From positions 1 through 52,930 of the forward strand of contig JAEUMK010000013.1 in assembly GCA_016792565.1 (NCBI GenBank): 52,930 nucleotides of DNA. The letters are read 5' to 3'. Under the pieces are notes generated by a model that saw only the letters and a list, made by a program, of their open reading frames with translations, was not told the DNA's origin and searched no databases. The position numbers and the translations under genes are program-made. The first letter of the stretch is position 1. Each line of letters starts with the position of its first letter. The stretch comes from Alphaproteobacteria bacterium. GTDB lineage: Bacteria > Pseudomonadota > Alphaproteobacteria > Micropepsales > Micropepsaceae. This document shows, piece by piece, positions 1 through 52,930 of this stretch.

Positions 1-7
1 GCGCCGG

Positions 8-997
8 TCAGGGCATCGCCGGCCAGTGCGGGCGGTGGGCGGCGACCATCTCGCGCAGCGCATCCGGAGCGAGCACCTCGACCCGGTCGCCCCACATATA
101 GAGGTGCCAGGCCATTTCGAGATGGCCGGCGGCGGCGAAGCGCACGGTCAGTGCGCCGTCCGGCTCGTCGGTCAGCACCTGGTCGGGGTGGAAGACGAAG
201 TCGCGCGCCGTGTCGGCGGCCTCCGGCGTGAAGCGCCAGACGACCTCGCCGTACTCCTGCGGGCTCTGGAACGCCCCGAAGGCGCGCCGGGCGAAGGCGG
301 CGAGATCGAAGCTCTCGTCGCGGGCGAAGCCTTCCTCGGTCAGCCGCGCCTCGATGATGCGGTCGATGGCCCTGAGCGAAGGCGCGTCGTGCGGCCGGTT
401 GACCGAGCGCACCACGAGATAGCGGCGGATGCCGGCGAGCAGGCCGTAGGGCATGACGCGCGACACGGTGGGCGGTCCCCGGCGCGGGCGATAGACGATC
501 TCGACGATGCGGCAGGCCTTGATCGCCTCCGACAGGGTCCCGGCGATGGCCGGCGCCGCCTTCGGGCGCGGCCCGGGGCGGGCGACGAAGCCCTGCGCCT
601 CCAGCAGCGCCTCGTGATCGGTCTCCAGCCGCCGCGCCCGGTCGCGCGGCACCAGCGCCATGATCTTGTCCTTGAGGCGCGTCAGCGCCGCCGCCTCGAC
701 CCCCTGGCCGCCCTGGGTCAGCGCTTCGGCCGCCAGATCGAGGGCCGCCAGCTCGTCCGGGGTCAGCGTCATCAGGTCGCGCAGCGCCGCCGTCGCCAGC
801 ACCCAGCGCTTGCGGCCCTCGGGGTCGATGCGGGTCAGGGTGTCGGGGAAGACCTCCTCCAGGCGGTGAAGCATGCGCTGCGCCGTGCGGTGCGAGCCGC
901 CGAAGCGCGCCGTCACGTCGTCAAGCGTGATGCCGCCCCGCCGCGAGGCGCAGAGCGTCGCCAGCTCGATCATTTCGGCGGCCTTGGCGAAGGACAT
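8..997 (-). CDS. WYL-domain transcriptional regulator (YafY-like)
   Basis: A 329-residue DNA-binding regulator. Residues about 5-65 form a winged helix-turn-helix (ITLDDVTARFGGSHRTAQRM), followed by a WYL-type sensor domain at about 150-230 in which the canonical motif reads YGLLAGIRRYLVV, and a WCX-like C-terminal extension. WYL regulators usually bind nucleic acid or nucleotide ligands and often control DNA-damage or phage-defence genes; no such target is visible here. I chose the ATG at 997 because the family begins just before the HTH and the upstream reading frame has low-complexity, shadow-like composition. The next gene starts 58 bp away on the other strand, so the two share a short divergent promoter region. 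Family assignment is firm, target unknown. Confidence 0.85.
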   Translation of the reverse strand: MSFAKAAEMIELATLCASRRGGITLDDVTARFGGSHRTAQRMLHRLEEVFPDTLTRIDPEGRKRWVLATAALRDLMTLTPDELAALDLAAEALTQGGQGVEAAALTRLKDKIMALVPRDRARRLETDHEALLEAQGFVARPGPRPKAAPAIAGTLSEAIKACRIVEIVYRPRRGPPTVSRVMPYGLLAGIRRYLVVRSVNRPHDAPSLRAIDRIIEARLTEEGFARDESFDLAAFARRAFGAFQSPQEYGEVVWRFTPEAADTARDFVFHPDQVLTDEPDGALTVRFAAAGHLEMAWHLYMWGDRVEVLAPDALREMVAAHRPHWPAMP

Positions 998-1054
998 GGG
1001 GCGCGCGGGGTGCGATGTTGCCGGAACGGTGCGGACCGTGCCATTTTCCCCGCC

Positions 1055-1648
1055 ATGACGCACGCCGCAATCCTCGCCGCCGCCTTCGCCGTCCTGACGG
1101 CCGGGACGGCCTCCGCCGCCAAGCCGACGCCCGCGCCGACGCCCGCGCCCACCGCCGCACCGGTCGCGGCCGATGCGGGCTGGCGCGAGGAAACCGCGAT
1201 GGCCGGCGTCCAGTATGTCGGGCGGGTGCCCGAGAACGGCGAGCTGATGGTCGCGGACTGGCGCAACGACGGCGGCATGTATGTGAGCGACGAGCTCAAG
1301 TCGTTCGCCTACTACACGCGCGCCGACCGCATCGCGATCGCCACCGAGACCTTCCGCCACCGCGAGCCGGACGGCGTCGCGGCCTGGACGATCCACGCCT
1401 TCATGAGCTTCCCCGGCGACCGCGAGACGACCGGCCTCGCCTATTCCTGCGGCCTCGGCGCGGATTTCGAGTCCCGGCTCTCGGAGACCGAGCTGGTGAT
1501 CGGCGTCGTCGATTTCGCCGCCGTGCCGCGGGACAAGGAGCTCTATTCGGAGGGCCTCATCGCCGCCGCCAAGGTGAGCCTTGCGACCGGCGCGATCGAG
1601 CCGATCGGGACCGAAGGCATCTTCTGCATCCAGATGCTGGGCGATTGA
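1055..1648 (+). CDS. Exported hypothetical protein with proline-rich linker
   Basis: I do not recognise this 197-residue protein. It begins with a classical Sec signal peptide (hydrophobic stretch to TASA, about residue 20), followed by a short PTPAP-type Pro/Ala/Thr linker and a globular domain of about 155 residues rich in acidic and aromatic residues with two cysteines (about SCGLG and IFCIQ). It is probably periplasmic. It is followed after 2 bp by a lipoprotein gene on the same strand, so the two are likely co-transcribed. No enzymatic motif is evident. Confidence 0.75.
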   Translation: MTHAAILAAAFAVLTAGTASAAKPTPAPTPAPTAAPVAADAGWREETAMAGVQYVGRVPENGELMVADWRNDGGMYVSDELKSFAYYTRADRIAIATETFRHREPDGVAAWTIHAFMSFPGDRETTGLAYSCGLGADFESRLSETELVIGVVDFAAVPRDKELYSEGLIAAAKVSLATGAIEPIGTEGIFCIQMLGD

Positions 1649-1650
1649 GC

Positions 1651-2256
1651 ATGCGCCGGGCCCTGCCGCTCGCCGCGCTGCTGCTTTCCGCCTGCGCGAC
1701 GCCGCACGACGTCACCAAGACGTCGCGGCACGACAACCATCCCACCACCCGCTTCACCCACTGCAACGGCTTCGGCTGCGGCTCGATGTACGGCATGGTC
1801 TTCAGCGAGGCCGAGTGGGCCGAGATCGGCGCCTTCTTCGAGGGGACCGCGGACGCCGCCGACGAGCGCGCGCGCATCGCCAAGGCGATGTCGCGCTTCG
1901 AGCAGATCGCCGGGCCCAAGGACGGCTCGCATATCGACGTCGGCGGCTCGGGCCTGCTGGACCCGGGGCTCGGCCAGCTCGACTGCTATGCCGAGGCCGC
2001 CAACACGACGGTCGCCCTGCAGATGATGCAGGCGGCGGGGTTCCTGAAGTTCCACACGGTCGGCCCGGCCGAGATGCGCGGCCTGCCGTTCGGCACGCTC
2101 GGCATCGAGCACGCGACGGCGACGATCACCGACAACGCCACCGGCCGGCGCTACGCCGTCGATACCTGGTTCTTCGACAATGGCGGCCCGACCTTCGTGA
2201 TCGCCTTCGAAGAGTGGCGCGGCGGCTGGACGCCCGAGGGCGGGGCCAGCATCTAG
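1651..2256 (+). CDS. Putative lipoprotein
   Basis: A 201-residue protein with a lipobox (LLLSACAT, Cys at about residue 15), so it should be lipidated and anchored in the envelope. The mature part holds a conserved-looking cysteine-rich patch (HCNGFGCGSMYG) near residue 40 and a second cysteine after GLGQLD. I do not recognise the family. The ATG follows the stop of the preceding exported protein by 2 bp, so this looks like a two-gene operon of envelope proteins. Confidence 0.75.
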   Translation: MRRALPLAALLLSACATPHDVTKTSRHDNHPTTRFTHCNGFGCGSMYGMVFSEAEWAEIGAFFEGTADAADERARIAKAMSRFEQIAGPKDGSHIDVGGSGLLDPGLGQLDCYAEAANTTVALQMMQAAGFLKFHTVGPAEMRGLPFGTLGIEHATATITDNATGRRYAVDTWFFDNGGPTFVIAFEEWRGGWTPEGGASI

Positions 2257-2273
2257 GGCGTTTCAAGCCGTGG

Positions 2274-2295
2274 ATGGTCCGCCGGCCCGGACCAT
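2274..2295. terminator. Hairpin between convergent genes
   Basis: A perfect 8-bp inverted repeat, ATGGTCCG/CGGACCAT with a 6-nt loop, lies between the lipoprotein gene and the convergent thioredoxin gene. It has no T-tract, so bidirectional termination is an inference from position and stem. Confidence 0.5.
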
Positions 2296-2318
2296 GACAG
2301 GAGGCGCAAGCGGGCCGG

Positions 2319-2909
2319 TCAGTCGGCCGCCGCGGCGAGCGCCCTGGCGATCTCGGCGCGGACGGAAGCGCTGTCCCACTCGGCCTCGCCCTCGTGGCGG
2401 CCGATCTCGGCGCCGTCGGCGCCGATCAGGATGGTGGTCGGCAGCCCGTTGATGCGGAAGCCGCGCATCAGCGCCTTGGCCGGATCGGTGTAGGGCTCCA
2501 GAGTCGCCGCCCCGACCTCGGTGAGGAAGTCCGGAATCGAGGCGGCGCCCGCGCGGTCGAGGTTGAGGATGACGACCAGCGGATCGCCCGGCGCGGGGTT
2601 CGCCGCCAGGCGGGCGAGCGAGGGCAGTTCGTTGACGCAGGGCGCGCACCAGGTCGCCCAGAAGTTCAGCAGCACCGGGCGGCCCTTGAAGTCGGCGAGG
2701 CGGACCGCATTGCCGCTGCCGTCGCGGAAGGCGTCGCGCGGCGGCTCGCGCGCGCCGTCGGCGGCGGCGAAGAACGGCCTGTCGCCGCGCTGCGGGGCCT
2801 GGCCGGCGGGAGATTCAGATTGTCCGCCGCCGCCCTCCATGGTGAATACCAGAAGCGCGACGCAGAGGCCGAGCAGAACCCCTGCCAGCGCGGCTATTTT
2901 CCAGGGCAC
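2319..2909 (-). CDS. TlpA-family membrane-anchored thiol:disulfide oxidoreductase
   Basis: A 196-residue thioredoxin-fold protein tethered by an N-terminal membrane helix (about residues 3-22) with the active-site motif WCAPC (Cys88 and Cys91) and the cis-proline loop GLPTT (Pro157). TlpA/ResA relatives reduce disulfides in periplasmic proteins, often for cytochrome c or cytochrome oxidase maturation. The start is the GTG at 2909, with GAGG about 6 nt upstream; longer reading in this frame runs into argH. It is divergent from argH with only 15 bp between start codons, a pairing seen in many alphaproteobacteria. Exact substrate unknown. Confidence 0.85.
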
Positions 2910-2924
2910 GGGAGCCTCGCGGCC

Positions 2925-4313
2925 GTGAGCGCGAACGATATGTGGGGCGGCCGTTTCGCCGCCGGTCCGGACGAAGTGATGGCGGCGATCAACGTCTCCA
3001 TCGGTTTCGATCGCCGTCTGGCCAAACAGGACATCGAAGGTTCGCTCGCCCATGTGCGCATGCTGGAAGCGACTGGCCTGATTTCGGCCGCCGATTCAAG
3101 CGCCATCCAGGGCGGGCTGGACACGATCGCGACAGAAATCCGCGAGGGCCGCTTCCCGTTCCGCGAGGCCTATGAAGACATCCACATGAACGTCGAGGCG
3201 CGGCTCGCCGAGCTGATCGGCCAGGCGGCCGGGCGGCTGCACACCGCGCGTTCGCGCAACGACCAGGTGGCGACCGATTTCCGCCTCTGGGTGCGCGACG
3301 CCATCGACGCGATCGCCGGCCAGGTCGGCGAACTGATGGCGGCGCTCGCCGACAAGGCGCTCGCCCATGCCGGGGCGGTGATGCCGGGCTTCACCCACAT
3401 GCAGAGCGCCCAGCCGGTGACCTTCGGCCATCACTGCCTCGCCTTCGTCGAGATGTTCGAGCGCGACCGCGGCCGTCTCGCCGACGCGCGGGCGCGGCTG
3501 AACGAAAGCCCGCTGGGCGCCGCCGCCCTCGCCGGCACCTCGTTCCCGATCGACCGGGCGATGACCGCCGCGGCGCTCGGCTTCGCGCGGCCGATGCGCA
3601 ATTCGCTCGACGCGGTCTCGTCGCGCGACTTCGCGATGGAGTTCCTCGCCGCCGGATCGATCCTCGCGGTCCACATGTCGCGGCTCGCCGAGGAGATCGT
3701 CGTCTGGTCGACGGCGCAGTTCGGCTTCGTGCGCCTGTCCGACCGCTTCTCGACCGGCTCCTCGATCATGCCGCAGAAGCGCAATCCCGACGCCGCCGAA
3801 CTGGTGCGCGGCAAGACCGGGCGGGTGATCGGCGCGATGATCGGCCTGATGACCGTGATGAAGGCGCTGCCGCTCGCCTACGCCAAGGACATGCAGGAGG
3901 ACAAGGAGGCGGTGTTCGCCGCCGCCGACACGCTGAGCCTGTGTCTGGCGGCGCTGACCGGCATGGTCACCGACATGAGCGTCAACCCGGAGCGGATGAA
4001 GGCGGCGGCCTCGGCCGGCTTCGCCACCGCCACCGATCTCGCCGACTGGCTGGTCGTGCAGCTGCAGATGCCGTTCCGCGAGGCCCATCACGTCACCGGG
4101 CGGCTGGTGAAGGCGGCCGAGCAGAAGGGCGTCGATCTCTCCGCCCTCAGCCTCGCCGAGATGCAGGCGGTGGAGCCGCGCATCGGGGCGGCCGTCTTCG
4201 ACGTGCTGAGCGTGGAGGCCTCGGTCGCCAGCCGCGCCAGCCTCGGCGGCACATCGCCCGACAACGTCAGACGGGAGGCGCAGTCATGGCGCGACAAGCT
4301 CGGCTTGCAGTGA
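2925..4313 (+). CDS. argH: Argininosuccinate lyase
   Basis: Cleaves argininosuccinate to arginine and fumarate, the last step of arginine synthesis. The 462-residue length fits the family. The N-terminal MWGGRF motif and the fumarase/aspartase superfamily signature [11 protein letters not shown] (residues 278-288, mobile loop with the catalytic serine) are present, along with [13 protein letters not shown]. The GTG at 2925 gives the short VSAND extension usual before MWGGRF; the ATG at 2940 is the alternative. The 3' end overlaps the next gene (lptM) by 28 nt, giving the argH-lptM-lysA order common in alphaproteobacteria. Confidence 0.97.
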
Positions 4314-4495
4314 TCCTGGCGCTCGGCGCGGCGCTGGCGCTGGGCGGGTGCGGGCGCAAGGGTCCGCTGGAGCGGCCGGGCGCGCCGCCGGAGGCCGCGA
4401 CGGCGCCCCAGCCCGAACCCAAGCCGGCCGACGCCGCCGTCCCCGGCGGCGCGCCGCAGCCGACGCCAAAGCCCGGCGCGGCAGGCGGGCGATGA
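4286..4495 (+). CDS. lptM: LPS-assembly lipoprotein LptM-like (YifL family)
   Basis: A 69-residue small lipoprotein: signal peptide, lipobox LGGC with Cys at about residue 22, then the family signature GCGRKGPLE and a Pro/Ala-rich tail. LptM/YifL helps maturation of the LptDE outer-membrane LPS translocon in E. coli; that role is transferred by homology. GGGAGG lies 7-8 nt before the ATG. It overlaps argH by 28 nt and its stop overlaps the lysA start (ATGA), so translation is probably coupled. The position between argH and lysA supports the call. Confidence 0.85.
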
Positions 4496-5751
4496 ACCAT
4501 TTCGACTATCGCGGCGGCGTCCTCCATGCCGAGGAGGTGGCGATCCCCGAGATCGCGGCGGCCGTGGGGACGCCGGTCTATGTCTATTCGACCGCGACGC
4601 TGCTGCGCCATTTCCAGGTCTTCGCCGGGGCGGTGCCGGAGGGCTCGCTGGTCGCCTATGCGGTGAAGGCGAACGGCAATCTCGCCGTCATCCGCACGCT
4701 GGCCGGGGCCGGGGCGGGAGCGGACGTGGTGAGCGAGGGCGAACTGCGCCGGGCGCTCGCGGGCGGCGTCGCGCCGGAGAAGATCGTCTTTTCGGGCGTC
4801 GGCAAGACGGAGGCGGAACTCGCCTTCGCGGTGGAGACGGGGATCTACCAGATCAACGTCGAGAGCGAGCCGGAGCTGGAGGCGCTGAGCCGCGTCGCGG
4901 CGGCCAAGGGCGCCGTCGCGGCGATCGCCATCCGGGTCAATCCCGACGTCGATGCGCGCACCCACGCCAAGATCTCGACCGGCAAGGGCGAGAACAAGTT
5001 CGGCGTGCCGATCGACCGCATGCCGGAGCTGGCGGCGCGCTGCGCCGAGCTGCCGGGGGTCGCGCTGAAAGGCATCGCGGTGCATATCGGCAGCCAGATC
5101 ACCGACCTGGCGCCGCTGGAGGCGGCCTATCTCCGCGTCCTCGGGATGATCGAGACGCTGCGCGCCGGGGGGCATGCGATCGAGCGGGCCGATCTCGGCG
5201 GCGGCCTCGGCGTGCCCTATGTGATGAACGATCCGCACCCGCCGCTGCCGGACGACTACGGCGCGATGGTGCGCCGCATTTCCGCCGGAAAGAACCTTAG
5301 ACTGGCGTTCGAGCCCGGACGGCTGATCGTCGCCAATGCCGGTATCCTCGTCGCGCGCGCCGTCTATGTGAAACGGGGGGCGTCGCGCGACTTTCTGGTA
5401 CTGGACGCGGGCATGAACGATCTGATCCGGCCGGCCATGTACGAGGCGCATCACGACATCGTGCCCGTCGTGCGGCACGGGCGGCCCGAACAGGCCTATG
5501 ACGTGGTCGGTCCGGTCTGCGAGACCGGGGACACGTTCGCGCGAGGCCGCGTGCTGGACGGTTTTAAGGCCGGCGAGCTCGCGGCTATCCTGACGGCCGG
5601 CGCCTACGGCGCGGCGCAGGCGAGCGAATACAATGCCCGGCCGCTGGTGCCGGAGGTGCTGGTGAACGGCGCGGACTGGAGCGTGATCCGGGCGCGCCCG
5701 AGCTATGAGGAGATGCTGGCGCGTGACCGCCTTCCAGCCTGGCTCGGCTGA
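4492..5751 (+). CDS. lysA: Diaminopimelate decarboxylase
   Basis: A PLP-dependent enzyme that decarboxylates meso-diaminopimelate to L-lysine, the last step of lysine synthesis. The 419-residue protein has the PLP lysine in YAVKANGN (Lys59), the HIGSQI motif, the glycine-rich phosphate-binding segment (DLGGGLGVPY) and the C-terminal GPVCETGD motif with Cys343, which contributes to the active site across the dimer. Its ATG overlaps the lptM stop. It is followed 4 bp later by the TIGR02302 gene, continuing the operon. Confidence 0.97.
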   Translation: MNHFDYRGGVLHAEEVAIPEIAAAVGTPVYVYSTATLLRHFQVFAGAVPEGSLVAYAVKANGNLAVIRTLAGAGAGADVVSEGELRRALAGGVAPEKIVFSGVGKTEAELAFAVETGIYQINVESEPELEALSRVAAAKGAVAAIAIRVNPDVDARTHAKISTGKGENKFGVPIDRMPELAARCAELPGVALKGIAVHIGSQITDLAPLEAAYLRVLGMIETLRAGGHAIERADLGGGLGVPYVMNDPHPPLPDDYGAMVRRISAGKNLRLAFEPGRLIVANAGILVARAVYVKRGASRDFLVLDAGMNDLIRPAMYEAHHDIVPVVRHGRPEQAYDVVGPVCETGDTFARGRVLDGFKAGELAAILTAGAYGAAQASEYNARPLVPEVLVNGADWSVIRARPSYEEMLARDRLPAWLG

Positions 5752-5755
5752 CCGG

Positions 5756-8200
5756 ATGACGCGCGACGCGGCGCGGGCCCGGCGGCTGATCGCCGCCAGC
5801 CGGGCGGCGCTGTGGTGGGAGCGCGCCTGGGCGGCGAGCTGGCGCGGCCTCACGGTGCTGGGGGCGGGCCTCGGGCTGGCGCTGTTCGACGTGTGGACCG
5901 AATTGCCGCCGGGGCCGCGCATCCTGGCCTTGAGCGCGCTGCTCGTGACGGCGGCCGCATTCTCCTGGATCGACTGGCAGGGCGTCTTCTGGCCGAGCCG
6001 GGCGGCGGGCCTGCGCCGCCTGGAAGACGGCAACGCGCTGCCCCATCGCCCGCTTTCGGCGGCCGAGGACAGCCTTGCGGCCGGCCATGGCGATCCGCTC
6101 ACCGATGCGCTGTGGCGGCGCCATGTCGCGGCTCAGCTCGCGGCCTATGGACAGCTCGAACCGGTGTGGCCAAGCCCCGGTGTGGCGCGGCGCGACCCCT
6201 ACGCGCTGCGCGGCGCGGTGTTCGTGGCGCTGGCGGCGGGCCTGGCGGTGGCGGGAGCCGACGCGCCGCGCCGCCTCGCCGCCTCGTTCGCGGTGGAAGG
6301 CGAGCAGGCGATGGCGGCCCCCGGCGTCGCGCTCGACGCCTGGATCACGCCGCCCGACTATACCGGCCTTGCGCCGATCATCCTGTCGCAGGCCAAGAAC
6401 TCGATCCCGCTCGACCCCAGCCGGGCGATCGCCGTGCCGGCCGGCTCGAAACTGACGCTGCGGCTCGACGGCGCCAATGCGCCGTCGGTCGAGCGCATTC
6501 CGCTGGACGGCGGCCCGGCGACGGAACTGGGCCCGGACGGCGAAAGCCAGGGGACCGCCTTTGCGGCCGAGTTCGAGATCACCGCCTCGGAGCGGCTGAG
6601 GGTCTTTGCCGGCGGGCGCAAGGCGGGCGACTGGGAGATCACCGTGCTGCCCGACGCGCCGCCCTCGATCGCCTTCGACGGCGAGGTGACGGCGACCGCC
6701 CGCCAGGCGACGAAAATTCCCTTCGCGGCCGGCGACGACTACGGCGTCGCGGCGGCGGAAGCCGAAATCCGCCTCGCCCCGGAGACGGTCGACGGCGACG
6801 ATCCGACGGCCGAGGAGGGCGCGGGTCTGCTGACCATGGCGCTGCCGGTGCGCGGCGGCGACGGCAAGTCGGTCAAGGCCTCGGCGTTCGACGACCTGAC
6901 GGCCCATCCCTGGGCGGGGCTCGAGGTCGTGATGGTGCTGACCGCGACCGACGCGATGGGCCAGACCGGGGCGAGCGAGGAGCGCCGCTTCACGCTGCCC
7001 GAACGCGTCTTCCGCGATCCGCTCGCCAGGGCCGTCGTCGAGCAGCGCCGCGAGCTGTCGCGCGGCCCCGGCGCGATCCCGCGCGTCGCCATGGCGCTCG
7101 AGGCGCTGACCCTCGCGCCCGAACTCTTCGGCATGAAGGGCGACATCTATCTGGGCCTGCGCGCCGCCTATTGGCGGCTGATCCAGAGCCGGGTGCATAC
7201 CGACATCGAGGGCGTGCAGGCGCTGCTCTGGGACATCGCGCTGTCGATCGAGGACGGCGGCGTGACGCTGGCCGCCGACCGGGTGCGCGAACTGCAGAAG
7301 GAACTGCAGGCGGCGCTGGACCAGGGAGCGAGCGAGGAGGAGATCGCGCGCCTCACCGAGGAATTGCGCCAGGCGATGCGCGAGATGATGGCGGCGATGG
7401 CCGAGGCGGCGCCCGAAGACATGGTGCCGCTGATCGACGGCGAAACCGTGGATGCGCAGAGCCTGGAGGAGATGCTCGACCGCATCGAGGAACTGAACCG
7501 GCTGGGCGCGACCGAAGCGGCGAAGGAATTGCTGTCGCAGCTTCAGGACATGATGGAGGGCATGAGCGGCCCGCCCGCCCAGCCCTCGGAGCGCGAAAAG
7601 CAGCTCGCCGAGGGCCTGTCGGAACTCAACCGCATCATCCGCGAGCAGGAAAGGCTGCGCGACCGCACGCTGCGCCAGGACCAGCTGGCGCCCGGCGAGG
7701 CGCCGCGGCCCGAAGACCAGGAGGAGGGCGACCTGGCCGGCGATCAGGGCGAGCTCGGCGAGAAACTGGGCGGCGTCACCGAAAAGATGGGCGAAGAGGG
7801 CGGCGAGGCCCCGACCCAGATGGGCGAGGCCGAAGAGGCCATGGAAAGCGCCGAAGGGGCGCTGCGCCGATCCGATACCGGCGAGGCGCTGGCCCAGCAG
7901 GACGAGGCGCTCGCCAAGCTGAAGGAATCGCGCGACGGCATGCGCCAGCAGCTCGCCGAGGAGCAGAAGAAGAACGGCGGCGTGCGCATCGGGCGCGGCA
8001 TGGGCCGCAAGGGCGGGCGCGATCCGGCAGGCCGCCCGGCCGCCGACGGCTCGATCGAGGACGGCTCGGTCAAGGTGCCGACCGAGCGCGAGACCCAGCG
8101 CGCCCGCGACATCCTCAACGAACTGCGCAAGCGCTCCGGCGAGAGCGAGCGACCGCAGGAGGAACTGGATTATCTGGAGCGGCTGCTCCGGCGGTTCTGA
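5756..8200 (+). CDS. TIGR02302/DUF4175 family membrane protein
   Basis: An 814-residue protein of a family largely restricted to alphaproteobacteria and of unknown function. Three hydrophobic segments lie in the first 180 residues (about 30-50, 60-80, 155-172), followed by a periplasm-type beta-rich region, then from about residue 500 a very long helical, Glu/Gln-rich coiled-coil region and an Arg-rich C-terminus. I chose the ATG at 5756, 4 bp after the lysA stop; a GTG at 5723 inside lysA is an alternative. The architecture suggests an envelope scaffold, which is an inference. It ends near a hairpin followed by TCTTT. Confidence 0.85.
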   Translation: MTRDAARARRLIAASRAALWWERAWAASWRGLTVLGAGLGLALFDVWTELPPGPRILALSALLVTAAAFSWIDWQGVFWPSRAAGLRRLEDGNALPHRPLSAAEDSLAAGHGDPLTDALWRRHVAAQLAAYGQLEPVWPSPGVARRDPYALRGAVFVALAAGLAVAGADAPRRLAASFAVEGEQAMAAPGVALDAWITPPDYTGLAPIILSQAKNSIPLDPSRAIAVPAGSKLTLRLDGANAPSVERIPLDGGPATELGPDGESQGTAFAAEFEITASERLRVFAGGRKAGDWEITVLPDAPPSIAFDGEVTATARQATKIPFAAGDDYGVAAAEAEIRLAPETVDGDDPTAEEGAGLLTMALPVRGGDGKSVKASAFDDLTAHPWAGLEVVMVLTATDAMGQTGASEERRFTLPERVFRDPLARAVVEQRRELSRGPGAIPRVAMALEALTLAPELFGMKGDIYLGLRAAYWRLIQSRVHTDIEGVQALLWDIALSIEDGGVTLAADRVRELQKELQAALDQGASEEEIARLTEELRQAMREMMAAMAEAAPEDMVPLIDGETVDAQSLEEMLDRIEELNRLGATEAAKELLSQLQDMMEGMSGPPAQPSEREKQLAEGLSELNRIIREQERLRDRTLRQDQLAPGEAPRPEDQEEGDLAGDQGELGEKLGGVTEKMGEEGGEAPTQMGEAEEAMESAEGALRRSDTGEALAQQDEALAKLKESRDGMRQQLAEEQKKNGGVRIGRGMGRKGGRDPAGRPAADGSIEDGSVKVPTERETQRARDILNELRKRSGESERPQEELDYLERLLRRF

Positions 8201-8223
8201 ACGGCGGCGGGCCGGGGGCGCGG

Positions 8224-8242
8224 CCGCGCCGGCGCGGTCTTT
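8224..8242 (+). terminator. Candidate Rho-independent terminator
   Basis: The GC-only self-complementary block CCGCGCC/GGCGCGG is followed directly by TCTTT, 24 bp after the stop of the TIGR02302 gene. It overlaps the stop codon of the convergent phosphoribosyltransferase gene. The stem must sacrifice some pairs to form a loop. Confidence 0.5.
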
Positions 8243-8771
8243 AGCGAACCACGCCGATATAGGGCAGGTGGCGCAGCGCTCCGGCGGCGTCCATGCCGTA
8301 GCCGACGACGAAGAGATCCTCGATGCCGAAGCCCGCATGATCGGGCGCCACGGCGGCGGCGCGCCGGACCGGCTTGTCGATCATCACCGCGGAGGCGACG
8401 CGCGCCGCGCCCTCGGCGCGCACATGGGCGATGGCCGCCGCCAGCGTGTGGCCGACATCGCAGACGCCGTCGATCAGCAGAACGCTGCGGCCATCGACGC
8501 GGGCGTCGAGTCCCATGACGAGATGCGGCGGGCTGGCGGCGGCGCGGGCGTCGCCGTAGCTGCGCAGCCGGACCGGCATGACGGCGAGGCCTGCGCCCTG
8601 GCGCCACAGCGCGCGCACCAGGTCGGCGGCGAAGACGAAAGCGCCGGTGAGGATCGGCACGGCGACGATGTCGGTGCCCAGGTCGGCGACGATCGCCTCG
8701 GCCATCGCTTCGACGCGGGCGGCGATCTCGGACGCGCTGAAGAGGACTTCAGGCGCAGCCGCCGTGCTCAC
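8241..8771 (-). CDS. Hypoxanthine phosphoribosyltransferase-like protein
   Basis: A 176-residue type I phosphoribosyltransferase resembling Hpt, which salvages hypoxanthine/guanine with PRPP. The VPILTGAFVFAADLVRAL segment (about 38-55) is typical of bacterial Hpt. The PRPP-binding loop is abnormal: where the family has two acidic residues and DTG or DSG, this protein reads DGVCDVGHT (101-109), lacking the second acidic residue and the threonine. Activity is therefore uncertain. It starts with a GTG that overlaps the stop of the zinc-finger gene (GTGA), so the two are translationally coupled, an arrangement seen in related genomes. Confidence 0.8.
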   Translation of the reverse strand: MSTAAAPEVLFSASEIAARVEAMAEAIVADLGTDIVAVPILTGAFVFAADLVRALWRQGAGLAVMPVRLRSYGDARAAASPPHLVMGLDARVDGRSVLLIDGVCDVGHTLAAAIAHVRAEGAARVASAVMIDKPVRRAAAVAPDHAGFGIEDLFVVGYGMDAAGALRHLPYIGVVR

Positions 8772-9481
8772 TGCGCGCCGTCCGCGAAATGGGCGTAGAC
8801 CTGATAGGTTTCGGCCGGCGGCTGGGCCAGCACCTGCTGGAAGTCGCGCGTCTCGCCGGGCTTCAGCGTGGCGATGCCGGAATCGAAGGTCCACGAATGG
8901 AGTTCGCGGCGGTCCTTGTCGAGCAGCGTGGCGCGGATCAGCGGAACGGGCCGTTCCTCCGACGTCACGTTGGCGACCGAGCCGGTCACGACCAGCGTCG
9001 TCGCGCCGTTGGCGCCGCTGTCGTTCATGGCATGCGCCTCGATGGTGATGTCGAGGCCGACCGTGTCGACGTCGAGGCCGACGGCCCGGTAGGCGGAGGC
9101 GAGCGCGGGCACCGCGCCGACGACGCTCTGGCGGAACTGGATGAGGCCGAAGGCGGTGACGGTGAGCGCCGCGGCGGCGATGCCGGCCCAGGCGACGCCG
9201 GCCGGCTTGCGGCGCGGCAGGTCGCTGCCCGCCCAGATCATTTCGGCCGGAACGTCGCCCTGCGGCGCGCGCGGCGTCTGGGGACGGGCGACGGCGGGCG
9301 GCGGCGGCACGTCGGCGGCCGGCGGCGCGGCGGCTCGCGCCGGGGCGGCTTCGGTCTCGGCTTCGGGCAGCGCGTGCCAGACATGGGCGCAGCGCGCGCA
9401 TTTCACCTTTCGCCCGGCGGCCGGAAACGCAGCGGCATTCACCGCGAAGCGGGTCGAACAGGATGGGCAGGCGATGATCAT
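8768..9481 (-). CDS. MJ0042-type zinc-ribbon membrane protein
   Basis: A 237-residue protein. The N-terminus carries the MJ0042 zinc-ribbon CPSC...CARC (Cys5, Cys8, Cys28, Cys31), then a Pro/Ala-rich linker, one membrane helix at about residues 90-110 and an extracytoplasmic DUF3426-like domain. The family lies beside ftsE in many alphaproteobacteria; its role is not established. I use the ATG at 9481 because the family starts directly at MII; an in-frame ATG at 9517 with GGAG 3 nt upstream would add 12 residues. It is divergent from ftsE with about 100 bp between starts. Confidence 0.85.
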   Translation of the reverse strand: MIIACPSCSTRFAVNAAAFPAAGRKVKCARCAHVWHALPEAETEAAPARAAAPPAADVPPPPAVARPQTPRAPQGDVPAEMIWAGSDLPRRKPAGVAWAGIAAAALTVTAFGLIQFRQSVVGAVPALASAYRAVGLDVDTVGLDITIEAHAMNDSGANGATTLVVTGSVANVTSEERPVPLIRATLLDKDRRELHSWTFDSGIATLKPGETRDFQQVLAQPPAETYQVYAHFADGAQ

Positions 9482-9581
9482 TCGGGCGGGCGCTCGCGTG
9501 TCGCTTCGTAGTGACATAGGCTCCGATTCGTGACAAGGCGCGGCCGTCTCACGGCCCTTATCGGGCGCATTCCGGGCATTC

Positions 9582-10256
9582 ATGATCCGCTTCGAAAATG
9601 TCGCGATGCGCTATGACGGCGGGCCCGAAATCCTGCGCGACGTCAGTTTCGAGCTGGAGCCGGGGAGCCTCACCTTCCTGACCGGCCCCTCGGGCGCGGG
9701 CAAGACGACGCTGCTCAAGCTCGTCTTCCTCTCCGAGCGGCCGGTGCGCGGCGCGATCTCGATGTTCGGCAAGGACGTCGCGCGGCTGCGGCGCGGCGAG
9801 CTGCCCGCGCTGCGGCGGCAGATCGGCGTGGTCTTCCAGGACTTCCGCCTGCTCGACCATCTCACCGCCTTTGAGAACGTCGCGCTGCCGTTGCGCATCC
9901 AGGGCATGCCCGAACGGGCCTATCGCGAGGACGTGGAGGAAATCCTCAACTGGGTTGGCCTCGGCGAGCGCATGCATGCGCGCCCGGCAACGCTGTCGGG
10001 CGGCGAGAAGCAGCGCATCGCCATCGCCCGCGCGGTGGTGGCGCGGCCGCCGGTGCTGGTCGCCGACGAGCCGACGGGAAGCATCGATCCGGAAATGGGC
10101 GCGCGGCTGATGCGGCTGTTCGTCGAACTGAACAAGCTGGGCACGACCGTGCTGATCGCCACCCACGACCGCTCGCTGGTCGACAACGCCAAGGCCCGCG
10201 AGCTGCGCCTCTTCGCGGGCCGCATCAGCCAGGCGGGAGGCTCCAGATGGAGCTGA
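9582..10256 (+). CDS. ftsE: Cell division ATP-binding protein FtsE
   Basis: The ABC ATPase of the FtsEX complex, which couples divisome signals at the inner membrane to peptidoglycan hydrolases. In 224 residues it has Walker A GPSGAGKTT (35-43), signature LSGGEKQR (138-145), Walker B VLVADEP (158-164) and the H-loop histidine (His195). The D-loop region reads TGSIDP where most FtsE proteins have TGNLDP or TGNVDP, a mild variation. Its end overlaps ftsX by 10 nt, as expected for co-translated subunits. Confidence 0.96.
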   Translation: MIRFENVAMRYDGGPEILRDVSFELEPGSLTFLTGPSGAGKTTLLKLVFLSERPVRGAISMFGKDVARLRRGELPALRRQIGVVFQDFRLLDHLTAFENVALPLRIQGMPERAYREDVEEILNWVGLGERMHARPATLSGGEKQRIAIARAVVARPPVLVADEPTGSIDPEMGARLMRLFVELNKLGTTVLIATHDRSLVDNAKARELRLFAGRISQAGGSRWS

Positions 10257-11143
10257 ACGAGGCCGCCCGCCCGGCGCGGCCGACGCCGCTCTTCCCGCGC
10301 CGCGGCGGCGGCGAAGGGGCGCTGTTCGGGGTGATGGCGATCATGAGCTTCCTGGCCTGCCTGACGCTGGCGCTCGCGCTGGGCGCGGCGCGGCTGGCCG
10401 AAACCTGGGAGCGGGGCCTCACCGGCCAGGCGACGGTGCAGATCCTCGAGACGCCCGGCATCGCCCTGGAGGTGCAGGTGACGGCCGCGCTGGAGGTGCT
10501 GAACGCGACGCCGGGCATCGCCTCGGCGCGGGTGATGAGCGCTGCCGAAAGCGCCGAACTGCTGAAGCCCTGGCTGGGCGACGCCGACCTCTCCGCCGTG
10601 CCGGTGCCGGCGCTCATCGCGGTGACGCTCGATCCCGCGCGCCCGCTCGACGCCGACGCGCTGCGGGCGCGGCTGAGCGCGGCCGCGCCGGGCGCCAGCT
10701 TCGACGATCACAGCCGCTGGAACGCCGGGCTCACCGCCGCTTCGTCGGCGATCGGCTGGGGCGCCTACGCGATCCTCGCGCTGATCGCGCTGGCGGCCTC
10801 CGCCTCCGTCGTCTTCGCCGCCCGCGCCGCGCTGCAGGCCCATCGCGACGTCGTCGACGTGCTGCACATGACGGGCGCGCGCGCCGCGTTCATCGCGCGC
10901 GAGGTGCAGTGGCGGTTCTTCATGCTGGGCGGCTGGGCCGGTCTTGCGGGCCTTGCCGGCGCGGCGGCGCTGGCGGGCGCCGCGCTGCTGGCGGCGGACG
11001 GGCCCGAGGCCGCCTTCCTGCCGATGCTGGCGCCGCCCTGGCGCGACCTCGTCTGGCTCGCGGCGGTACCGGCGGCGGCGGCGGCGATCGCGATGACCAC
11101 CGCGCGGCTCGCGGTGAGCGGCTTCCTCGCGCGCACCGCTTAG
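10247..11143 (+). CDS. ftsX: Cell division protein FtsX
   Basis: The membrane subunit of FtsEX. The 298-residue protein has an N-terminal cytoplasmic segment, a first membrane helix at about 25-45, a periplasmic domain of about 120 residues, and three further helices towards the C-terminus (about 165-190, 225-250, 260-285), the four-helix FtsX plan. GGGAGG sits 6 nt before the ATG, inside the ftsE 3' end. It starts an envelope operon that continues with ydcF-like and plsC genes. Confidence 0.94.
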   Translation: MELNEAARPARPTPLFPRRGGGEGALFGVMAIMSFLACLTLALALGAARLAETWERGLTGQATVQILETPGIALEVQVTAALEVLNATPGIASARVMSAAESAELLKPWLGDADLSAVPVPALIAVTLDPARPLDADALRARLSAAAPGASFDDHSRWNAGLTAASSAIGWGAYAILALIALAASASVVFAARAALQAHRDVVDVLHMTGARAAFIAREVQWRFFMLGGWAGLAGLAGAAALAGAALLAADGPEAAFLPMLAPPWRDLVWLAAVPAAAAAIAMTTARLAVSGFLARTA

Positions 11144-11157
11144 GCGATACTGCCGCC

Positions 11158-11823
11158 ATGCGCCGTCCGTCCGACCATCCCGAAGCCGAGAGACGCCGCG
11201 CCTCGCTGCCGCGCCGCGCGGTGCGCCGGCTCGGCCGCGGCGCGCTCAAGCTGGGTCTGCTGACGGCCGCCGCCTTCGCCGGCGGTTTCGCCGCCTTCAT
11301 GGCGACGCTGCCGGCGCCGCCGGCCGCCGATCCGGTGGCCGAGGGGATCGTCGTGCTCACCGGCGGCGACGACCGGATCGACGCGGCGCTGCGCCTGCTC
11401 GGCGAACGCAATGCCGACCGGCTGCTGATCTCGGGCCTGCACGCGGCGACCAGCCGCGCCGCGCTGCGCCGCCAGCACCCGGCCAACGACAGCGCCTTCG
11501 ACTGCTGCATCGATCTCGGCTGGGAGGCGCGCGACACGCCCGGCAACGCGACCGAGATCGCGCGCTGGGCGCGGGCCAACCACTACCGCTCGCTGATCGT
11601 CGTAACCGCCGCCTACCACATGCCGAGGGCGCTGCTGGAGCTCGACGCCCAGCTCGGCGACGTGACGCTGATCCCCTATCCGGTGACGCCCGACGCGCTC
11701 GCCCGCGACGGCGCCTGGCGCGATCCGGAGAATGTCCGCCTGCTGGCCGGCGAATACGTCAAATACGTCGCCGCCCAGGCGCGCATCGGCGGCGACAAGC
11801 TGCTGCGCATGGCCGGGCTCTGA
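11158..11823 (+). CDS. YdcF/SanA-like DUF218 protein
   Basis: A 221-residue DUF218 protein with a membrane helix at about residues 32-50 and the domain core starting GIVVLTGGDDRIDAAL, then RLLISG and an NATEIARWA segment carrying conserved acidic and polar residues. DUF218 proteins (ElyC, SanA, YdcF) act in envelope integrity or polyprenyl metabolism in E. coli, but this subgroup is not characterised. It lies 14 bp after ftsX and 8 bp before plsC, which fits an envelope role. Confidence 0.85.
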   Translation: MRRPSDHPEAERRRASLPRRAVRRLGRGALKLGLLTAAAFAGGFAAFMATLPAPPAADPVAEGIVVLTGGDDRIDAALRLLGERNADRLLISGLHAATSRAALRRQHPANDSAFDCCIDLGWEARDTPGNATEIARWARANHYRSLIVVTAAYHMPRALLELDAQLGDVTLIPYPVTPDALARDGAWRDPENVRLLAGEYVKYVAAQARIGGDKLLRMAGL

Positions 11824-11831
11824 GCCGCCCG

Positions 11832-12545
11832 ATGGTTCTCGTCCGTTCGCTCCTCTTCCAGATCTACTTCGCGCTGATGTCGGCGGCGGTGAACATAATC
11901 TGGCTGCCGTCGCTGCTGGGGCCGCCGCGCTGGGCGCTCGCCGGCATCGAGGTGTGGGGCCGCCTGACGCTGTGGGGCCTCAGGGTCATCTGCGGCCTCT
12001 CCTACGAGGTGCGCGGCCGCGAGCATCTGGAAGCCGCGCCCGCGCTCTATGCCGGCAAGCACCTGGCGATGTGGGACACCGTCGCGCTGCCGCTGGTGCT
12101 GAAGCACCCGGCGCTGGTGCTGAAGCGGCAATTGCTCTCGATCCCGTTCTACGGCTGGTATGCGCGCAAGGCGGGGATGATCGCGATCGACCGCGACGGC
12201 CATGCCCATGCCCTGCGCCGCATGGTGGCGGACGGCAAGGCGCGGCTCGCCGAGGGGCGGCCGATCGCCATCTTCCCGGAAGGCACGCGCAAGAAGCCGG
12301 GCGCGCCGGCGGACTACAAGCCGGGCGCCGCGGCGCTCTACAGCCTGCTCGACGTCGCCTGCGTGCCGTTCGCGCTGAATTCGGGCGTCTACTGGACCGG
12401 GGCGCTGCGCAAGCCGGGGCGCATCGTCATCGAGTTCCTGCCGGCGATCGCGCCCGGTCTCAAGCGGCGGGACTTCATGGCGGAGCTGGAGCGGCGCATC
12501 GAGGCGGCGACGGCGCGGCTGATCGCCGAAGCGGGCGAGAGATGA
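11832..12545 (+). CDS. plsC: 1-acyl-sn-glycerol-3-phosphate acyltransferase
   Basis: Acylates lysophosphatidic acid to phosphatidic acid at the inner membrane in phospholipid synthesis. The 237-residue protein contains the catalytic HX4D motif (His77 to Asp82, within KHLAMWDT) and the substrate-binding FPEGTR motif (148-153), with a hydrophobic N-terminus. Its stop overlaps the start of the ycaQ-like gene (ATGA), placing a lipid enzyme and a DNA repair-like protein in one operon. This grouping is common in alphaproteobacteria but unexplained. Confidence 0.93.
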   Translation: MVLVRSLLFQIYFALMSAAVNIIWLPSLLGPPRWALAGIEVWGRLTLWGLRVICGLSYEVRGREHLEAAPALYAGKHLAMWDTVALPLVLKHPALVLKRQLLSIPFYGWYARKAGMIAIDRDGHAHALRRMVADGKARLAEGRPIAIFPEGTRKKPGAPADYKPGAAALYSLLDVACVPFALNSGVYWTGALRKPGRIVIEFLPAIAPGLKRRDFMAELERRIEAATARLIAEAGER

Positions 12546-13717
12546 GCCGGGCGGCGCTGGCGCTGCGCAACGCCGACGCGCGGCGCATCTTCCTTCATGC
12601 CCACGGCCTGAGCCATGCGCCGCACGCGCATGACGGCGACGTGCTGCGCACGATCCGCGCGCTCGGCTTCGTGCAGGTCGATTCGATCCAGACCGTGGCG
12701 CGCGCCCATCACCACATCCTGCACAGCCGGATCGGCGGCTATGTGCCGGCCCATCTGGCGCGGCTGCACGCCGAGGAGCGCGCCGTCTTCGAGCACTGGA
12801 CGCACGACGCCTCGGTGATCCCGACCGAGTTCTATCCGCACTGGAAGATGCGCTTCGCGCGGGCGAAGGCGAAGGCGCGCGACGGCGCCTGGTGGACCGA
12901 GCGGCTCGGCTCGCGGCGCATCCTGAAGCGCGTGCTGGATCGCATCGCGGCCGAGGGGCCGCTGCCGGCGCGGGCCTTCGAGGATCCCGGCACGAGCGGC
13001 GAGATGTGGGGCTGGAGCCGCTCGAAGACCGCGCTGGAGATGCTGTGGCACACCGGCGCCCTCGCCATCGCGCGCCGCGACGGCTTCGAGAAGATCTACG
13101 ATCTCGCCGAGCGGGTGATCCCGGCCGAGAGCTTCGCGGCGCGGCCCTCGAAGGCGGCGACGGTGGAGTGGGCCTGCCGCAGCGCGCTGGAACGGCTCGG
13201 CTTCGCGAGCCTGCGCGAGATCGCGAATTTCTGGGCACTGGTGCCGTTCGAGGAGGTCGCAGCCTGGGCGGCGCGCAACGCCAGGCGGCTGGTTCCGGTG
13301 CGGGTCGAGGGTGCGGACGGCGCGCACACGGCGGCGCTGGCGCTGCCCGGCATCGAGGCCGAACGCGATACGGCGCCCGAGCCGCCCGCCATCATGCGGG
13401 CGATCAGCCCGTTCGATCCGGCGATCCGCGACCGCAGGCGGCTGAAGCGGCTGTTCGGCTTCGACTACACGATCGAGATCTTCGTGCCCGAGGCGAAGCG
13501 CAAGTTCGGCTACTACGTCTATCCGCTGCTCGACGGCGCGCGCCTCGTCGGGCGGGTGGACGCGAAGGCGGACCGCGCCGCGAACGCGCTGGCGGTGCGC
13601 AAGGTCTGGACCGAGGCGGGGATCGTGCAGGACGCCGCCTTCAAGGCGCGGCGCGGCGCGGCGCTCGCCGATCTCGCGCGCATCGGCGCCGTCGCCAGGG
13701 TAGAGCAGGGATCATGA
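12542..13717 (+). CDS. YcaQ-family (HTH_42) DNA glycosylase-like protein
   Basis: A 391-residue winged-helix protein of the YcaQ/AlkX family. Members studied in E. coli and Streptomyces unhook DNA interstrand crosslinks or excise alkylated bases. The QxD catalytic-type motif is seen as QVDSI (Gln45, Asp47), followed by RAHHHILHSRIGGY. The C-terminal part has the family segments SPFDPAIRDR and RKFGYYVYPLL. The start ATG overlaps the plsC stop and the 3' end overlaps the DUF2125 start, so it lies in the middle of the ftsE-DUF2125 operon. Biochemical specificity cannot be read from the sequence. Confidence 0.88.
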   Translation: MSRAALALRNADARRIFLHAHGLSHAPHAHDGDVLRTIRALGFVQVDSIQTVARAHHHILHSRIGGYVPAHLARLHAEERAVFEHWTHDASVIPTEFYPHWKMRFARAKAKARDGAWWTERLGSRRILKRVLDRIAAEGPLPARAFEDPGTSGEMWGWSRSKTALEMLWHTGALAIARRDGFEKIYDLAERVIPAESFAARPSKAATVEWACRSALERLGFASLREIANFWALVPFEEVAAWAARNARRLVPVRVEGADGAHTAALALPGIEAERDTAPEPPAIMRAISPFDPAIRDRRRLKRLFGFDYTIEIFVPEAKRKFGYYVYPLLDGARLVGRVDAKADRAANALAVRKVWTEAGIVQDAAFKARRGAALADLARIGAVARVEQGS

Positions 13718-14766
13718 GCAGGACCAGCCGGCGTTTCCTCATCCTCTTCGCGGTTATCGCCCTGGCGATCGCGGGCTACATCGCGTTCTGGTTCTCGGCG
13801 ATCGGCGCGGCCCGCGAGGGTTTCGAGCGGATGGTCGCGGCCGAACGGGCGGCCGGCCATCGCTTCGACTACGTTTCGGTCGAGTGGGGCGGTTTTCCGA
13901 TCCGCCTCGCCGCCGACATCAAGGGCCTCGCCTATTCGGCCCCCGGCATCGAGTTCGAGGCCGACGCGTTCCGCGCCGAGGTCCTGCCGTGGAAGCCGAC
14001 GCATGCGCTGGTGCGGGCGGACGGCCATGTGCGGCTCGCGCTGCGACGGGCGAGCCGCACCGAATGGGTGGAGTTCCGTCCCGAAGCGGCGCTGGCGAGC
14101 GTCAAGTCGAACCGCGCCGGCGTGTTGCTGGAGGCCGATCTTGAACTGCGCACCGTGCGGGCCGACGGGACCTGGATCGACGGCACGGATTTCTCGTTCA
14201 ACGCGGGGCGTCTCCAGTTCGACGGCCGCTCGACGACGCGGGCCGCGGACCAGGCGCCCTCGGCGGCGGCGGTCGCGGGCGACGCCTGGCAGCTCGCGTT
14301 CTCGGCCGACGCGCTGACGATCAGCGACGGCTTCGCGCCCCTGCTGGGGCCGCGCATCCAGTCGGTCCGCGCGGCGATCTGGGCGAAGTCGCTGCCCGCC
14401 TTCTCGCGCGGCGTCACGGCGGTCGACATCGGCGGCCTGGTGCGGCTGATGCGTGAGAGCGCCACGGTGCTCGAGGTCGCGCGGCTCGACTTCGACTGGG
14501 GCGGCGTCGCGGCGAAGAGCTTCGGTACGATCGGCCTCGATGCAGCGCTGCGGCCCGAAGGGTATCTCGAGTTCAAGGTGACGGGCATTTCCAGGCTGAT
14601 CGAGGGGCTGGTGAAGGCCGGCGTGCTGACGGCGCCGCCGGGCGGCATGCCGCCGCTGCCGGAGGTGCCGGGCGGCGCACCCATCACGCTGACGCTGAAG
14701 GACGGCGTCGCCGCGCTGGGCCCGTTCAGCTTCGGCGCGCTCGCCCCGCTCGCCGCGCTCGACTGA
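13714..14766 (+). CDS. DUF2125 family protein
   Basis: A 350-residue protein with one N-terminal membrane helix (about residues 7-28) and a large, presumably periplasmic, beta-rich domain; the early segment VEWGGFPIRL and the C-terminal GVAALGPFSFG part look conserved. DUF2125 is an alphaproteobacterial family of unknown function, with some resemblance in layout to AsmA-like or lipid-transfer proteins (inference). It is the last gene of the ftsE operon, with an ATGA overlap with ycaQ, and it converges on tyrC with 12 bp between stops. Confidence 0.85.
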   Translation: MSRTSRRFLILFAVIALAIAGYIAFWFSAIGAAREGFERMVAAERAAGHRFDYVSVEWGGFPIRLAADIKGLAYSAPGIEFEADAFRAEVLPWKPTHALVRADGHVRLALRRASRTEWVEFRPEAALASVKSNRAGVLLEADLELRTVRADGTWIDGTDFSFNAGRLQFDGRSTTRAADQAPSAAAVAGDAWQLAFSADALTISDGFAPLLGPRIQSVRAAIWAKSLPAFSRGVTAVDIGGLVRLMRESATVLEVARLDFDWGGVAAKSFGTIGLDAALRPEGYLEFKVTGISRLIEGLVKAGVLTAPPGGMPPLPEVPGGAPITLTLKDGVAALGPFSFGALAPLAALD

Positions 14767-14778
14767 GCGCAAGGCCGG

Positions 14779-15702
14779 CTAGTCCTTCGCGTCGCGGCCG
14801 AAATTGGGCGCGGCCGATTCCTGGCCCGCCTCGATGACCTGGCGGCGGATGGCGCGGGTGCGCTCGAACAGCCTGAACAGCGTCTCGCCATCGCCCCAGC
14901 GGATCGCCCGCTGCAGCGCGGTAAGGTCTTCGGTGAAGCGCTGGAGGATTTCCAGCACCGCCTCGCGGTTGTTGAGGAAGACGTCGCGCCACATCGTCGG
15001 GTCGGAGGCGGCGATGCGGGTGAAGTCGCGGAAACCGCCGGCCGAGAACTTGATGACTTCGGACTGGGTGACCTCCTCGAGATCGGCGGCGGTGCCGACG
15101 ATGTTGTAGGCGATGAGGTGCGGCACATGGGAGGTGATGCCGAGCACCAGATCGTGGTGGCGCGGCTCCATGGTCTCGACCTTCGAGCCGAGCGCCGTCC
15201 AGAAGGCGGTCAGCGTCGCGACCGCCGCCTCGTCCGTTCCCGGCGGCGGGGTGAGGATGCACCAGCGATTGTCGAACAGCGTCGCAAAGCCGCTTTCCGG
15301 CCCCGACTGCTCGGTGCCGGCGATGGGATGGCCGGGAATGAAGTGGACGCCGTCGGGGACATGCGGACCCGCGTCGCGGATCACCGCCATCTTGACCGAG
15401 CCGACATCGGTGAGGATCGCCCCTGGCTTCAGCGCCGACGCGATCGCCGCCGCCGCCTCGCCCAGCGCCCCGACCGGCAGGCAGAGGATCACGATGTCGG
15501 CGTCCTTCGCACAGGCCGCCATGTCGTCGTGCAGGCTGTCGCAGAAGCCGATCCGCGCCGCCGCCGCGCGGCTGGCTTCCGAGCGCGAATAGCCCGCGAT
15601 ATGCGTGACGCAGCCCGCCCGCCGCGCCGCGTGGGCGATCGAGGAGCCGATCAGGCCGACGCCGAGAAGGGCGATGCGGCCGAAGTCGCGCGGGGGGCTC
15701 AC
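14779..15702 (-). CDS. tyrC: Prephenate/arogenate dehydrogenase
   Basis: An NAD(P)-dependent enzyme of tyrosine synthesis, 307 residues. The Rossmann motif is GVGLIGSS (14-21), and the family motifs GHPIAGTEQSGP and GGFRDFTRIAASDPTMW are present. It starts with a GTG that overlaps the hisC stop (GTGA). Cyclohexadienyl dehydrogenases of this type accept prephenate and/or arogenate; which is preferred cannot be told. The hisC-tyrC pair suggests the upstream aminotransferase also works on aromatic substrates. Confidence 0.93.
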   Translation of the reverse strand: MSPPRDFGRIALLGVGLIGSSIAHAARRAGCVTHIAGYSRSEASRAAAARIGFCDSLHDDMAACAKDADIVILCLPVGALGEAAAAIASALKPGAILTDVGSVKMAVIRDAGPHVPDGVHFIPGHPIAGTEQSGPESGFATLFDNRWCILTPPPGTDEAAVATLTAFWTALGSKVETMEPRHHDLVLGITSHVPHLIAYNIVGTAADLEEVTQSEVIKFSAGGFRDFTRIAASDPTMWRDVFLNNREAVLEILQRFTEDLTALQRAIRWGDGETLFRLFERTRAIRRQVIEAGQESAAPNFGRDAKD

Positions 15703-16796
15703 GGCGCCCCCTTCACGAAGTCGGCGAGCGCCGCGACGACGAGCCGGTTCGCCTCTTCGGTGCCGACCGAGATGCGCAGCGCGTCGGGGAGGCCGTAATT
15801 GCCGACGCCGCGCACGATGAGGCCGCGGGCCATCAGGAAGGCGTCGGCGTCGCGGGCGGCGCGGCCGGGCGTTTTCGGGAAATGGACGAGCACGAAATTG
15901 CCGACGCTGGGCGTCACGGCGAGGCCGAGCCTTGCGATCTCGGCGCTGAGGAAGGCCAGCCAGCGCGTGTTGTGGTCGACCGCGGCCTCGGTGAAGGCGC
16001 GGTCGCGGATCGCCGCCGCGCCGGCATACTGCGCCGGGATATTGACGTTGAACGGCCCGCGCGTGCGGTTCAGCACGTCGGCGATGCCCTCGGGGCAATA
16101 GGCCCAGCCGACCCTGAGGCCGGCCAGGCCATAGACCTTGGAGAGCGTGCGGGTCATCACGACGTTCTCGTGCGTCGCCACCAGCTCGATGCCGGACTCG
16201 TAGTCGTTGCGACGCACGAATTCGGCATAGGCGGCGTCGAGCACCAGGATCGTCTCCGGTCCCAGCGCGGCGTGCAGGCGGCGCACCTCGCTCGCCGGCA
16301 GATAGGTGCCGGTCGGATTGTTGGGGTTGGCGATGAAGACGAGGCGGGTCTTCGGCGTCAGCCGCGCGATCAGCGCATCGACGTTCGCGGTGAAGTCCGT
16401 CTCGGGCGCGGTCACCGGGATCGCCGAGGCGGCGCGGGCGGCGATCGGATAGACGAGGAAGCCGTGCTCGGAGAACAGGACCTCGTCGCCCGGCCGGCAA
16501 TAGCACTGGGCGATCAGGTGCAGCAGCTCGTCCGAGCCGTTGCCGCAGACGATGCGGGCCGGGTTGAGGCCATAGGTCTCGGCGACCGCCTCGCGCAGAA
16601 CGGCCGAGGAGCCTTCGGGATAAACCGCCAGCTTCGCGGCGGCCCCGGCATAGGCCTCCACCGCCTTGGGGCTGGCGCCGAGCGGCGATTCGTTGGACGA
16701 GAGCTTGAAGATCCGGTGTGCCCCCGGCGCGGCGGCGCGGCCGCCGACATAGGGGTCGATCTCAAGGATTCCGGGGACGGGGGTCGGGCTGGCCAT
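15699..16796 (-). CDS. hisC: Histidinol-phosphate aminotransferase (HisC2-type)
   Basis: A 365-residue fold-type I PLP enzyme with the PLP lysine in TLSKVYGLAGLRVGW (Lys220), the NPNNPTGT motif (158-165) and KLSSNESPLG near the N-terminus. HisC converts imidazole-acetol phosphate to histidinol phosphate; copies paired with tyrC often also serve as aromatic aminotransferases, which I infer here from the coupled tyrC. It is divergent from metX with 86 bp between starts. Confidence 0.93.
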   Translation of the reverse strand: MASPTPVPGILEIDPYVGGRAAAPGAHRIFKLSSNESPLGASPKAVEAYAGAAAKLAVYPEGSSAVLREAVAETYGLNPARIVCGNGSDELLHLIAQCYCRPGDEVLFSEHGFLVYPIAARAASAIPVTAPETDFTANVDALIARLTPKTRLVFIANPNNPTGTYLPASEVRRLHAALGPETILVLDAAYAEFVRRNDYESGIELVATHENVVMTRTLSKVYGLAGLRVGWAYCPEGIADVLNRTRGPFNVNIPAQYAGAAAIRDRAFTEAAVDHNTRWLAFLSAEIARLGLAVTPSVGNFVLVHFPKTPGRAARDADAFLMARGLIVRGVGNYGLPDALRISVGTEEANRLVVAALADFVKGAP

Positions 16797-16845
16797 GGCG
16801 CGGGTGTCTTAGCGGGGGCGGGGTGGCAAGGCCAGCCCCGGGACA

Positions 16846-16874
16846 TTGACAGCGGCCCCCGCGAGACCCCACTT
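16846..16874 (+). promoter_or_regulatory. Candidate metX promoter
   Basis: A perfect -35 hexamer TTGACA at 16846-16851 is followed 17 nt later by a poor -10 (CCACTT). If used, transcription would begin within a few bases of the metX ATG at 16883, giving an almost leaderless mRNA. No SAM-II aptamer is recognisable in this short gap. Confidence 0.35.
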
Positions 16875-16882
16875 GCGGCCCC

Positions 16883-18058
16883 ATGTCCGCCGCCGCCGAC
16901 GCCTTGTCCGACGCCGCCGCGCCGCCCGTGCGCTCCGAGACCCTGCGCCTCGCCGGGCCGCGGGCGCTGGTGCTGGAATCGGGCCAGGCGCTGGAAGCGC
17001 TGACCATCGCCTACAACACCTACGGGACGCTCGACGCGGCGAAGTCGAACGCCATCCTCGTCTGCCATGCCCTGACCGGCGACCAGCACGTCGCCAGCAC
17101 CAACCCGCTGACCGGCAAGCCCGGCTGGTGGGACCTGATGGTCGGGCCGGGGCGGCCGTTCGACACCAACCGCTTCTTCGTGATCTGCGCCAACGTGGTC
17201 GGCGGCTGCATGGGGACGACCGGGCCGACCGACATCGACCCGGCGACCGGCAAGCCCTACGGGCTGTCGTTTCCGGTCATCACGATCCGCGACATGGTGC
17301 GCGCCCAGGCGCTGCTGCTCGACCGGCTCGGCATCTGCGAACTGCTTTGCGTGGCCGGCGGCTCGATGGGCGGCATGCAGGTGCTGGAGTGGATGGCGAG
17401 CTATCCCGAGCGCGTCGTCTCGGCGATCCCCATCGCCGCCGCCGCCAAGCACTCGGCGCAGAACATCGCCTTCCACGAAGTCGGCCGCCAGGCGGTGATG
17501 GCCGATCCCGACTGGCGCGGCGGCGATTATCTGAGCGCCGGGGTGTTTCCCTCCAAGGGCCTCGCGGTCGCCCGCATGGCGGCGCACATCACCTATCTGT
17601 CGGAAGCGGCGCTGCAGCGCAAATTCGGCCGCTCACTGCAGGATCGCCAGACGATCTCCTACGCCTTCGACGCCGACTTCCAGGTGGAATCCTACCTGCG
17701 CCACCAGGGCCGCAGCTTCGTCGAGCGCTTCGACGCCAATTCCTATCTCTACATCACGCGGGCGATGGACTATTTCGATCTCGCAGCCGATCACGGCGGC
17801 CAGCTCGCCAGCGCCTTCGCGCGGCTGAAGGCCCGGGTCTGCGTCGCCTCGTTCACCAGCGACTGGCTGTTTCCGACGGTGGAATCCAAGCGCATCGTCC
17901 ATGCCCTAAACGCCGTCGCCGCCAATGTCAGCTTCGTCGAGTTCGACACCGACAAGGGCCACGACGCCTTCCTGCTGGACGTGCCGGAAATGCACGCGAT
18001 CTTCCGCGGCTTCGTCGATGCGGCCGCCGCCCATCGCGGCCTCAAGGCCGGCGGCTGA
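16883..18058 (+). CDS. metX: Homoserine O-acetyltransferase
   Basis: Activates homoserine for methionine synthesis by acyl transfer from acetyl-CoA; some MetX proteins use succinyl-CoA, which cannot be excluded. The 391-residue alpha/beta hydrolase has the nucleophile elbow GGSMGGMQ (Ser161), the [10 protein letters not shown] segment and the C-terminal His in GHDAFLLD. metW follows after 3 bp with its ribosome-binding site overlapping the metX stop, the standard metXW pair of proteobacteria. Confidence 0.96.
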
Positions 18059-18061
18059 GGG

Positions 18062-18667
18062 ATGGACCGCTTGCGCGTCGATCTCGGCATCATCGCCGGC
18101 ATGGTGGCGGACGGCAGCCGCGTGCTCGACGTCGGCTGCGGCGACGGGGCGCTGCTGAAGCACCTCGCCGCCACCAAGGGCGTCGACGCGCGCGGCATCG
18201 AACTGAGCCAGGCCGGCGTCAATGCCTGCGTCGCGCACGGGCTGTCGGTGGTGCAGGGCGACGCAGACAGCGATCTGGCCGACTATCCCAGCGGCGCCTT
18301 CGACTACGTGATCCTCAGCCAGACCATCCAGGCGACCCGGCATCCGCGCACCGTGCTGCAGCAGATCGCCCGGATCGGCCGGCGCGGCATCGTCTCGATG
18401 CCGAACTTCGCGCATTGGCGGATGCGGCTGCAGCTCCTGCTCGGCGGGCGCATGCCGGTGACGCGGGCGCTGCCCTATGCCTGGCACGACACGCCGAACA
18501 TCCACATGTGCTCGATCCGCGACTTCGCGGCGCTGGCAGGCGAGCTCGGCCTGGCGGTCGAGCGCGCCGTGGCGCTGCGGGGCGACAGGGCGCGCGACGT
18601 CAGCCCGTCGTCAGCCTCGGCCAACATCCTCGCCGAACAGGCGATCTTCCTGGTCGCCGCGAAATAG
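18062..18667 (+). CDS. metW: Methionine biosynthesis protein MetW
   Basis: A 201-residue class I methyltransferase-fold protein with the SAM-like motif VLDVGCGDG (about 21-29) and the MetW-typical LSQTIQATRHP segment. MetW is encoded with metX in many proteobacteria and is thought to be needed for full homoserine acyltransferase function. GAGGG precedes the ATG. Its 3' end overlaps the convergent methyltransferase gene by 57 nt, which is unusually long. Confidence 0.95.
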   Translation: MDRLRVDLGIIAGMVADGSRVLDVGCGDGALLKHLAATKGVDARGIELSQAGVNACVAHGLSVVQGDADSDLADYPSGAFDYVILSQTIQATRHPRTVLQQIARIGRRGIVSMPNFAHWRMRLQLLLGGRMPVTRALPYAWHDTPNIHMCSIRDFAALAGELGLAVERAVALRGDRARDVSPSSASANILAEQAIFLVAAK

Positions 18668-19396
18668 CGCGCCGCCGCGCGCGGCGACGGGCTTGGCGGC
18701 GACGGGGCGCAGCACCGCCTTCGCCCGCGCCCCGCCGGCCGGGGCATACATCGCCTTCGACGCCTCCACGATCAGCAATCCCGGCAGCCCCGGATAGAGG
18801 ATGCGTCCGGCGCGTTCCCAGGCGCGTCCGGTGCGCATCACGAAGCCGAGGCGCGACGGCGGGCCGTAGAGCGCCTGGTCCCAGCGCTCGGGGCGGAACA
18901 TCGCCTCGCCGAGCAGGCGATCCAGCTGGAAGCGGGTATAGGCGTGGCCGTGGGCATAGGGGGTATTGCCGAAGGCCGCCCACAGGCCGCGCCGGTTTGG
19001 AACGACGGCGATGAGGCGGCCGTCGGGTTTCAGCGCCCGCCAGACCTGGCGCAGCAGCGTGCGCCAGACATCGCTGGTCTCCAGGGCGTGGATCATCACG
19101 ACGCGGTCGAGCGCGCCGTCGTCGAAGGGCAGGTTGGTGTCGTCGGCGAGCACGACGCGGTTGGCGCCGGCCCGCGGCCAGGCGACCGCGCCCTGCTCGG
19201 CCGGCATGGCGGCGATGACCGCCGCGGCCTCGTCGACGAAAGGCGCCAGATAGGGCGTCGCATAGCCAAGCCCGGCGAGGGTCAGGCCCCGCACGTCCGG
19301 CCATAGCTGGCGCAGCCGCCGCCGCACCAGGCGGCGGGCGATCGTTCCCAGGCGGGAATCGTAGAAGGCGCGGTACTCGGTGATGTCGGCGCGCAT
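18611..19396 (-). CDS. Class I SAM-dependent methyltransferase
   Basis: A 261-residue methyltransferase with a degenerate motif I (LTLAGLGYATPYLAPF), acidic NLPFDDGALDRVVMIHALE as motif II-IV, and LKPDGRLIAVVPNRRGLW as post-motif. This family is commonly divergent from gloB in alphaproteobacteria, as here (73 bp between starts); its substrate is unknown. The last 57 nt overlap the 3' end of metW on the other strand, making a basic C-terminal tail (GGALFRGDQEDRLFGEDVGRG-type) that may not be conserved. Confidence 0.87.
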   Translation of the reverse strand: MRADITEYRAFYDSRLGTIARRLVRRRLRQLWPDVRGLTLAGLGYATPYLAPFVDEAAAVIAAMPAEQGAVAWPRAGANRVVLADDTNLPFDDGALDRVVMIHALETSDVWRTLLRQVWRALKPDGRLIAVVPNRRGLWAAFGNTPYAHGHAYTRFQLDRLLGEAMFRPERWDQALYGPPSRLGFVMRTGRAWERAGRILYPGLPGLLIVEASKAMYAPAGGARAKAVLRPVAAKPVAARGGALFRGDQEDRLFGEDVGRG

Positions 19397-19469
19397 GTCG
19401 CTCCCTTGTGCCCGGCGGAGGTTACCTCAGGCGCGGCGCTCCGCTAGAGTGCCGCTTCCGGAGACCGCC

Positions 19470-20195
19470 ATGCTGTCGATCGATCTCATTCCCTGTCTCA
19501 GCGACAACTACATCTTTCTGATCCACGACGAGGCGACGGGCGCGACCGGCGTCGTCGATCCGGCCGAGGCGGGGCCGGTGCTGAAGGCGCTGGAGGCGCG
19601 GGGCTGGCGGCTGACCCATATCCTCAACACCCACCATCACCTCGACCATACCGGCGGCAATCTGGCGCTGAAGGAGGCGAGCGGGGCGACGATCGTCGGC
19701 CCGAAGGCCGAGGCGGCGCGCATTCCGGGGATCGATCGGGCGGTGGGCGAGGGCGACCGCGTCGCCTTCGGGGCGGAAACGGCCGAGGTCTTCGACGTGC
19801 CCGCCCACACCGCCGGGCATATCGCCTACTGGTTCGCGGGATCGGGGGCCGCCTTCACCGGCGACACATTGTTCGCGATGGGCTGCGGGCGGCTGTTCGA
19901 GGGCTCGGCGGCCGACATGTTCGCGGCGATGCGCAAACTCGAAAGGCTGCCGGGCGAGACGCGCGTCTATTGCGCCCACGAATACACCGAATCGAACGGC
20001 CGCTTCGCGCTGAGCGTCGAGCCGGACAATGGCGACCTCGTGCGCCGCATGGGCGAGGTGCGGGACCTGCGCGCCCGGGGCCTGCCGACCATTCCCTCGA
20101 CCATCGCCCTGGAGCGGGCGACCAATCCCTTCATGCGCGCCGCCTCGGCGGCGGAGCTTGGCGCGCGGCGGGCGGCGAAGGACAGCTTCCGGTGA
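19470..20195 (+). CDS. gloB: Hydroxyacylglutathione hydrolase (glyoxalase II)
   Basis: A metallo-beta-lactamase-fold enzyme that hydrolyses S-lactoylglutathione to D-lactate and glutathione, detoxifying methylglyoxal. The 241-residue protein has the metal motif THHHLDH (54-60), HTAGH, the aspartate in FTGDTLF and the late histidine in CAHEYT. The C-terminal helical domain is present. Its stop overlaps the GTG of the next gene. Confidence 0.95.
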   Translation: MLSIDLIPCLSDNYIFLIHDEATGATGVVDPAEAGPVLKALEARGWRLTHILNTHHHLDHTGGNLALKEASGATIVGPKAEAARIPGIDRAVGEGDRVAFGAETAEVFDVPAHTAGHIAYWFAGSGAAFTGDTLFAMGCGRLFEGSAADMFAAMRKLERLPGETRVYCAHEYTESNGRFALSVEPDNGDLVRRMGEVRDLRARGLPTIPSTIALERATNPFMRAASAAELGARRAAKDSFR

Positions 20196-20626
20196 CGGCG
20201 GACGAGATCGTCCGCCTGCTCGGTCTCCAGCCCCACCCCGAAGGCGGGCAGTTCCGCGAGACCTTCCGCGACACGGCGGGGACGGCCGGCCGCGCCGCAT
20301 CGACGGCGATCTACTATCTGCTGAGGGCCGGCGAGGTCAGCCACTGGCACCGGGTCGATGCCGCCGAGGTCTGGCACTTCTATGCCGGCGCGCCGCTGTC
20401 GCTCAGCCTCAGCGCGAACGGCCACGACGTGACGTCGCATCACCTGGGGCCGAACCTTACGACCGGGCAGCGGCCGCAGATCGCGGTGCCGGCCGGGGCC
20501 TGGCAGGCGGCGACCTCGCTGGGGGCGTGGACGCTGGCCGGCTGCACGGTGGCGCCGGGCTTCGACTTCGCCGGCTTCGAGATGGCGCCGCCCGACTGGC
20601 GTCCGTCGCCGCGGTCCGCGACCTAG
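20192..20626 (+). CDS. DUF985 cupin-fold protein
   Basis: A 144-residue single-domain cupin of the DUF985 family, with PHPEGGQFRETFRD near the N-terminus, the metal/ligand-type histidines in SHWHRVDAAEVWHFYAG, and C-terminal APGFDFAGFEMA. Function is not established for the family. The GTG start overlaps the gloB stop (GTGA), so the two are coupled. The stop shares a CTAG with the convergent GST gene. Confidence 0.9.
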   Translation: MTADEIVRLLGLQPHPEGGQFRETFRDTAGTAGRAASTAIYYLLRAGEVSHWHRVDAAEVWHFYAGAPLSLSLSANGHDVTSHHLGPNLTTGQRPQIAVPAGAWQAATSLGAWTLAGCTVAPGFDFAGFEMAPPDWRPSPRSAT

Positions 20627-21273
20627 TCCGCGGGCTTGCCAGCCGTCTGGATTTCCAGGGCGCGGCGGTAGGCGGGGCGGGCCGTGCAGCGGGCGCGATA
20701 GGCGGCGACGGCGTCGAGGCCGCCCAGCAGGGCGTCATCGCGGATGAAGGTCAGCACGTGGGCGAGCACGATGTCGGCGGCGGCGAAATCGTCGCCGGCG
20801 GCATAGGCGCGGGTCTGCAGGACCTTGTCGAGCGCCCCCAGCCGCTCGCGCGCCGTCTCGACCGAGGCGGCGCGAAAGGCGGCGGCGCCCTCCATCGCCC
20901 CATAGGCGAGATCGTGCAGGAAGACCTGGAAGACGGCCGGCTCGATCGTGTTCAGCGCGGCGAACAGCCACTGGTCGTGCGCGGTGCGCTCGGGCGCGCC
21001 GGGCGGCGGGATGAGGCGGCGCGCCTTGTCGGCGAGGTAGGCGACGATCGAGGCGGATTCGAAGACGTGCACGCCGTCGTCGTCGAGCGCCGGGAATTTC
21101 GCGAAGGGGTTGATGGCGCGGTACCAGTCGGCGCGATGCTCGCCGGCCCGCACGTCGAGCCAGTGCAGGCGATAGGGCAGCGCCAGTTCCTCGGCCGCCC
21201 AGACGGCGCGCAGATCGCGCACCGCGCCGATGAGGAAAGGCGGCAGGTTGGTGGCGGCGTAGATGGTCAGCAT
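20623..21273 (-). CDS. Glutathione S-transferase family protein
   Basis: A 216-residue GST with an N-terminal thioredoxin-like domain (LTIYAATNLPP at the active-site region; glutathione-binding NPFAKFPALDDD and the FESASIVAYLA motif with Glu-Ser) and an all-helical C-terminal domain. Substrate unknown. The proximity to glyoxalase II may reflect glutathione-linked detoxification, but the genes are convergent, not co-transcribed. Confidence 0.92.
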   Translation of the reverse strand: MLTIYAATNLPPFLIGAVRDLRAVWAAEELALPYRLHWLDVRAGEHRADWYRAINPFAKFPALDDDGVHVFESASIVAYLADKARRLIPPPGAPERTAHDQWLFAALNTIEPAVFQVFLHDLAYGAMEGAAAFRAASVETARERLGALDKVLQTRAYAAGDDFAAADIVLAHVLTFIRDDALLGGLDAVAAYRARCTARPAYRRALEIQTAGKPAD

Positions 21274-21391
21274 GACGGCCCTCGCGATGGTGCGGGCCGA
21301 CGATGCGCCGGAGGCGGCCGCCCCGGCAATGACGCCCGAGGTCATATTCGCGCGAGGTGCGGGGGACGGCCGCAGCGGCGCGGACACGCAA

Positions 21392-21413
21392 ATGGCGGGG
21401 TTTCCCCCGCCAT
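21392..21413 (-). terminator. Terminator hairpin after phaB
   Basis: A perfect 9-bp stem ATGGCGGGG/CCCCGCCAT with a 4-nt loop lies 34 nt beyond the phaB stop. On the minus strand it is followed by TTGCG after the final ATT, so the T-tract is weak; still a good terminator candidate for phaAB. Confidence 0.6.
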
Positions 21414-21446
21414 CGCCGCCCGCGCCGGTCGATGGGCGCCGGTGCC

Positions 21447-22169
21447 TCAGCCCGCGATGTACTGCGAGCCGTTCATGGTGAGGGTCGAGCCGTTCATGAA
21501 GCCGGGGTCCTGGACCAGGAACAGCACGCCGCGGGCGATCTCGTCGGCTTCGCCGAGGCGGCCGACCGGGATGGTGGCGACCACCTTGGCGAGCGCCTCG
21601 GGCTTCATCGCCGCCACCATCTCGGTGTTGATGTAGCCGGGGCAGATCACGTTGACGGTGATGCCCTTGGCCGCGCCTTCCTGGGCCAACGCCTTGGTGA
21701 AGCCGATGATCCCGGCCTTGGCGGCGGAATAGTTCGACTGGCCGATCTGGCCCTTCTGGCCGTTGATCGAGGAGATGTTGACGATGCGGCCGAAGCCGCG
21801 CGTGCGCATGCCCTCGATCACCGCGCGCGAGGTGTTGAAGACGCTGTCGAGATCGACGCGGATGACCTCGCGCCACTGCTCAGGCGTCATCTTGTGCAGA
21901 AAGCCGTCGCGGGTGATGCCGGCATTGTTGACGAGGATCTCGACCGGGCCGAGATCGGCCTCGATCTGGGCGATCGCCGCGGCGGTCGCCTCGTAGTCGC
22001 CGACGTCGAACTTGCGGACCTCGATGCCGGTTTCGGCCTTGAACTTCGCCGCCGCCTCGTCATTGCCGGAATAGTTGGCGACGACCGTATAGCCCGCCGC
22101 CTTCAATCCCTTGGAGATCGCCTCGCCGATCCCTCGCGTACCGCCCGTCACCAACGCAACCTTGGACAT
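21447..22169 (-). CDS. phaB: Acetoacetyl-CoA reductase
   Basis: The NADPH-type short-chain dehydrogenase that reduces acetoacetyl-CoA to (R)-3-hydroxybutyryl-CoA for polyhydroxybutyrate synthesis. The 240-residue protein has the cofactor motif TGGTRGIG (8-15), NNAG (81-84) and the catalytic Ser134-Tyr147-Lys151, in a SSINGQKGQ context that closely matches known PhaB. It lies 36 bp downstream of phaA on the same strand, forming phaAB. Confidence 0.96.
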   Translation of the reverse strand: MSKVALVTGGTRGIGEAISKGLKAAGYTVVANYSGNDEAAAKFKAETGIEVRKFDVGDYEATAAAIAQIEADLGPVEILVNNAGITRDGFLHKMTPEQWREVIRVDLDSVFNTSRAVIEGMRTRGFGRIVNISSINGQKGQIGQSNYSAAKAGIIGFTKALAQEGAAKGITVNVICPGYINTEMVAAMKPEALAKVVATIPVGRLGEADEIARGVLFLVQDPGFMNGSTLTMNGSQYIAG

Positions 22170-22205
22170 CGCGTCCTCCCTTACCGATTTTTCTTCGAGC
22201 GGCCT

Positions 22206-23705
<1,500 letters not shown>

Positions 23706-24323
23706 ATGGCCGCCGGAAAAAAGGGGGGCGAAGGCCCCATCACGATCAAGAAATACGCGAACCGGCGCCTCTACAACACGGCGACGTCGAGCTACGTGAC
23801 GCTCGAGCACCTGCGCGACATGGTCAAGGAAGGCGTCGAGTTCAACGTCTACGACGCCAAGTCGGGTGACGACATCACCCGCTCGGTGCTGGCCCAGATC
23901 ATCTTCGAGGAAGAGGGCAAGCAGGGCCAGACCATGCTGCCGATCGCCTTCCTGCGCCAGCTGATCAAATTCTACGGCGACCGGCTGCAGGCTTTCGTGC
24001 CCTCCTATCTGGAGATGAGCATGGAGGGCCTCGCCAAGAATGCCGAAAGCGTGCGCCACGGCATCGCCGATGCCTTCGGCGGCAAGCTGCCGCTCGGCGT
24101 CTCGGGCTTCGAGGACCTGGCGCGCCAGAACGTCCAGATGTTCCAGCGGGCCCTCAAGATGTTCTCGCCGTTCGGCCGCTTCGGCCGCGGCTCCGATGCC
24201 CCGGCCGAACCGGAAGGCGCGGAATCCCCCAAGGCCGCCGACCCCGACGAGATCTCGGATCTCAAGGCGCAGCTCGACGCCATGAAGAAGCAGCTCGATA
24301 CGCTGGCCAACCGGACGAAGTAG
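23706..24323 (+). CDS. phaR: Polyhydroxyalkanoate synthesis repressor PhaR
   Basis: A 205-residue regulator that binds PHB and DNA, repressing phasin and its own gene until polymer granules titrate it. The N-terminal PHB_acc_N domain (about 9-70) reads ITIKKYANRRLYNTATSSYV; the PHB-binding domain (about 75-115) contains LPIAFLRQLIKFYGDRLQ; the C-terminus is a coiled coil (DLKAQLDAMKKQLDTL). The ATG at 23706 follows a GGGGG ribosome-binding site; an upstream ATG in frame would add residues not typical for the family. It is divergent from phaA. Confidence 0.96.
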   Translation: MAAGKKGGEGPITIKKYANRRLYNTATSSYVTLEHLRDMVKEGVEFNVYDAKSGDDITRSVLAQIIFEEEGKQGQTMLPIAFLRQLIKFYGDRLQAFVPSYLEMSMEGLAKNAESVRHGIADAFGGKLPLGVSGFEDLARQNVQMFQRALKMFSPFGRFGRGSDAPAEPEGAESPKAADPDEISDLKAQLDAMKKQLDTLANRTK

Positions 24324-24346
24324 CGGCTGCGGCCGCCCCCTCATCC

Positions 24347-24393
24347 CCTCGCGTGCCGCGAGGGACTTCTCCCCCCCCCCCAAGGGGGAGAAG
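24347..24393. repeat. Bipartite palindromic intergenic element / terminator
   Basis: Two adjacent hairpins follow phaR: CCTCGCG/CGCGAGG with a 3-nt loop (24347-24363) and a perfect 10-bp stem CTTCTCCCCC/GGGGGAGAAG (24366-24393) enclosing an 11-C homopolymer. This composition resembles mosaic repeats that are common between genes in alphaproteobacteria. It may also terminate phaR and the convergent gene. Only one copy lies in this window. Confidence 0.6.
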
Positions 24394-24416
24394 GGCCGGC
24401 CTTGGCTCTCTCTGCG

Positions 24417-24851
24417 CTACAGCGGAAACGAACGGGCGCGGCGGTGGAAGCCGGCTTCGCCCAGCCGTTCGACGATCTTCCGCTCCACCGCCGGCGGCAG
24501 CGGCGCGTTGCCGGGGCCGACGATCTCGCGCACCGACCAGCCATAGAGCGGATCGGTGCGCAGCGTGATCGCCGCCTTCACCGGCCCGGCGGTGAGGAAG
24601 CAGGCCTCCTGACCGTCCAGGAACCAGTCGAGCCGCTGCCACATCCCGTTCTGGAAGACGTCGCTCGCGTCTTTCAGCGCGCGTGTGGTGCGGATCGGGA
24701 TGAGGCCGGCATCGCCGGTGAAGGGCGTCTCGAACAGCGGCGCGTTGCCGATCCGGGTCTCCAGCCATTCGGCCTGGGGATCGGCGTCGGCATCGGCGAA
24801 GGGCAGGGGTGCGGCGGGGCGGGCGGCGCGGCGGGCGAGAGCGAGGGGCAT
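24417..24851 (-). CDS. Hypothetical protein
   Basis: A 144-residue protein I do not recognise. It has no signal peptide or membrane segment; the N-terminus is Ala/Pro/Arg-rich (about 1-25), followed by a mixed alpha/beta domain with several tryptophans (about 75-110) and a basic C-terminus. Composition and codon use look like a real gene. It converges on phaR and is divergent from a small membrane protein. Confidence 0.6.
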   Translation of the reverse strand: MPLALARRAARPAAPLPFADADADPQAEWLETRIGNAPLFETPFTGDAGLIPIRTTRALKDASDVFQNGMWQRLDWFLDGQEACFLTAGPVKAAITLRTDPLYGWSVREIVGPGNAPLPPAVERKIVERLGEAGFHRRARSFPL

Positions 24852-24894
24852 GGCGGTCTCCGTCTTCGGTGAGATAGAGGATGACCGAGCAGGG

Positions 24895-24909
24895 TGACAA
24901 ATCTTGTCA
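24895..24909. promoter_or_regulatory. Inverted repeat in divergent promoter
   Basis: TGACAA-ATC-TTGTCA is a perfect 6-bp dyad between the hypothetical gene and the divergent membrane protein. It lies 87 bp before the downstream start. It could be an operator or part of a longer intergenic repeat (a CAAGA/TCTTG hairpin follows at about 24914-24935). Confidence 0.35.
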
Positions 24910-24995
24910 TCCTCAAGATTCGCGCTGCGCTCTTGCGTTCGACCTGCCGCCGTGCCGCCCTTCCGGCTCCGCTATCGACGGGCGCGAGGGGGCTA

Positions 24996-25568
24996 ATGTC
25001 GGACTTCGACTACTTCACGGTGCTGCTGTCGTTCGTCGTTTCGCTCGGCGTGACGACGCTGCTCGCCACCGTCGCCCGGCTTCTGCAGGAGAGCGACCGT
25101 GTCGTCTTCTCCTGGCGCTATGCCCTGTGGGCGGCAGCGATCTTCAACCTGCAGGTCTCGTTCTGGATCAAGTCGTGGAGCTATCACGAGAGCTACGAGA
25201 TGCACATCTCGACGGCGCTACCGCCCCTGATGCTGGCGATCGCAGCCTTCCTGGCCTGCGGTCTGGCGACGCCGGCCGTTCGCGACGGCGAAACGATCAA
25301 CCTGAAGGCCTTCCACGACGCCAATGGCGGCAAGTACGCGATTGCGTTTGCCGCCTTCATGGTGCTGGCGATAGTCCAGGCCGCGCTCTACGGGGATCTG
25401 TTTCCGGGCGAGTCCAGCGTGCCGGTCGATGCGATCATGCAGGCGACGTTTGCTGTGCTGGCCATCGCAGCGGCGGGGTTCCGGGGGCAAGGCTGGCTGC
25501 AGGTCGGCGTGCCGATCGTCTTTCTCGCCGGATCGGTCGCCTACTACGAGAAGCTGATCGGCTGGTGA
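24996..25568 (+). CDS. Multi-pass membrane protein of unknown function
   Basis: A 190-residue protein with about six hydrophobic segments (near residues 5-25, 43-60, 75-95, 115-135, 148-163, 168-185). I do not recognise the family. The ATG at 24996 follows a GAGGGGGCT ribosome-binding site; the longer in-frame start at 24894 would overlap the intergenic dyad. It is convergent with hbd and looks like a single-gene unit. Confidence 0.7.
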   Translation: MSDFDYFTVLLSFVVSLGVTTLLATVARLLQESDRVVFSWRYALWAAAIFNLQVSFWIKSWSYHESYEMHISTALPPLMLAIAAFLACGLATPAVRDGETINLKAFHDANGGKYAIAFAAFMVLAIVQAALYGDLFPGESSVPVDAIMQATFAVLAIAAAGFRGQGWLQVGVPIVFLAGSVAYYEKLIGW

Positions 25569-25584
25569 GGCTCACCGGCCGCCC

Positions 25585-26466
25585 TCAGCGCGTCGGGACG
25601 GGCTTCTCGCCGCGGTAGTCGTAGAAGCCGCGGCCGGCCTTGCGGCCGAGCCAGCCGGCCTCGACATATTTCACCAGCAGAGGGCAGGGCCGGTACTTGC
25701 TGTCGGCGAGGCCGTCATAGAGCACCTGCATGATCGACAGGCAGGTGTCGAGGCCGATGAAGTCGGCGAGCTGGAGCGGGCCCATGGGATGGTTGGCGCC
25801 CAGCCGCATCGCGGTGTCGATCGCATCGACGTTTCCGACGCCCTCGTAGAGCGTGTAGATCGCCTCGTTGATCATCGGCAGCAGGATGCGGTTGACGATG
25901 AAGGCCGGGAAGTCCTCGGCATAGGCGCTGGTCTTGCCGAGCGACTTGGCGAAGTCGAGCATCGCCTGGAAGGCGGCGTCCTCGGTGGCGATGCCGCGGA
26001 TGACCTCGACCAGCTTCATGACCGGCACCGGGTTCATGAAGTGCAGGCCCATGAAGCGCTCGGGCCGGTCGGTCGCCGCTGCGAGGCGGGTGATCGAGAT
26101 CGAGGAGGTGTTGGTGGCGAGCAGCGCCTCGGGCTTCAGCTTGGGGCAGAGGGCCTGGAAGATCTTGCGCTTGACCTGCTCGTCCTCGGTCGCCGCCTCG
26201 ATGGCGAGATCGACGTCGGCGAAATCGTCGAGGCTGACGCTCGTGCTGATGCGCCTCAGCGCCGCGTCCATCGCCTCTCCCGTCACCTGGCCGCGCGAGG
26301 CCTGGCGGGTGAGGTTCAGCCTGATGACCTCGAGCCCCTGCTGCAGGCGCTCCTCGGTCAGATCGTTGAGGACGACGTCATACCCGGCGAGCGCGCTGAC
26401 ATGGGCGATGCCGTTGCCCATCTGGCCGGCGCCGATGACGCCGATGCGCTTCAAGGAAATGCTCAT
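25585..26466 (-). CDS. hbd: 3-hydroxybutyryl-CoA dehydrogenase
   Basis: An NAD(P)-dependent enzyme that interconverts (S)-3-hydroxybutyryl-CoA and acetoacetyl-CoA. In 293 residues it shows the Rossmann motif GAGQMGNGIA (12-21), the HFMNPVPVMKLVE catalytic histidine segment and the C-terminal helical domain. The location downstream of etfBA fits beta-oxidation and crotonyl-CoA metabolism. The stereochemistry differs from PhaB, so the window has both routes around 3-hydroxybutyryl-CoA. Confidence 0.95.
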   Translation of the reverse strand: MSISLKRIGVIGAGQMGNGIAHVSALAGYDVVLNDLTEERLQQGLEVIRLNLTRQASRGQVTGEAMDAALRRISTSVSLDDFADVDLAIEAATEDEQVKRKIFQALCPKLKPEALLATNTSSISITRLAAATDRPERFMGLHFMNPVPVMKLVEVIRGIATEDAAFQAMLDFAKSLGKTSAYAEDFPAFIVNRILLPMINEAIYTLYEGVGNVDAIDTAMRLGANHPMGPLQLADFIGLDTCLSIMQVLYDGLADSKYRPCPLLVKYVEAGWLGRKAGRGFYDYRGEKPVPTR

Positions 26467-26499
26467 GTCAGCTTCGCACTCGCAGGGTTTGAGGAGGCG

Positions 26500-27453
26500 T
26501 CAGCGCTTGCCGACGCCCTGGGCTTCGAGTTCGGCCTTCAGTTCCGGGGCCAGCTTGAAGAGATCGCCGACCAGGCCGTAATCCGCCACCTGGAAGATCG
26601 GGGCTTCCTCGTCCTTGTTGATGGCGACGATCACCTTGCTGTCCTTCATGCCGGCCAGATGCTGAATGGCGCCTGAAATGCCGAGCGCGACATAGAGTTC
26701 CGGCGCGACGACCTTGCCGGTCTGGCCGACCTGATAGTCGTTGGGAACGTAGCCCGCGTCCACCGCGGCGCGCGAGGCGCCCACCGCCGCGCCCAGCGCG
26801 TCGGCCAGCGGCTCGATATAGGTGACGAAGTTTTCCGCGCTGCCGAGCGCCCGGCCGCCCGAGACGATGATCTTGGCCGAGACGAGTTCGGGACGCTCCG
26901 ACTTCGCGATCTCGTCGCCGAGATGGGCCGAGAGGCCGGGATCGGCCGCCGCCGCGACGGTCTCGACCGCGGCCGCGCCGGTCGCCTCGACCGCCTTGAA
27001 GGCGGTGGTGCGCACGGTCATGACCTTGATGCGGTCGGACGACTGGACGGTCTGGATGGCGTTGCCGGCATAGATCGGGCGGGTGAAGGTGTCGGGGCCT
27101 TCGACCGAGAGGATCTCGCTGATCTGGGCGACGTCGAGCAGCGCGGCGACGCGCGGCAGGATGTTCTTCCCGTTGGCGGTGGCGGGCGCGAGGATCGCGC
27201 CATAGGCGGGGGCGAGGCCGACGATCAGCGCGGCGACCGGTTCGGCCAGCTGGTGGGCATAGGCATCGCCTTCGGCGAGAAGGACCTTCTCGACGCCCGC
27301 CAGCTTGGCCGCCGCGTCGGCGGCACCGCGCGCATTGGCGCCGACGACCAGAACATGCACGCCGCCGCCCAGCTTGGCCGCCGCTGCGACGGTCTTGGCG
27401 GTCGCGTCCTTCAGGGTCGCGTTGTCGTGTTCGGCAAGAACCAGCGCCGTCAT
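26500..27453 (-). CDS. etfA: Electron transfer flavoprotein, alpha subunit
   Basis: A 317-residue FAD-binding subunit of ETF, the soluble carrier that takes electrons from acyl-CoA dehydrogenases to ETF:ubiquinone oxidoreductase. The FAD-binding signature is seen as SGGRALGSAENF (about 198-209), followed by the GQTGKVVAPELYVALGISGAIQHLAGM block. It starts 1 bp after the etfB stop and precedes hbd by 33 bp. It would serve the Mcd and acyl-CoA dehydrogenases encoded in this window. Confidence 0.97.
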   Translation of the reverse strand: MTALVLAEHDNATLKDATAKTVAAAAKLGGGVHVLVVGANARGAADAAAKLAGVEKVLLAEGDAYAHQLAEPVAALIVGLAPAYGAILAPATANGKNILPRVAALLDVAQISEILSVEGPDTFTRPIYAGNAIQTVQSSDRIKVMTVRTTAFKAVEATGAAAVETVAAAADPGLSAHLGDEIAKSERPELVSAKIIVSGGRALGSAENFVTYIEPLADALGAAVGASRAAVDAGYVPNDYQVGQTGKVVAPELYVALGISGAIQHLAGMKDSKVIVAINKDEEAPIFQVADYGLVGDLFKLAPELKAELEAQGVGKR

Positions 27454-27454
27454 A

Positions 27455-28204
27455 TCAGAGCACTCCCGCTTCGTTCTTCAGCTTCTCGACCAGCTCCTGC
27501 ACGGTCTTCACCTTGGCGCCGCCGGCCCGCTTGGGCGGCTCGGCGACGTTGAGGACCTTCAGGCGCGGCGCCGGATCGACGCCGTAGTCGGCCGGCGACT
27601 TCTCGTCGATCGGCTTCTTCTTGGCCTTCATGATGTTGGGCAGCGAGGCGTAGCGCGGCTCGTTGAGGCGCAGATCGGTGGAGACCACCGCCGGCAGCTT
27701 CAGCTTCACGGTCTGCAGGCCGCCGTCGATCTCGCGGGTGACGGTCACGCTGTCGCCCTCGGGCAGCACCTTCGAGGCGAAGGTGCCCTGGCTCCAGCCG
27801 AGCAGGGCGGCCAGCATCTGGCCAGTCTGGTTGGAATCGTCGTCGATCGCCTGCTTGCCGACGATGATGAGGCCAGGCTGTTCGGCCTCGGCGACGGCCT
27901 TGAGGATCTTGGCGACCGTCAGCGGCTCGATCTCGCCCTCGGCCTTCACCAGGATGCCGCGGTCGGCGCCCATGGCGAGGGCGGTGCGGATGGTCTCCTG
28001 CGCCTGCTGCGGGCCGATGGAGACGGCGACGATCTCGGTCGCGATGCCCTTCTCCTTCAGGCGGATCGCCTCTTCGACGGCGATTTCGTCGAAGGGATTC
28101 ATGGACATCTTCACATTGGCGAGGTCCACGCCCGTGCCGTCGCTCTTGACGCGGACTTTCACGTTGTAATCGACCACCCGCTTCACGGGCACCAGGATCT
28201 TCAT
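27455..28204 (-). CDS. etfB: Electron transfer flavoprotein, beta subunit
   Basis: The 249-residue AMP-binding subunit of ETF, with [14 protein letters not shown] at the N-terminus and the long adenine-nucleotide-binding segment ([12 protein letters not shown]). I use the ATG at 28204, which gives the family's standard start and length; a TTG 9 nt upstream is closer to a GGAG motif. It leads the etfB-etfA-hbd operon. Confidence 0.96.
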
Positions 28205-28301
28205 ATCCGACAAGGCTCCGGCTGTTCGTCTCGCTCCGCACGGGGTACGCGCCGCCCGCTCAAGTCCGGCGCACGCATCCGCGACGCGGAGCCGGACAGG
28301 C

Positions 28302-28329
28302 GTTATAGGCCAAAGCCCCCGCCTTCAAG
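28302..28329 (-). promoter_or_regulatory. Candidate etfB promoter
   Basis: On the minus strand CTTGAA (28324-28329) and TATAAC (28302-28307) are separated by 16 nt and lie about 100 bp before the etfB start. The -35 fits the alphaproteobacterial CTTGAC-type element and the -10 is good for a GC-rich genome. Confidence 0.5.
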
Positions 28330-28395
28330 TCCGCCCCCGCGATTGTGCGGCGCACCATCAAGAAAGCGGGTCCTCGAGTCAATGCGGACGCTGCG

Positions 28396-28962
28396 TCAGC
28401 CTCGATTGGCCCCGGGCACCCAGAGAACGTCCTTGGCGCCCTTGTCGTTGGCATAGCGGGCGGCGACGAAGAAATGGTCAGACAGGCGGTTGAGGTATCT
28501 GACCGCCGCCGCCCCCACTTTTTCCCGCCGCGCCAGTTCCACGGCCAGCCTCTCGGCCCGGCGGCAGACGGTGCGCGCGAGGTGCAGATGGGCTGCCGCC
28601 GGGGTCCCGCCGGGCAGGACGAAGCTGGAAAGCGGGGCCATGTAGTCGTTCATCTGGTCGATCTCGGCCTCCAGGCGCTCGACCTGAGCCTCGACGACGC
28701 GCAGGGCGGCGAAGGCCGGGGCGGGCTCTTCAGGCGTCGCGAGGTCGGCGCCGAGGTCGAAAAGGTCGTTCTGGATGCGGGCCAGCATCTGGTCGAGCAG
28801 ACCGGTCGTCCCCAGCCGGGCGAGGCCGACCGCCGCGTTGGTCTCGTCCACCGTGCCGTAGCAGGCGATGCGCAGATCGTCCTTGGGGACGCGCACGCCG
28901 GTCACCAGTCCGGTCTCGCCGGCATCGCCGGTCTTCGTATAGATCCGGTTGAGGACAACCAT
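28396..28962 (-). CDS. PduO-type cob(I)alamin adenosyltransferase
   Basis: Converts cob(I)alamin and ATP to adenosylcobalamin. The 188-residue protein has the N-terminal ATP motif YTKTGDAGETGL and the C-terminal helical signature CRRAERLAVELA plus YLNRLSDHFFVAARYA. I start at the ATG 28962, where the family begins (MVVLNRIYTKTGD). Its product is the cofactor of Ecm, encoded 18 kb away in this window; the link is by pathway. It lies upstream of etfB and 52 bp downstream of the HIG1 gene. Confidence 0.94.
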   Translation of the reverse strand: MVVLNRIYTKTGDAGETGLVTGVRVPKDDLRIACYGTVDETNAAVGLARLGTTGLLDQMLARIQNDLFDLGADLATPEEPAPAFAALRVVEAQVERLEAEIDQMNDYMAPLSSFVLPGGTPAAAHLHLARTVCRRAERLAVELARREKVGAAAVRYLNRLSDHFFVAARYANDKGAKDVLWVPGANRG

Positions 28963-29014
28963 CCAGAACCCCCCGTTCCCGGCCGCGCTGCTGCGGCGCA
29001 CAATAAGAGGGGAT

Positions 29015-29203
29015 TCAATCGCGGAAATACAACACCGTCATGATGATGAGGATCGCGACGAACTGCAGCAGGACGCGCAGCCGCATCAGCCGGTTGGAGT
29101 TCGACCGCGCGAACTCGCCGCCCCGGAACAGCGAATAGAGGCCGGCACAGAGGACCAGGAAGACCGCGCCGGCGGCGATTGCGACAAGGACATTTCCGCT
29201 CAT
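29015..29203 (-). CDS. HIG1-domain twin-transmembrane protein
   Basis: A 62-residue protein with two membrane helices (about 5-26 and 43-58) joined by an Arg/Ser loop (ARSNSNRLMRLRV). It matches the HIG1-type twin transmembrane family, whose members associate with respiratory complexes in mitochondria and alphaproteobacteria; the role here is inferred. It lies at the head of the adenosyltransferase-etf run. Confidence 0.85.
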   Translation of the reverse strand: MSGNVLVAIAAGAVFLVLCAGLYSLFRGGEFARSNSNRLMRLRVLLQFVAILIIMTVLYFRD

Positions 29204-29261
29204 GGCGCGCGGTGTAGCGTAGCCGGCGTCCCGCGCCTAGGCCGACGCGCCACTCGGCCGC

Positions 29262-29714
29262 TCAGGAGCACATTCCCGCGCCCGTCGTGACGTCCCTGAT
29301 GCGCGCATCGAAGGCCGCCGCCAGCTCGGCGAGGCTGATCGCGCCGAGGCGCTTCAGCAGCAGCGCCTCGGCATCGCGCAGCGCCCCGCCCAGCGCCGTG
29401 TTGACGGCGCGCTCGACCGCGCAGTCCGGATGGTCCGCTTCGGTCCCGATGGCGAAGAGGCGCGGTCCCCCGACCGCACGGTGGATGTCGAGCAGCGACA
29501 CGGCGCCGAGGTCGCAGGCGATGGTCCAGCCGCCGCGATGGCCCTTTTCGGAGCGCACATAGCCGGCCTTGCGCAGGCCGGCCATCGTCCGGCGCACAAC
29601 GACCGGATTGGTGCCCAGCATGACGGCGATGGTGTCGGAGGTCGCAGGCCCCTCCATCCGCGCCATGTGGAGCAGCACGTGGAGCATGCGGGAGAGGCGG
29701 CTGTCCTGTCTCAT
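29262..29714 (-). CDS. Rrf2 family transcriptional regulator
   Basis: A 150-residue winged-helix regulator. The recognition-helix region reads NPVVVRRTMAGLRKAGYV followed by the wing SEKGHRGGW, as in the YwnA branch of Rrf2. The three-cysteine cluster of Fe-S Rrf2 proteins is not present: I see only isolated cysteines at about 74, 94 and near the C-terminus, so it is probably not an IscR/NsrR-type cluster sensor. It is divergent from a methyltransferase gene, which it likely regulates. The start is the ATG at 29714. Confidence 0.9.
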   Translation of the reverse strand: MRQDSRLSRMLHVLLHMARMEGPATSDTIAVMLGTNPVVVRRTMAGLRKAGYVRSEKGHRGGWTIACDLGAVSLLDIHRAVGGPRLFAIGTEADHPDCAVERAVNTALGGALRDAEALLLKRLGAISLAELAAAFDARIRDVTTGAGMCS

Positions 29715-29772
29715 GGCGCGACTGTCGGAACCTCGCATCCGGAAGGCCACCGGAAAGACTCGACACTTTTAA

Positions 29773-29813
29773 TGTTACATGACATGAAGAACGCCCCGCC
29801 TGCAATCCGCAGG
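29773..29813. promoter_or_regulatory. Candidate operator between Rrf2 gene and methyltransferase
   Basis: The 115-bp divergent gap contains an AT-rich imperfect dyad TGTTACATGACA (29773-29784) and a 5-bp hairpin CCTGC/GCAGG (29799-29813) just before the methyltransferase start. Either could be the Rrf2 site. Confidence 0.4.
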
Positions 29814-29829
29814 TCCTGGAGAGCCTGTC

Positions 29830-30630
29830 ATGACCGATCCGGATCCGACCGACCCTGCCTACTGGGACAGCGCCGTCGCCAACTACGAGGCGCAGGCCGC
29901 GCCGTTCACCGGCTTCTTCGCCGAAGCGGCGCTGGCGATGCTGGACCTCCGGCCGGGACAGCGCCTGCTCGACGTCGCGACCGGTACCGGTGCCGCGGCG
30001 CTGGCGGCGGCGCGCAAGGGGATGTCGGTGACGGCCATCGACTTCTCGCATGGCATGATCGAGCGGGTGCGGGCGCATGGCCTGCCGAACATCGTGGCGC
30101 GGCAGATGGACGGCCAGGCGCTCGATCTCCCCGGCGCCGCCTTCGACGCCGCCGTCTCGATCTTCGGCGTGATGCTGTTTGCCGACTGGCGGGCCGGGCT
30201 GTCGGAAATGGCGCGGGTCGTCAGGCCAGGCGGCGCGGCCGCCGTCGCAGCCTGGCGCAATCCGAGCGGCGCGGCGACCAGTCTGCTGCTGTCCGAGACC
30301 TGCGCGGCGCTGTTTCCCGAGATGGAACAGCCCATTCCCTGGTCGGGCCTCACCGCGCTCGCCGATCCCGGGCGGCTTTCTGCCGCCATGATCGAGGCCG
30401 GCTTCGCCGATCCCCTCGTCACCGAGATGACCCACGCCTTCAATCTGAAGGTGGAGATCCTCGACGATGCGGGACGGCTCTTCGCCATGATCCCGGTCTG
30501 GCGGGCGCTGGACGATGCGCAGAAGGCCCTGGTGCTGGAGGCGATCCGCGACCGCGCGGCGCGCGAGCGCGTGGGCGAATTGCTGCCGATCCCCTCGACG
30601 GCGCTCATCGCCGTGGCGCGCCGCCCCTAG
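29830..30630 (+). CDS. Class I SAM-dependent methyltransferase
   Basis: A 266-residue UbiE/Methyltransf_11-like enzyme with motif I LLDVATGTGAAALAAA (about 46-61), the acidic VTAIDFS after beta-2, and VRPGGAAAVAAW. Substrate unknown. The divergent Rrf2 regulator suggests it belongs to a small stress- or xenobiotic-responsive unit. It converges on the aldo/keto reductase, and the two stop codons share one CTAG. Confidence 0.88.
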   Translation: MTDPDPTDPAYWDSAVANYEAQAAPFTGFFAEAALAMLDLRPGQRLLDVATGTGAAALAAARKGMSVTAIDFSHGMIERVRAHGLPNIVARQMDGQALDLPGAAFDAAVSIFGVMLFADWRAGLSEMARVVRPGGAAAVAAWRNPSGAATSLLLSETCAALFPEMEQPIPWSGLTALADPGRLSAAMIEAGFADPLVTEMTHAFNLKVEILDDAGRLFAMIPVWRALDDAQKALVLEAIRDRAARERVGELLPIPSTALIAVARRP

Positions 30631-31655
30631 CCGACAAGGCCGCGGCGGTCGCCGCTCTGGCGCTCGAGCATCCAGCCGGGATACTCGCGCGGCAGGGCGC
30701 TCGCCTCGTTCAGCGCCTTCAGCTCGTCCGCGTTCAGCTTGACCTCGGCGGCGGCGAGATTGTCGGCGAGCTGCTCGCCGGTCTTGGCGCCGATGATGAC
30801 CGAGGTCACGTGCCGTTGATGCAGCAGCCAGGCGAGCGCGATGCGGGCGACCGAGACGCCATGCGCGGCGGCGATCGGCTGCATCGCCTCGATGACGTCG
30901 AAGGCGCGGTCCTTGTCGACGATCGGAAAGTCGAAGGCGGCGCGGCGGCTCCCCTGCGGACCCTTGCCGTCGCGCAGGAACTTGCCCGACAGCAGCCCGC
31001 CGGCTAGCGGCGACCACGGCATGATGGCGAGGCCCTGGTCCTCGGCGAAGGGCACGATCTCGCGCTCGATGTCGCGCCCGGCGACGGTGTAGTAGACCTG
31101 CGCGCTCTCGTAGCGGGCGAAGCCGCGTCTCGCGGCATGGGCGTTCGCCTTCATCGCGTACCAGGCGGGCAGGTTGCAGAAGCCGACATAGCGCGCCTTG
31201 CCGGCGCGGACGACGTCGTTCAGCGCCTCCATCGTCTCCTCGATGGGGGTCAGCGGGTCGTAGCCGTGGGTCTGGTAGAGATCGACGTGGTCGAGCTTCA
31301 GCCGCTTCAGGCTCTTGTCGACGGAGGAGAGGATATGGGCGCGGCTCTGCCCACCCTCGTTGACGCCCGGCCCCATGCGGCCATGCACCTTGGTCGCCAC
31401 CACGATCTGATCGCGCTGCAGGCCCAGATTGTCGATCGCCTGGCCGAGGATCGCCTCGCTCTGGCCGTTGGAATAGACATTGGCGGTGTCGAAGAAATTG
31501 ACGCCGGCATCGACCGCCGTCCTGACCAGCGCGTCGGCTTCGCCCTGGCCCTGTTCGCCGACCACCTTCCAGAAGCCGTCGCCGCCGAAGGTCATGGTGC
31601 CGAAGCAGATTTCGGAAACGACAAGGCCGGTGCGGCCGAATTTCTTCATGCGCAT
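30627..31655 (-). CDS. Aldo/keto reductase
   Basis: A 342-residue NADPH-dependent TIM-barrel oxidoreductase. The catalytic tetrad can be followed as Asp in NFFDTANVYS with its Tyr, Lys in VVATKVHG and His in YQTHGYDP; the C-terminal SVIIGAKTGEQL is the cofactor phosphate-binding part. Closest in type to YhdN/YajO-like general stress AKRs. Substrate unknown. Two methionines (1 and 3) are possible starts. Confidence 0.93.
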   Translation of the reverse strand: MRMKKFGRTGLVVSEICFGTMTFGGDGFWKVVGEQGQGEADALVRTAVDAGVNFFDTANVYSNGQSEAILGQAIDNLGLQRDQIVVATKVHGRMGPGVNEGGQSRAHILSSVDKSLKRLKLDHVDLYQTHGYDPLTPIEETMEALNDVVRAGKARYVGFCNLPAWYAMKANAHAARRGFARYESAQVYYTVAGRDIEREIVPFAEDQGLAIMPWSPLAGGLLSGKFLRDGKGPQGSRRAAFDFPIVDKDRAFDVIEAMQPIAAAHGVSVARIALAWLLHQRHVTSVIIGAKTGEQLADNLAAAEVKLNADELKALNEASALPREYPGWMLERQSGDRRGLVG

Positions 31656-31819
31656 GGGGTGGCTCCGTGAACGGACGGCCGCGCGAGCGGTCTATGGGGG
31701 AAGTGCAGAGGACGTGGGCGCCGCGCGCCCCGCCTTCAAGCGGGCCGCGCTGCGGCGTTCCGGCGCAGGACTCGGCAGCCTCCCTGACAGGTGCGGGCGG
31801 GCCGGGCTATAGCGCGCCG

Positions 31820-32374
31820 ATGACCGCTCTCGCCCGAACGCCGTCGCTGATCCTGCGCCCCTTCACCGATGCCGATTTCGAGGCTGCGGCCGCGATGATG
31901 GGCGATCCTGCACTGACGCGCTTTCTCCACTGGGGGCCGCGCACGCCGGAGCAATCGCGCGAGGCGTTCGCCAAGCGGCGCGCCGGCGGAGCAGCGGTGC
32001 CGGGCGCCGACTATCTGGCGCTGGCGCTGGTGGACAAAGCGAGCGGCGCGCTGGCGGGCGAGGTCTCGTTGATGCAGATGGCCAACGCCGACGGCAACGG
32101 CGAGATCGGCTACATTCTCGCGGCCGGGTTCCACGGGCGCGGCCTGGGCACCGAGGCGGCGCGGGCGATGATGGCGCTCGGCTTCGAGGCGTTTGGACTC
32201 AGGCGCATCACCGCGACCTGCGACGCGCGCAACGCCGCCTCGGCGCGGATCATGGAAAAGCTCGGCATGCGCCGCGAGGCGCATTTCGTGAAGAACGCCT
32301 GGGTCAAGGGCGAATGGACGAGCGCGCTCGTCTATGCCGTGCTGGCCGAGGAATGGCGGGCTTCGATCGACTGA
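31820..32374 (+). CDS. GNAT family N-acetyltransferase (RimJ/RimL-like)
   Basis: A 184-residue acetyltransferase. The acetyl-CoA pyrophosphate loop is seen in the GFHGRGLGTEAARAMM segment (Q/RxxGxG/A type) and the RimJ-like LRRITATCDARNAASARIMEKLGM follows. It begins with LILRPFTDADF, standard for the group. Substrate (protein N-terminus or small amine) cannot be read. It converges on a hydrolase gene 4 bp away. Confidence 0.9.
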   Translation: MTALARTPSLILRPFTDADFEAAAAMMGDPALTRFLHWGPRTPEQSREAFAKRRAGGAAVPGADYLALALVDKASGALAGEVSLMQMANADGNGEIGYILAAGFHGRGLGTEAARAMMALGFEAFGLRRITATCDARNAASARIMEKLGMRREAHFVKNAWVKGEWTSALVYAVLAEEWRASID

Positions 32375-32378
32375 CGGC

Positions 32379-33188
32379 TCAGCCCCGCTCGGGGTCGCGG
32401 AAGAAGATGCGGCGGCGGCCGGAGTGGCGGGTGAAGGGCGTCCAGGCGCCTTCCTTCTGCGCCATGCGGTCGAACAGGGCGTAGAGCGCCAGCGGATTGT
32501 GGCCGAGGCCGATATGGCTGCCCGGCACCTCGATGTTTTCCACCTCGGCCCCCGGCGCGTTGCGGCTCGCCTGCCAGGCGACGATGCCGTCGGTGCGCGA
32601 GTAGATCGAGGTGGTGGGCACCGGCGGCGGCGTCGGCAGGCCCTCGAACAGATCGTGCCGCTCCGCCTTCTCGCCGCTCGCCCATTCATAGACGCGTTTG
32701 GCGTTGCTCGAACCGGCGGCGCGCGAGAAGGGGCTGCCGAGGGTGATCACCTGGCGGATCTTCTCGGGGCACATCTTGGCGAGCTCGCGCGCGAAGGTGC
32801 CGCCGAGGCTCCAGCCGACCAGCGTCACCTTGCGGCCGCCATAGCGGGCATGGAGCTCGTCGATGCGGGCCTTCATCGCGGCGACGAGGCCGCTGCGCAG
32901 GCCCATGTTGCGGCCGAGCTTCCAGGGATGGGCGGCGTAGTTCAGCTCGCGCATCAGGCCGCGCATCGGTGCGGTCGACATGTCGCTCGCCCCGAGGCCG
33001 GGCAGGACCAGCACCGGCTGACCCTCGCCATGCGGCAGGCGGGCCTTCAGCAGGGGCCGCGTCGCGAAGAAGAGCCCCAGTTCCAGGAAGCCGCGCCCTT
33101 CGGCCATCAGCCAGAGCGGGTGGGGCGGCGTCAGATCGCGCGCCCAGGCGTCCTGCGCCCGGCGGCGCCTGACATAGGCGGGGCTCAT
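32379..33188 (-). CDS. Alpha/beta hydrolase
   Basis: A 269-residue hydrolase with the nucleophile elbow GWSLGGTFA (Ser at about 127), VLVLPGLGASD as the oxyanion-region strand, TDGIVAW (acid) and a C-terminal catalytic histidine in GSHIGLGHN. Resembles triacylglycerol lipase/PGAP1-like esterases of actinobacteria and alphaproteobacteria. No signal peptide is visible. It is downstream of mcd on the same strand, but a repeat element lies between them, so co-transcription is uncertain. Confidence 0.88.
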   Translation of the reverse strand: MSPAYVRRRRAQDAWARDLTPPHPLWLMAEGRGFLELGLFFATRPLLKARLPHGEGQPVLVLPGLGASDMSTAPMRGLMRELNYAAHPWKLGRNMGLRSGLVAAMKARIDELHARYGGRKVTLVGWSLGGTFARELAKMCPEKIRQVITLGSPFSRAAGSSNAKRVYEWASGEKAERHDLFEGLPTPPPVPTTSIYSRTDGIVAWQASRNAPGAEVENIEVPGSHIGLGHNPLALYALFDRMAQKEGAWTPFTRHSGRRRIFFRDPERG

Positions 33189-33214
33189 GCGGCCATTCCG
33201 GAGTTTTGTTGATT

Positions 33215-33263
33215 GAGCATCATCTTTTCGAAGAACCGGTGTCCACTTCTTCGGATGATGCTC
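33215..33263. repeat. Dispersed 49-bp palindromic repeat, copy 1
   Basis: An imperfect palindrome beginning GAGCATCATC and ending GATGATGCTC, with TTCGAAGAA and TTCTTCGG as inner arms. A near-identical copy lies at 47066-47114 (three differences in 49 nt by eye). It overlaps the first base of the mcd stop and may act as a terminator or mRNA 3' stabiliser. Similar elements are common in Hyphomicrobiales intergenic regions. Confidence 0.85.
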
Positions 33264-34915
33264 TAGTTGGCGCCGTCTTCGAGCAGGCGCCTTGCGATGA
33301 CCATGGCCTGCACCTCGGCGGCGCCCTCGAAGATGTTGAGGATGCGCGCGTCGCAGAGCACGCGGCTGATCGGGTATTCCAGGGCGAAGCCGTTGCCGCC
33401 GTGGATCTGCAGCGCGTTGTCGGCCGCCGCCCAGGCGACGCGGGCGCCCAGCAGCTTCGCCATGCCGGCTTCCAGGTCGCAGCGCCGGCCCTCGTCCTTC
33501 TCGCGCGCGGCGAAATAGGTCATCTGGCGGGCGATCATGATCTCGACGGCCATCAGCGCGAGCTTGTTGGAGACGCGCGGGAAGGCGATCAGCGCCTTGC
33601 CGAACTGGATGCGGTCGAGCGCGTAGCGCAGGCCGAGTTCCAGCGCGCATTGCGCGACGCCGACGGCGCGGGCGGCGGTCTGGATGCGGGCCGATTCGAA
33701 GGTCTGCATGAGTTGCTTGAAGCCCTGGCCCTCCTCGCCGCCCAGCAGGTTGGCGGCCGGCACCTCGAAGCCGTCGAAGCCGATCTCGTATTCCTTCATG
33801 CCGCGATAGCCGAGCACGCCGATCTCGCCGCCGGTCATGCCGGCGACGGGGAAGTGCTCCTCGTCGCCGCCGCGCGGCTTGGGGGCGAGCAGCATCGAGA
33901 GGCCCTTGTAGCCGGGCGCATCGGGATCGGTGCGCACCAGCACGGTCATCACGTCGGCGCGGGCGGCGTGGGTGATCCAGGTCTTGTTGCCGGTGATCTT
34001 CCAGACATCGCCCTCCCTCACCGCGCGGGTGCGCAGGCTGCCGAGGTCGGAGCCGGTATTGGGCTCGGTGAAGACGGCGGTGGGAAGGATCTCGCCCGAG
34101 GCGATCTTCGGCAACCAGTGGGACTTCTGCTCCGCCGTGCCGCCGCAAATGATGAGCTCGGCGGCGATCTCGCTGCGCGTGCCCAGCGAGCCGACGCCGA
34201 TATAGCCGCGGCTCAGTTCCTCCGAGACGACGCACATCGCGGTCTTGGAGAGGCCCGAGCCGCCGAATTCCTCCGGGATGGTGAGACCGAAGACGCCGAG
34301 CGCGCCCATCTCCTCCACCACCGGCATCGGAATGAACTCGTCGCGCAGATGCCAGCCATGGGCGTGCGGCACGACCTTCTCGTCGGCGAACTTGCGGAAC
34401 TGGTCGCGGATCATCTCCATGGTCTCGTCGAGCCCGGTGGTGCCGTGGCTGGAGGCCGCGGGATGCTCGGCGATCAGCACGGCGAGGCGGGCGCGCGCCT
34501 CCGGCGTGCCGGCGCCCAGCACCGCGCCGCAGGCCTTGACGAAGGCCGTCACGTCATCGCCGCCGAGGCCGAGATCGGCGGGGCGCACGATTTCGTTCTG
34601 GCTCATCGGGATGCCGAAGGCGATCTGATTGGCGTATTCGGCGACGGCGAGGGTGAGGATCAGGGTCTCGATCTCGCCGAAGCGGCCATCGGCCGACAGA
34701 TGCTGCGCCCAGCGGCGCATCTGGCGCAGCGATTCCACATAGGTCGCCAGCCAGGCGAGGCCGTGGGTCGCGTGCTGCTCCCTTTCGAACAGCTTTGCCG
34801 AGACCTTGCCGTCCTGCGAGACGCGCCCGCGCACAGCGGTCTTCGCGGCGGCCAGCAGCCGTTCGGCGGCCTCGGTCGCAGATGCGGCGGCGGCGATCGG
34901 ATCGTGTGCGGTCAT
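33263..34915 (-). CDS. mcd: (2S)-methylsuccinyl-CoA dehydrogenase
   Basis: A 550-residue acyl-CoA dehydrogenase with an N-terminal extension of about 150 residues, the hallmark of Mcd, which oxidises (2S)-methylsuccinyl-CoA to mesaconyl-CoA in the ethylmalonyl-CoA pathway. Core motifs: FTEPNTGSDLGSLRTRA (FAD/substrate loop), NKTWITHAARAD, and the C-terminal QIHGGNGFALEYPISRVLCDARILNIFEG-type FAD-binding block. CTGGAG sits about 9 nt before the ATG. Assignment rests on length, extension and genomic proximity of ccr and ecm. Electrons would go to EtfAB. Confidence 0.93.
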   Translation of the reverse strand: MTAHDPIAAAASATEAAERLLAAAKTAVRGRVSQDGKVSAKLFEREQHATHGLAWLATYVESLRQMRRWAQHLSADGRFGEIETLILTLAVAEYANQIAFGIPMSQNEIVRPADLGLGGDDVTAFVKACGAVLGAGTPEARARLAVLIAEHPAASSHGTTGLDETMEMIRDQFRKFADEKVVPHAHGWHLRDEFIPMPVVEEMGALGVFGLTIPEEFGGSGLSKTAMCVVSEELSRGYIGVGSLGTRSEIAAELIICGGTAEQKSHWLPKIASGEILPTAVFTEPNTGSDLGSLRTRAVREGDVWKITGNKTWITHAARADVMTVLVRTDPDAPGYKGLSMLLAPKPRGGDEEHFPVAGMTGGEIGVLGYRGMKEYEIGFDGFEVPAANLLGGEEGQGFKQLMQTFESARIQTAARAVGVAQCALELGLRYALDRIQFGKALIAFPRVSNKLALMAVEIMIARQMTYFAAREKDEGRRCDLEAGMAKLLGARVAWAAADNALQIHGGNGFALEYPISRVLCDARILNIFEGAAEVQAMVIARRLLEDGAN

Positions 34916-35064
34916 GTCGCGTATCTCCAGGGCGGGCGTGTCATATCAAGGCTACGACGGGATGCGAACGCGGGATGCGGCGTTCCGTGGCGGCAGGGCG
35001 CGTTGCGGCGCGGCGCCGGGCGGGCTACTCCCGTAGGGCACAGCAAAGGACGGCGCCTGCGGGC

Positions 35065-35922
35065 ATGATCCAGAACGGCTTCATCGCGCGAGTCTACCGC
35101 ATCGTCATGGACGCGGTCTGGCGCTTCGTCGGCAACGACAACTGGGCGATCGCCAGCGACATCGCGCTGGCGATGCTGATGAGCCTGTTCCCGTTCCTCA
35201 TCATCGTGACGGCGGTCGCTTCCATGCTGGGCAGCGAGGAACTGGCCCGCGCGGCGGCCGACCTGGTGCTCGCCTCGTGGCCGCCGCAGGTCGGCGAGCG
35301 TCTCGCCGACGAGGTGATGAACGTCCTCACCGGCCAGCGCCGCGACCTGCTGACGATCGGCTCGGTGCTGGCGCTCTATTTCTCGTCGAACGCGGTGCAG
35401 TCGGTGCGCATCGGCCTCAACCGCGCCTACGGAGCGGCGGAGACGCGGCACTGGATGCTGACGCGTCTGGAGTCCATCGGCTTCGTGGTGCTGGGCGCGG
35501 CGATGCTGCTCACGCTCGCCTTCCTCATCGTGCTCGGCCCGGTGCTGTGGCGCACGCTGACCGCCTATGTCACCTGGCTCGGACCCTTCTCCGGCCTCGT
35601 CACCATGCTGCGCTTCACGATCGCGACGCTGGTCATCATCTCGGCGCTGATCATCGCGCATTTCTGGCTGCCGTCGGGCTGGCGGCGGCTCGCCGACATC
35701 TGGCCGGGCATCCTGGTGACGCTGGCCGGCTGGGTCGGCGGCGGCTTCGGCTTCGGCTGGTATCTCGACAGCTTCGCGACGAACTACGTCACCACCTATG
35801 CCGGGCTGGCGACCGGCATGATCGCGCTCGTGTTCCTCTACTTCACCGCCGTGGTGCTGCTGTTCGGCGGCGAATTCAACGCCGCGATCCTGCGGGCGCG
35901 ACGGTCGCGTCATCCGGCATAG
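35065..35922 (+). CDS. YihY/BrkB family membrane protein
   Basis: A 285-residue polytopic protein with about six membrane segments (near 30-55, 85-110, 135-160, 180-200, 210-235, 245-275), and the family motifs LAMLMSLFPFLI, FSSNAVQSVRIGLNRAYG and YFTAVVLLFGGEFNA. The family was once annotated as RNase BN in error; function remains unclear. It is divergent from mcd and overlaps the 3' end of the PepSY gene by 13 nt. Confidence 0.92.
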   Translation: MIQNGFIARVYRIVMDAVWRFVGNDNWAIASDIALAMLMSLFPFLIIVTAVASMLGSEELARAAADLVLASWPPQVGERLADEVMNVLTGQRRDLLTIGSVLALYFSSNAVQSVRIGLNRAYGAAETRHWMLTRLESIGFVVLGAAMLLTLAFLIVLGPVLWRTLTAYVTWLGPFSGLVTMLRFTIATLVIISALIIAHFWLPSGWRRLADIWPGILVTLAGWVGGGFGFGWYLDSFATNYVTTYAGLATGMIALVFLYFTAVVLLFGGEFNAAILRARRSRHPA

Positions 35923-36632
35923 CGCCGGCGCCGGCCCGCCAGAAGCGGGCGCACGACGCCGTACCACAGCAGCGGCACGCCGGAGAGCGCGACGGTCAGA
36001 CCGCCCAGCGCGAACAGGACCAGCCACGGCGTGTTGAAGTCCTCGCGCGTCTCGTAGTCCATGATGTGGAGCATCCAGAAGAAATCGTAGAAGCGCCATG
36101 TCGCATTGCGCCGGGCGCTGACGCGCCCGTCGTTCGCGGCGACGTAGAGGCGCGTTTCGTCGGGGTCGGCGAAACTGACGTGCCAGGCGGGCAGGCGGCC
36201 GCGATAGTCGCCGCCCTCGGCTGTCACGAGCTCCGCCGAGACGATCGCGCCCTCGCCGGAGAAATCGGCCGCAGCGACGCGCCGGGCGAGCGCCTCGCCG
36301 ATGGGGGAGATCAGCGCGCCGCCGCGCGCATCGACGAGGGCCGTGCCGCCATCCGCCTTGCGCAGTTCCCATACCGGGTCGCCCGCGACATGGGTCAGCG
36401 TCGCCGCCGTCACGCCGCCGCCCGAAGCGGCGATCGCCGCGTCCGCGCCAATGAGGCCGTCGCGGCCGTCCAGAAGAAGCGGCGTCTGCGCGGCGATGTG
36501 GTCCTCGCCGCGCACCTTTTCGATCGGCAGGAACGACATGACGAGGCCGCTCAGAGTCCAGACGAGCAGCTGGACGCCGACGATCACCGCGACCCATTTA
36601 TGGACGCTGAGCAGGACGCGCTTCAGGCGCAT
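35910..36632 (-). CDS. PepSY-domain membrane protein
   Basis: A 240-residue protein with a first membrane helix (about 12-35, VHKWVAVIVGVQLLVWTLSG) and a last one (about 202-225), framing a periplasmic domain with the PepSY-type strand pattern. The histidines in SVHKW and LHIMDY could coordinate haem or metal, as in PepSY-associated TM reductases; this is an inference. It lies 24 bp downstream of ccr on the same strand and is probably co-transcribed with it. Confidence 0.85.
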   Translation of the reverse strand: MRLKRVLLSVHKWVAVIVGVQLLVWTLSGLVMSFLPIEKVRGEDHIAAQTPLLLDGRDGLIGADAAIAASGGGVTAATLTHVAGDPVWELRKADGGTALVDARGGALISPIGEALARRVAAADFSGEGAIVSAELVTAEGGDYRGRLPAWHVSFADPDETRLYVAANDGRVSARRNATWRFYDFFWMLHIMDYETREDFNTPWLVLFALGGLTVALSGVPLLWYGVVRPLLAGRRRRYAG

Positions 36633-36656
36633 GGCGGCAAGGCGGACCGGCCGGCG

Positions 36657-37940
36657 TCAGCCGCCGGTCGCCTCGATCACGTCTTCCAGCGTACGCAGCC
36701 CGGTGCGGGGGGCGTTCACCAGCACGGCCATGTTGCCGGGCAGGTGCTCGTTCTTCCACATCTTGGTGTGCGCCTTGGGGATGTCGGCCCAGGAGAAGAC
36801 TTCCGACATGCAGGGATCGATGCGGCGCTCGACCACCAGGCGGTTGGCCTGGCTCGCCTGGAGGTAGTTGGCGAAGTGCGAGCCCTGCACGCGCTTCTGG
36901 CGCATCCAGACATAGCGGGCATCGAAGGTGAGGTTGTAGCCGGTGGTGCCGGCGCAGAAGACGACCATCCCGCCGCGCTTCACGACCAGGCAGGAGACCG
37001 GGAAGGTCGATTCGCCGGGGTGCTCGAACACCATGTCGACGTCGTTGCCCTTGCCGGTGATGTCCCAGATCGCCTTGCCGAACTTGCGCGCTTCCTTGGT
37101 CCAGGCGTCGTATTCGGGGGTGCCGACCTGGGGCATCTGGCCCCAGCAGTTGAAGTCCTTGCGGTTGATGACACCCTTGGCGCCGAGGCTCAGCACGAAG
37201 TCGCGCTTGGATTCGTCCGAGATGACGCCGATCGCGTTGGCGCCCGAGACGGCGCAGAGCTGGATGGCGAACGAGCCGAGGCCGCCCGAGGCGCCCCAGA
37301 TCAGCACGTTGTGGCCGGGGCGCAGGATGTGCGGCCGGTGGCCGAAGAACATGCGGTAGGTGGTGGCGAGGGTGAGCGTGTAGCAGGCCGACTCTTCCCA
37401 CGTCAGGTGGCGCGGCCGCTCCATGAGCTGGCGGTCCTGGACGCGGGCGAACTGGGCGAAGGCGCCGTCCGGCGTCTCGTAGCCCCAGATGCGCTGGCTG
37501 GGCGAGAACATCGGGTCGCCGCCGTTGCACTCCTCGTCGTCGCCGTCGTCCTGGTTGCAGTGCACGACGACCTCGTCGCCGACCTTCCAGCGCTTCACCT
37601 TGGAGCCGACCGCCCAGACGATGCCGGCCGCGTCCGATCCGGCGATGTGATAGGGCAGCTTGTGGCCGTCGATGGGCGAGATGGGGGTGCCGAGACCGGC
37701 CCAGACGCCGTTGTAGTTGACGCCCGCCGCCATCACGAGGACGAGCACGTCGTGGCTGTCGAGTTCCCAGGTGGGCACGACCTCGACCTGGAAGGACTTT
37801 TCCGGCTCGCCGTGGCGGTCCTTGCGGATGGCCCAGGCGTACATGTTCTTCGGGACATGGCCGAGCGGCGGAATCTCGCCGATCTCGTAGAGATCCTTAG
37901 GCCCGTTCGCAGCCATCGCCGCCTCGGCAGTCGTCGCCAT
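36657..37940 (-). CDS. ccr: Crotonyl-CoA carboxylase/reductase
   Basis: The key CO2-fixing enzyme of the ethylmalonyl-CoA pathway: it reductively carboxylates crotonyl-CoA to (2S)-ethylmalonyl-CoA with NADPH. The 427-residue MDR-family protein has the Ccr N-terminus (DLYEIGEIPPLGHVPKNMYA), YHIAGSDAAGIVWAVG, the CNQDDGDDEECNGGDPMFS insertion typical of Ccr, the NADPH motif IWGASGGLGSFA and the FEHPGESTFP segment. I start at the ATG 37940, which follows a strong GGAGGGG site by 8 nt and gives the family length. An alternative upstream start would add 51 residues not seen in the family. Confidence 0.97.
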   Translation of the reverse strand: MATTAEAAMAANGPKDLYEIGEIPPLGHVPKNMYAWAIRKDRHGEPEKSFQVEVVPTWELDSHDVLVLVMAAGVNYNGVWAGLGTPISPIDGHKLPYHIAGSDAAGIVWAVGSKVKRWKVGDEVVVHCNQDDGDDEECNGGDPMFSPSQRIWGYETPDGAFAQFARVQDRQLMERPRHLTWEESACYTLTLATTYRMFFGHRPHILRPGHNVLIWGASGGLGSFAIQLCAVSGANAIGVISDESKRDFVLSLGAKGVINRKDFNCWGQMPQVGTPEYDAWTKEARKFGKAIWDITGKGNDVDMVFEHPGESTFPVSCLVVKRGGMVVFCAGTTGYNLTFDARYVWMRQKRVQGSHFANYLQASQANRLVVERRIDPCMSEVFSWADIPKAHTKMWKNEHLPGNMAVLVNAPRTGLRTLEDVIEATGG

Positions 37941-38163
37941 CGTCGAAACCCCTCCAATGAAGCGCCGCGCGGCTCTCATGGCCTTTGCGCAAACGGCAGA
38001 CTGAGGATTCGTCAGTTTTGCGTCGGCTGCAACCCAATTTTTGCACCGCACAAGGGGATTGGGACACGATTCGCCGAATAATGTCGCCGACAAGACACAA
38101 AATTACGTTCCGGCAAGCCAAGGCGACGCGTCAGATCGTTTCCCTGACGCGCCGCACCATGTG
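37941..38163 (-). promoter_or_regulatory. ccr upstream region
   Basis: This gap in front of ccr holds no gene. It includes the palindrome TTTGCGCAAA (37984-37993), 44 bp before the ATG, and a longer dyad CCCAAT-N19-ATTGGG (38033-38063) whose interior reads TTTTTGCA...CACAAG. The stretch 38064-38110 is relatively AT-rich, with TTATTC and TTGTGT elements that may hold the promoter. ScfR/RamB-type regulators of acyl-CoA metabolism use TTTGC-containing sites, so these are candidate operators. Confidence 0.5.
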
Positions 38164-38191
38164 CGCAATCAGCGCCCGGCGTGACGGGCGA
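38164..38191. repeat. 28-bp direct repeat, left copy
   Basis: A 28-bp stretch from CGCAATCAGC to GTGACGGGCGA is repeated without mismatch and in the same orientation at 39564-39591. On the minus strand it encodes the last residues and stop of an acyl-CoA dehydrogenase C-terminus (ARHAGR-stop). The two copies bracket the MarR-methyltransferase pair. Confidence 0.9.
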
Positions 38192-38430
38192 AAGCCCGGT
38201 CAGACGCGTGCGACGGCCGTCGAGCAGGCTGAAGCCGCTCCCCCGCCCGGGTCTCCTCGGGCATGGGGCTGCGCCTGCTCGATACGCCGATCCGGGTCAG
38301 AGGCGTCTGGGACCGCATCACGCCCTCGTCGTGCCGCCAGCGCCAGGGCGTGTCGCGCGGCGGCGGCGCGAGCTGGGAGGAGAACTGGTTCATGGACTGG
38401 ACCCGCGCGCAGGGGCGAGCGGCGGCGGAA
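38192..38430. other. Gene-free stretch upstream of MarR operator
   Basis: About 240 bp with open frames on both strands but no gene I can support. A plus-strand frame from 38263 yields a plausible-looking WEENWFMDWTRAQ segment and could be a fragment of a lost gene; a minus-strand frame ends in the acyl-CoA dehydrogenase remnant. Neither has a convincing start or homology. Confidence 0.4.
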
Positions 38431-38475
38431 ATGACACCTTGGTTGACAATCCTGAATTGTCACCTAAGGTGTCAT
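38431..38475. promoter_or_regulatory. MarR-type operator overlapping promoter
   Basis: A 45-bp dyad: arms ATGACACCTT and AAGGTGTCAT are perfect and the inner TGACAAT/ATTGTCA also pair (18 of 20 positions per arm). Each arm is itself a near-palindrome of type TGWCACCT-T-AGGTGWCA, so two operator copies face each other. The arm includes TTGACA (38443-38448) and, 16 nt on, TAAGGT (38465-38470), a good promoter. Expected transcription start coincides with the ATG at 38477. Strong candidate for autorepression. Confidence 0.8.
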
Positions 38476-38476
38476 C

Positions 38477-38974
38477 ATGGGAACGGACGCCGCCGACATC
38501 GTGAACCTTCTCCCGCTTGCGGTGCTGCGGCTCACCGCGGCCGGGGACGCGCTGCACGCATCGCGCGGCCTCAACTCGGCGCTCCGGTCCATCCTGGTCA
38601 CGGCCGCCGCGCAGACGCCGCGGACGGTCTCGCAGATGGCGAGAGAGAGGCGGGTCTCGCGGCAGTATCTGCAACGCGCGGTGGACGATCTGATCGCCAT
38701 GGGGCTTCTGGCCGCCCTGCCGAACCCTGGGCACCGACGGGCGCCGCTCATTGCGCTCACCCGGCGCGGCGCCGCCATGACCGCGGCGATCCGCAATGCC
38801 GAGGCGCCGCTGGTCGCCGGCCTCTTCGCGGGGATCGATGGCTCGGCGCTCGCATCGACGGCGGCCGTGCTGCGCCTCGTGTGCGAGCGGCTGTCCGCCG
38901 GCGCGCAAGGCAGGGCGCAACCGCGCGCGCCGGCGCGGACCGGCGGGCGAAAGAAGAATGGCCCTCCGCCATGA
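38477..38974 (+). CDS. MarR family transcriptional regulator
   Basis: A 165-residue winged-helix regulator. The HTH and wing read TVSQMARERRVSRQYLQRAV, then LIAMGLLAALPNPGHRRAPLIALTRRG, typical of MarR proteins, with flanking dimerisation helices and a basic C-terminal tail (TGGRKKNG). It probably binds the 45-bp dyad that covers its own promoter. The ATG at 38477 follows AAGGTG, which could act as a ribosome-binding site if transcription starts upstream; otherwise the mRNA is leaderless. Its stop overlaps the methyltransferase start. Confidence 0.9.
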   Translation: MGTDAADIVNLLPLAVLRLTAAGDALHASRGLNSALRSILVTAAAQTPRTVSQMARERRVSRQYLQRAVDDLIAMGLLAALPNPGHRRAPLIALTRRGAAMTAAIRNAEAPLVAGLFAGIDGSALASTAAVLRLVCERLSAGAQGRAQPRAPARTGGRKKNGPPP

Positions 38975-39549
38975 GCAAGCGCCACCTGGCGATGACGCCC
39001 ACAAAGCTGTTCGGCCGGCTCATGGAGGCGATGAACGCCGCCGCCTATCGCGAGGCGATACAGGGCCTGCCGGCGCGCGGCGCGGTGCTGGAGATTGGCT
39101 TCGGCACGGGCCGTTTCCTGGAAATGCTGGCGGCGAGCGGCTCCTACGCCCTCATCGCCGGAATCGATCCGACCCCGGCCATGGTCGCCATGGCGGGCGC
39201 CCGGCCGGCGCTGCGCCAGCCCGGTTCGCAGGCCGACATCCGTCTCGGGACCGCCGAGAGCCTGCCCTGGGGCGAGGCCACGTTCGACGCCGTGGTGGCG
39301 ATCCACTGCTTCCAGTTCTGGAGCGATCCGCATGCGGCGGTGCAGGAAGTCCGGCGGGTCCTCAAGCCGGGCGGCCTGCTGCGCCTGGTGCTGCGTGCCC
39401 ACGGCGCGCACCCGCCGGACTGGCTGCCGAATCCCATCAGCCGCGCGGGCGACGAAGACGCCGGCGCCAGCGCCTTGCTGTCGGCGGCGGCGTTCGAAGC
39501 GGTCCTTGCCGGACCGGGGCACCGCATCGACGCAAGAAAGCCGGCCTAG
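38971..39549 (+). CDS. Class I SAM-dependent methyltransferase
   Basis: A 192-residue UbiE/COQ5-like methyltransferase with motif I VLEIGFGTGRFLEML (about 35-49), acidic AGIDPTPAMV, and VLKPGGLLRLVLRA. The C-terminal part is short compared with full-size relatives. ATGA overlap with the MarR gene makes this a coupled regulator-enzyme pair, likely induced by the MarR ligand. It lies within the interval bounded by the 28-bp repeats. Substrate unknown. Confidence 0.88.
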   Translation: MSKRHLAMTPTKLFGRLMEAMNAAAYREAIQGLPARGAVLEIGFGTGRFLEMLAASGSYALIAGIDPTPAMVAMAGARPALRQPGSQADIRLGTAESLPWGEATFDAVVAIHCFQFWSDPHAAVQEVRRVLKPGGLLRLVLRAHGAHPPDWLPNPISRAGDEDAGASALLSAAAFEAVLAGPGHRIDARKPA

Positions 39550-39563
39550 CGGCGCGTCGGGAA

Positions 39564-39591
39564 CGCAATCAGCGCCCGGCGTGACGGGCGA
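39564..39591. repeat. 28-bp direct repeat, right copy
   Basis: Identical to 38164-38191 over 28 bp. Here the sequence continues into a longer acyl-CoA dehydrogenase 3' remnant, so this copy looks like the donor. Confidence 0.9.
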
Positions 39592-39697
39592 CGATGGCGG
39601 CGGCGGCGAAGCCGCGGGGGACGTCTCCGAGACTGCGCCCGCCGCCGTCCGCAATGCGGGTGGCGATGAAGGCGTCCGCGATGTCCGATGGCGGGCC
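39569..39697 (-). pseudogene. 3' remnant of an AidB-like acyl-CoA dehydrogenase gene
   Basis: The minus strand encodes 42 residues plus stop (PSDIADAFIATRIADGGG... to IVARHAGR) that align with the C-terminus of the intact gene at 40742-42397 (PSAVADAFIATRIAGGGG... to IVARHAGH) at roughly three-quarters identity. Upstream the match stops and the frame runs into the protease gene. The divergence shows it is not a fresh duplication: it is either an old partial copy or the stump of a paralogue whose body was lost when the protease gene arrived. Confidence 0.8.
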
Positions 39698-39731
39698 GAA
39701 GATCGTCTTCGCGGCCGAGGCCGTGTGAGGC

Positions 39732-40631
39732 CTATTCGATCCGCGCGCCGGGGAAGATTTCGGTGATCCACGCGATATGGCCGCTGACGCGGGCGAAGCC
39801 GGACGTATCGCCGTATTGGGCCTTGCCCGAGCCGTCGCCGTTGACGCCGGCGATGGCCCATCCGGCCTCGGTCTCGATCCAGGCACCGCCGCCGGAATCC
39901 CCGCCGCCCAGCAGCCCGGCGGTGCGCGAGACGGGTTTGCCCCCGGCTTCTTCGGTGATCGGATTGACGATAGAGCCGTCTTCTTTGGGAAGAGAGATCT
40001 CGAGCGAATTGCCGTCCGCCTCGCCGGCTTCGTTCAGCACCAGAGGCAGCACGCGGTCGATGACGCCCTGGGCGGCGGCGGCGACCGCACCGGCCGGCTC
40101 GTTTTCGTCCTCGCCCTGGCTCGCCATGCCGCGCGTGCCGTAGCCGACGAAGGTGAGCGTCATGCCCTCTTCCTCCGTGCCCGTGTAGAGAAGGGGTTGC
40201 TCGCCGGCGTCTTCGACCGGCTCGCTCAGCGTGACGATCGCGACGTCGAAGCCGAGCGAGTACGCCGTCTCCTGGTTCGCGGCCTCGACCCTGACATAGT
40301 TCGGATGAACGATGACCGACTCGGCGCGATAGTATCGTCCGTCGCGCGAGCGATAGGCCCACCGGTTCGCAAAATCGTCGCCGTCGAAGGCATGGGCGGC
40401 GGTGAGGATGTAGCCGTTCACCTCATCGTTGCCGATCCATGTGCCCGAGGCGTTGCCGCAACCTTCGCCCTCGGCGTCGCACAGTGCGAAGCTCGCGGCG
40501 AATTGCGGCTCGGCGGCCAACGCTTCCGAGGCGGCGTAGCCCTCTTCCTTGTAGGTGCTGTCGAGAATGATGACGGCGTGGGCCGGAACGATGAAGGCGG
40601 CGGCGACGAGGGTCGTAGGGAGGCGTTTCAT
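39732..40631 (-). CDS. Secreted trypsin-like serine protease (S1 family)
   Basis: A 299-residue protein with a signal peptide (about 1-19, ending AHA) and the trypsin triad: His80 in LTAAHAF, Asp129 in GFDVAIV and Ser246 in GGGDSGGGAW. The central region is Glu-rich with a GYGTRGMASQGEDENEPAGA loop. Two cysteines near 51 and 58 may pair. Exported; substrate unknown. It sits alone between the intact and remnant acyl-CoA dehydrogenase 3' ends, which suggests an acquired gene. Confidence 0.9.
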   Translation of the reverse strand: MKRLPTTLVAAAFIVPAHAVIILDSTYKEEGYAASEALAAEPQFAASFALCDAEGEGCGNASGTWIGNDEVNGYILTAAHAFDGDDFANRWAYRSRDGRYYRAESVIVHPNYVRVEAANQETAYSLGFDVAIVTLSEPVEDAGEQPLLYTGTEEEGMTLTFVGYGTRGMASQGEDENEPAGAVAAAAQGVIDRVLPLVLNEAGEADGNSLEISLPKEDGSIVNPITEEAGGKPVSRTAGLLGGGDSGGGAWIETEAGWAIAGVNGDGSGKAQYGDTSGFARVSGHIAWITEIFPGARIE

Positions 40632-40692
40632 GCCCCGGCACCTAACACGACTGTCGACGCAAGCGGATGAGGCGATCTGCCGCCTCAGGCAC

Positions 40693-40734
40693 GGGTCCCC
40701 GGGTTCGGCGCTGTGCGCCGCCCCGAGGATGACA
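40693..40734. repeat. Palindromic intergenic element
   Basis: Between the protease start and the aidB-like stop lies a structured segment with a perfect GGCGC-TGT-GCGCC core flanked by GGGTCCCCGGG and CCCCGAGGAT arms. Read on the minus strand it begins GTCATCCTCGGGG, a type of short intergenic repeat I associate with alphaproteobacteria. Only one copy is seen here. Confidence 0.45.
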
Positions 40735-40741
40735 TGGCGTG

Positions 40742-42397
40742 TCAGTGCCCGGCGTGCCGCGCGACGATAGGAGCAGCGGCGAAGTCGCGGGGAACGGCGC
40801 CGTAGCTGCGTCCGCCGCCACCCGCGATGCGGGTGGCGATGAAGGCGTCGGCGACGGCGGACGGGGCGTGGCGGGCGAGCAGCGCGGCCTGAAGGGTCAG
40901 CGCCAGGCGCTCGGCGACGAAGCGCGCCTCGGCCTCGACCGGCCGCGCCGCCGCCAGGCCGTCCAGCACCTCGGCGATGGCGGCGTCCAGCCTTGCGTCG
41001 GCCCCGGCGGCGCGGCGCAGCTCGGCGGCGAAGGCGGCGAGCGCCTGCGGCTCGCGCGCGAAGGTGCGCAGGATGTCGAGCGCGATGACGTTGCCCGAAC
41101 CCTCCCAGATCGCGTTCAGCGGCGATTCGCGGAAGAGGCGCGGCAGCGGCGTCTCCTCGACATAACCGGCGCCCCCCAGGCACTCCATGCATTCGTAGAC
41201 GAAATTGGCGCAGCGTTTGGTCAGCCAGTACTTGGCGACCGCGACGGCGAGCCTTGCGAAGGCGCGCTCGCTCTCGTCCGCGCCGTCGAACGCCCGCGCC
41301 ACCCGCATGGTGAGCGCCACCGCCGCCTCGTACTCCAGCGCGAGGTCGGCGAGCACCGCCTCCATCAGAGGCTGGTCGATCAGCGTCTTCTGGAAGACCC
41401 GGCGATGACTGGCGTGGTGCAGCGCCTGGGCCAGCGCCATGCGCATGATCCCGAGCGTGCCCGCGATGGTGCCGAGCCGGGTGTGGTGCACCATGTCGAT
41501 GATGACGTTGACGCCGCGCCCTTCCTCACCCAGCAGTTCGGCATAGGCGCCGTGATACTCGATCTCGCTCGAGGCGTTCGACTTGTTGCCGAGCTTGTCC
41601 TTCAGCCGCATCACCTGGATGCGGTTGCGCTCGCCGTCCGGCGCGATGCGCGGCACGAGAAAGCAGGAGAGGCCGCCCGGCGCATAGGCGAGCGTCAGGA
41701 AGCCGTCCGACATCGGCGCCGAGCAGAACCATTTGTGGCCGGTCAGGCGATAGGCGCGCCCGCCCGCGCCTGGCATGCGCTCGGCCCGCGTCGCGTTGGC
41801 GCGCACGTCGCTGCCGCCCTGCTTCTCGGTCATCGCCATGCCGATCGTGACGCCGGCCTTCTCGCCGATGGGGCGCAGCGGCGCGTCGTAGCTTCCGCCG
41901 ACGAGCTTCGACAGCCAGGGCGCGGCGACCTCCGGGGTCGAACGCAGGGCCGGCACGGCGGCGTAGGTCATGGTCATCGGGCACATGGTCCCGGCTTCGG
42001 CCTGGGTGAAGAGGGCGAGCAGCACGGCATGGGCGACATGGCCGCCCGGACCTTCCGGCGTCCAGGCGATGTCGTGGATGCGATGCTCCATCGCGAGGCC
42101 CATCAGCTGGTGATAGGCGGGGTGGAAGCGGGCCTCGTCCAGGCGGCGGCCATAGCGGTCGAAGGCGATGAGTTCGGGCGGATGGCGGTTGGCGAGGTCG
42201 CCGGCCTCCAGCACCGCCTCGGAGCCCGCGAGCGCGCCCAGCGCAAGGGCGCGCGCATCGACCCAGGCCGCGCCCTCGCGCAGCACGCTCTCGCGCAGCG
42301 CCGGATCGCTCGCATAGAGATTGCGGCCCGCGAATTCGGGCGGCTGGTTCATCACCTCGTGGGTTGCGAGGCTGGTCGAGGGCGCGAAACGCGGCAT
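40742..42397 (-). CDS. AidB-like acyl-CoA dehydrogenase
   Basis: A 551-residue flavoprotein of the AidB group: N-terminal APSTSLATHEVMNQPPEF, FAD region MAMTEKQGGSDVRAN, CGGAGYVEE-type segment (LGGAGYVEETPLPRLFRESP) and IWEGSGNVIALDILR, followed by the extra C-terminal domain that gives AidB its DNA-binding surface. E. coli AidB protects DNA from alkylation and has weak isovaleryl-CoA dehydrogenase activity. Whether this copy acts in DNA protection or catabolism is open. Its last 43 codons are partly duplicated at 39569-39697. Confidence 0.92.
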   Translation of the reverse strand: MPRFAPSTSLATHEVMNQPPEFAGRNLYASDPALRESVLREGAAWVDARALALGALAGSEAVLEAGDLANRHPPELIAFDRYGRRLDEARFHPAYHQLMGLAMEHRIHDIAWTPEGPGGHVAHAVLLALFTQAEAGTMCPMTMTYAAVPALRSTPEVAAPWLSKLVGGSYDAPLRPIGEKAGVTIGMAMTEKQGGSDVRANATRAERMPGAGGRAYRLTGHKWFCSAPMSDGFLTLAYAPGGLSCFLVPRIAPDGERNRIQVMRLKDKLGNKSNASSEIEYHGAYAELLGEEGRGVNVIIDMVHHTRLGTIAGTLGIMRMALAQALHHASHRRVFQKTLIDQPLMEAVLADLALEYEAAVALTMRVARAFDGADESERAFARLAVAVAKYWLTKRCANFVYECMECLGGAGYVEETPLPRLFRESPLNAIWEGSGNVIALDILRTFAREPQALAAFAAELRRAAGADARLDAAIAEVLDGLAAARPVEAEARFVAERLALTLQAALLARHAPSAVADAFIATRIAGGGGRSYGAVPRDFAAAPIVARHAGH

Positions 42398-42415
42398 GGC
42401 CGTCCTGCCCGCCTC

Positions 42416-43327
42416 CTAGCTGTGCCCGGCCGGCTTCTTCTCGCCGGCCCGGACCGGCAGCGCCACCTTGTCGATGGCGACCGGGCAATTGTAGTGGTCG
42501 GAGCGGGCGCAGTTCGGATTGTAGAGATAGTTGAAGTCGATGGTCAGCGCCGCGGGCAGGGCGCCCTTCGCCACCTCAACGTCGATATAGCGCCCGACGC
42601 CATAGGTTTCGCCGCCCGTCGTCTCGTCCATGATGAAGGCGGCGAGGCTGTCCAGCTCGGCGGGATCGTCGGTGCCGGCATACATCGGCAGCCGCACCGC
42701 GACGTCCTTCAGCGTGAAGACGGCATCGCCCGCATAGTAGAATTGCTTGTACCAGCCGCGCGAGGTCTGGAAGACTTTCGGCTCCAGCTTCGCGGCCGGC
42801 TGGAACGCCGCTTCGACGACGAACGAGGGATCGTAGGGATAATAGTCGAGCCCCGTGAACGCGGCGGCGTCGGGATTGGCGTCGTTGTAGACCGCGATGC
42901 GCATGCCGTCCTTGCCCGGCTCGATCTGCGCCACGCCGGCGCTGACGCGGACCGTCTCGCTGAGGGCATAGGGGGCGACGCCCTCGTCCAGCAGATCGAC
43001 CGTGGCGCCGGGCACGTCGAGCTGCGCATGGCGCAGGTCTTCGCTCGCGGTAACGAACGGCGCCTCGGCCGAAGCGGGCGCGCTCAGCGACCATGCGTAG
43101 GTGCCGCCCTCGTTCAGCAGCCAGGCCGTCTCGCCGGGCTTCAGGTAGATCGCGTCGTCGATCTTCAGGATCGCGGTCGGCTTGGCGGCATAGGCCTCGT
43201 TGGCCTCGGCGATCTCGGCCTGCCACTTCGCCTCGGCCTCGAGGATTTCGGGCGGCGGCAGCGCATCGGCGCGGGCGGCGCCCGCCATCAGCAGGGCGGC
43301 GGCGAGGATGGGGGCAAGGGCGCGCAT
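42416..43327 (-). CDS. DUF1684 exported protein
   Basis: A 303-residue protein with a Sec signal peptide (ending ARA, about residue 20) and a DUF1684 domain whose signature DFNYLYNPNCARSDHYNCP lies near the C-terminus with conserved cysteines and the TYGVGRYIDVE segment upstream. Function unknown; some members bind metals or are predicted enzymes. It lies 18 bp upstream of the aidB-like gene on the same strand, so they may be co-transcribed. The start is the ATG at 43327. Confidence 0.88.
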   Translation of the reverse strand: MRALAPILAAALLMAGAARADALPPPEILEAEAKWQAEIAEANEAYAAKPTAILKIDDAIYLKPGETAWLLNEGGTYAWSLSAPASAEAPFVTASEDLRHAQLDVPGATVDLLDEGVAPYALSETVRVSAGVAQIEPGKDGMRIAVYNDANPDAAAFTGLDYYPYDPSFVVEAAFQPAAKLEPKVFQTSRGWYKQFYYAGDAVFTLKDVAVRLPMYAGTDDPAELDSLAAFIMDETTGGETYGVGRYIDVEVAKGALPAALTIDFNYLYNPNCARSDHYNCPVAIDKVALPVRAGEKKPAGHS

Positions 43328-43458
43328 CGCGACAGGCTCCATGGCAGGTGGCCGGGCAATCTGCCACAGATCGCCCCGGTACCGCCATGTCCCGGCCGAT
43401 CCTCAAAGACGCCCGAGGCGTGCTAGCCTTGTCTTTCAATCGATCGGGGAGGATCACC

Positions 43459-44844
43459 ATGACCGGCACCTTGACCGTCGCGCTCGCCAACCTGCTTGGG
43501 CCGGGGGGCTGGATTCCGCCGGCCGAAGTCGCCGGCTGGCGCGCCTCGCCCTTCCCGGGCGTGAAGCCGCGGGTCGCGGCCGGTATCGCGCGCCCGGCGA
43601 ACGCCGCGGCGGTCGCCGAGGTGCTGAGACTGTGCGGCGCGGCGGGTCAGAAGCTGGTCGTCGCGGGCGGCCTCACCGGCCTCGTCCATGCGACCGACAG
43701 CGCGGCGGACGAGATCGTCCTGTCGCTGGAGCGCCTGACGGCGATCCGCGAGATCGATCCTGTCGGACGAACCATGATCGTCGAGGCCGGCGCGACGATC
43801 CAGGCGGTGCAGGACGCCGCCGAGGCGGCGGGGCTTTTCTATCCGGTCGACTGGGGCGCGCGGGGCTCGGCGACGGTCGGCGGCTCGCTCGCCACCAATG
43901 CCGGCGGCAACCGCGTCATCCGCTGGGGCATGACGCGCGACAGCGTGCTGGGCGCGGAAGTCGCGCTCGCCGACGGCACGCTGCTGCAAGGGCTGAACAC
44001 GCTGGTGAAGAACAACGCCGGCTACGACCTGAAGGACCTCTTCGTCGGCAGCGAAGGCACGCTCGGCGTCATCACCGCCGCGAGCCTCAGGCTGCGCGAG
44101 AAGCCGCAGAGCCACATGGCGGCCTTCGCCGGCGTGCCGTCCTTCGCGGAACTGGCCGCGTTCCTCAAGGCCATGGACCGTTCGCTCGGCGGCACGCTCT
44201 CGGCCTTCGAGGTGATGTGGCCGGAAGCCTACGAGGTGCTGGTCTCGACGCCGGGCACGCAGCCGCCGCTCGCGCCGGGCAGCGCCTTCACGGTGCTGGT
44301 CGAGGCGATGGGCGGCGACCAGGAGGGCGACCAGGCGCGCTTCATGGCGGCGCTGGAGCAGGCGCTCGCCGACGGACTTATCGCCGACGCCGCCGTGGCG
44401 CAGAGCGCGCGCGAGATCGCCGCCTTCTGGGGGGTGCGCGATTCGGTGCTCAACTTCATGCGCATCCGTCCGCTCTTCACCTTCGACGTCTCGCTGCCGA
44501 TCCGCACGATGGAGAGCTACGTCGAGGATCTGCGCGCGGCCGTCGCGGCGCGCTTTGCGGGCGGGCGGACCTTCGTCTTCGGCCATCTCGGCGACGGCAA
44601 TCTCCATGTCCTCGTCGCGCCCGGCGAGGGCCTTCACGAGGCGCGCCACGCGGTCGAGGAACTGGTCTACGGACCGCTCGCGGCGATTCGCGGCTCGGTC
44701 TCGGCCGAGCACGGCATCGGCTTCGAGAAGCGCGCCTGGCTGCATCTGTCGCGCAGCGCCGGGGAGATCGAGGCGATGCGGCGGCTGAAATCGGTCTTCG
44801 ACCCCAACGCCATCCTCAATCCCGGCCGCGTCTTCTCCGCTTGA
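43459..44844 (+). CDS. FAD-linked 2-hydroxyacid dehydrogenase (GlcD/D2HGDH type)
   Basis: A 461-residue VAO-family oxidoreductase. The FAD-binding domain shows VVAGGLTGLVHATD, GGSLATNAGGNRVIRWGM and NNAGYDLKDLFVGSEGTLG; the C-terminal substrate domain has the metal-type histidines in FGHLGDGNLHV and SAEHGIGFEKR. Members oxidise D-lactate, glycolate or D-2-hydroxyglutarate; the layout is closest to D-2-hydroxyglutarate dehydrogenases. GGGAGG precedes the ATG. A transporter gene follows 58 bp downstream, suggesting uptake and oxidation of the same organic acid. Confidence 0.9.
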   Translation: MTGTLTVALANLLGPGGWIPPAEVAGWRASPFPGVKPRVAAGIARPANAAAVAEVLRLCGAAGQKLVVAGGLTGLVHATDSAADEIVLSLERLTAIREIDPVGRTMIVEAGATIQAVQDAAEAAGLFYPVDWGARGSATVGGSLATNAGGNRVIRWGMTRDSVLGAEVALADGTLLQGLNTLVKNNAGYDLKDLFVGSEGTLGVITAASLRLREKPQSHMAAFAGVPSFAELAAFLKAMDRSLGGTLSAFEVMWPEAYEVLVSTPGTQPPLAPGSAFTVLVEAMGGDQEGDQARFMAALEQALADGLIADAAVAQSAREIAAFWGVRDSVLNFMRIRPLFTFDVSLPIRTMESYVEDLRAAVAARFAGGRTFVFGHLGDGNLHVLVAPGEGLHEARHAVEELVYGPLAAIRGSVSAEHGIGFEKRAWLHLSRSAGEIEAMRRLKSVFDPNAILNPGRVFSA

Positions 44845-44902
44845 CCGGCGGGACGGCGCGCTTCACTTGGGGACCGGGGAAGAGAGCCCGGGACCGCACA
44901 GA

Positions 44903-46174
44903 GTGAGCGTCATTCAACAGGCCGCGCCGCCGGCCCGCCGTATCCTGACGGCCAGCCTCGTCGGCACGGCGGTCGAGTTCTACGATTTCTACATCTACGC
45001 GACGGCGGCCTCGCTGGTCTTCGGGCCGCTGTTCTTTCCCTCGTCGTCGCCGTCGGCGCAGCTGATGCTGTCCTACGCCACCTTCGCCATCGCCTTCTTC
45101 GCGCGGCCGGTGGGGGCGGCGGCGTTCGGCCATTTCGGCGACCGCATCGGGCGCAAGTCGACGCTGGTCGCCTCGCTGCTGATGATGGGGCTCTCGACCT
45201 TCTTCATCGCCTTCCTGCCGACCTACGCCATGGCGGGTTGGGTCGCGCCGGCGCTGCTGTGCCTGCTGCGCTTCGGTCAGGGCTTCGGGCTCGGCGGCGA
45301 ATGGGGCGGCGCGGCGCTGCTGGCGGTGGAGAACGCGCCGCCCGGCTGGCGCGGGCGCTACGGCATGTTTCCCCAGCTCGGCGCGCCGATCGGCTTCATC
45401 GCCGCGAACGGCCTCTTCCTGCTGCTGGGGCTGATCCTGACGCCGGAGGATTTCCTGTCGTGGGGCTGGCGGCTGCCCTTCCTCGCCTCGATCGTCCTCG
45501 TCGGCGTCGGCCTCTGGGTCCGCCTCAGCCTGACCGAGACGCCGGCCTTCGAGGCGGCGCTCGCCGCAGCGCCGCCGCCCCGCGTGCCGCTCGGCGAACT
45601 CCTGATGCGCCATCCGCTGGCGACGCTCGCCGGCACCTTCGCGGTCGTCGCCTGCTTCGCGATCTTCTATCTCACCACCGCCTTCGCGCTCGGCTACGGC
45701 ACGGCGACGCTGGGCTATGCGCGCGAGACCTTTCTCTCCGTCCAGCTCGGCGCGATCGGCTTCATGGCGGCCGGTATTCTCCTCGCCGGCTGGTGGTCGG
45801 ACATGGCGACGCCGCGCCGCGTGCTGATGATTGGCTGCATCCTCACGGTGGGCGCGGGCTTCCTGCTGGGGCCGATGATGGGAGCGGGCTCGCTCGTCCT
45901 CATCTGGGCGTTCCTGTCGCTCGCCCTGTTCCTGATGGGCCTCGTCTACGGGCCGCTCGGCGCGTTCCTGCCGGGTCTCTTTCCGGCGCGGGTGCGCTAT
46001 ACCGGCGTCTCGATGGCCTTCAATGTCGGCGGCATCATCGGCGGCGGTCTCGCCCCGATGGCCGCCCAGATGCTGGCCGAGGCTGGGGGCCTCGCCTATG
46101 TCGGGCTCTATCTCAGCGCCGCCGCGCTGATCAGCCTGCTGGCGCTGGCGACGCTGCGGCGGCCGGCCCTCTAG
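44903..46174 (+). CDS. MFS transporter, metabolite:H+ symporter (MHS) family
   Basis: A 423-residue permease with about twelve membrane segments. The MHS hallmarks are EFYDFYIYATAASLVFGPLFF at the N-terminus and the loop FGDRIGRKSTL between helices 2 and 3, plus RFGQGFGLGGEWGGAA. Substrates in the family include shikimate, proline/betaine, citrate and ketoglutarate; here the preceding 2-hydroxyacid dehydrogenase hints at an organic acid. I use the GTG at 44903 because the upstream frame is unlike the family. Confidence 0.9.
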   Translation: MSVIQQAAPPARRILTASLVGTAVEFYDFYIYATAASLVFGPLFFPSSSPSAQLMLSYATFAIAFFARPVGAAAFGHFGDRIGRKSTLVASLLMMGLSTFFIAFLPTYAMAGWVAPALLCLLRFGQGFGLGGEWGGAALLAVENAPPGWRGRYGMFPQLGAPIGFIAANGLFLLLGLILTPEDFLSWGWRLPFLASIVLVGVGLWVRLSLTETPAFEAALAAAPPPRVPLGELLMRHPLATLAGTFAVVACFAIFYLTTAFALGYGTATLGYARETFLSVQLGAIGFMAAGILLAGWWSDMATPRRVLMIGCILTVGAGFLLGPMMGAGSLVLIWAFLSLALFLMGLVYGPLGAFLPGLFPARVRYTGVSMAFNVGGIIGGGLAPMAAQMLAEAGGLAYVGLYLSAAALISLLALATLRRPAL

Positions 46175-46183
46175 GCGCGGCGG

Positions 46184-46975
46184 TCAGTCGAACAGGCGCC
46201 GCTCGATCCGCTCGCGCAAGGCCCGGTCGATGCCCAGCGTGTCCCGCAGATAGGTCTCCACGCCGCCATAGGCCGCCTCGATCACGCCGAACGCGCGGTC
46301 GAGATATTCGGCCTCGACGCCCATCAGGACATGCATGGTGTCTAGGTCCGGCGCGCGGCCGCGCTGCTTGGCGATCTCCTCGGCCCAGAGCGGGGCGTGC
46401 ACGGCGAAGCTGTCGGGGTCGTTGGTCAGCAGGTAGTCGGCGACGATGTCGTCGCGGTGCACGCCGGCGACGAGGTGGGTCAGCGCGACGATCAGGCCCG
46501 TGCGGTCCTTGCCCGCGGCGCAGTGGACGACGACCGGGCCATCGCTCTCGGCCAGAGCCTGGAAATAGCGCGCATAGAGATCGTGCAGCCGCGGCAGCGT
46601 CGGCGCGCGTTCGTAGTAGCGGCGATGATAGCCGCGGATCCCCTCGGCCGAGAGATCCCACTCCTCCATGAAGCCGTGCCAGCTTTCCTTGCCGGCCCCC
46701 TCGTCGTCGTCGTGGTTCTCGATGACCGCGGCGTTGAAATCGGTCCAGCGGCGCGACGGCATGCGGGTCCGCTCCTCCGGCCGGCGCAGATCGACGATGG
46801 CCCCGATCCCCAGGCCCGCAAGATGGTCGAGATCCTCGTCGCTGGCATGGGCGTAATGGGCGGAGCGGAAGAAGCGTCCCCGCGCCATCCGCCCGGCATG
46901 TCCGCGATAGCCGCCGAAGTCGCGAAAGTTGCGCACGCCCTCGAAGGCGCGCTTGCGGCTGAAGGAGTTGGGCAT
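46184..46975 (-). CDS. Tyrosine-protein phosphatase (IphP-like)
   Basis: A 263-residue phosphatase with the CX5R signature HCAAGKDRTG (Cys152, Arg158) and the N-terminal NFRDFGGY motif typical of the Y_phosphatase3/IphP group. The general acid may lie in the acidic loop NHDDDEGAG (about 87-95). No signal peptide. Substrate (phosphotyrosine, phosphoinositide or other) is unknown. It converges with the MHS transporter and is divergent from ecm across a repeat-rich gap. Confidence 0.9.
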   Translation of the reverse strand: MPNSFSRKRAFEGVRNFRDFGGYRGHAGRMARGRFFRSAHYAHASDEDLDHLAGLGIGAIVDLRRPEERTRMPSRRWTDFNAAVIENHDDDEGAGKESWHGFMEEWDLSAEGIRGYHRRYYERAPTLPRLHDLYARYFQALAESDGPVVVHCAAGKDRTGLIVALTHLVAGVHRDDIVADYLLTNDPDSFAVHAPLWAEEIAKQRGRAPDLDTMHVLMGVEAEYLDRAFGVIEAAYGGVETYLRDTLGIDRALRERIERRLFD

Positions 46976-47012
46976 GGCGGACCTTGCTGGGCTGATTCCG
47001 GCTGGCGCCTTT

Positions 47013-47055
47013 CTAGAGCCCTTTGCGTTCCGATGGAATCGGAACGGGGCTCTAG
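47013..47055. repeat. 43-bp palindromic intergenic element
   Basis: CTAGAGCCC and GGGCTCTAG form the outer arms and CGTTCCGAT/ATCGGAACG the inner arms of a long stem-loop. It directly precedes the second copy of the 49-bp dispersed repeat, making a 102-bp composite. Related CTAGAGC...GCTCTAG elements occur widely in Hyphomicrobiales. Confidence 0.8.
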
Positions 47056-47065
47056 GTCTTTGATC

Positions 47066-47114
47066 GAGCATCATCTTCTCGAAGAACCGGAGTCCACTTC
47101 TTCGGATGATGCTC
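47066..47114. repeat. Dispersed 49-bp palindromic repeat, copy 2
   Basis: Same element as 33215-33263: GAGCATCATC...GATGATGCTC with TTCTCGAAGAA and TTCTTCGG inner arms. It lies about 150 bp before the ecm start. Orientation relative to the copy near mcd is the same on the plus strand. Confidence 0.85.
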
Positions 47115-47192
47115 CGGCGGCCCCGGCGGCGGGCACCATCGCGCGCGGCACGGCGGGTCGCGATTGGCATTATCTTTCGGCGGGCGGGGCCT

Positions 47193-47219
47193 CTTGATAA
47201 TAATCTGACAAACTATCAT
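47193..47219 (+). promoter_or_regulatory. AT-rich candidate ecm promoter/operator
   Basis: An isolated AT-rich island holds CTTGAT and, 15 nt on, TATCAT, about 45 bp before the ecm ATG. TGATA and TATCA at its ends form an inverted repeat (47195-47218). It is the only promoter-like sequence in the gap after the repeats. Confidence 0.4.
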
Positions 47220-47261
47220 TGTGCAGCGCAGCGAGGCGCCCCGAGAGCGCGCGAGGTGGAC

Positions 47262-49232
47262 ATGGCCGACAAACCCTGGATTTTCCGCACCTATGCCGGC
47301 CATTCGACGGCCGCGAAATCCAATGCGCTCTATCGCGGCAATCTCGCCAAGGGCCAGACCGGCCTTTCCATCGCCTTCGATCTGCCGACCCAGACCGGCT
47401 ACGACAGCGACCACGTGCTCGCCAGGGGCGAGGTCGGCAAGGTCGGCGTGCCGGTCGCCCATCTGGGCGACATGCGGGCGCTGTTCGACCAGATCCCGAT
47501 CTCGGCCATGAACACCTCGATGACCATCAACGCGACCGCGCCCTGGCTGCTGGCGCTCTATGTCGCGGCGGCGGACGAGCAGGGCGCGCCGCGCGCCGCC
47601 CTCCAGGGCACGACGCAGAACGACCTCATCAAGGAATACCTGTCGCGCGGCACCTACATCTTTCCGCCCAAGCCCTCGCTCCGCCTCATCACCGACATGA
47701 TCGGCTGGACGACCGGGGAACTGCCGAAGTGGAACCCGATGAACGTCTGCTCGTATCATCTCCAGGAAGCGGGGGCGGGGCCGGTGGAGGAGGCGGCCTT
47801 CGCGCTGGCGACGGCGACGAGCGTGCTGAACGCGCTCCAGGCCGATCCTTCCATTCCCGCCGACAAGTTCGCCCAGGCGGTCGGGCGCATCTCGTTCTTC
47901 GTCAATGCGGGCGTCAGGTTCATCACCGAGATCTGCAAGCTGCGGGCAATGGGCGAACTGTGGGACGAGCTGTGCGCCGGGCGCTACGGCGTCACCGACC
48001 CGAAGCTGCGCCTCTTCCGCTATGGCGTGCAGGTGAACTCGCTCGGCCTCACCGAGCCGCAGCCCGAAAACAACGTCTATCGCATCCTCTTCGGGATGCT
48101 GGGCGTCACGCTGTCGAAGAAGGCGCGGGCCCGCGCCGTGCAGCTGCCCGCCTGGAACGAGGCGATGGGCCTGCCGCGCCCGTGGGACCAGCAATGGTCG
48201 CTGCGCCTGCAGCAGATCGCCGCCTTCGAGACCGACATGCTGGACTATGACGACATCTTCGACGGCAGCCATGTCATCGAGGCGAAGGTCGCGCAGATGA
48301 AGGCGGAGATCTCGGCCGAACTCGCGCGCATCGAGGCGATGGGCGGGGCGGCGACCGAAGAAGCCATCGTCTACATGAAGGAGAGCCTCGTCGCCGCGAA
48401 CGCGGCGCGGGTCGCGGCCATCGAGGCGGGCGACATCAAGGTGGTCGGCGTCAACGCCTGGCGCGAGACCGCGCCCTCGCCGCTGGGCGAGGGGGTAGAC
48501 GCCATCATGACCGTCGAGCCCGGCGTCGAGGCCGACCAGGTGGCGCGGCTCGACGCCTGGCGCGCGGCGCGCGACGGCGCTGAGGCGGCGAAGGCGCTGA
48601 ACGAGCTGGAGGCGGCGGCGCGCTCGGGCGCGAACATCATGCCGCCGTCCATTGCCTGCGCGAAGGCGGGGGTGACGACCGGCGAGTGGGCCGACGCGCT
48701 GCGCCGCGTGTTCGGCCAGTACCGCGCCCCCACCGGCCTTGCGAAAATCGCCCGCCTTTCCAACGATCCCGGCATCGTCGCGGTGCGAGACGAGGTGGCG
48801 GCGCTCTCGGCCAGGCTGGGGCGGCCGCTCACCTTCCTCGTCGCCAAGCCCGGCCTCGACGGCCATTCCAACGGCGCCGAGCAGATCGCCACGCGGGCCC
48901 GCGAGGTCGGCATGAACGCGCTCTATGACGGCATCCGCTTCACGCCCGCCGAGATCGCCGAGCAGGCGGCGAAGAGCGGCGCCCATGTCGTCGGCCTCTC
49001 GATCCTCTCAGGGTCCCATGTCGCGCTCGCCGAGGCGGTGCTGGCCGAACTGCGCCAGCGCGGCCTCGACCTGCCGGTGGTGGCGGGCGGCATCATCCCG
49101 CCGGAGGACGCGGCGCGGCTGAAGGCGGCGGGGATCGCGGCGGTCTATACGCCCAAGGATTTCGAGCTGACCGGCATCATGCGCGGCGTCGTCGCCATCG
49201 CGGCGCAGGCGGCGGGCGACAAGGCGGCCTGA
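47262..49232 (+). CDS. ecm: Ethylmalonyl-CoA mutase
   Basis: The adenosylcobalamin-dependent mutase that rearranges ethylmalonyl-CoA to methylsuccinyl-CoA (formerly MeaA). The 656-residue single-chain protein starts PWIFRTYAGHSTAAKSNALY and has SIAFDLPTQTGYDSDH, then the C-terminal B12-binding domain with the DxHxxG motif DGHSNG (lower-ligand His535), GLSILSGSH and VAGGIIPPED. These match Ecm and differ from methylmalonyl-CoA mutase, which has a longer N-terminus. GAGG precedes the ATG. It is followed by an acyl-CoA dehydrogenase gene. Confidence 0.95.
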   Translation: MADKPWIFRTYAGHSTAAKSNALYRGNLAKGQTGLSIAFDLPTQTGYDSDHVLARGEVGKVGVPVAHLGDMRALFDQIPISAMNTSMTINATAPWLLALYVAAADEQGAPRAALQGTTQNDLIKEYLSRGTYIFPPKPSLRLITDMIGWTTGELPKWNPMNVCSYHLQEAGAGPVEEAAFALATATSVLNALQADPSIPADKFAQAVGRISFFVNAGVRFITEICKLRAMGELWDELCAGRYGVTDPKLRLFRYGVQVNSLGLTEPQPENNVYRILFGMLGVTLSKKARARAVQLPAWNEAMGLPRPWDQQWSLRLQQIAAFETDMLDYDDIFDGSHVIEAKVAQMKAEISAELARIEAMGGAATEEAIVYMKESLVAANAARVAAIEAGDIKVVGVNAWRETAPSPLGEGVDAIMTVEPGVEADQVARLDAWRAARDGAEAAKALNELEAAARSGANIMPPSIACAKAGVTTGEWADALRRVFGQYRAPTGLAKIARLSNDPGIVAVRDEVAALSARLGRPLTFLVAKPGLDGHSNGAEQIATRAREVGMNALYDGIRFTPAEIAEQAAKSGAHVVGLSILSGSHVALAEAVLAELRQRGLDLPVVAGGIIPPEDAARLKAAGIAAVYTPKDFELTGIMRGVVAIAAQAAGDKAA

Positions 49233-49266
49233 CGCGCTTCTCGCCGCGGCGGATGACAGCGCGGAG

Positions 49267-49290
49267 GACGCCGGTGCATAAACCGGCGTC
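49267..49290. terminator. Hairpin between ecm and acyl-CoA dehydrogenase
   Basis: A perfect 9-bp stem GACGCCGGT/ACCGGCGTC with a 6-nt loop, 34 bp after the ecm stop and 21 bp before the next start. No T-tract follows; it may attenuate readthrough or process the mRNA. Confidence 0.5.
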
Positions 49291-49311
49291 AACCATCGAA
49301 AGTCCCATCCC

Positions 49312-50490
49312 ATGATCGACCTTACCCGCGGCCAGCGCGAAACCGAGATCGCGGCGCGCGTCGACGCCTTCATCCGCGATGTCGTGATCCCCTACGAGAA
49401 CGACCCGCGCATCGGCCATCACGGGCCGTCGGACGAGCTCAGCTACGAACTGAAGGAAAAGGCCCGCGCCGCCGGCCTGCTCTCGCCCCATGTCGGGGAA
49501 GAATTCGGCGGCATGGGCCTCAAGCACCGCGAGATCGCGACCGTCTTCCGCGCCGCCGGCTATTCGATGCTCGGCCCCGTCGCGCTCAACATCATGGCCC
49601 CCGACGAGGGCAACATGGCGCTGCTGGAGAAGGTCGCCTCGGCCGCCCAGAAGGAGCACTTCCTGCGCCCGCTCGCGGCGGGGCGCACGCGCTCGGCCTT
49701 CTTCATGACCGAGCCGGACGGCGGCGCGGGCTCGGACCCCTCGATGATGAAGACGACCGCCCGCCAGGACGGCAATCACTGGGTCATTTCGGGCCGCAAG
49801 ACCCTCATCACCGGCGCGGACGGGGCGACGGTCGGCATCGTCATGGCGAAGACCGAGGAAGGCGCGACGCTCTTTCTCTGCGATCTGCCCGATCCCGCGA
49901 TCCGCATCGAACGGGTGCTCGACACCATCGACCGCACCATGCCGGGCGGTCACAGCGTCATCACCATCGACGGTCTGCGCGTCACGTCCGACCAGGTGCT
50001 GGGCGAGGTCGGGCAGGGCTTCAAATACGCCCAGGTCCGCCTGGCGCCGGCCCGCCTGACCCATTGCATGCGCTGGTGGGGGGCGGCGCGGCGGGCGCAC
50101 GACATCGCCACCGCCTATGCGATGCAGCGCCACGCCTTCGGCAAGGCGCTGATCGACCATGAAGGCGTCGGCTTCATGCTGGCCGACAATCTGATCGACC
50201 TGAAGCAGGCCGAACTGATGATCGACTGGTGCGCGTGGGTGCTCGACAACGCCGGCCATGGCGCGGGCGGGGCGGAATCCTCCATCGCCAAGGTCGCGGT
50301 CTCGGAAGCGCTCTTCCGCATCGCCGACCGCTGCGTGCAGATCCTCGGCGGCACCGGCGTCACCGACGATACGCCGGTGCACCAGATCTTCCGCGACATC
50401 CGCGCCTTCCGCATCTATGACGGCCCGACCGAAGTCCACAAATGGTCGCTGGCCAAGAAGATCAAGCGCGAGGCGAAGGCGTCCGCCTGA
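49312..50490 (+). CDS. Acyl-CoA dehydrogenase
   Basis: A 392-residue acyl-CoA dehydrogenase: EEFGGMGLKHREIA, FAD/substrate motif FFMTEPDGGAGSDPS, WVISGRKTLITGA and the C-terminal QILGGTGVTDDTPVHQIFRDIRAF region. The sequence resembles ACAD10/11-like or medium/branched-chain enzymes; the substrate cannot be fixed. It follows ecm by 79 bp with a hairpin between. It would need ETF, encoded at 26.5-28.2 kb. Confidence 0.9.
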   Translation: MIDLTRGQRETEIAARVDAFIRDVVIPYENDPRIGHHGPSDELSYELKEKARAAGLLSPHVGEEFGGMGLKHREIATVFRAAGYSMLGPVALNIMAPDEGNMALLEKVASAAQKEHFLRPLAAGRTRSAFFMTEPDGGAGSDPSMMKTTARQDGNHWVISGRKTLITGADGATVGIVMAKTEEGATLFLCDLPDPAIRIERVLDTIDRTMPGGHSVITIDGLRVTSDQVLGEVGQGFKYAQVRLAPARLTHCMRWWGAARRAHDIATAYAMQRHAFGKALIDHEGVGFMLADNLIDLKQAELMIDWCAWVLDNAGHGAGGAESSIAKVAVSEALFRIADRCVQILGGTGVTDDTPVHQIFRDIRAFRIYDGPTEVHKWSLAKKIKREAKASA

Positions 50491-50503
50491 AGCGGGCGGC
50501 GTC

Positions 50504-50971
50504 TCAGTCGCCGCTTTCCTGCGGGCGGTCGGGGCTGCCGATGTCGAGCGAGAATTTGTAGCCGCCGTCCGGTTGCAGCGCCCAGATGGTGACATAGCTG
50601 CCGGCCGACTTGCGCGTCGTGCCGTCCTCGCCCTTGGGGCTCTCATAGGCCCAGCGGCCATGCGTGAAGCCCATCGTGCCGTCGGCCGAGGCGACGGCCT
50701 CGACCGGCGCCCAGGTCAGCGTGCCGCCCTGGGCGTATTGCGCGGCCATCAGCTCGCGGACCTCCGCGGGCCCGGAGACGATCTTCTCCTCGCCCCGGAA
50801 CATGCGCGCGTCCGGCGCGGCATAGGCTTCGAAGGCGGCCGCGATGCCGTCTTTCTGCGCCAGATCGTTGAAGGCGGTGTCGGCGGCGATCATCGCGTCC
50901 TCGGCCGGACCGGCGAGGGCGGGGGCCGCCAGGCAGCTTACAGCGGCGAAGGCGAGCAGGGTGCGGCGCAT
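50504..50971 (-). CDS. Exported NTF2-like (DUF4440/SnoaL) protein
   Basis: A 155-residue protein with a signal peptide (ending LAG, about residue 21) and an NTF2-like cone fold suggested by DTAFNDLAQKDGIAAAFEAY, ARMFRGEEKIVSGPAEVRELM and the C-terminal W-rich strands (GRWAYESPKG...SYVTIWALQPDG). Such domains bind small hydrophobic ligands or act as isomerase-like enzymes; no catalytic pair is certain. It lies 11 bp downstream of gluQ. Confidence 0.85.
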   Translation of the reverse strand: MRRTLLAFAAVSCLAAPALAGPAEDAMIAADTAFNDLAQKDGIAAAFEAYAAPDARMFRGEEKIVSGPAEVRELMAAQYAQGGTLTWAPVEAVASADGTMGFTHGRWAYESPKGEDGTTRKSAGSYVTIWALQPDGGYKFSLDIGSPDRPQESGD

Positions 50972-50982
50972 GGCGTGTCTCC

Positions 50983-51825
50983 TCAGGGCGATGCAGCAAA
51001 GCCCAGCCGGGCGCGCAAGTCTGCGGCCGAAACGCCGCGCGCCTTCACATCTCTGAGAGCTTCGGCCCCATCGCGCTTGGCGAGCCGCCGCCCGTCCGGT
51101 CCGGTCAGCAGGGGGTGATGCCGATAGGCGGGTTCCGGCAGGCCGAGCAGGTCCTGCAACAGGCGATGGATGAAGCTGGCGGGCAGCAGATCCTCGCCCC
51201 GCGTCACCAGCGTCACGCCCTGCAGCGCGTCGTCCACGGTGACGGCGAGGTGGTAGCTCGCCGGCACGTCCTTGCGCGCCAGCACGACGTCGCCGAAGAC
51301 GGCCGGCGCCGCCGGCATCCGCAGCCCGCTTTCCGCCATGGTCAGCGGTCCCGTCCGGGCGATCGCCCGGGCCATGTCGAGCCGCAGCGCATAGGGCTCG
51401 CCGGCCGCGATGCGGCTTGCGCGCTCGGCCGCGTCGAGCCTCCGGCACGTCCCGGGATAGAGCGGCCCGTCCGGTCCGTGCGGCGCGCCGGCGCTCGCCG
51501 CGACCTCGGCGGCGATCTCCTTGCGGGTGCAGAAGCAGGGATAGGTCAGGCCCATCGCGTCCAGCCGGGCGAGCGCGGCGCGGTAGTCGCCGAAATGCTC
51601 CGACTGCCGCCGCACCGGGCTCTCCCAGGCGAGGCCGAGCCAGGCGAGGTCCTCGTAGATCGCCGCCTCGAAGGCCGGACGGCAGCGCGTGGCGTCGATA
51701 TCCTCGATGCGCAGCAGGAAGCGGCCGCCGGCCGCGCGCGCCGCCTCGGCCGCGACCAGCGCCGAATAGGCGTGGCCGGTGTGGAGATAGCCGGTCGGCG
51801 AAGGGGCGAAGCGGGTGACGATCAT
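50983..51825 (-). CDS. gluQ: Glutamyl-Q tRNA(Asp) synthetase
   Basis: A 280-residue truncated GluRS paralogue that glutamylates queuosine in the wobble position of tRNA-Asp. It has the HIGH-type motif SPTGYLHTGHA, the zinc ligands CFC...Y...C (CFCTRKE, then YPGTC) and the KMSKS variant RLAKRDGA; the anticodon-binding domain is absent, as expected. It is divergent from the DUF1761 gene with 59 bp between starts. Confidence 0.94.
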   Translation of the reverse strand: MIVTRFAPSPTGYLHTGHAYSALVAAEAARAAGGRFLLRIEDIDATRCRPAFEAAIYEDLAWLGLAWESPVRRQSEHFGDYRAALARLDAMGLTYPCFCTRKEIAAEVAASAGAPHGPDGPLYPGTCRRLDAAERASRIAAGEPYALRLDMARAIARTGPLTMAESGLRMPAAPAVFGDVVLARKDVPASYHLAVTVDDALQGVTLVTRGEDLLPASFIHRLLQDLLGLPEPAYRHHPLLTGPDGRRLAKRDGAEALRDVKARGVSAADLRARLGFAASP

Positions 51826-51884
51826 CGAATTCGGGCGCAGGATGCCGGGCGCTGCCTGGTTGGCGAAAGACCTTGGAGGGTGAC

Positions 51885-52283
51885 ATGCCGGAGATCAATT
51901 GGCTGGGTTCGCTGGCGGCGGGGATCGCCGGCTTCATGCTGGGCGCGCTCTGGTATTCGCCGCTGCTCTTCTCCCGGCGCTGGCAGGCGGAAACCGGGGT
52001 CGGCGGGCCGAAGCCGATCCGCTATCCCTTCGCGGTGCCGATGATCGCCTCGGTCGTCATCGCCATCGTCGGCGCGATGGCGCTGTCGGCGCTGATCGGC
52101 CCGGTACCCAGCGTGAAGGGTGCGGTCATCGTCGGCGGCGTGATCGGCCTTTTCTGCGTCGCCCCGGCGATCGCGATGAACGGGCTGTTCGGCCAGGACA
52201 GCCCGGCGCTGATCGCCATCCACGCGCTCTACCCGGCGCTCCAGTTCGCGCTGATGGGGCTGATCCTCGCGCTGATGAGCTGA
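51885..52283 (+). CDS. DUF1761 membrane protein
   Basis: A 132-residue protein with four hydrophobic segments (about 5-25, 48-70, 75-95, 105-128) and the DUF1761 start INWLGSLAAGIAGFMLGALWYSP. Function unknown. GGAGGG lies 4 nt before the ATG at 51885; a TTG 12 nt upstream is not needed. Confidence 0.88.
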   Translation: MPEINWLGSLAAGIAGFMLGALWYSPLLFSRRWQAETGVGGPKPIRYPFAVPMIASVVIAIVGAMALSALIGPVPSVKGAVIVGGVIGLFCVAPAIAMNGLFGQDSPALIAIHALYPALQFALMGLILALMS

Positions 52284-52320
52284 TCTGGATCGGCCGCGCC
52301 GGGTCTGCGATACCGCGCTG

Positions 52321-52930
52321 ATGTTCGACCCGATCGCTCCCGACGACCCGCGCTTCGCCGCCGCCGCGCGCCTTCTGTTCGGCGCCTGCGCCGACGAGGC
52401 GCGCCGCTGCCTGCATGCCCATGGGCATGGAGCGCCGGAGCTGCTGGAGGCCGATCTGAGGCGCATCGCGCAAGAGGGCGATCTGCGCCTCCTCGCCTCC
52501 GCCGATGCGATGATCGCCGCCGACGTCGATCGCGGGGCGAAGCGCGCCTGGCTCTGGGGGCCGGCCGCTGCGGCGCATGACGCGCCCAGCCTGACCGCCC
52601 TCTATCGCGCGATGCAGCAGAACATCCGCCACGACGCCGACAGGGCCTCGGCCTTCCTGCATGTCCGCAACGCAGAGGCCGTCGCGGCGCTCGAGGCGGC
52701 GGGGGGCGTCCGCACCGGCCTTGTCCATGTCTATACCGCGGAGCGGCCCGCGGCGCCGGCCGCCGCACCGATGCCCGGCGTCCGGGACGCCGCGCCGGAC
52801 GATGCCGCCGGCGTGGCGGCGCTGCATGACGCTGCCTTCCCGGCCACCTATCTGCCCGCCGCCCGCATGGCCGAGCTCGCCGCTTCCGGCGACGCGCGCC
52901 TCCTCGTCGCCGGCCCGCCGGGCAGCGTCG
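52321..52930 (+). CDS. Tandem GNAT acetyltransferase, truncated by window end
   Basis: An open frame from the ATG at 52321 runs to the last base without a stop (203 residues visible). The first half (about 1-140) looks like a degenerate GNAT domain: SAFLHVRNAEAVAALEAAGG resembles the C-terminal part of such domains. A second GNAT starts at about 153 (GVRDAAPDDAAGVAALHDAAFP) and is cut. No strong ribosome-binding site precedes the ATG. Substrate unknown. Confidence 0.7.
   Translation, partial: MFDPIAPDDPRFAAAARLLFGACADEARRCLHAHGHGAPELLEADLRRIAQEGDLRLLASADAMIAADVDRGAKRAWLWGPAAAAHDAPSLTALYRAMQQNIRHDADRASAFLHVRNAEAVAALEAAGGVRTGLVHVYTAERPAAPAAAPMPGVRDAAPDDAAGVAALHDAAFPATYLPAARMAELAASGDARLLVAGPPGSV

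Follow-up and report, generated by a model that had tools for sequence, protein, structure and literature searches.

How did a complete MarR-family regulator and methyltransferase pair come to lie between two identical copies of the end of an acyl-CoA dehydrogenase gene? The question concerns a 1.4-kb block within a 52,930-nt stretch of DNA (the window), for which an earlier note had suggested either a non-autonomous mobile module or recombination between dehydrogenase 3' ends. The block and its surroundings comprise the following features.

36657-37940, minus strand: ccrA, crotonyl-CoA carboxylase/reductase, the conserved left neighbour (TIGR01751, 614 bits against a cut-off of 379)
38164-38191, no strand: left 28-bp repeat
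38189-38238, minus strand: part of a YafY/WYL-type regulator gene (...GFSLLDGRRTRLTGLS...), broken off at the left repeat
38236-38409, plus strand: DUF1579-like gene remnant that lacks ~48 internal codons
38431-38475, no strand: operator-like palindrome ATGACACCTTGGTTGACAAT-N5-ATTGTCACCTAAGGTGTCAT, arms 90% complementary
38477-38974, plus strand: intact MarR-family regulator, 165 aa (PF12802, 35.2 bits, cut-off 27)
38971-39549, plus strand: complete class I SAM-dependent methyltransferase, 192 aa (PF08241, 82.3 bits), its start overlapping the MarR stop
39564-39591, no strand: right 28-bp repeat, leading into the dehydrogenase remnant
39569-39691, minus strand: 3'-terminal remnant (~41 codons), apparently of a second, lost acyl-CoA dehydrogenase copy, 81% identical in nucleotides to the intact copy
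39732-40631, minus strand: gene for a trypsin-like protease, with a dehydrogenase end on either side (PF13365, PF00089)
40742-42397, minus strand: intact AidB/isovaleryl-CoA-dehydrogenase-like acyl-CoA dehydrogenase (PF18158, PF00441, PF02770)

Repeats, dehydrogenase ends and the site beside ccrA

The two copies of the repeat, CGCAATCAGCGCCCGGCGTGACGGGCGA, agree at 28/28 positions and share one orientation, and 0.00 copies are expected in shuffled sequence. The perfect direct repeats described earlier are genuine, and no exact direct repeat in the window is longer. With up to three mismatches allowed, the whole 3.07-Mb genome holds these two copies only, and a sequence search of 119 relatives found none; the 28 bp is thus no common genomic repeat, the circumstance that the earlier note had named as fatal to its reading. 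On the minus strand the 28-mer consists of the last dehydrogenase codons (...ARHAGR*) and the stop, as had been recognized, followed by five intergenic bases. Within the 28-mer lies the 6-bp inverted repeat CGCCCG-N6-CGGGCG. The right copy passes into the 123-bp dehydrogenase remnant, while the left copy ends after 28 bp.

The remnant and the intact dehydrogenase differ with a dN of 0.11 and a dS of 0.61 (dN/dS about 0.2), and 14 of the 23 differences fall at third codon positions (p = 0.006). This pattern argues against a displaced gene end in simple neutral decay, and indicates that the remnant diverged mostly inside a working gene. It may be the tail of a once-working second copy, or an imported gene end, as the same pattern is expected of a gene from another host. 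Of the 23 coding bases in the repeat, 3 are different at the end of the intact gene, and the five adjacent non-coding bases, CGCAA in the repeat, are not shared either. Because the repeat holds these bases and the intact end does not, recombination between the two dehydrogenase ends now present, one of the origins first proposed, is disfavoured.

Two further arrangements lie nearby. At 39569-40864 the protease gene is itself enclosed by dehydrogenase 3' ends in direct orientation, 81% identical and separated by 1173 bp. This second gene with a dehydrogenase end on each side adjoins the MarR-methyltransferase arrangement, resembles it and was absent from the earlier note. The same-genus genome G003 carries two tandem protease homologues (L130 6505-8379, about 971.5-973.4 kb) at a different position, beyond a DUF1684 gene. 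Elsewhere in the window, a palindromic intergenic repeat, GAGCATCATCTT(T/C)TCGAAGAACCGG(T/A)GTCCACTTCTTCGGATGATGCTC, occurs at 33214-33263, where it lies immediately downstream of the acyl-CoA dehydrogenase gene at 33263-34915, and at 47065-47114, upstream of a gene near 47.2 kb that resembles a mutase. None of the relative loci examined showed the 17-base core of this palindrome.

Same-genus relatives reveal what the site looked like before the block arrived. In two of four other genomes of the genus (G002 and G004), a dehydrogenase with 79-80% amino acid identity to the intact window copy lies directly beside ccrA across a gap of 257-268 bp, and neither has a MarR-methyltransferase pair, a dehydrogenase remnant or a protease between the two genes. 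CcrA is 93-94% identical in amino acids among same-genus relatives, and the first ~110 bp upstream of its gene are conserved, up to about 38055. Once the insert and one repeat are taken out of the window, ccrA, the intergenic region, the stop codon and the dehydrogenase tail follow one another at nearly the G002/G004 spacing. Since this insert-free layout is collinear with both relatives, the left repeat is the dehydrogenase tail in its ancestral place, and sequence comparison establishes the 1.4-kb block as an insertion with a 28-bp target duplication. The empty sites, on which the earlier note had made its case depend, thereby bear out its proposal of insertion at a gene's 3' end with that end duplicated.

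Beyond 38055 the upstream neighbour of ccrA changes from genome to genome: the dehydrogenase in G002 and G004, a glycosyltransferase-like gene in G003, a CAP-domain-like gene in G001, and the insert here. Gene content differs among the same-genus genomes across the whole stretch from ccrA to the DUF1684 gene, which marks the region as plastic, and the site upstream of ccrA seems prone to change.

Contents of the insert

The repeats were thought to enclose exactly one regulator-enzyme pair. This is incorrect, as the first ~220 bp of the insert are debris of two other genes. Two genomes contain genes homologous to the YafY/WYL-type fragment, with 81-82% nucleotide identity along 50-52 bp. The DUF1579-like remnant, recognized by tblastn against an intact same-genus gene (E 5e-16), corresponds to the C-terminal half of the intact protein with ~48 middle residues missing; both labels were assigned by eye from the sequences of intact homologues. 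The YafY-type match starts within the last 3-4 bases of the left repeat, so that repeat and fragment share sequence at the junction, an overlap that is not significant by itself. The frame of the DUF1579-like remnant also stays open through MarR, out of frame, and then coincides with that of the methyltransferase. The resulting ORF (38263-39549) is 428 aa long and probably an effect of the high G+C content; a gene caller could report it as one protein.

The pair itself is whole. The right repeat begins 14 bp past the methyltransferase stop, and truncation of the enzyme by that repeat was rejected, its C-terminus aligning to the ends of its homologues. The palindrome stands directly before the MarR gene, the window dyad score being 15.6 against 9.2, the maximum of 50 shuffles, and a double TGACA/TGTCA-like dyad is found upstream of regulator homologues as well (L105, L107, L108, L111, L112 and L117). 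The pair had been credited with its own promoter: a simple scan found no sigma-70 consensus, and what stands of that claim is the strong operator-like palindrome. For neither protein did an NCBIfam equivalog model reach its cut-off. An intact MarR, an operator dyad before it and a methyltransferase downstream on the same strand are nonetheless the parts of a MarR-regulated methyltransferase operon. By analogy with the MarR family, MarR would sit on the palindrome over its own start and keep both its own gene and that of the methyltransferase repressed as long as no small ligand frees it, and we infer that the pair forms a putative self-repressed, ligand-opened operon.

Possible routes of acquisition

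Could the block be mobile? A DNA search of 61 genomes returned the cassette as a single copy with no full-length match elsewhere. At the protein level the best methyltransferase match reaches 55% identity among about 580 genomes of the class, the best MarR match by E-value reaches 37%, and no close relative of the methyltransferase turned up in viral contigs, plasmid records or named genome contigs. Base composition is typical of the window (GC3 0.87-0.89 against 0.84-0.94). Behind the homologous dehydrogenase gene in 17 other genomes, repeats of its tail amounted to short or weak, chance-level matches. A whole-genome search for tyrosine recombinases (PF00589) gave three matches, all on other contigs; from their sequences, two are presumably XerC/XerD-like and one, at a contig edge, resembles a P4-type integrase. 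The contig thus carries no PF00589 integrase, in agreement with the earlier reading. A non-autonomous mobile module, the other origin then suggested, is at odds with a cassette that is single-copy and missing from every other genome searched, with the debris at its left end, with the lack of a recombinase and with a 28-bp sequence found in none of the 119 relatives. Two familiar kinds of element were also considered and rejected: a transposon or MITE, as no inverted pair joins the block ends (AAGCCCGGTC... and ...CGTCGGGAA) and the genome has one copy, and an integron gene cassette, as the 28-bp repeat lacks GTTRRRY and no PF00589 integrase lies on the contig.

The block is probably the product of a single horizontal acquisition, an illegitimate insertion of foreign DNA at a variable spot. 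A foreign chromosomal fragment, comprising the complete MarR-methyltransferase operon with scraps of a neighbouring YafY-type regulator and a DUF1579-like gene, would have entered the tail of a disrupted acyl-CoA dehydrogenase duplicate next to ccrA, with 28 bp of that tail duplicated. In favour of this are the vacant site in two same-genus genomes, the single copy without counterpart in relatives, the modest protein matches, the changing neighbourhood upstream of ccrA and the recurrence elsewhere of the gene order and of the dyad. At the left edge, the foreign sequence starts in the middle of the YafY-type gene, truncated exactly at the repeat's end, and continues with an internally deleted remnant, which is to be expected of a random fragment rather than of the end of a mobile element. 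The join may have come about by illegitimate recombination, by homology-assisted illegitimate recombination with homology possibly on one side, or by template switching, in each case without a dedicated recombinase. Ku was not found, which makes unlikely one simple route, in which a staggered break is filled in and a fragment is end-joined into it. In Escherichia coli, Staphylococcus aureus and Streptococcus pyogenes, the fraction of small variable segments with flanking direct repeats is 10-18%, and much of the diversity in such segments is ascribed to illegitimate recombination (PMC2884548). Further points speak against illegitimate insertion. For a chance event, 28 bp is a long flanking duplication, and the position at a gene's 3' end, adjoining a second gene between dehydrogenase ends, is typical of site-specific elements.

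The main rival is a degenerate site-specific integrative element, in which a recombinase used the 28-bp dehydrogenase end as its core site and regenerated the gene end, the integrase and most of the cargo being deleted later and the protease module representing a second element stacked at the same site. Consistent with such a relic are direct repeats holding a gene's terminal codons and stop, relatives in which the site is empty, the succession of three dehydrogenase ends separated by one gene each, and one integrase elsewhere in the genome that does not look like Xer. The inverted repeat within the 28 bp fits as well, although ARHAGR codons also produce that by chance. It is nevertheless unlikely, given a block that begins within a regulator gene, the absence of recombinase fragments from both block and contig, neither site nor cassette copied among 119 relatives, and dehydrogenase-tail repeats in other genomes that do not rise above chance. 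In a bolder version the dehydrogenase 3' end would be a capture site at which first the protease and then the regulator-methyltransferase pair accumulated, each leaving a fresh gene end through a recombinase acting in trans. This would amount to a non-autonomous capture system; the evidence does not favour it, and we regard it as improbable.

Homologous recombination with a donor that carried the MarR-methyltransferase pair beside a near-identical dehydrogenase tail, by a single crossover or by homologous recombination at one end combined with an illegitimate join at the opposite end, would leave a partial duplication of the tail. The repeats are indeed dehydrogenase sequence, a second dehydrogenase copy clearly existed, and transformable bacteria are documented to undergo homology-facilitated illegitimate recombination (cited in PMC2884548). 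This route is doubtful, and somewhat more so than a relic element: no sampled genome has either gene of the pair near a homologous dehydrogenase, the intact gene end mismatches the repeat in its coding and adjacent non-coding bases, and 28 bp falls below the usual RecA need of about 30 bp in E. coli (as cited in PMC2884548). Finally, a draft genome of 114 contigs invites the suspicion that two of them were misjoined at a short repeat. With the sequence to the left and right of the insert collinear with that of relatives, a GC3 that fits the window and debris that joins smoothly to MarR, such an artefact is very improbable.

Relation to known systems

The locus bears a mixed resemblance to integrative elements of the tyrosine-recombinase type that occupy gene 3' ends. 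Those likewise produce direct repeats of terminal codons and leave an empty site in relatives, and both are found here. The insert differs from them in having no integrase, with no PF00589 recombinase nearby, in a left end that lies inside a truncated regulator gene, and in its single occurrence.

The cargo has counterparts too. In five other examined loci of Alphaproteobacteria (L104, L105, L107, L108 and L114) MarR directly precedes a class I SAM methyltransferase on the same strand, and three of these five carry similar palindromic operators before the regulator. Unlike those pairs, this one is bounded by 28-bp repeats, and its methyltransferase is only 28-37% identical to theirs. Our verdict is that an ordinary operon sits in a real and readable insertion, and that the block is not a new kind of element. 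Its value is as a well-preserved case of a two-gene operon that probably settled beside a core metabolic gene without mobile-element machinery, and in which the vacant site, the duplicated target and the cut donor genes are all still legible.

A further parallel is with the small variable segments, or microdiversity loci, surveyed in PMC2884548, which like this insert are strain- or species-specific, lie between conserved genes with a short flanking direct repeat and contain no mobile-element genes, and which in some instances disrupt genes. That survey dealt mainly with segments of 20-500 bp within species, whereas the present insert, at 1.4 kb, contains an intact operon of two genes, and the comparison here was between species of one genus.

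Follow-up and report, generated by a model that had tools for sequence, protein, structure and literature searches.

Autoregulated operons headed by a MarR-family repressor are a textbook arrangement, and several described systems share individual traits with the locus analysed here. In Chromobacterium violaceum, the transcription start of ohrR overlaps the ATG and a leaderless mRNA has been proposed, with ohrR of X. campestris named as a similar case (PMC3469484). The OhrR site of C. violaceum overlaps its own promoter, as in the present locus; in contrast, OhrR is a peroxide sensor encoded beside ohrA, with an operator core of AATT-N-AATT or ATAGTGCACTAT, and the accessible portion of that paper mentions no methyltransferase partner (PMC3469484). 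CrtR of Corynebacterium glutamicum is also a negatively autoregulated MarR protein with a reported leaderless crtR, but it is divergent from a carotenoid operon, its promoter motifs are hard to find, and its binding motif is of the TTAA type (PMC5401885). The pairing with a SAM-dependent methyltransferase has a counterpart in mycobacteria, where the MarR protein Rv2887 controls the methyltransferase Rv0560c and control is relieved by a small ligand; however, the Rv2887 site contains CGATCG (PMC5526998) and, judging by the locus numbers, the two genes are far apart and in separate operons. Sinorhizobium meliloti OhrR, an alphaproteobacterial MarR protein, has two palindromic binding motifs before its own gene, but ohr and ohrR are divergent and the word leaderless is absent from the text in its accessible portion (PMC3107159). 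mRNAs that lack a leader are not uncommon among alphaproteobacteria, with a share of 7% in Methylorubrum (PMC9320726) and 119 of the 2,675 TSS-gene pairs recorded for Zymomonas (PMC7566282). Leaderless MarR mRNAs and MarR-controlled methyltransferases were already known separately, and the step taken here is therefore modest. Within the published texts covered, a scope outside which most of the subscription literature lies, the operator strings of the MarR family described below were not found, and a search for the combined features matched only a broad synthetic biology review.

The window, that is, the whole 52,930-base stretch of alphaproteobacterial DNA analysed, contains a MarR regulator gene overlapping a methyltransferase gene and preceded by a large inverted repeat. 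What was computed directly comprises the dyad and its single occurrence, the way in which operator pairing and spacing are conserved, the overlap between operators and promoter-like sequence, and the overlapping gene pair. The features of the locus are as follows:

38431 to 38475, no strand: 45-bp dyad housing both operators, found by inverted-repeat search and unique in the window
38432 to 38448, no strand: operator 1, TGACACCTTGGTTGACA, 5/8 pairs symmetric (weak palindrome), with paired TGACA-N7-TGTCA sites in relatives
38458 to 38474, no strand: operator 2, TGTCACCTAAGGTGTCA, 7/8 pairs symmetric (good palindrome), 26 bp from operator 1
38443 to 38448, plus strand: putative -35, TTGACA, making up the right-hand side of operator 1 and forming the best-scoring pair with the -10 at 38465
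38465 to 38470, plus strand: putative -10, TAAGGT, inside operator 2, 3/6 against TATAAT, spacer of 16 from TTGACA
38431 to 38436, plus strand: alternative -35, ATGACA, at the position used in most two-operator relatives
38453 to 38458, plus strand: alternative -10, TGAATT, score 5.51, with a start at about 38465 and a 12-nt leader
38467 to 38471, plus strand: AGGTG resembling a Shine-Dalgarno sequence, within operator 2 and 5 nt ahead of the ATG
38477 to 38974, plus strand: MarR-family regulator, 165 aa, ATG start, PF12802 MarR_2 at 35.2 bits (cut-off 27)
38971 to 39549, plus strand: class I SAM-dependent methyltransferase, 192 aa, PF08241 at 82.3 bits, its start overlapping the MarR stop (ATGA)

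The regulator also gave 18 bits with PF01047, under the cut-off of 24.6 for that model, and a profile built from 11 relatives matched solved MarR proteins (best E 3.1e-19). Neither the MarR nor the methyltransferase protein reached any listed NCBIfam cut-off, and the MarR match is at the level of the fold family, with no characterised regulator. Membership of the OhrR subfamily, judged by a conserved reactive N-terminal cysteine and an AATT-N-AATT operator, was not found, as the sole cysteine of the protein is residue 136 and the operator is of another type.

The arms of the dyad (38431-38450 and 38456-38475), each of 20 nt, are complementary at 18/20 positions (90%) across a 5-nt spacer, bearing out the 45-bp near-perfect dyad that an earlier note on this DNA had described. 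In the window this was the sole inverted repeat with 18 or more of 20 arm positions matched and a loop no longer than 20, compared with a mean of 0.05 and a maximum of 2 in 40 first-order Markov shuffles. The two near-palindromic 17-bp operators claimed in that note were both located, at the 26-bp distance given above, and the description fits operator 2, but operator 1 has only five symmetric pairs. Aligned with operator 2 in reverse complement, operator 1 agrees at 15/17 positions, and a search of the whole 3.07-Mb genome with TGWCACCTNAGGTGWCA, allowing up to 2 mismatches, matched only these two operators (reversed control, 0). The only perfect TGACA-N7-TGTCA site of the genome is at G000:C38:61212-61228.

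Relatives of the window MarR were only distant. Close relatives were not found by a single-protein scan of genome contigs, the genus gave no MarR match at E <= 1e-12 in its four other genomes, and matches, own genome included, were obtained in 11/61 near genomes (E <= 1e-10), 24/385 class genomes (1e-14), and 10/96 family genomes (1e-12). Based on these relatives, a paired-operator family was defined in this work as two TGACA-N7-TGTCA sites approximately 25-29 bp apart before a MarR operon. Of 37 distinct loci, 24 had at least one such site within 1100 bases upstream of the MarR gene and 18 had a pair there, compared with 1/37 in each case on the downstream side and averages of 0.63 and 0, respectively, after shuffling; these counts are partly circular, as the consensus was first spotted in some of those loci, and the set includes a locus reaching a contig end (L069) and near-copies (L039/L040/L042, L013/L049, L066/L069, and L047/L052). 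In the other 13/37 loci, several of which are members of an N6 branch, no upstream N7 site passed the threshold. As a check on the circularity, the 385 class genomes were scanned starting from the motif, taken as four TGWCA half-sites arranged in the same way. This yielded 15 places distributed over 14 genomes, whereas the reversed pattern was matched in 3 genomes; a MarR relative was present in the fetched stretch at six of the 15 places, window included, and at least four (G299, G361 twice, and G264) were simple tandem repeats.

The window operators agree with this family in their N7 and in their spacing, 26 bp being the commonest value among the relatives (9/18 pairs), and each carries 9/10 of the fixed letters. 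One half-site per operator, the inner one in each case, is reversed with respect to the family consensus (TGACA for TGTCA or the converse). This reversal has a parallel in the nearest relative, since the window MarR groups with L006 (93/71), whose operators are TGTCA-N7-TGACA with one letter off in each. In L045, a variant near the branch of the window, paired AGACAAT-type sites replace TGACA at approximately 1409-1450 of that locus. The claim that the regulator is an autorepressor with two 17-bp operators overlapping its promoter is supported by this conserved paired architecture, at the same spacing, in relatives. The 45-bp mirror-image block is very probably a paired switch bound by its own MarR repressor; predicted autorepression of the marR-methyltransferase operon is well supported, and its operation through the two operators is highly probable from the sequence.

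A second branch of MarR proteins has TGACA-N6-TGTCA operators. In a tree of 45 MarR proteins, which leaves out L040, L052, L093, L089, L094 and weak own-genome hits and in which three variant-operator rows were labelled by hand, all 14 N6 rows were located on one side of a 100/100 branch, separating the operator types. A methyltransferase-like ORF was found near 17 of the 23 N7 or variant MarR loci examined, on the same strand in 15; the closest methyltransferase (53.5% identical) accompanies the MarR relative of L045, where the two genes are divergent. Starting from the enzyme, 17 close methyltransferase homologues in other family genomes had a MarR gene nearby in one case only, and TGWCA-N6/7-TGWCA was absent from the fetched stretch in 16 of them, being inside the MarR gene in the 17th. 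The operators thus track the MarR gene instead of the enzyme, and the possibility of a methyltransferase-linked motif was rejected. Other neighbours also occur: in some relatives a sterol desaturase-like gene, named from reading translations, precedes MarR and the operators are located before it, and the neighbours of plasmid MarR genes differ; in Ruegeria, Rhizobium, and Methylocystis, for instance, MarR is divergent from antibiotic biosynthesis monooxygenase family proteins.

In the proposed mechanism, 38432-38474 would be the operator pair for the MarR protein encoded directly downstream. Two MarR dimers, bound at a distance of 26 bp from each other, would occlude the promoter and silence the marR-methyltransferase operon until a ligand, perhaps a small organic compound acted on by the methyltransferase, releases them. 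With the promoter inside the operators (-35 in operator 1 and -10 in operator 2), transcription would start at the ATG or no more than approximately 3 nt from it, giving a leaderless mRNA. We infer MarR binding, repression, ligand release and the start of transcription from the letters of the DNA, and the whole model, combining autorepression through the operator pair with a leaderless mRNA, is considered probable with modest confidence.

The pair TTGACA-N16-TAAGGT had the top matrix score of the plus strand in the window (8.94, with an E. coli sigma70 matrix and not an alphaproteobacterial one), predicting a start at 38477, the A of the ATG. A consensus promoter scan, which needs 4/6, accepted none at the dyad, because TAAGGT matches at 3/6 positions. 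Both promoter candidates, as predicted, overlap operators 1 and 2, so that the overlap proposed in the earlier note holds, with TTGACA in operator 1 and TAAGGT in operator 2, but with a poor -10. The TTGACA is 34 nt from the start codon, and the ATG is only 2 nt past operator 2, compared with 12-26 nt in two-operator N7 or variant relatives, for which starts were hand-chosen; the leader would consequently be very short under either promoter candidate.

Leader lengths were also predicted for the 37 loci, with the start codon of each chosen by hand. The top predicted leader was 0-3 nt in ten (the window, L014, L037, L043, L048, L050, L086, L087, L093, and L095), 20-28 nt in 19, mostly of the N7 operator type to which the window belongs, and of other lengths in eight; that of the closest relative, L006, was 22 nt. 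For most N7 relatives, the -35 coincides with the left half of operator 1 and the -10 comes immediately ahead of operator 2, beyond which a GGAG-like sequence is often found. Among the 18 N6-branch loci found with a plasmid-borne member, 10 place the operator TTGACA 35-38 nt ahead of the start codon. This set overlaps the 37 loci in nine (L014, L037, L038, L043, L047, L048, L050, L051, and L052), and in it L121, L124, L128, and L131 have several in-frame starts, the one at 35-38 nt being taken. Four of the nine new loci (L122, L126, L131, and L132) are within this range, as are five of the six plasmid loci with database-annotated starts (36, 37, 37, 37, and 35 nt), the sixth, L092, being at 59 nt. 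The exceptions are L129 (no site), L117 (43), L125 and L127 (50), and L118-L120 of one genus (56), and L130 counts only if TTGGCA is accepted (36). A leaderless promoter requires its -35 to be kept at such a distance from the start codon. At L126, L128, L131, and L132, the two operators reach or enter the ATG without a Shine-Dalgarno match of at least 4, which is the same layout as the earlier note proposed for the window. Together with L086, in which the second operator likewise touches or overlaps the ATG without such a match, these are candidate leaderless repressor mRNAs. By hand count, Shine-Dalgarno matches of at least 4 occurred in 7/15 short-distance and 6/7 long-distance loci of the N6 branch, a lower frequency at the short-distance loci that is suggestive only. 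The window, with 34 nt and N7 operators, and L087 would be cases separate from this branch.

For the window itself, the leaderless marR start claimed in the earlier note is considered slightly more likely than not: it has the best plus-strand promoter score and the distances of the N6 branch in its favour, and against it stand the poor -10 and the alternative of a leadered mRNA that would keep the same double operator and autorepression. In the latter, ATGACA (38431)-N16-TGAATT (38453) would set the start at about 38465, inside operator 2, giving a 12-nt leader in which AGGUG serves as the ribosome-binding site and operator 2 doubles as the ribosome site. Neither AGGTG nor this promoter figures in the earlier note. 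The alternative places the promoter as in most two-operator relatives, for example L016, L036, L046, L049, L066, L076, and L080, which have TTGACA-N16-TATATT or TATAAT directly before operator 2. If AGGTG is the ribosome site, the transcript must contain it, and at the right distance it would be superfluous in a leaderless mRNA; Shine-Dalgarno matches of at least 5 at usable spacing precede only 4% of all plus-strand ATG triplets in the window. GGTG recurs before the ATG in four loci of the N6 branch (L037, L050, L091, and L093), and TAAGG at 38465-38469 gives a match as long as that of AGGTG, nearer the ATG. However, the promoter of the leadered mRNA scores 5.51 against 8.94, its -10 TGAATT has no A at position 2, and AGGTG is perhaps present only because the operator half-site is AGGTGTCA. 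The 12-nt leader is regarded as possible but unlikely.

Two further explanations would remove the MarR operators altogether. The transcript could come from well upstream, the dyad then acting as an RNA hairpin that hides AGGUG by the start codon, with control at translation and no operator. The 38425-38485 segment does fold at -25.8 kcal/mol (z -4.98, with 0/200 shuffles as good), yet such folding is expected of any double operator from symmetry alone; moreover, no promoter-like site scoring above 1 starts in 38351-38430, and in most relatives the ribosome site is outside the dyad and the half-sites are nevertheless conserved; this explanation is considered very unlikely. The dyad could instead be bound by another regulator, or be a terminator or mobile repeat, with MarR controlling something else. 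The MarR match to the fold family only, with binding predicted from sequence, leaves room for this, but paired sites of the same layout are found before MarR relatives across the class, and the motif tracks MarR, given its distribution around the methyltransferase homologues described above; this explanation is considered very unlikely. As a terminator the dyad was rejected, with no terminator-like call at its position, and as a mobile or repeated element it was rejected because the operator motif has no second copy elsewhere in the genome. Control of the divergent ORF at 36657-38093 (minus strand), which has ADH domains in Pfam and whose translation reads as crotonyl-CoA reductase-like, was also set aside, since approximately 340 bp separate the dyad from the listed start of that ORF and the arrangement in relatives favours the marR side.

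The double operator bound by its own MarR remains the preferred reading, and it would place the MarR-methyltransferase pair in a family with a TGACA-N7-TGTCA or TGACA-N6-TGTCA operator code, often paired at fixed spacing. With the code defined, the regulon would become readable from sequence. The predicted leaders of 20-28 nt against 0-3 nt among relatives offer a natural series on the origin of leaderless repressor genes. A broader and tentative idea, considered improbable as it stands, is that a single lineage of alphaproteobacterial MarR genes may have seen the operator pair, promoter and start codon collapse into one block of 40-45 bp on several independent occasions (the window, L087, and the N6 branch), yielding leaderless repressor mRNAs from leadered relatives, and that in the window a read-through transcript would in addition fold into the -25.8 kcal/mol hairpin and hide AGGUG, so that only starts inside the operators would be translated.

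Some observations concern the surroundings of the gene pair. An open frame at 38263-38433 reads ...GASWEENWFMDWTRAQG..., with no stop before the dyad and no Pfam match; it resembles the end of a conserved gene and is possibly a gene remnant. The marR-methyltransferase cassette is flanked by a perfect 28-bp direct repeat (38164-38191 and 39564-39591), the right copy of which leads into 113 bp (39569-39681) sharing 83% identity with 40742-40854, where an ORF read as an acyl-CoA dehydrogenase has its 3' end. Next to this partial duplication, the cassette has the look of an insertion or rearrangement, and the absence of this MarR from the four other genomes of the genus is noted alongside.
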